14,580 bases of DNA. Origin: Oscillospiraceae bacterium (GTDB lineage: Bacteria > Bacillota_A > Clostridia > Oscillospirales > Oscillospiraceae). The stretch lies in the NCBI GenBank assembly GCA_017936985.1, contig JAGBEM010000222.1, positions 1 through 14,580 on the forward strand, read 5' to 3'. The notes under the pieces are model-generated. The model had not been told where the DNA came from and did no database searches. It was given only the letters and a program-made list of their open reading frames with translations. The position numbers and the translations under genes were made by a program. Each line of letters starts with the position of its first letter. Position 1 is the first letter of the stretch. This document shows, in pieces, positions 1 through 14,580 of this stretch.

Positions 1-306
1 GTGAAATACATCTCCGCAATTAAAACAGGTATGCGCATACACTTTCTTTCGGACGATTTGATCCGGGTGTGCTTTCCACCATGTCATGCGGCATTGGTCG
101 CAGCAGAACCGCTTCTTCTTTTTATGAGGTGTCTGCACTAACAGTTTTCCACACTGCGCACATACTGCGTCATAATGTGGGAGAGGATGTCTGCGGCAAT
201 AGGATTTGATGGTGTCAACGGACATTTCTAACTCCGCTGCTATTTTGCGGTAGCCGAGACCTGACCGTTGCAGACCGGCGATCCTTTCTTTTTGTGCCTG
301 GGTCAT
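1..306 (-). CDS. Sigma-like HTH / zinc-ribbon DNA-binding protein (C-terminus off the left edge)
   Basis: The reading frame opens at ATG 306-304 behind a GGGAG ribosome site (318-314) and stays open for 102 codons to the window edge, so the C-terminus is missing. Residues 1-40 (MTQAQKERIAGLQRSGLGYR onward) look like a sigma-region-4 or resolvase-type helix-turn-helix: 'YRKIAAELEMSVDTIKSYCRR'-like spacing at about 19-39. Three CxxC pairs follow at C49/C52 (CAQC), C69/C72 (CDQC) and C94/C97 (CFNC), as expected of zinc ribbons, with a basic KKKKR stretch between them. From memory, small proteins of this type in clostridial prophages and integrative elements often sit beside large serine recombinases. 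A role in regulating or assisting recombination is therefore an inference. It lies past the late-operon terminator and is probably a separate transcription unit. The function is not known to me. Confidence 0.75.
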   Translation of the reverse strand, partial: MTQAQKERIAGLQRSGLGYRKIAAELEMSVDTIKSYCRRHPLPHYDAVCAQCGKLLVQTPHKKKKRFCCDQCRMTWWKAHPDQIVRKKVYAHTCFNCGDVFH

Positions 307-386
307 CGAATCACTCCCTGTGAAAAATGCTCTCTTCACAGGTAGGCCACAAAAAATGAGATAGTTAACCCCCAAAAAACAAAAAA
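307..386 (-). promoter_or_regulatory. Leader region of the HTH/zinc gene; no clear promoter
   Basis: These 80 bases separate the late-operon terminator from the left-edge gene. They hold the GGGAG ribosome site, the 318-341 dyad and a T-rich stretch. A GTTAAC near 365-370 could serve as a poor -35 element, but I see no convincing -10 partner. The promoter of the left gene is expected here but is not identified. Confidence 0.25.
318..341. repeat. 7-bp inverted repeat in the leader of the HTH/zinc gene
   Basis: The arms CTGTGAA (318-324) and TTCACAG (335-341) are perfect reverse complements separated by 10 bases. The dyad begins at the ribosome site of the 306-1 gene, sharing its first G. It could be an operator for that DNA-binding protein or a small RNA hairpin next to the ribosome site. 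Neither is shown. Confidence 0.4.
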
Positions 387-414
387 GCCCACCGAGTTCA
401 ATGACTCGATGGGC
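377..414 (-). terminator. Rho-independent terminator closing the late operon
   Basis: On the minus strand an 11-bp stem (414-404 with 397-387, loop 403-398) is followed at once by TTTTTTGTTTTTT. One position pairs as G-U in minus-strand RNA but would be an A-C mismatch in plus-strand RNA, so the hairpin is oriented for minus transcription. It begins about 25 bases after the endolysin stop codon. Confidence 0.93.
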
Positions 415-438
415 ATAGACATTAATGTTACTTATTAC

Positions 439-1392
439 TTAGTTGGGTATCTTCAGTTTCATTCCGACATAAATCGCGTTGGAGGTCAAGCCGTTCAGTG
501 CCCTGATTTCTGTGTACCGGGAGCCATCGTTCAGATACTTCTTAGCAAGAATCCAGAGCGTGTCACCCTTTACAACAGTATGGATGCGGTAGGTTTCCGG
601 GACCGGTTCTGCGGTTATAACCTTCAAATCAGAAGCACGGACGGGGGACATGATGGAACACTTGCCGTCCTCGCTTTTGTTGATGACCACCCGTTCACCG
701 GCAACCGCACGGACATACCACCGCTTTGCCTTGACCCAGTCGGGGATGATTTTCCCGGTGTAATACTTGGTGCCAGTGATTTCTACCAGATCTTTCACCT
801 GAATGGTAGTAGCCGGAGTGGCGGGCCTCACAACCTCTTCGGGCTGCTCCTCGGAGGTTTCACCCAGCTGAGCATTTACCTTGGAGGCGATGTCACCATG
901 GCGTTCATACAGATAGTCGCCGGGGCAGGATTTGTTCGCGTAGTCTCTATGAACGGTCATGTTGCAGCCGTTGAGATGATTGATTCTCTGGTTCTTGTCC
1001 GTAGACCAAACCAGCCGCTTGATACCGTTTCGTTTGCAGATATCCACGCACAGGTCGATAAGAGCAGCGTAGACCTTGTCATTGACGGCATAGGGATGGG
1101 TGGTATCGGAAGCAACCTCAATGGTGATGGCTCGGTGGTCGTTGGCCGCATTGGAAGAACACCAGGAACGGTCTTTTTCCTCGCAGTACATACCGATGCG
1201 CCCATCCGCACCAACACCATAATTGGAAGATGCCTGCCGTTCCGTCGCGGCAAATACACTGCCCAGTGCTTCCACGGAGCATTGACCCACCACACAGTGA
1301 ATGGTGATGGTATCAATGGAGTGGTTACGATTTTTGGTGCGGTTGGGCGAAATCTTTGTGTATGCCACCAAGGGGCTGTTGGTGAAAGCCAT
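439..1392 (-). CDS. Endolysin: N-acetylmuramoyl-L-alanine amidase with SH3-like and LysM domains
   Basis: This 317-residue enzyme should cleave the amide bond between N-acetylmuramic acid and the stem peptide of the host wall at the end of the lytic cycle. Residues 1-175 fit the Amidase_2/PGRP fold (T7-lysozyme type). Likely zinc ligands are H32 (TITIHC), H148 (MTVHRDY) and C156 (KSCPGDY). The eight-residue H-to-C spacing matches T7 lysozyme. An acidic, proline-rich linker (about 177-195) leads to an SH3-like segment (about 197-262). The LysM wall-binding domain is residues 268-317 (VVKGDTLWILAKKYL ... IYVGMKLKIPN). There is no signal peptide, so release depends on the holin. The start ATG overlaps the holin stop as TAATG and has AAAAGGAGG upstream, which indicates translational coupling. 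It is the last gene before the terminator. Confidence 0.95.
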   Translation of the reverse strand: MAFTNSPLVAYTKISPNRTKNRNHSIDTITIHCVVGQCSVEALGSVFAATERQASSNYGVGADGRIGMYCEEKDRSWCSSNAANDHRAITIEVASDTTHPYAVNDKVYAALIDLCVDICKRNGIKRLVWSTDKNQRINHLNGCNMTVHRDYANKSCPGDYLYERHGDIASKVNAQLGETSEEQPEEVVRPATPATTIQVKDLVEITGTKYYTGKIIPDWVKAKRWYVRAVAGERVVINKSEDGKCSIMSPVRASDLKVITAEPVPETYRIHTVVKGDTLWILAKKYLNDGSRYTEIRALNGLTSNAIYVGMKLKIPN

Positions 1393-1805
1393 TACTTGTC
1401 CTCCTTTTCGGAGCGGTCATGCAACTGCTCCAGTACCATCTTGATGGCATCAGGAACAGGCAGACCCAGGTGGGCGGCATTTTCCAGCAGAGATACACCT
1501 TCATTGGACAGATAGAAGAAGATGACCGCAGTTCGCAGAACGCTTCCGGTGCCGATTACCTGCACATCCAGAATGTTTGCAATGCCCACCAGCAGGAAAA
1601 TCAGCACTTTTCGGCAAATACCGCGGAAACCGACCTCACTGGATAGCTTTCGGTCATTGATTGCGCACATGACGCCGGTGATGTAGTCGATGACCACAAA
1701 GGCCATCAGGGCGAAGAGCAGGCCATCGCAGCCGCCCAGGAAGTAGCCCAGCCAGCCGCCGATGGCGGTGATCACCATTTGAATGACATTCCAAAATTCT
1801 TTCAT
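1392..1805 (-). CDS. Phage holin (Phage_holin_4 / toxin-secretion holin family)
   Basis: This 137-residue membrane protein should form the lesions that let the endolysin reach the wall. Four hydrophobic segments are visible at about 7-23, 27-46, 65-82 and 87-105. The central GLLFALMAFVVIDYITGVM and the following GFRGICRKVLIFLLVGIAN pattern are typical of the holin family that includes the phage holins and TcdE-like toxin-release proteins. The tail is charged (RSEKEDK). I chose the ATG at 1805 because AAAGGAGG lies eight bases upstream and the family alignment begins MKEFWN. The frame stays open further upstream, but that part overlaps the preceding fibre gene and has no membrane or family character. 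It overlaps the amidase start by one base. Confidence 0.93.
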   Translation of the reverse strand: MKEFWNVIQMVITAIGGWLGYFLGGCDGLLFALMAFVVIDYITGVMCAINDRKLSSEVGFRGICRKVLIFLLVGIANILDVQVIGTGSVLRTAVIFFYLSNEGVSLLENAAHLGLPVPDAIKMVLEQLHDRSEKEDK

Positions 1806-1824
1806 AACGATTTCCTCCTTTAGT

Positions 1825-2916
1825 TTAACTGCAAAGGTCCCAGCCAGATCCGTTGCCAACATAAGGGGCATACAGATCCCAACTGGAACCATTACCGATA
1901 TAGATTTGATAGGCCTCATTGCCTATATAGACCAATCCCTTCGCACCCCAGATTGCGTACAGAGTCACATTGCCAGATGGTGTATAGCTACCGGTTGTAC
2001 CAGAAGTTGCTGTACTGCTGGTTGCCCAGCCCATGAAGTTATAGCCACTGCGTGTGGGTGTTGGCAGGGTAACTGCCGCAGTTGTGGTGCTGCTGGTATA
2101 AATTGCATACAGTGCCAGCGCGGCATTGGCGGTGTAAGAAGCACCGGATGCGTAGCTGGTACCTGTGCCGCTGGAGTTCGTGTTCCACTTGCTGAAGGTG
2201 TACTTTGTGGTTCGTGCCGCCGACAGCGATGCCGAAGAGCAAGTACCACCATTGGCATTCAGCGTCACGGTGTAACTACCTGCAGAGGTGCTGCTTTTGG
2301 TGGGTTTTGTGGAACTCAATGTAAGTGCTGTGCCATAGGTCTTGTACTGGGTACTGGGCGCGCCACTACCGCCGTTGGCATTGTAGGTGACCGCATAGGT
2401 TTGAACAACATAGGTAATGGATGCGGAACCATTCCAGGAATTGTTCACACCATAAATATATGAGGTGCTTTTCGTATACAAAAACAGATAGTACGATGTG
2501 TTTTTGCTGAATGTTCCCGAAAAGGACATGGTCACAGTCGTAGGCGAAGTTGAACTTGTGGAAATACCAGTTTTGCTTGCTTCGCTGCCAACCGCATTGG
2601 TACGAAATGTGGATTCTGTGTCACTGGAGGTGCTGTCCGTGTAAGTGGTACGAAGACTGCCGTACAAAGTGCCTGTTGTCGTCCCTCTGCTGTATACTTG
2701 AAAAGTAATCGACAGATTGGAGATACTTCCGATTTTTGCGTCGTTTGGCGTTGTGACTTTAATAATGACACCGTACTTGTTGTTACCGCTGGGACTGGAT
2801 ATGGATGCGTTGATACCAGTACTGCTTCCATCTGCTGTCCACGCACCGCTTGTTGGATACCAAACCTTTGAAGCTCTGGCTCTCCATCCGTTTACCGTTG
2901 CGCTCATCGTTGCCAT
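1825..2916 (-). CDS. InlB B-repeat fibre / putative receptor-binding protein
   Basis: This 363-residue protein is rich in Ser, Thr, Gly and Tyr, as phage fibre and adhesin proteins are. Residues 1-170 form a beta-rich domain I do not recognise. Residues 175-323 contain Listeria-Bacteroides (InlB B / Flg_new) repeats: VTYNANGG at 176-183, VTLNANGG at 217-224 with KYTFSKWNTNSSGTG and ALYAIY, and a third unit GYNFMGWATSS ... VTLYAIW at 291-323. The C-terminus (329-361) repeats a short YIGN / YIGNGSSWDLY / YVGNGSGWDL motif. It lies between another fibre gene and the lysis genes, the usual place for host-recognition proteins. The start ATG at 2916 has AAGAAGGTG upstream and follows the previous stop by three bases. 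A receptor-binding role is inferred from position and domains. Which sugar or protein it binds cannot be told. Confidence 0.8.
   Translation of the reverse strand: MATMSATVNGWRARASKVWYPTSGAWTADGSSTGINASISSPSGNNKYGVIIKVTTPNDAKIGSISNLSITFQVYSRGTTTGTLYGSLRTTYTDSTSSDTESTFRTNAVGSEASKTGISTSSTSPTTVTMSFSGTFSKNTSYYLFLYTKSTSYIYGVNNSWNGSASITYVVQTYAVTYNANGGSGAPSTQYKTYGTALTLSSTKPTKSSTSAGSYTVTLNANGGTCSSASLSAARTTKYTFSKWNTNSSGTGTSYASGASYTANAALALYAIYTSSTTTAAVTLPTPTRSGYNFMGWATSSTATSGTTGSYTPSGNVTLYAIWGAKGLVYIGNEAYQIYIGNGSSWDLYAPYVGNGSGWDLCS
1834..1935 (-). repeat. C-terminal YIGN-(x)-SSWDLY repeats of the InlB-type fibre
   Basis: Residues 328-361 of the InlB-type protein contain three related units: YIGNEAYQI, YIGNGSSWDLYAP and YVGNGSGWDLC. 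Short aromatic-glycine repeats at the extreme C-terminus suggest a binding or trimer-tip module. This is read from the protein and no function is proven. Confidence 0.55.
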
Positions 2917-2919
2917 AGG

Positions 2920-3867
2920 TTACACCTTCTTAAAGAACAATCTGCCAGCTGTTGCGGTGGATGGCAGCGAGGTTCCATATTGGTTGGAGCTGAGGATTGT
3001 CGCACCGGCGGCAAGCAGATTTTTGAGTGCCGTTGCGCCATCCGTCGCACCAGTTCCACCTTTGGCAATGGTCACCGTTGCACCCAGTTTTGCCATAGTA
3101 ATGGCACTGTCCGCAATTTTGGCAGTGGTAACAGCGGCATCCGCAATTTTGGCTGTCTCCACAGCAGAGGCACCAATCTTGGCGGCTGTGACCGAAGCGG
3201 CTCCCAGCTTGTCGGCAATCACGGAGCCGGATTCCAGGGCGGAGCTGCCAACTGCGCCAGCTGCGATTTTGGCGGCTGTGACGGAATCATCAGCCAGCTT
3301 GTCCGTGGACACAGCACCAGTGGCAAGCTTGCCGTTGGTGACTGCATTGCTGGCAATTTTTCCTGTAATGACGCAAGAGGAACCAAGCAGATCGCTTGTG
3401 ATGATGGGAATCCGAACGGCGGCAGAACCGGCGGAGGAATAAATGGATGCGATACCGGAAGCACCCAGAGCGAGAGTACACAGTTCAAATTGGTAGGTCG
3501 TTCCGGTGCTGTTGATGTCCTCCTGGTTCAGAGCAGGAAATCCAGTTGCTGCGTTGGCATACTGAATTTGGAAATCAGCCTGTTCAAAGGTATCCGCGGT
3601 CGCTGCTTTGGTCAGATCAATGGTAACCAGAACACGGGCAAAGCCGGTGGTGGCCCCATTTACAATGACTGTGGTGTTGGCGGTCAGCTTCATCTCCCGG
3701 CCGCCGATCAGAAGATACCCGGGACTGATGACCAGGGAGGTGCCACTGAAGGAAAGTTCGCAGCCGGACATAATGCCGTCCACGATGATGCAATGGAATA
3801 GATGCCCATGGTCTTTGGCGGTGACAGTCTGGTTATCAAAGTTGATTCCATGGATACTGGAACTCAT
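2920..3867 (-). CDS. Tail fibre / upper baseplate protein with decapeptide repeats
   Basis: This 315-residue protein has an N-terminal domain (1-150) resembling baseplate-attachment domains of Firmicutes siphophages (MSSSIHGINFDNQTVTAKDH). A stalk of exact ten-residue repeats spans residues 161-260, with the pattern xKIAxxAVTx. A lysine falls at 170, 180, 190, 200, 220, 230, 240, 250 and 260, and alanine at 210. The fibre motif KGGTGATDGATALKNL at 269-284 follows, then a short C-terminal tip. It probably forms a trimeric rod attached to the baseplate. The start ATG overlaps the previous stop as ATGA and is preceded by AAAGGAGCG. It sits directly after the hub gene and before the InlB-type protein. 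It has no enzyme motif, so a structural or receptor-binding role is inferred. Confidence 0.85.
   Translation of the reverse strand: MSSSIHGINFDNQTVTAKDHGHLFHCIIVDGIMSGCELSFSGTSLVISPGYLLIGGREMKLTANTTVIVNGATTGFARVLVTIDLTKAATADTFEQADFQIQYANAATGFPALNQEDINSTGTTYQFELCTLALGASGIASIYSSAGSAAVRIPIITSDLLGSSCVITGKIASNAVTNGKLATGAVSTDKLADDSVTAAKIAAGAVGSSALESGSVIADKLGAASVTAAKIGASAVETAKIADAAVTTAKIADSAITMAKLGATVTIAKGGTGATDGATALKNLLAAGATILSSNQYGTSLPSTATAGRLFFKKV
3088..3387 (-). repeat. Ten tandem 30-bp (10-residue) repeats in the fibre stalk
   Basis: The fibre protein repeats with an exact period of ten residues from about 161 to 260. The lysine column is kept in nine of ten units and an AV/SV/AI pair falls at the same place in nearly every unit. 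On the DNA this is a run of degenerate 30-bp units. Confidence 0.85.
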
Positions 3868-4829
3868 AGATTCGCTCCTTTCAGCCGCTCCGTCAGCGTG
3901 GTGGCCAACTCGCCGCTTTTGTAGTAATAACGATGATCGGCAGAGGAAATGCCGATATAGGAAACATAGGAGGACATAAGACCGCCATCCAAACGAAGAA
4001 CAACGGTGTCATACAGCTCGTAGGCTTTGATGCTTTTCCACTCGATTTTGTGGGAGTTGGAGTTCTGGGAGAAAATGTCCTGAACCTTTTCTTTCAGATC
4101 CTCCGTATCTTCCAGAGCCAATACCTGCCACTTTCCCTCTGCGCGAAAAACCGGCTCTTCCTGGCTGATTTTTCCGTCGGCGGACAGGTAGAATGTGTGT
4201 CCAATCCCAAGCTGGTAGGCCGTAACTTTTGCAATGGAAGAGCGGCTGTAGGAACGGGAAATCAGCTGAGAGGTACCATCTCCGAACAGAATATTGTGAG
4301 AGGGTCGTTGCCGGGGCGCAATCAGGATACACAGCGTATCCTTGGACACGGAAAAGTGAACCTGGACATCACGGAGCCGGTTAACCTTGCGCATATAAGT
4401 TCGCAGATCAAATAGCCCATCTACAACCGTGGGACCCAGGTATTCCGTGTTGTCCAGATTTGTAATTTCCAGATAGGGCATTTGGTAGTTCAAATCACTG
4501 ACATCCCGGTAATGGTCAATAAACTGCTGTGCCAGAAAAGTGCCGATGGACTCGCTATCCCCCTCATAGGGGAGTGAACGGTCAAATGCACCGGCAATGT
4601 CGGTGACGGTGACAGAGGTTTGCATCTCATCCGGGGTAACCTGGTCGATGAGCCAGATATGCCCATCCATGATCAGAAAATCTCCTTCGTTTCCCCGGGT
4701 CACTGCGGTGTCGTAGAGAAGTATGGTGCCCACATCATCTGCAATGGAAGCCAGCGGGACATCGTAGCTGACCACCTCAGAGGAGGCGACTGTTTTGAAA
4801 TCTTTCCTTCGTTTGATAAAAGCGACCAT
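3864..4829 (-). CDS. Tail hub protein, Tal / gp27-like (baseplate, tail-tip)
   Basis: This 321-residue protein follows Dit, the usual place of the tail-associated hub (Tal) in Firmicutes siphophages. Its pattern of short beta strands (FLIMDGHIWLIDQVTPDE, SVTVTDIAGAFDRSLPYEGD) resembles gp27-type hub domains. It would close the tail tube and anchor the fibres. I see no lysozyme or peptidase motif, and it is shorter than Tal proteins that carry a C-terminal wall-degrading domain. I chose ATG 4829 because CAGGAGCG lies just upstream and it follows the Dit stop by one base. The frame is open upstream into the Dit gene, but that part has no family character. The stop overlaps the next ATG as ATGA. 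The exact family is uncertain because such proteins diverge strongly. Confidence 0.75.
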   Translation of the reverse strand: MVAFIKRRKDFKTVASSEVVSYDVPLASIADDVGTILLYDTAVTRGNEGDFLIMDGHIWLIDQVTPDEMQTSVTVTDIAGAFDRSLPYEGDSESIGTFLAQQFIDHYRDVSDLNYQMPYLEITNLDNTEYLGPTVVDGLFDLRTYMRKVNRLRDVQVHFSVSKDTLCILIAPRQRPSHNILFGDGTSQLISRSYSRSSIAKVTAYQLGIGHTFYLSADGKISQEEPVFRAEGKWQVLALEDTEDLKEKVQDIFSQNSNSHKIEWKSIKAYELYDTVVLRLDGGLMSSYVSYIGISSADHRYYYKSGELATTLTERLKGANL

Positions 4830-4830
4830 G

Positions 4831-5703
4831 TTATACGCTCCTGTAGTAGTAATACACACGGACGGTAGCTTGACCGGTGATCTCACTGTCCGCGGACATG
4901 AGAAGCACACAATCCTCATTAACGGGGATGCGAGGAAAGGGTTCATAGGCCAAATCCACATCGTTCAACGCATCTGCTGCAATGCCGTCTGCCCCGGTGA
5001 TCTCCACTTTGCATCTTCCATAAAAGGAGGAAACCGTGAAGGATTCATTGTCTGCCAGCGTGGCGTTGAGTGCGCAAATGCCGTATGTGATGTTACTGGA
5101 GCTACCTACCAGCTTGATTTGGGGGTTGACGATGGCTCCCTGATAAGTCAGCTCAAAGGCAGCCGGGATATGACCGCCAGCGGGGATGTCTGCGGCCATG
5201 CTTCCTGCACTGGAGGAACTGTAAATCAGATCCCTGGAATAGCTGTAAGGGTACTTCAATACATATCCCGATTCCGTGGACATGGACATACTGGTGGGAG
5301 CCGCCCGGTACCAGGGGGATAGACAAGCCAGGGATGTGGGGACAGTCAGCCACCGGGTATCCGTCAGTTCGGTCTTTGTCAGATAACTGAGGCAGATATC
5401 ACGGTAAAATTTGGTGGAGCCATAGGGCTTGTAGATAAGGCGAAGAGATTCTGAGCCGCTGCACCAGTCAACGAAGGATCTGTAGTCGTCATAGGCGTTA
5501 TCCCCTATGAACACCAAATCTCCGGTGATGGTACTTTGCGGCACGGAATCTTTGGATGTCTCCCGGAAGAAGCCATTATGGATATCTGCAAACTCGGAGG
5601 GCATCGTCAGACCAAGACCTGCGGGATTGGACAGGAAGATGCCCTTTTCACCATTGAGGGGCAATCTGCTGCCAATCTCGTTTTCAATATAGAACTTTCT
5701 CAA
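4831..5703 (-). CDS. Distal tail protein (Dit)
   Basis: This 290-residue protein sits between the tape measure and the hub, the conserved Dit position. Its N-terminus (RKFYIENEIGSRLPLNGEKG) and SRDLIYSS / WYRAAPTSM segments resemble the siphovirus Dit/tail protein family (Sipho_tail). Dit forms the ring that joins the tail tube to the baseplate. The apparent start is TTG (5703-5701), which overlaps the tape-measure stop as TTGA. A GGGGGCGGC stretch just upstream could be the ribosome site. No ATG lies nearby in frame, and the protein would lose its conserved N-terminus if started later. It ends one base before the hub start. Confidence 0.85.
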   Translation of the reverse strand: MRKFYIENEIGSRLPLNGEKGIFLSNPAGLGLTMPSEFADIHNGFFRETSKDSVPQSTITGDLVFIGDNAYDDYRSFVDWCSGSESLRLIYKPYGSTKFYRDICLSYLTKTELTDTRWLTVPTSLACLSPWYRAAPTSMSMSTESGYVLKYPYSYSRDLIYSSSSAGSMAADIPAGGHIPAAFELTYQGAIVNPQIKLVGSSSNITYGICALNATLADNESFTVSSFYGRCKVEITGADGIAADALNDVDLAYEPFPRIPVNEDCVLLMSADSEITGQATVRVYYYYRSV

Positions 5704-8171
5704 ATTGCCGCCCCCAATCGCGCATTGAATTTCAGGAACAGGTAATCAATGGTCGCCTGATCCAAAGTTTGCGGATAGATGTTGATTGTGGTTTGAGCAC
5801 CGTTTTTCATAGAAGTAGCCCCATTGCTTTCCACAACGCCTTTTACCGTGATCCCGGGGGCCAGAGAGGTATTCATATCAGCAGCCAAATCGCTGACTGC
5901 CTCACTGATCCCTTTGCTCATTTCTTCGGTGGCTTTCACAGCCTCTTCACCGTCACGGGAGATTGCTCCAGACAGACCTTTTACCAGCATCTGTCCAGCC
6001 CAGTCCATAAGGTCAGAGGGAGAGTGGATGCCAAAGAAATCACAGATTCCATTCCAGATGGACTGAATCCACGAGGATACCTTCGACCATAACCAGCCGG
6101 CAAGAGACTGGATTCCTTGCCAAAGGCCACGGACGATATTCTCGCCCACACTGACAATTTGCCCCATTGAGGAAGTGAACGCCTGTACAATCCCCGAGAT
6201 GATTTGCGGAATGGCACGGACGATTTCTACAATGATTTTAGGCAGATTCTGAATGAGGGCTACGAAGAGTTGGAAGCCAGTGGTTGCGATTTTATCTGTA
6301 TTGCCTACCAGAGCATTGACCAGATTTCCGATGATTTCCGGGATGGCTGTGAGCAATGTGACAATGATGCTGGGCAAAGCAGAGATGAGCGAGACCAGCA
6401 GATCAAATCCCGCCTGAACCAGCTGCGGAATGGAATCCAAAATGGCAGCTACAAGATTACTGATGATTTCCGGGATTGCGGTCAGAAGGGTGCTGATGAT
6501 TTTGGGCAAGGCGGTGATAAGCGAGGTGAGCAGCCGCACGCCGGTATCAATGATTTTTGGAATGCTGGAGAGGAAGAAACTCACCAGTCCATTGACAATG
6601 GTGGGCAACGCCGCAATGAGAATGGGCAGAGAATTCAGCGCACCGGTGGTCAAGCCCTCAATCAACTGCTGGGCTGCATCCAGAATGAGCGGCATACTGT
6701 CGATCAGGCCGGAAACGATTGTGACCACTGCCTCTACTGCCGTAGGGATCAACTCCGGCAAGGCCGACCCAAGTCCACCGACCAAAGCGGTCACCAGCTG
6801 TACTGCCGCATCGACCAGTAATGGCAGATTCTCTACCAGAGCGGATGCTATTGTCAGCACCGCCTGTACAGCGGCCGGGGTCAGTTCCGGAAGCGAACTC
6901 AGAATCGTAGATAAAACCTGCGTGAACAGGTCTGTCACGGTTTGCAGGAGTATGGGGAGCAGTTCGCCAACCGCATTGATGATCGCGGATACTACCGTAG
7001 GCAGGACAGCAACAATGTTTTCCAAGATGGGCACCACATTGTCTTTCACAGCGGCAAAGGCATCCACCATATTTTGGGTGAGGTTCAGCATATCCGCATC
7101 CGCATTGCCCAGGCCTGCAATGAAGGAATCAATGGACGCCCTCATAAGACCGATGGAACCGGAAATGGTCTCGGTTGCCTCTCGCTCAAAGTTGCCTGCA
7201 TACTGCTGGGTCTGTTCCAGGAAATATGCCATGGATACCTCTGCCTTTTCAGCATTGGACATGGAGGCCCAGGCCTTGTCATAGCCATTTGCCATGGCAT
7301 AGGCTTCCAAGGTGGTATTGTTCATGGCAACACCAAGGTTGTCCATCATGGTGTAGTTGCCCTTTGCCGCACCGGTCACAGCCTCCAAAGCTGCTTCGGT
7401 TTCAATGCCCATGACGGAAGCCATATCGGCGGCTCTCTGCATGGCATCGGTGGTCAATTGCAAAGAACGCTGTTGGGAGACACCACTGCCCTGGAACAGC
7501 GCGCCCATCTTGTTCGCGGTTGCCAGGTATTCACTCTGGGATGTACCCATTGTGCGGTAGGCTTCTTCGGAAATGGCCATCAACTCATTGGCGTAGTCAC
7601 CGTATACGGCAACTGCACCGCCCAGGTTCTGCTCCAGCTCACCAAACTGCTGAACAACAGTACCGGCCAGCTTTACCGTGGCGGCTCCTGCGGCAACTAC
7701 CACAGCACCCATGGCGGCACCGACACTCTTCAGAACGGCGCCCAGACCGCTGAACTTCTTTTCAGATTCTTCGGCGGCATCACCGGCATCTTCCAGTTCC
7801 TCTCCCATGTCATCGGCATCGTCGGAGCATTCCTCCAACTCACGCTCCATGTCATTGAGGGCGGCTTTCGCGTTGTTCAGCTGGATCTGCCAGTTCTGCG
7901 TCCGGCGGTCATTCTCTCCAAAGGATTCCGTGGCATTGTCCAGCGCCTTTGGGAGCATTTCGATTTTCTGCTTCTGGGCATCGATCTGGGAGGTGAGGGT
8001 TTTATGCCGTGCTGCCAGCGCCTCCGCAGAATTATCGTTTTTGCTGAACTGGGATTGCACCAGCTTCATTTCGGAGCCGAGAACCTTGAAGGATTGGTTA
8101 ATTTCATTCAGAGCCTTTTTGAATTCCTTTTCGCCTTCCAGACCAATTTTCAGACCAAAGGTATCAGCCAC
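5700..8171 (-). CDS. Tail tape measure protein
   Basis: This 823-residue protein sets the tail length and is threaded through the tail tube. It has a charged coiled-coil-like N-terminus (about 10-140), a glycine/alanine hydrophobic segment (143-172) and a core domain (about 175-355). A long hydrophobic zone of six 44-residue repeats follows (406-669). After it come a Trp-rich stretch (683-711) and the FFGIHSPSDLMDWAGQMLVKGL motif (712-733), which is typical of siphophage tape measures. The start is GTG (8171-8169) with AAGGAGGTGA at 8187-8178, a perfect match to the 16S anti-Shine-Dalgarno. At roughly 0.15 nm per residue a fully helical protein would span about 120 nm, a rough guide to tail length. 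It follows the chaperone frameshift cassette, the standard order. Confidence 0.95.
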   Translation of the reverse strand: MADTFGLKIGLEGEKEFKKALNEINQSFKVLGSEMKLVQSQFSKNDNSAEALAARHKTLTSQIDAQKQKIEMLPKALDNATESFGENDRRTQNWQIQLNNAKAALNDMERELEECSDDADDMGEELEDAGDAAEESEKKFSGLGAVLKSVGAAMGAVVVAAGAATVKLAGTVVQQFGELEQNLGGAVAVYGDYANELMAISEEAYRTMGTSQSEYLATANKMGALFQGSGVSQQRSLQLTTDAMQRAADMASVMGIETEAALEAVTGAAKGNYTMMDNLGVAMNNTTLEAYAMANGYDKAWASMSNAEKAEVSMAYFLEQTQQYAGNFEREATETISGSIGLMRASIDSFIAGLGNADADMLNLTQNMVDAFAAVKDNVVPILENIVAVLPTVVSAIINAVGELLPILLQTVTDLFTQVLSTILSSLPELTPAAVQAVLTIASALVENLPLLVDAAVQLVTALVGGLGSALPELIPTAVEAVVTIVSGLIDSMPLILDAAQQLIEGLTTGALNSLPILIAALPTIVNGLVSFFLSSIPKIIDTGVRLLTSLITALPKIISTLLTAIPEIISNLVAAILDSIPQLVQAGFDLLVSLISALPSIIVTLLTAIPEIIGNLVNALVGNTDKIATTGFQLFVALIQNLPKIIVEIVRAIPQIISGIVQAFTSSMGQIVSVGENIVRGLWQGIQSLAGWLWSKVSSWIQSIWNGICDFFGIHSPSDLMDWAGQMLVKGLSGAISRDGEEAVKATEEMSKGISEAVSDLAADMNTSLAPGITVKGVVESNGATSMKNGAQTTINIYPQTLDQATIDYLFLKFNARLGAAI
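6165..6956 (-). repeat. Six 44-residue (132-bp) repeats within the tape measure
   Basis: Proline columns recur at residues 406, 450, 494, 538 and 582, with the sixth unit carrying D at 626. A second set falls at 556, 600 and 644 and a third at 523, 567, 611 and 655. All are spaced by exactly 44 residues. The units share a hydrophobic xLPxIIxTLLTAIPEII-like pattern. Forty-four is four times eleven, the repeat length described in other tape measures. Confidence 0.85.
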
Positions 8172-8177
8172 GGTGAA

Positions 8178-8187
8178 TCACCTCCTT
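8178..8187 (-). promoter_or_regulatory. Ribosome site deciding the GTG start of the tape measure
   Basis: AAGGAGGTGA is fully complementary to the 3' end of 16S rRNA and lies six bases before GTG 8171. It sits in the gap after the frameshifted chaperone stop (TGA 8192-8190). Confidence 0.85.
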
Positions 8188-8189
8188 CC

Positions 8190-8761
8190 TCAGATTCCAT
8201 CCGGGATGATCTCGTCGATGAAAACCTCCCGTTTGGGTCTGGAAATGCCGTTGTACTGCTTGTGACACTCCCAGAGATCCAGGAGTAAGCCAAACGGCAT
8301 CAGCCAGGTTTCGTCCCAGGAAAGACGAAGCTGGCTGATGCCGTAATAAAGCAGTCGGGTAAATAACTCCTCGTCACTTACCCGACTGCCGCGTTTTTTG
8401 GGTCATCCTCGCTGACGATGTTGCGCTTGGTGCCCTTATACAGCGCCTCCGTGATGGCCTCCTTGTAGGATGCCAAATCCGCAGGTGTGGTCAGGAGTTC
8501 CACATTTTCCTCGGTAAGCAGATCCAGCTTGCTGTCCGCATGGCGGAGATTGTGGATGAGAATGGACTGGTTTGCCAGAAGGGTGATAAGCCAGACGATT
8601 TCGCCGATGGCCAGTTCGAAATTCTCGGACTTCATTAGCTTGTCGCCCAGGTTTTCCAGACCGCCATAGCGACCGGCGATTTGTTTCGTTGCTCTTGTGG
8701 TCAGGACCAGACTGTATTCCTCACCACCAATCGTGATGGTAGCAGTGCGTTCATTATCCAT
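8190..8761 (-). CDS. Tail assembly chaperone GT fusion made by -1 frameshift
   Basis: Reading starts at ATG 8761 and runs through 123 zero-frame codons to the slippery AAA-AAC. It then shifts back one base at 8393, reads 67 more codons and ends at TGA 8192-8190, giving 190 residues. The added part includes DEELFTRLLYYGISQLRLSW and LLDLWECHKQYNG, resembling the T domain of siphophage tail chaperones just ahead of the tape measure. In lambda, gpGT binds the tape measure and recruits tail-tube subunits. The T part has no start of its own near its beginning: the first in-frame ATG (8300) is already 31 codons in. Support is the slippery heptamer, the downstream stem-loop and the correct position. 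The frameshift itself is not measured. Confidence 0.88.
8351..8389 (-). other. Frameshift-stimulating stem-loop (perfect 12-bp stem)
   Basis: GCAGTCGGGTAA (8389-8378) is the exact reverse complement of TTACCCGACTGC (8362-8351), with a 15-base loop. The stem starts three bases after the slippery heptamer and contains the zero-frame TAA stop. This fits a -1 frameshift stimulator. Bacterial examples usually have a slightly longer spacer. Confidence 0.85.
8378..8761 (-). CDS. Tail assembly chaperone G (zero-frame product)
   Basis: This 127-residue product lies between the major tail protein and the tape measure, the place of lambda gpG-like chaperones. It begins MDNERTATITIGGEEYSLVL and has helical segments such as LAIGEIVWLITLLANQSILI. 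It resembles small Firmicutes phage chaperones; DUF6096 comes to mind, but I could not verify this. The zero frame ends only four codons after the slippery site (GCG GCA GTC GGG TAA), so G and GT share residues 1-123. The start ATG has AAGGAGG seven bases upstream and follows the tail-protein stop by 14 bases. It should coat the hydrophobic tape measure during tail assembly. Confidence 0.88.
   Translation of the reverse strand: MDNERTATITIGGEEYSLVLTTRATKQIAGRYGGLENLGDKLMKSENFELAIGEIVWLITLLANQSILIHNLRHADSKLDLLTEENVELLTTPADLASYKEAITEALYKGTKRNIVSEDDPKNAAVG
8393..8399 (-). promoter_or_regulatory. -1 ribosomal frameshift slippery heptamer A-AAA-AAC
   Basis: The minus strand reads CCA AAA AAC in the zero frame of the chaperone gene, placing A-AAA-AAC in the right phase for a tandem -1 slip. 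A GAGG lies seven bases upstream and might act as a stimulating Shine-Dalgarno-like element, as in dnaX. The -1 frame is open from here to 8190. Confidence 0.9.
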
Positions 8762-8775
8762 AAAGTGCCTCCTTA

Positions 8776-9360
8776 TCAGGCGGTATAGGCAGGCTCATAG
8801 ACCTCGTTATACCAATTGACGATGGTTTCTTCCGCAACGGTGGTATCGCCCTCGGTCACTTCTGCCTTCCAGGGGTGCTTTCCTCTGGAATCGGCCTTGT
8901 TCCGGCGAAGAATCGTACCTTCAATGGTGGGGGTGGAGAAGGTGATGCTGTCGCCCTTGGTGGCGAGGTTGGCGGCAGGAATGCCGAACTTCACACGGTA
9001 CAGCCAGAAATACTTGTATTTCCCATTCGCCTTTTTGGCCCGGAAGCCGATGGCGACAGGAGAACCGCCGTCTTCGCTGGCAGACACGATAACACCATTG
9101 GCATCAATGGTGGCGCCGGTCAGATCGGATGCAACGGCCGCACCGATATCATCCACGCCAAGGGTCAGTTTACCGCTCTTGAATTCCTTGACGACTTCTG
9201 CCGCACCATCATCTGCGTAGAGCGTGGCCTCTGCCAGTTCCACAGACAAATCGGCGGTCATGGCTTTTGCAAGCTGGGTAGGTTTTCCATAGCTTTCCTC
9301 GCCATTTTCCGAATCCGTAATCTTGGCGTAGTACAGCTTATCAAGGCCAATTGTAGCCAT
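8776..9360 (-). CDS. Major tail protein, phi13 family
   Basis: This 194-residue protein forms the tail tube. Its N-terminus (MATIGLDKLYYAKITDSENG ... ESYGKPTQLAKAMTADLSVE) and the later FRAKKANGKYKYFWLYRVKFG and FSTPTIEGTILRR segments match the phi13-type major tail protein family as I know it. The length is typical and there is no extra C-terminal Ig-like domain. The start ATG has GGAGG nine bases upstream, which lies inside the last codons of the previous gene. The gap to that gene is three bases. The downstream chaperone genes and tape measure complete the tail-tube assembly set. Confidence 0.93.
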   Translation of the reverse strand: MATIGLDKLYYAKITDSENGEESYGKPTQLAKAMTADLSVELAEATLYADDGAAEVVKEFKSGKLTLGVDDIGAAVASDLTGATIDANGVIVSASEDGGSPVAIGFRAKKANGKYKYFWLYRVKFGIPAANLATKGDSITFSTPTIEGTILRRNKADSRGKHPWKAEVTEGDTTVAEETIVNWYNEVYEPAYTA

Positions 9361-9363
9361 TGG

Positions 9364-9705
9364 TTATTCCTCCATTTCATAATAATTTGCCACATCCATG
9401 GCATAGTTGTGATAACCGGTCTCGGTATCGTATCCGAGATACCGACGATCTGTTATGGTCAGATCCGCAGCCAGAAAGTCACGAATGAGGGCGTTTTTGC
9501 GCTTTGTGTAGTTTCCCGTGGTAAACAGGGAAACCCGCAACTCCTGGACATCGACGCCGGGATCATTGTCGGCGAATATGTCAAAGGTATCTGAAAGCGG
9601 TGTCAACACCAGGTATTCCTCTGGGGGAGCAGCCTGAAATACACCGGTCTCAACTGCGATGCCAGCATTTGCAGCTATGGCGGTCAAATCCGAAAGCAAA
9701 CTCAC
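9364..9705 (-). CDS. Tail completion / tail terminator-like protein
   Basis: This 113-residue protein lies between the HK97 gp10-like gene and the major tail protein, where siphophages carry the tail terminator (lambda gpU-like) that caps the tube and joins it to the head. The sequence (LVLTPLSDTFDIFADNDPGV, VQELRVSLFTTGNY, YHNYAMDVANYYEMEE) has the mixed alpha/beta character of that group. The start is GTG (9705-9703), overlapping the previous stop as GTGA, with GGAGG about ten bases upstream. The assignment rests mainly on position and size. The family is uncertain. Confidence 0.7.
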   Translation of the reverse strand: MSLLSDLTAIAANAGIAVETGVFQAAPPEEYLVLTPLSDTFDIFADNDPGVDVQELRVSLFTTGNYTKRKNALIRDFLAADLTITDRRYLGYDTETGYHNYAMDVANYYEMEE

Positions 9706-10133
9706 AGCTTCTTCACCTCCGCTTCAAGTGTGTCTTTCATGACCTGGATACACACCGCTTTGGAGGAGGTCTTGGCGGGCTTCATAAATGGCTTGGGGGC
9801 CTGGCCATGTTTCCCATATTCCAGGATGTTGGCGATTTTTGCATTGCTGCTGCCGTCTGACCGGGGTTCAGAAAAACCCACCTTGATGTCATGGTTGCCA
9901 GACTTGTTCAGCTTGACCGGGGAAAGACCAAGAGAATCCACCAGCTCACCGGTGGATCTGGAATCGTATTTGGTGCCGGTACCGACAACGGTGGCAAGGT
10001 TGCGCTGGGCTTTCGCAAGGACAACCTCGCCGCCAGCTTCCAATACGCTTTCTGCAACGGAATCAAATTGATTCCCGAGGCGGGACAGCTGTTCCAAGAA
10101 CGCATCCGGGAAATTTATGTCAGCCTTTGCCAT
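9702..10133 (-). CDS. HK97 gp10-like neck / tail component
   Basis: This 143-residue protein begins MAKADINFPD and has features of the HK97 gp10 family: an N-terminal helix (LEQLSRLGNQFDSVAESVLEA), AKAQRNLA, TGELVDSLG, then the FSEPRSDGSSNAKIANILEY and GKHGQAPKPFMKPA motifs typical of the C-terminal half. It acts in the connection between head and tail. I chose ATG 10133 because AAAGGTGG lies about nine bases upstream and the family starts there. The frame is open further upstream inside the previous gene. It overlaps that gene by 14 bases and the next by four (GTGA). Confidence 0.9.
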   Translation of the reverse strand: MAKADINFPDAFLEQLSRLGNQFDSVAESVLEAGGEVVLAKAQRNLATVVGTGTKYDSRSTGELVDSLGLSPVKLNKSGNHDIKVGFSEPRSDGSSNAKIANILEYGKHGQAPKPFMKPAKTSSKAVCIQVMKDTLEAEVKKL

Positions 10134-10461
10134 CGGTAGCCACCACCTTTTTTGCCAGAACTTCAATGTACATTCCTTTGCCTTTGACATCCTCCACAGA
10201 TGTGATCTCAAATCTTCCGTCCTCACAGACAAGAATGTGATCGGTGGTAATTGTCAGTCCAGGGATACAGCGAAAGCGGAAAAGGTCGGTGGCAACAGAG
10301 AATGCGGCGAGATTTGCCCAACGCTGACTGCCATGACGGCCTTCTCTGTACACTCGGACAGAAGCAAGGACTTCATCCTCGGTGGAAGTGAAGCCCTCGC
10401 TGTCCTTGACCTGACGAGTTTTTACGATGTCGGCAAATCCGTTCATTTTTCCAAAGGACAT
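10120..10461 (-). CDS. Head closure / head-tail adaptor protein (SPP1 gp16-like)
   Basis: This 113-residue protein begins MSFGKMNGFADIVKTRQVKD and contains EDEVLASVRVYREGRHGSQRW and FRFRCIPGLTITTDHILVCEDGRFEITSVEDV, a beta-barrel pattern found in head-tail joining proteins (Phage_H_T_join, SPP1 gp16-like). It should plug and close the head after DNA packaging. The ATG at 10461 has GAAGGTG about six bases upstream and begins two bases after the preceding stop. An ATG five codons further upstream (10476) has no good ribosome site and would overlap that gene. The 10461 start is therefore preferred. Confidence 0.85.
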   Translation of the reverse strand: MSFGKMNGFADIVKTRQVKDSEGFTSTEDEVLASVRVYREGRHGSQRWANLAAFSVATDLFRFRCIPGLTITTDHILVCEDGRFEITSVEDVKGKGMYIEVLAKKVVATDGKG

Positions 10462-10463
10462 GG

Positions 10464-10775
10464 TCACACCTTCCATTCCCGGTCGAGCCGAAGCAGAAGG
10501 TTAACCGTGTTCCAGACCTGCTGACCAGCCTGCACATTATCGGCAAAGAAGCCACCGGTACTGCCATCCCTGGATTCATAAAAATGGGAGGTCAGCATGA
10601 TAATGGCCTGCTCCGTTGTAGGGGACATAGGGTTGTTCTTATAGAACCCGGCCGGGATATGCTGGTAGCTTTCGGCGTAGGAAACAGCGGCGGTGATGTA
10701 GCTTTCCAGCAACGCATCATCCGCCGAATGTTCCAGAATCAGATTTGCTTTGACCTTCATAAGAAGTTCATCCAT
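10464..10775 (-). CDS. Head-tail connector protein (HK97 gp6-like)
   Basis: This 103-residue protein (MDELLMKVKANLILEHSADD, LESYITAAVSYAESYQHIPA, SPTTEQAIIMLTSHFYESRDG) has the helical pattern of phage connector proteins of the gp6 / Phage_connect_1 group, which bind below the portal. The start is either ATG 10775 or the GTG directly before it at 10778. GGGAGG lies eight bases from the ATG and five from the GTG, so the choice is open and I list the ATG. The gene follows the capsid stop by about 20 bases and ends two bases before the next start. Confidence 0.85.
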   Translation of the reverse strand: MDELLMKVKANLILEHSADDALLESYITAAVSYAESYQHIPAGFYKNNPMSPTTEQAIIMLTSHFYESRDGSTGGFFADNVQAGQQVWNTVNLLLRLDREWKV

Positions 10776-10794
10776 CACCGCCGCCTCCCATCAC

Positions 10795-12003
10795 TTAAGT
10801 AGCGGATTTCATCTGAAGCACCTTCATGGCTTCAGGCAGAACCAGCTTGGCATCCACGCGCTTGGTAGCCAGGAAACCGATCTGGCCGGTGTCAGCGTAC
10901 CGCTCGTTGAGACGCTTGAAGGTCACGCCCTGGCGGTCACCGATCCAGTAGAAGTTGAAGTCGCCAAAGAGGATGGGCTTGGTGCCGGCAGCGATTGCGG
11001 GCATAAAGGGAGAAGTGAACACAGGCTTGCCCAGCAGAGTCTCATGGTCACCCTCGTGGAGCGCCTTCTGCCACAGGAACTGACCATCGTTGCCTTTCAG
11101 CTTGCGGATGGCGGCCATAGTGGCATCGTTGAACACCCAAATAGCATTCTCGCGGTAAGGCGCTTCCAGGCTGTAGAACAGGGAGATGACTTCCTCTGCG
11201 GTGATAGCGGTTGCGGAAGCGGCAGTAACACCGACCTCGGCACCGCCATTTTTAGCCAGGACACCCAGAGGCTTGCCGGTACCGTCGCCATTGAAGAAGG
11301 CGTCCTCCTCCTTGTTGCCGATACGGCGGGCGAATTCTGCAGAGAAATAACCCTCCAGGTCAAAAGCGGCATCATTCAGAAGTTCCTCGGATACCTTGAT
11401 GATGGTACCGACCTTGTGGGCTCCGATGGTCTGCTGACCAAAGGTGTCGTCACCCTCGGGGATACCGCCCTCCTCGTCAATCCAGGAAGCGGTGCCCTTA
11501 TTGGTCACAACGGGAATCTTGTGGCTGCCGGAATTGGTCTGGAAAACATAGGCGTGTTCGCGGATGATACGCTTCCTGCCCAGGGACTGAACCAGCGTGT
11601 GCTCGAACTCATCGGGAACAAGGTAGCCTCCCTCAGAGTCGACGCCAACCTGCAGGGCATTGCGGACTTCGTAGGAGATGCCGTTGCGGGAACGAGTCGC
11701 ATTCCAGAATGCATCCTTGTAGGCATCGGAGGCACGGCCAGTCTTGGTGTCTACCTTGGCAGTGGCTTCGGGCTTGTGGGTGATGGGGCTGTTGACAGGA
11801 GCATTCAGCTCGCGCTCCATGGCTTCCTGCCGTTCCAGACGGCTGATTTCCTTGCCCAGGTCATTGATCTCCTGCTCCATCTTGGCGTAGGTGGCATCGT
11901 CCTCGGCGGACAGGGTGCCGTTCTCTCTGCGGTGGGTTTCCAGGAAAGCCTTGGTGCTTTCCCACAGCTTGGCGCGCTTATTGCGCAGTTCGTTGATGGT
12001 CAT
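10795..12003 (-). CDS. Major capsid protein, HK97 fold
   Basis: This 402-residue protein forms the head shell. The first 70 residues are charged and coiled-coil-like (ELRNKRAKLWESTKAFLETH), as in the scaffold-like delta domain of HK97 that the neighbouring protease removes. The mature fold likely begins before DSEGGYLVPDEF (about 122-133). Later segments such as FGQQTIGAHKVGTIIKVSEE, DLEGYFSAEFARRIGNKEED, AFFNGDGTGKPLGVL and NAIWVFNDATMAAIRKLKG are typical of the family. The ATG at 12003 has GGAGG seven bases upstream. An ATG two codons earlier is too close to that site. It follows the protease gene by 15 bases. Confidence 0.96.
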   Translation of the reverse strand: MTINELRNKRAKLWESTKAFLETHRRENGTLSAEDDATYAKMEQEINDLGKEISRLERQEAMERELNAPVNSPITHKPEATAKVDTKTGRASDAYKDAFWNATRSRNGISYEVRNALQVGVDSEGGYLVPDEFEHTLVQSLGRKRIIREHAYVFQTNSGSHKIPVVTNKGTASWIDEEGGIPEGDDTFGQQTIGAHKVGTIIKVSEELLNDAAFDLEGYFSAEFARRIGNKEEDAFFNGDGTGKPLGVLAKNGGAEVGVTAASATAITAEEVISLFYSLEAPYRENAIWVFNDATMAAIRKLKGNDGQFLWQKALHEGDHETLLGKPVFTSPFMPAIAAGTKPILFGDFNFYWIGDRQGVTFKRLNERYADTGQIGFLATKRVDAKLVLPEAMKVLQMKSAT

Positions 12004-12018
12004 ATACATTCCTCCATT

Positions 12019-12741
12019 TCAGTATTTCAAAAGGTTAAGGCGCTCCATCAGTTCATCGACGGAGCGCCCGGTGGGTACAGTTTTCATAGGTGTTTGGGGC
12101 TTTGCCTTGGAGGTGATTTTATTCACCAGCGTCTGCTGGACTGCCTTGCCGGAGAAAGCGTAAGCGGGAATCTCCGCTGTCAGCTTTTCGTCCTTGAGGG
12201 TATCGTCCGCAAAGCCCAGCTCAATGGCCTTATTGGCGTTCATCCAGGTTTCCTCATCCATGAGATGGGACAGCTTGGTGCGGGACAGGCCCGTGCGGAT
12301 TTCATAGGCGTTGATAATGCTTTCTTTCACCTCGTTCAGCATATCAATTGCCTTCTGCATATCCTCATGGTCGCCAAGGGCTACGGTGGCGGGATTGTGG
12401 ATCATCATGAGAGCGGTGGGAGCCATCAGTACCCGGGTACTGGCCATGGCGATCACGGAGGCTGCGGATGCCGCTAGACCGTCGATCTTCACGGTGACCT
12501 TGCCCTTGTAATCCATGAGCATGGAGTAAATCTGACTGGCTGCAACGCAATCCCCGCCAGGGGAATTGATCCAGATGGTGATGTCGCCGGTTCCCGCGTT
12601 CAGTTCATCTCGGAAAATCTTGGGGGTCACATCGTCATCGAACCAGGATTCCTCGGCAATGGTGCCGTAGAGTTCAAGAACCCGTTCGGCTGCTTCGCCG
12701 TCTGTCTGATTTTTCCACGCCCAGAACTTCTTGTTCTTCAT
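12019..12741 (-). CDS. Prohead protease, ClpP-like (S14)
   Basis: This 240-residue ClpP-type serine protease should cut the capsid N-terminal domain during head maturation. The oxyanion region is WINSPGGD (57-64). The probable nucleophile is S92 in GLAASAAS, the histidine is H115 in MMIHNP, and the acidic third residue may be E164 (EETWMNANKA). Length and order (portal, protease, capsid) match HK97-like phages. ATG 12741 has AAAAGGAGG eight bases upstream. The frame stays open further upstream inside the portal gene, but that part lacks any family character. The start lies inside the portal gene, giving a 68-base overlap in another frame. Confidence 0.94.
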   Translation of the reverse strand: MKNKKFWAWKNQTDGEAAERVLELYGTIAEESWFDDDVTPKIFRDELNAGTGDITIWINSPGGDCVAASQIYSMLMDYKGKVTVKIDGLAASAASVIAMASTRVLMAPTALMMIHNPATVALGDHEDMQKAIDMLNEVKESIINAYEIRTGLSRTKLSHLMDEETWMNANKAIELGFADDTLKDEKLTAEIPAYAFSGKAVQQTLVNKITSKAKPQTPMKTVPTGRSVDELMERLNLLKY

Positions 12742-14002
12742 TGGGTTCCTCCTTTTCTGTCGTAGTTGGGGAAATATTCGCAAAAGCTCCTGCACTCTCC
12801 AGCGGGAGCATATTGCCATTGATGAGATAGAGGTCGCCGCCCAGTTCCGCCGGGATTCTGTCCAAATCCTCCAGCTCCCGGATGTCGTTTGCGGACATCC
12901 AGCCATTCTGCCTTGCGGTGGCATAGCCCTGCATTCTGGACTGGTAATCTCCCCGGAGCAGTCCTTCCACATTGAACTTGAAGAAATAGGATTTCTTTTC
13001 CTCCTCCGAAAGAAGGGTGCGGTAGAGCGCCTGCTCCCACCGGATGACCCAGGGGTCGAGGGTGTATTTCACAAATTCCAAGGACTGCTGTTCAATATTA
13101 GAAAAGCTCGACTTTTCAAGGTCACCCACCATGTGGGGCGGCACTCTGAAAATTCGAGCAATCTCATTGATCTGGAATTTCCTTGTCTCCAAAAACTGCG
13201 CTTCGTTCGGAGAGATGGAAATGGGCGTATATTTCATGCCCTCTTCCAGGACAGCGACCTTGTGGCTGTTAGAAGAACCACCAAAGGTGGAGTTCCAGGA
13301 ATCACGAACCCGGGCGGGGTCTTTCAGCGTTCCCGGATGCTCCAGCACACCGCTTGGTGCTGCTCCGTTGGCGTAGAACTTACTGCCGTACTCCTCCGCC
13401 GCAATTGCCAGACCGATGGCGTTTTTCGCCATGGCGATAGGGCTGTAGCCCACGAGGCCGTCAAATCCAAGACCAGGCACATGGAGTACATCCGAGGGTG
13501 CAAGGTTGACTACCCCACTTTCCATGGTTGGGGCATCGTCATTGGATTTTCTATACTTGTAGTACAGTCTGCCATTGCTATCCCGATCCACGGTCATACG
13601 GTCAGGCATCAGGGGATAGAGGGCTATGACTTCACCCTTGCCGTTTCGGATGATCTGTGCATAGGCGTTGCCCCAGAGGAGCAGATGGGTCATGAGGGTC
13701 TCTCGGAAGATGAAGGAACTCATCTCCGGATTCGGCTCATCATGCAGGAGCCGGTGCAAGCTGTGGCCAATTGCTTTTTCCTTACCGCCGGTATCGGTAT
13801 ACCGATACACATTCAGCGGCAGGCTTGCCACCGCCTCGGAAAGAATACGGACGCAGGAATAGACCGCCGTCATCTGCATGGAGGTTCGTTCATTCACTTG
13901 CTTGCCGGAAGCAGAGCCGCCCATGAAAAAGCTGTAGTTGCTTCCGGCGGTTCTGTTTTGGGGCTTGTCCCTGGAACGGAATAGCCCGGTGAAGATACTC
14001 AT
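12674..14002 (-). CDS. Portal protein, HK97 family
   Basis: This 442-residue protein forms the dodecameric ring for DNA entry and exit. Family hallmarks include SMQMTAVYSCVRILSEAVAS, LPLNVYRYTDTGGKEKA, HSLHRLLHDEPNPEMS, LLLWGNAYAQIIRNGKGEV, LYPLMPDRMTV, and IARIFRVPPHMVGD with SFSNIEQQSLEFVKYTLDPW. The last 30 residues are acidic then basic and lie in the overlap with the protease start, so they may be less constrained. I chose ATG 14002, with AAAGGAG about ten bases upstream. A GTG three codons earlier (14011) sits right against that site and is less likely. A terminator lies directly upstream and separates it from the toxin gene. Confidence 0.96.
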   Translation of the reverse strand: MSIFTGLFRSRDKPQNRTAGSNYSFFMGGSASGKQVNERTSMQMTAVYSCVRILSEAVASLPLNVYRYTDTGGKEKAIGHSLHRLLHDEPNPEMSSFIFRETLMTHLLLWGNAYAQIIRNGKGEVIALYPLMPDRMTVDRDSNGRLYYKYRKSNDDAPTMESGVVNLAPSDVLHVPGLGFDGLVGYSPIAMAKNAIGLAIAAEEYGSKFYANGAAPSGVLEHPGTLKDPARVRDSWNSTFGGSSNSHKVAVLEEGMKYTPISISPNEAQFLETRKFQINEIARIFRVPPHMVGDLEKSSFSNIEQQSLEFVKYTLDPWVIRWEQALYRTLLSEEEKKSYFFKFNVEGLLRGDYQSRMQGYATARQNGWMSANDIRELEDLDRIPAELGGDLYLINGNMLPLESAGAFANISPTTTEKEEPNEEQEVLGVEKSDRRRSSRTGS

Positions 14003-14029
14003 AGTCGTCACTCTCCTTTGAAAAGGGCA

Positions 14030-14062
14030 TAAGAAAAGCGCCTACCGTTTCCGATAGACGCT
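14030..14062 (-). terminator. Probable terminator between the toxin and the portal gene
   Basis: The minus strand carries a 10-bp stem (14062-14053 with 14046-14037, loop GGAAAC) followed by TTTTCTT. Two pairs are G-U in minus-strand RNA and would be C-A mismatches in plus-strand RNA, which supports minus orientation. The T-tract is short and interrupted, so it may stop only part of the transcripts. Confidence 0.7.
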
Positions 14063-14080
14063 CTCAAGAATGATTGGTGT

Positions 14081-14404
14081 TTACAGAAATTTCTTCATGA
14101 CACGCATATAATCGCGCTTCCCATTAAAAATCGCCATGACATAGGCTGTGTTCGCTTCTTTTTCATACAGATAGAAAAGAAGGTAATCCTTGTAGACAAG
14201 GAAACGATAACCGCTGCTTTTCAGAACTCGATCTCTGGGGATTGCACCAGACTCCGGGAACTGCTCCAGAATCCTGGCCTTTTCCTGAAGCTCTCTGACA
14301 AATCGAATGGCCAGATTCTTATCCTTTGACAGATCCGCAAGATAGACAGCGATGTCCCGGAGATCCGATTTGGCCGTATCCGTAAATACAACTTTACAAT
14401 TCAT
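14081..14404 (-). CDS. Type II toxin, RelE/ParE superfamily
   Basis: This 107-residue protein matches the RelE/ParE superfamily: MNCKVVFTDTAKSDLRDIAV at the start, a helix pair (KNLAIRFVRELQEKARILEQFP), then GYRFLVYKDYLLFYLYE and AYVMAIFNGKRDYMRVM strands. Members are ribosome-dependent mRNA nucleases or gyrase inhibitors. Which applies here cannot be told from the sequence. The ATG overlaps the antitoxin stop as ATGA, so the pair is translationally coupled, antitoxin first. A terminator follows 18 bases after the stop. Its place just ahead of the portal suggests a cargo (moron) cassette in the late region. Confidence 0.9.
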   Translation of the reverse strand: MNCKVVFTDTAKSDLRDIAVYLADLSKDKNLAIRFVRELQEKARILEQFPESGAIPRDRVLKSSGYRFLVYKDYLLFYLYEKEANTAYVMAIFNGKRDYMRVMKKFL

Positions 14405-14580
14405 ACATCCAGACTCTCCAATTCACCGAGGATGTCGGCGAAAGCATCATCCGCAGACTGCACTCTGCCAAGTTTGATGTCATCCATCGCCTGTGCCAGA
14501 TGGGAATACACACTCAGCTTTGCTTCCAGTTCGCTGATATAGTGAAGCTGATCCTGGAAATCCTCATGGCTAAGAAGAAC
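14401..14580 (-). CDS. Type II antitoxin, Phd/YefM family (N-terminus off the right edge)
   Basis: The frame is open from the right edge to TGA 14403-14401 and gives the last 59 residues, including VLLSHEDFQDQLHYISELEA, HLAQAMDDIKLGRVQSADDA and FADILGELESLDV. This fits the C-terminal half of Phd/YefM antitoxins: the VLLS-EDF strand-helix junction, then the toxin-binding helices. The DNA-binding N-terminus lies outside the window. It overlaps the toxin start by four bases. The full protein should neutralise the toxin and repress the pair's promoter, by analogy with the family. Confidence 0.85.
   Translation of the reverse strand, partial: VLLSHEDFQDQLHYISELEAKLSVYSHLAQAMDDIKLGRVQSADDAFADILGELESLDV

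Follow-up and report, generated by a model that had tools for sequence, protein, structure and literature searches.

Does the short gene that lies between the major tail protein and tape-measure genes of this siphophage tail cluster encode one protein or two? The window, by which we mean the whole stretch of 14,580 nt analyzed here (contig JAGBEM010000222.1, from an Oscillospiraceae bacterium), carries siphophage genes for portal, Clp-like protease, capsid, head-tail adaptor, head closure, neck, tail terminator and major tail protein ahead of this gene, and the tape measure, then Dit, after it. Frameshifting in tail-chaperone genes has long been known, and the G/GT pair of lambda is located between the major tail protein and the tape measure; G of the window, with the major tail protein upstream and the tape measure downstream, has the lambda-type placement. 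A sequence-only reading had proposed that a programmed -1 frameshift at the end of G yields two tail assembly chaperones, G and a G-T fusion. That proposal is strongly supported by the arrangement of the frames, the slippery heptamer, the lack of a start for T and a covarying hairpin, all predicted or read from the DNA as described below.

The 3' end of G reads CCA AAA AAC GCG GCA GTC GGG TAA. The codons AAA (8398-8396) and AAC (8395-8393) place an in-phase XXXYYYZ heptamer near the 3' end of the gene, as in lambda-type systems, with four sense codons (GCG GCA GTC GGG) between it and the stop (Table 1). Beyond the heptamer the -1 frame is open for 67 sense codons (8393-8193) and closes at a TGA (8192-8190), ahead of the tape-measure GTG start at 8171, which is preceded by AAGGAGGTG. 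On re-reading, the coordinates and codon counts given earlier for the heptamer and the -1 frame proved correct. Another TGA (8405-8403), immediately 5' of the heptamer, leaves T without a reading frame upstream. G matched phrog_2115 ('tail protein', E 4.9e-27), and its AlphaFold2 model (mean pLDDT 84.5) shows two strands with helices after them; no Pfam family and no PDB sequence was matched by G.

Table 1. Features of the G/T junction and of the flanking tail genes (window coordinates)
Feature	Coordinates	Strand	Details
Major tail protein	8776..9360	-	phrog_88, E 4.2e-52
Gene G, zero-frame tail assembly chaperone (predicted)	8378..8761	-	127 codons + TAA; phrog_2115, AlphaFold2 model
-1 frame stop TGA, directly 5' of heptamer	8403..8405	-	closes T frame upstream
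Slippery heptamer A_AAA_AAC	8393..8399	-	in phase; kept in homologous junctions
T domain, -1 frame	8190..8393	-	phrog_10988; helical model
Hairpin 1, probable frameshift stimulator	8350..8390	-	18-bp stem, 5-nt loop 8372-8368
Zero-frame stop TAA of G	8378..8380	-	within 5' arm of hairpin 1
Hairpin 2	8294..8344	-	14 + 8 bp; 5-nt linker after hairpin 1; partly conserved
Tail tape-measure protein	5700..8171	-	GTG start; phrog_58, E 7.2e-83

To compare this arrangement across relatives, we drew homologous loci from three sources: the 80 best of 372 in viral contigs, the 80 best of 311 in GTDB genomes, and named phages (19 fetched of the 20 records with a G match, the partial record H20 being left out). 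These provided 179 readable junctions (79 + 19 + 80 + 1, the last being the window), excluding a locus in which G runs off its contig (L006) and one in which tblastn missed G at the set limit (L100). T lies in the -1 frame relative to G in all 179 (178 by script, L099 from its coordinates). The phase of the heptamer is likewise constant in 179 of 179; 177 junctions read AAAAAAC and two (L086 and L131) AAAAAAT. Simulated 9-codon overlaps, built with the G codon usage of the homologous family, contained an in-phase XXXYYYZ by chance in 2.2% of cases (1.3% if Y was restricted to A or T); judged from these sequences, conservation of the heptamer in homologues far exceeds the chance expectation. 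Many loci are near-identical: 176 junctions had 70 nt available, of which 107 were unique. A nonredundant set of 84 remained once sequences of over 90% likeness, and those with under 560 nt surrounding the junction, were removed.

A second scan, anchored on T and independent of G, covered the best 80 of 583 loci, three of which were already in the set. The DNA of 15 of the 77 new loci repeats known junctions, and the other 62 comprise 46 distinct junction sequences. Sixty of these 62 have an upstream G in the -1 relation (59 with AAAAAAC, one with AAAAAAA); the remaining two are contigs cut near the junction. Since the locus lists hold the best 80 of 372, of 311 and of 583, closer relatives are over-represented in all of these counts.

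How, then, is T started? The sole ATG, GTG or TTG codon of the window's -1 frame is an ATG at 8300, which corresponds to T residue 32 and falls inside the conserved domain, and conservation of the T protein starts at residues 4-5, well ahead of it. The T frame has no ATG, GTG or TTG before residue 10 in 169 of the 179 junctions, and no SD-like string precedes an early T-frame codon of these three kinds in any of the 179, including the 10 junctions that have such a codon. The earlier claim that T lacks a start of its own extends, for ATG, GTG and TTG, to the whole family sampled, and a search among these homologues for a separately started T gene found none. The accompanying claim, that gene callers miss T, stood in part: of the 18 annotated close relatives fetched, not one has an annotated G-T fusion, but all 18 have a truncated ORF called within T, as a 'hypothetical protein' of 30-61 aa whose start lies in T (for L081, within an intron). 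Phages Arawn and Ld17 have no annotated CDS where T lies.

T combines three features of lambda-type T domains, being a -1 ORF that lacks its own start and is conserved as a protein. It matched phrog_10988, a family of 'unknown function' (E 6.7e-27), as did 83 of 83 aligned T sequences, and its predicted structure is helical (mean pLDDT 88.0). Four of the 83 also matched phrog_31021, 'tail assembly chaperone', weakly (best E 0.031), and 24 of the 83 weakly matched a PHROG termed 'membrane protein' (best E 0.0013). Searches with T gave one sub-threshold match in Pfam (DUF6227, E 0.081) and no match in NCBIfam. Its single match to a PDB sequence, a kinase, was dismissed as a chance alignment. Neither sequence nor fold links T convincingly to a characterized T domain.

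The sequence-only reading overlooked a structure downstream of the heptamer, hairpin 1, and because this hairpin covaries, the case for frameshifting is now stronger than when it was first made. Its outermost pair is G-U, its loop is GAGGA and its 5' arm pairs the TAA of G. Folding of 8389-8341 gave -29.9 kcal/mol (z -8.96). Between the heptamer and the window's full stem lie 2 nt, and between the heptamer and the core common to homologues 5 nt; known stimulators are placed 5-9 nt from the heptamer in one source (PMC5009743) and 5-8 nt past it in another (PMC4066793). The locus thus has what characterizes hairpin-stimulated signals, a stable and compensated structure a few nucleotides 3' of the heptamer.

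Pair counts were made on 84 aligned sequences, 81 of them distinct. In the stem of hairpin 1, 86.0% of cells were paired, compared with 31.2-46.0% when partners were slid by 1-3 columns; pairing reached 90.7% in the outer helix and 74.6% in the inner. Three of five measures lay above all 500 shuffles in a shuffle control, and two were unexceptional, namely pairs changed on both sides (6 vs 5.5, a value reached in 272 of 500 shuffles) and further pair types (23 vs 20.8, reached in 29 of 500). Kinship was handled by parsimony mapping of changes onto a tree of G DNA. On this tree, 42 branches carry double changes in hairpin 1, compared with 17.1 expected if the two sides changed independently, and 26 of the 42 switch one standard pair to another. 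The switches fall mainly at columns 33-69 (10), 36-66 (6) and 51-57 (5), and at least five occurred at 3 of the 17 stem pairs vs 1 of 619 column pairs off the stem. In the two strongest pairs, both partners are third codon positions in the T frame (CGG/CGA pairing with ACC/ACT, and AGT/AGC with CGA/CGG); in L171, both encoded residues are altered and the base pair is retained. Conservation of hairpin 1 by compensatory change across homologues is supported by these alignments.

Synonymous resampling, in which T codons 1-18 were swapped at family codon usage, asked the same of each sequence separately (n = 83, with L081 omitted for its intron). Natural sequences were more than 2 s.d. stabler than their own resamples in 69 of 83 cases, and the window beat 300 of 300; the other 14 missed z -2, and two of them (L046 and L102) were without any excess stability. 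When 18-codon windows after T codons 30 and 45 were resampled instead, 9 and 5 of the 83 passed. RNAalifold, run on the 84-row gapped alignment, returned a weak consensus (-0.57 kcal/mol) of five pairs, all in the register of hairpin 1. Its weakness perhaps stems from inserted columns in 10 rows (L033, L037, L058, L099, L116, L144, L153, L171, L177 and L178); these rows were kept in the pair and tree counts. A few relatives differ in where the zero-frame stop falls and in how long the hairpin loop or arm is, while keeping a stem (L033 5363-5375, L153 3869-3938, L177 3857-3926); in L033 the stop comes one codon past the heptamer. An Rfam search of 8100-8800 gave one match, mir-1791 (E 0.18), which lies far under the gathering score and was rejected.

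A second hairpin follows the first. Among 83 sequences (L081 again omitted), 72.5% of its cells were paired vs 34.4-44.2% on sliding, and at least 12 of the 14 outer pairs were retained in 35. Double changes numbered 56 vs 26.9 expected, with switches at single pairs mostly near expectation. T codons 19-36, resampled as an intended control, gave 45 of 83 sequences below -2, and this stretch holds hairpin 2. Hairpin 2 is strong in the window and not universal; being less conserved, it has weaker evidence in these alignments than hairpin 1.

The same plan extends to more distant phages. In phage nd12 (L100), whose G and T are 32% and 35% identical to those of the window, and in viral contigs L181-L201, the plan is kept with a different stem, for example GCGGGCAAGG/CCTTGCCCGC. 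L203 and Butyrivibrio phage Arawn have GGGAAAC as heptamer and retain both the -1 relation and a hairpin. We folded 18 distinct distant junctions against mononucleotide shuffles, omitting L202, which is cut short and has no junction. Seventeen reached z <= -2.3, with predicted structure starting 0-6 nt past the heptamer; in Ld17 the hairpin is weak (z -1.3) and begins at 10 nt. Paenibacillus phages Wanderer and LincolnB carry an annotated joined tail assembly CDS, and in Wanderer the end of this CDS coincides exactly with that of the -1 extension which starts at AAAAAAC. According to part of PMC6070908, synteny guided the assignment of the tail assembly genes in these two phages, with a translational frameshift identified between the genes. 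Wanderer (L285) was reached only via nd12, a sister of the window's family (29.8% identity over 69% of G, E 6e-3). Its profile similarity is weak, at 7.1 bits for G and 14.8 bits for T, with the T match in place and E-values that refer to a handful of ORFs.

Three other explanations were weighed against hairpin-stimulated -1 slippage of the ribosome. The first two join or express T without it. Transcriptional slippage at the A run would alter the length of the mRNA and so bring G and T into one frame. There are six consecutive A at the site, and seven in some homologues (for example L026), but six A is short for slippage by bacterial transcription. L203 and Arawn, with GGGAAAC, have no such run and yet keep the -1 relation and the hairpin; the phase of the heptamer never varies among the 179 junctions, and a hairpin immediately 3' suits a ribosomal signal. 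Alternatively, T could stand alone as a small gene whose translation relies on coupling or on an unusual start inside the frame. The truncated ORF that all 18 fetched close relatives have annotated within T would fit this, as would the presence of ATG 8300. The protein, however, is conserved from residues 4-5, before that codon, and the scan for ATG, GTG and TTG left 169 of 179 junctions without a start before residue 10 and none of the 179 with an SD-like string. Given the heptamer phase, the GGGAAAC relatives and the absence of SD-preceded starts, we rejected both ideas and regard each as very improbable.

The third accepts frameshifting and assigns the hairpin another role, in translational control of G or in mRNA stability. 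The stop codon of G does lie within the stem, and the neighboring hairpin 2 is likewise somewhat constrained. Against this, structure begins 0-6 nt past the heptamer in 17 of 18 distant junctions despite their differing stems, and the stem lacks a following U run and hence is no ordinary terminator. We consider such a role unlikely, though less so than the two preceding explanations. The best explanation, and in our judgment very probably the correct one, is -1 slippage at A_AAA_AAC with hairpin 1 as stimulator, giving G and a G-T fusion of ~190 aa.

The anatomy of the junction, its conservation and the compensatory evolution of the hairpin are what the sequences show. From them we infer the slippage itself, its efficiency, its stimulation by the hairpin and the chaperone role of the products. 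A ribosome on A_AAA_AAC would hold tRNA-Lys in the P site and tRNA-Asn in the A site, with hairpin 1 at the mRNA entry channel. The majority of ribosomes would melt the hairpin and terminate at the TAA in its 5' arm, releasing G of 127 aa. In a minority, both tRNAs would re-pair one base back, and translation would proceed in the -1 frame across the two arms of the hairpin until the TGA at 8192-8190, yielding the fusion. Part of PMC4066793 describes A_AAA_AAC as a low-efficiency heptamer in E. coli that is nevertheless very likely used by IS elements; its use here would therefore depend on host tRNAs and on the stimulator. A weak heptamer combined with a strong stimulator would, we infer, suit the low ratio that tails need. 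In lambda, G binds the tape measure and T the major tail protein, at a ratio of 30:1 (PMC5009743, in part). By analogy, G of the window may coat the tape-measure protein, its T part may recruit the major tail protein, and the frameshift signal may set the G:GT ratio. We also entertain, with considerable doubt, a ratio that adjusts itself through ribosome spacing, termination and the speed of hairpin refolding, with hairpin 2 retarding shifted ribosomes. Because the stop of G lies in the 5' arm, terminating ribosomes might keep the hairpin open, so that close followers would meet less structure and slip less.

How does this signal compare with known systems? The parts of PMC5009743 and PMC7618472 that treat lambda G/GT describe the same plan, with a -1 slippery heptamer near the end of G and T in the -1 frame. 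The lambda heptamer is G_GGA_AAG, whereas here A_AAA_AAC is joined to a strong covarying hairpin; the likeness described is one of plan. TP901-1, like the window's phage a siphophage of Firmicutes, joins its G and T frames by -1 slippage according to part of PMC4493119, which also reports that major tail protein was not detected in gpG or gpT mutants. Its heptamer is GGGAAAG and its gpT has 130 residues, compared with 67 codons for T of the window (PMC4493119). Wanderer shares A_AAA_AAC, a 3' hairpin and a -1 extension given as a joined CDS (PMC6070908, in part); the sequence of its stem is unlike that of the window. Signals of the dnaX/IS911 type, as described in parts of PMC5009743, PMC4066793 and PMC3711429, also pair an A-rich heptamer with a downstream stem-loop, but they have an SD-like upstream stimulator, and the window's family shows no enrichment of such strings (39 of 84 near the heptamer vs 39 of 84 in a control stretch).

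One relative carries a mobile element within T. In L081 (PV036457.1), an insert of 2471 bases (6417-8887) interrupts T immediately 3' of hairpin 1, with TAT before it and TAC after it. It encodes a reverse transcriptase with RVT_1, maturase and HNH domains, scores 299.1 bits against the group II maturase model TIGR04416 (slightly below the cut-off of 300), matches the group II intron family RF00029 at its 3' end (54.6 bits, 8791-8887) and has the ends GTGCG...CAC. Without the insert, the conserved LLYYG of the -1 frame is intact. The position of this intron fits a T that is read in the -1 frame, and production of G-T in L081 would need splicing, as predicted from these features, in addition to frameshifting.

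Other observations concern the surroundings of the junction. In L090 (2150-2983), L091 (2147-3070), L095 (2155-3096, including one annotated antitoxin), L097 (2147-3070) and L084 (2353-3060), extra genes separate T from the tape measure or the next long gene, as if this gap were a place of insertion. Upstream of the portal gene, the minus strand of the window (14081-14404) encodes a ParE-type toxin (PF05016, E 4e-15), which together with a possible small partner gene, the open frame 14401-14580 upstream of it, likely forms a toxin-antitoxin pair in the head gene region. A Listeria-Bacteroides repeat protein (1825-2916, minus strand; PF09479, E 2.2e-18) is encoded between the tail and lysis genes and is perhaps host-binding. 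Erysipelothrix phage phi1605 (L082) and Streptococcus phage Javan630 (L083) have matching annotated tail gene coordinates, which, in phages of two distant hosts, suggests recent exchange.

The mechanism itself is known; what is new here is the description of a probable RNA stimulator together with a well-documented G/T family. We found no description of hairpin 1, or of phrog_10988 as a T domain, in the open-licence papers searched. Phrog_10988, listed as unknown, gains a probable function, and annotation can be corrected in phages and prophages of Firmicutes, gut phages labeled Ca. Heliusvirales among them. The family also offers an RNA stimulator that is visible in alignments across differing stems, so that the strength of the signal can be compared between relatives.
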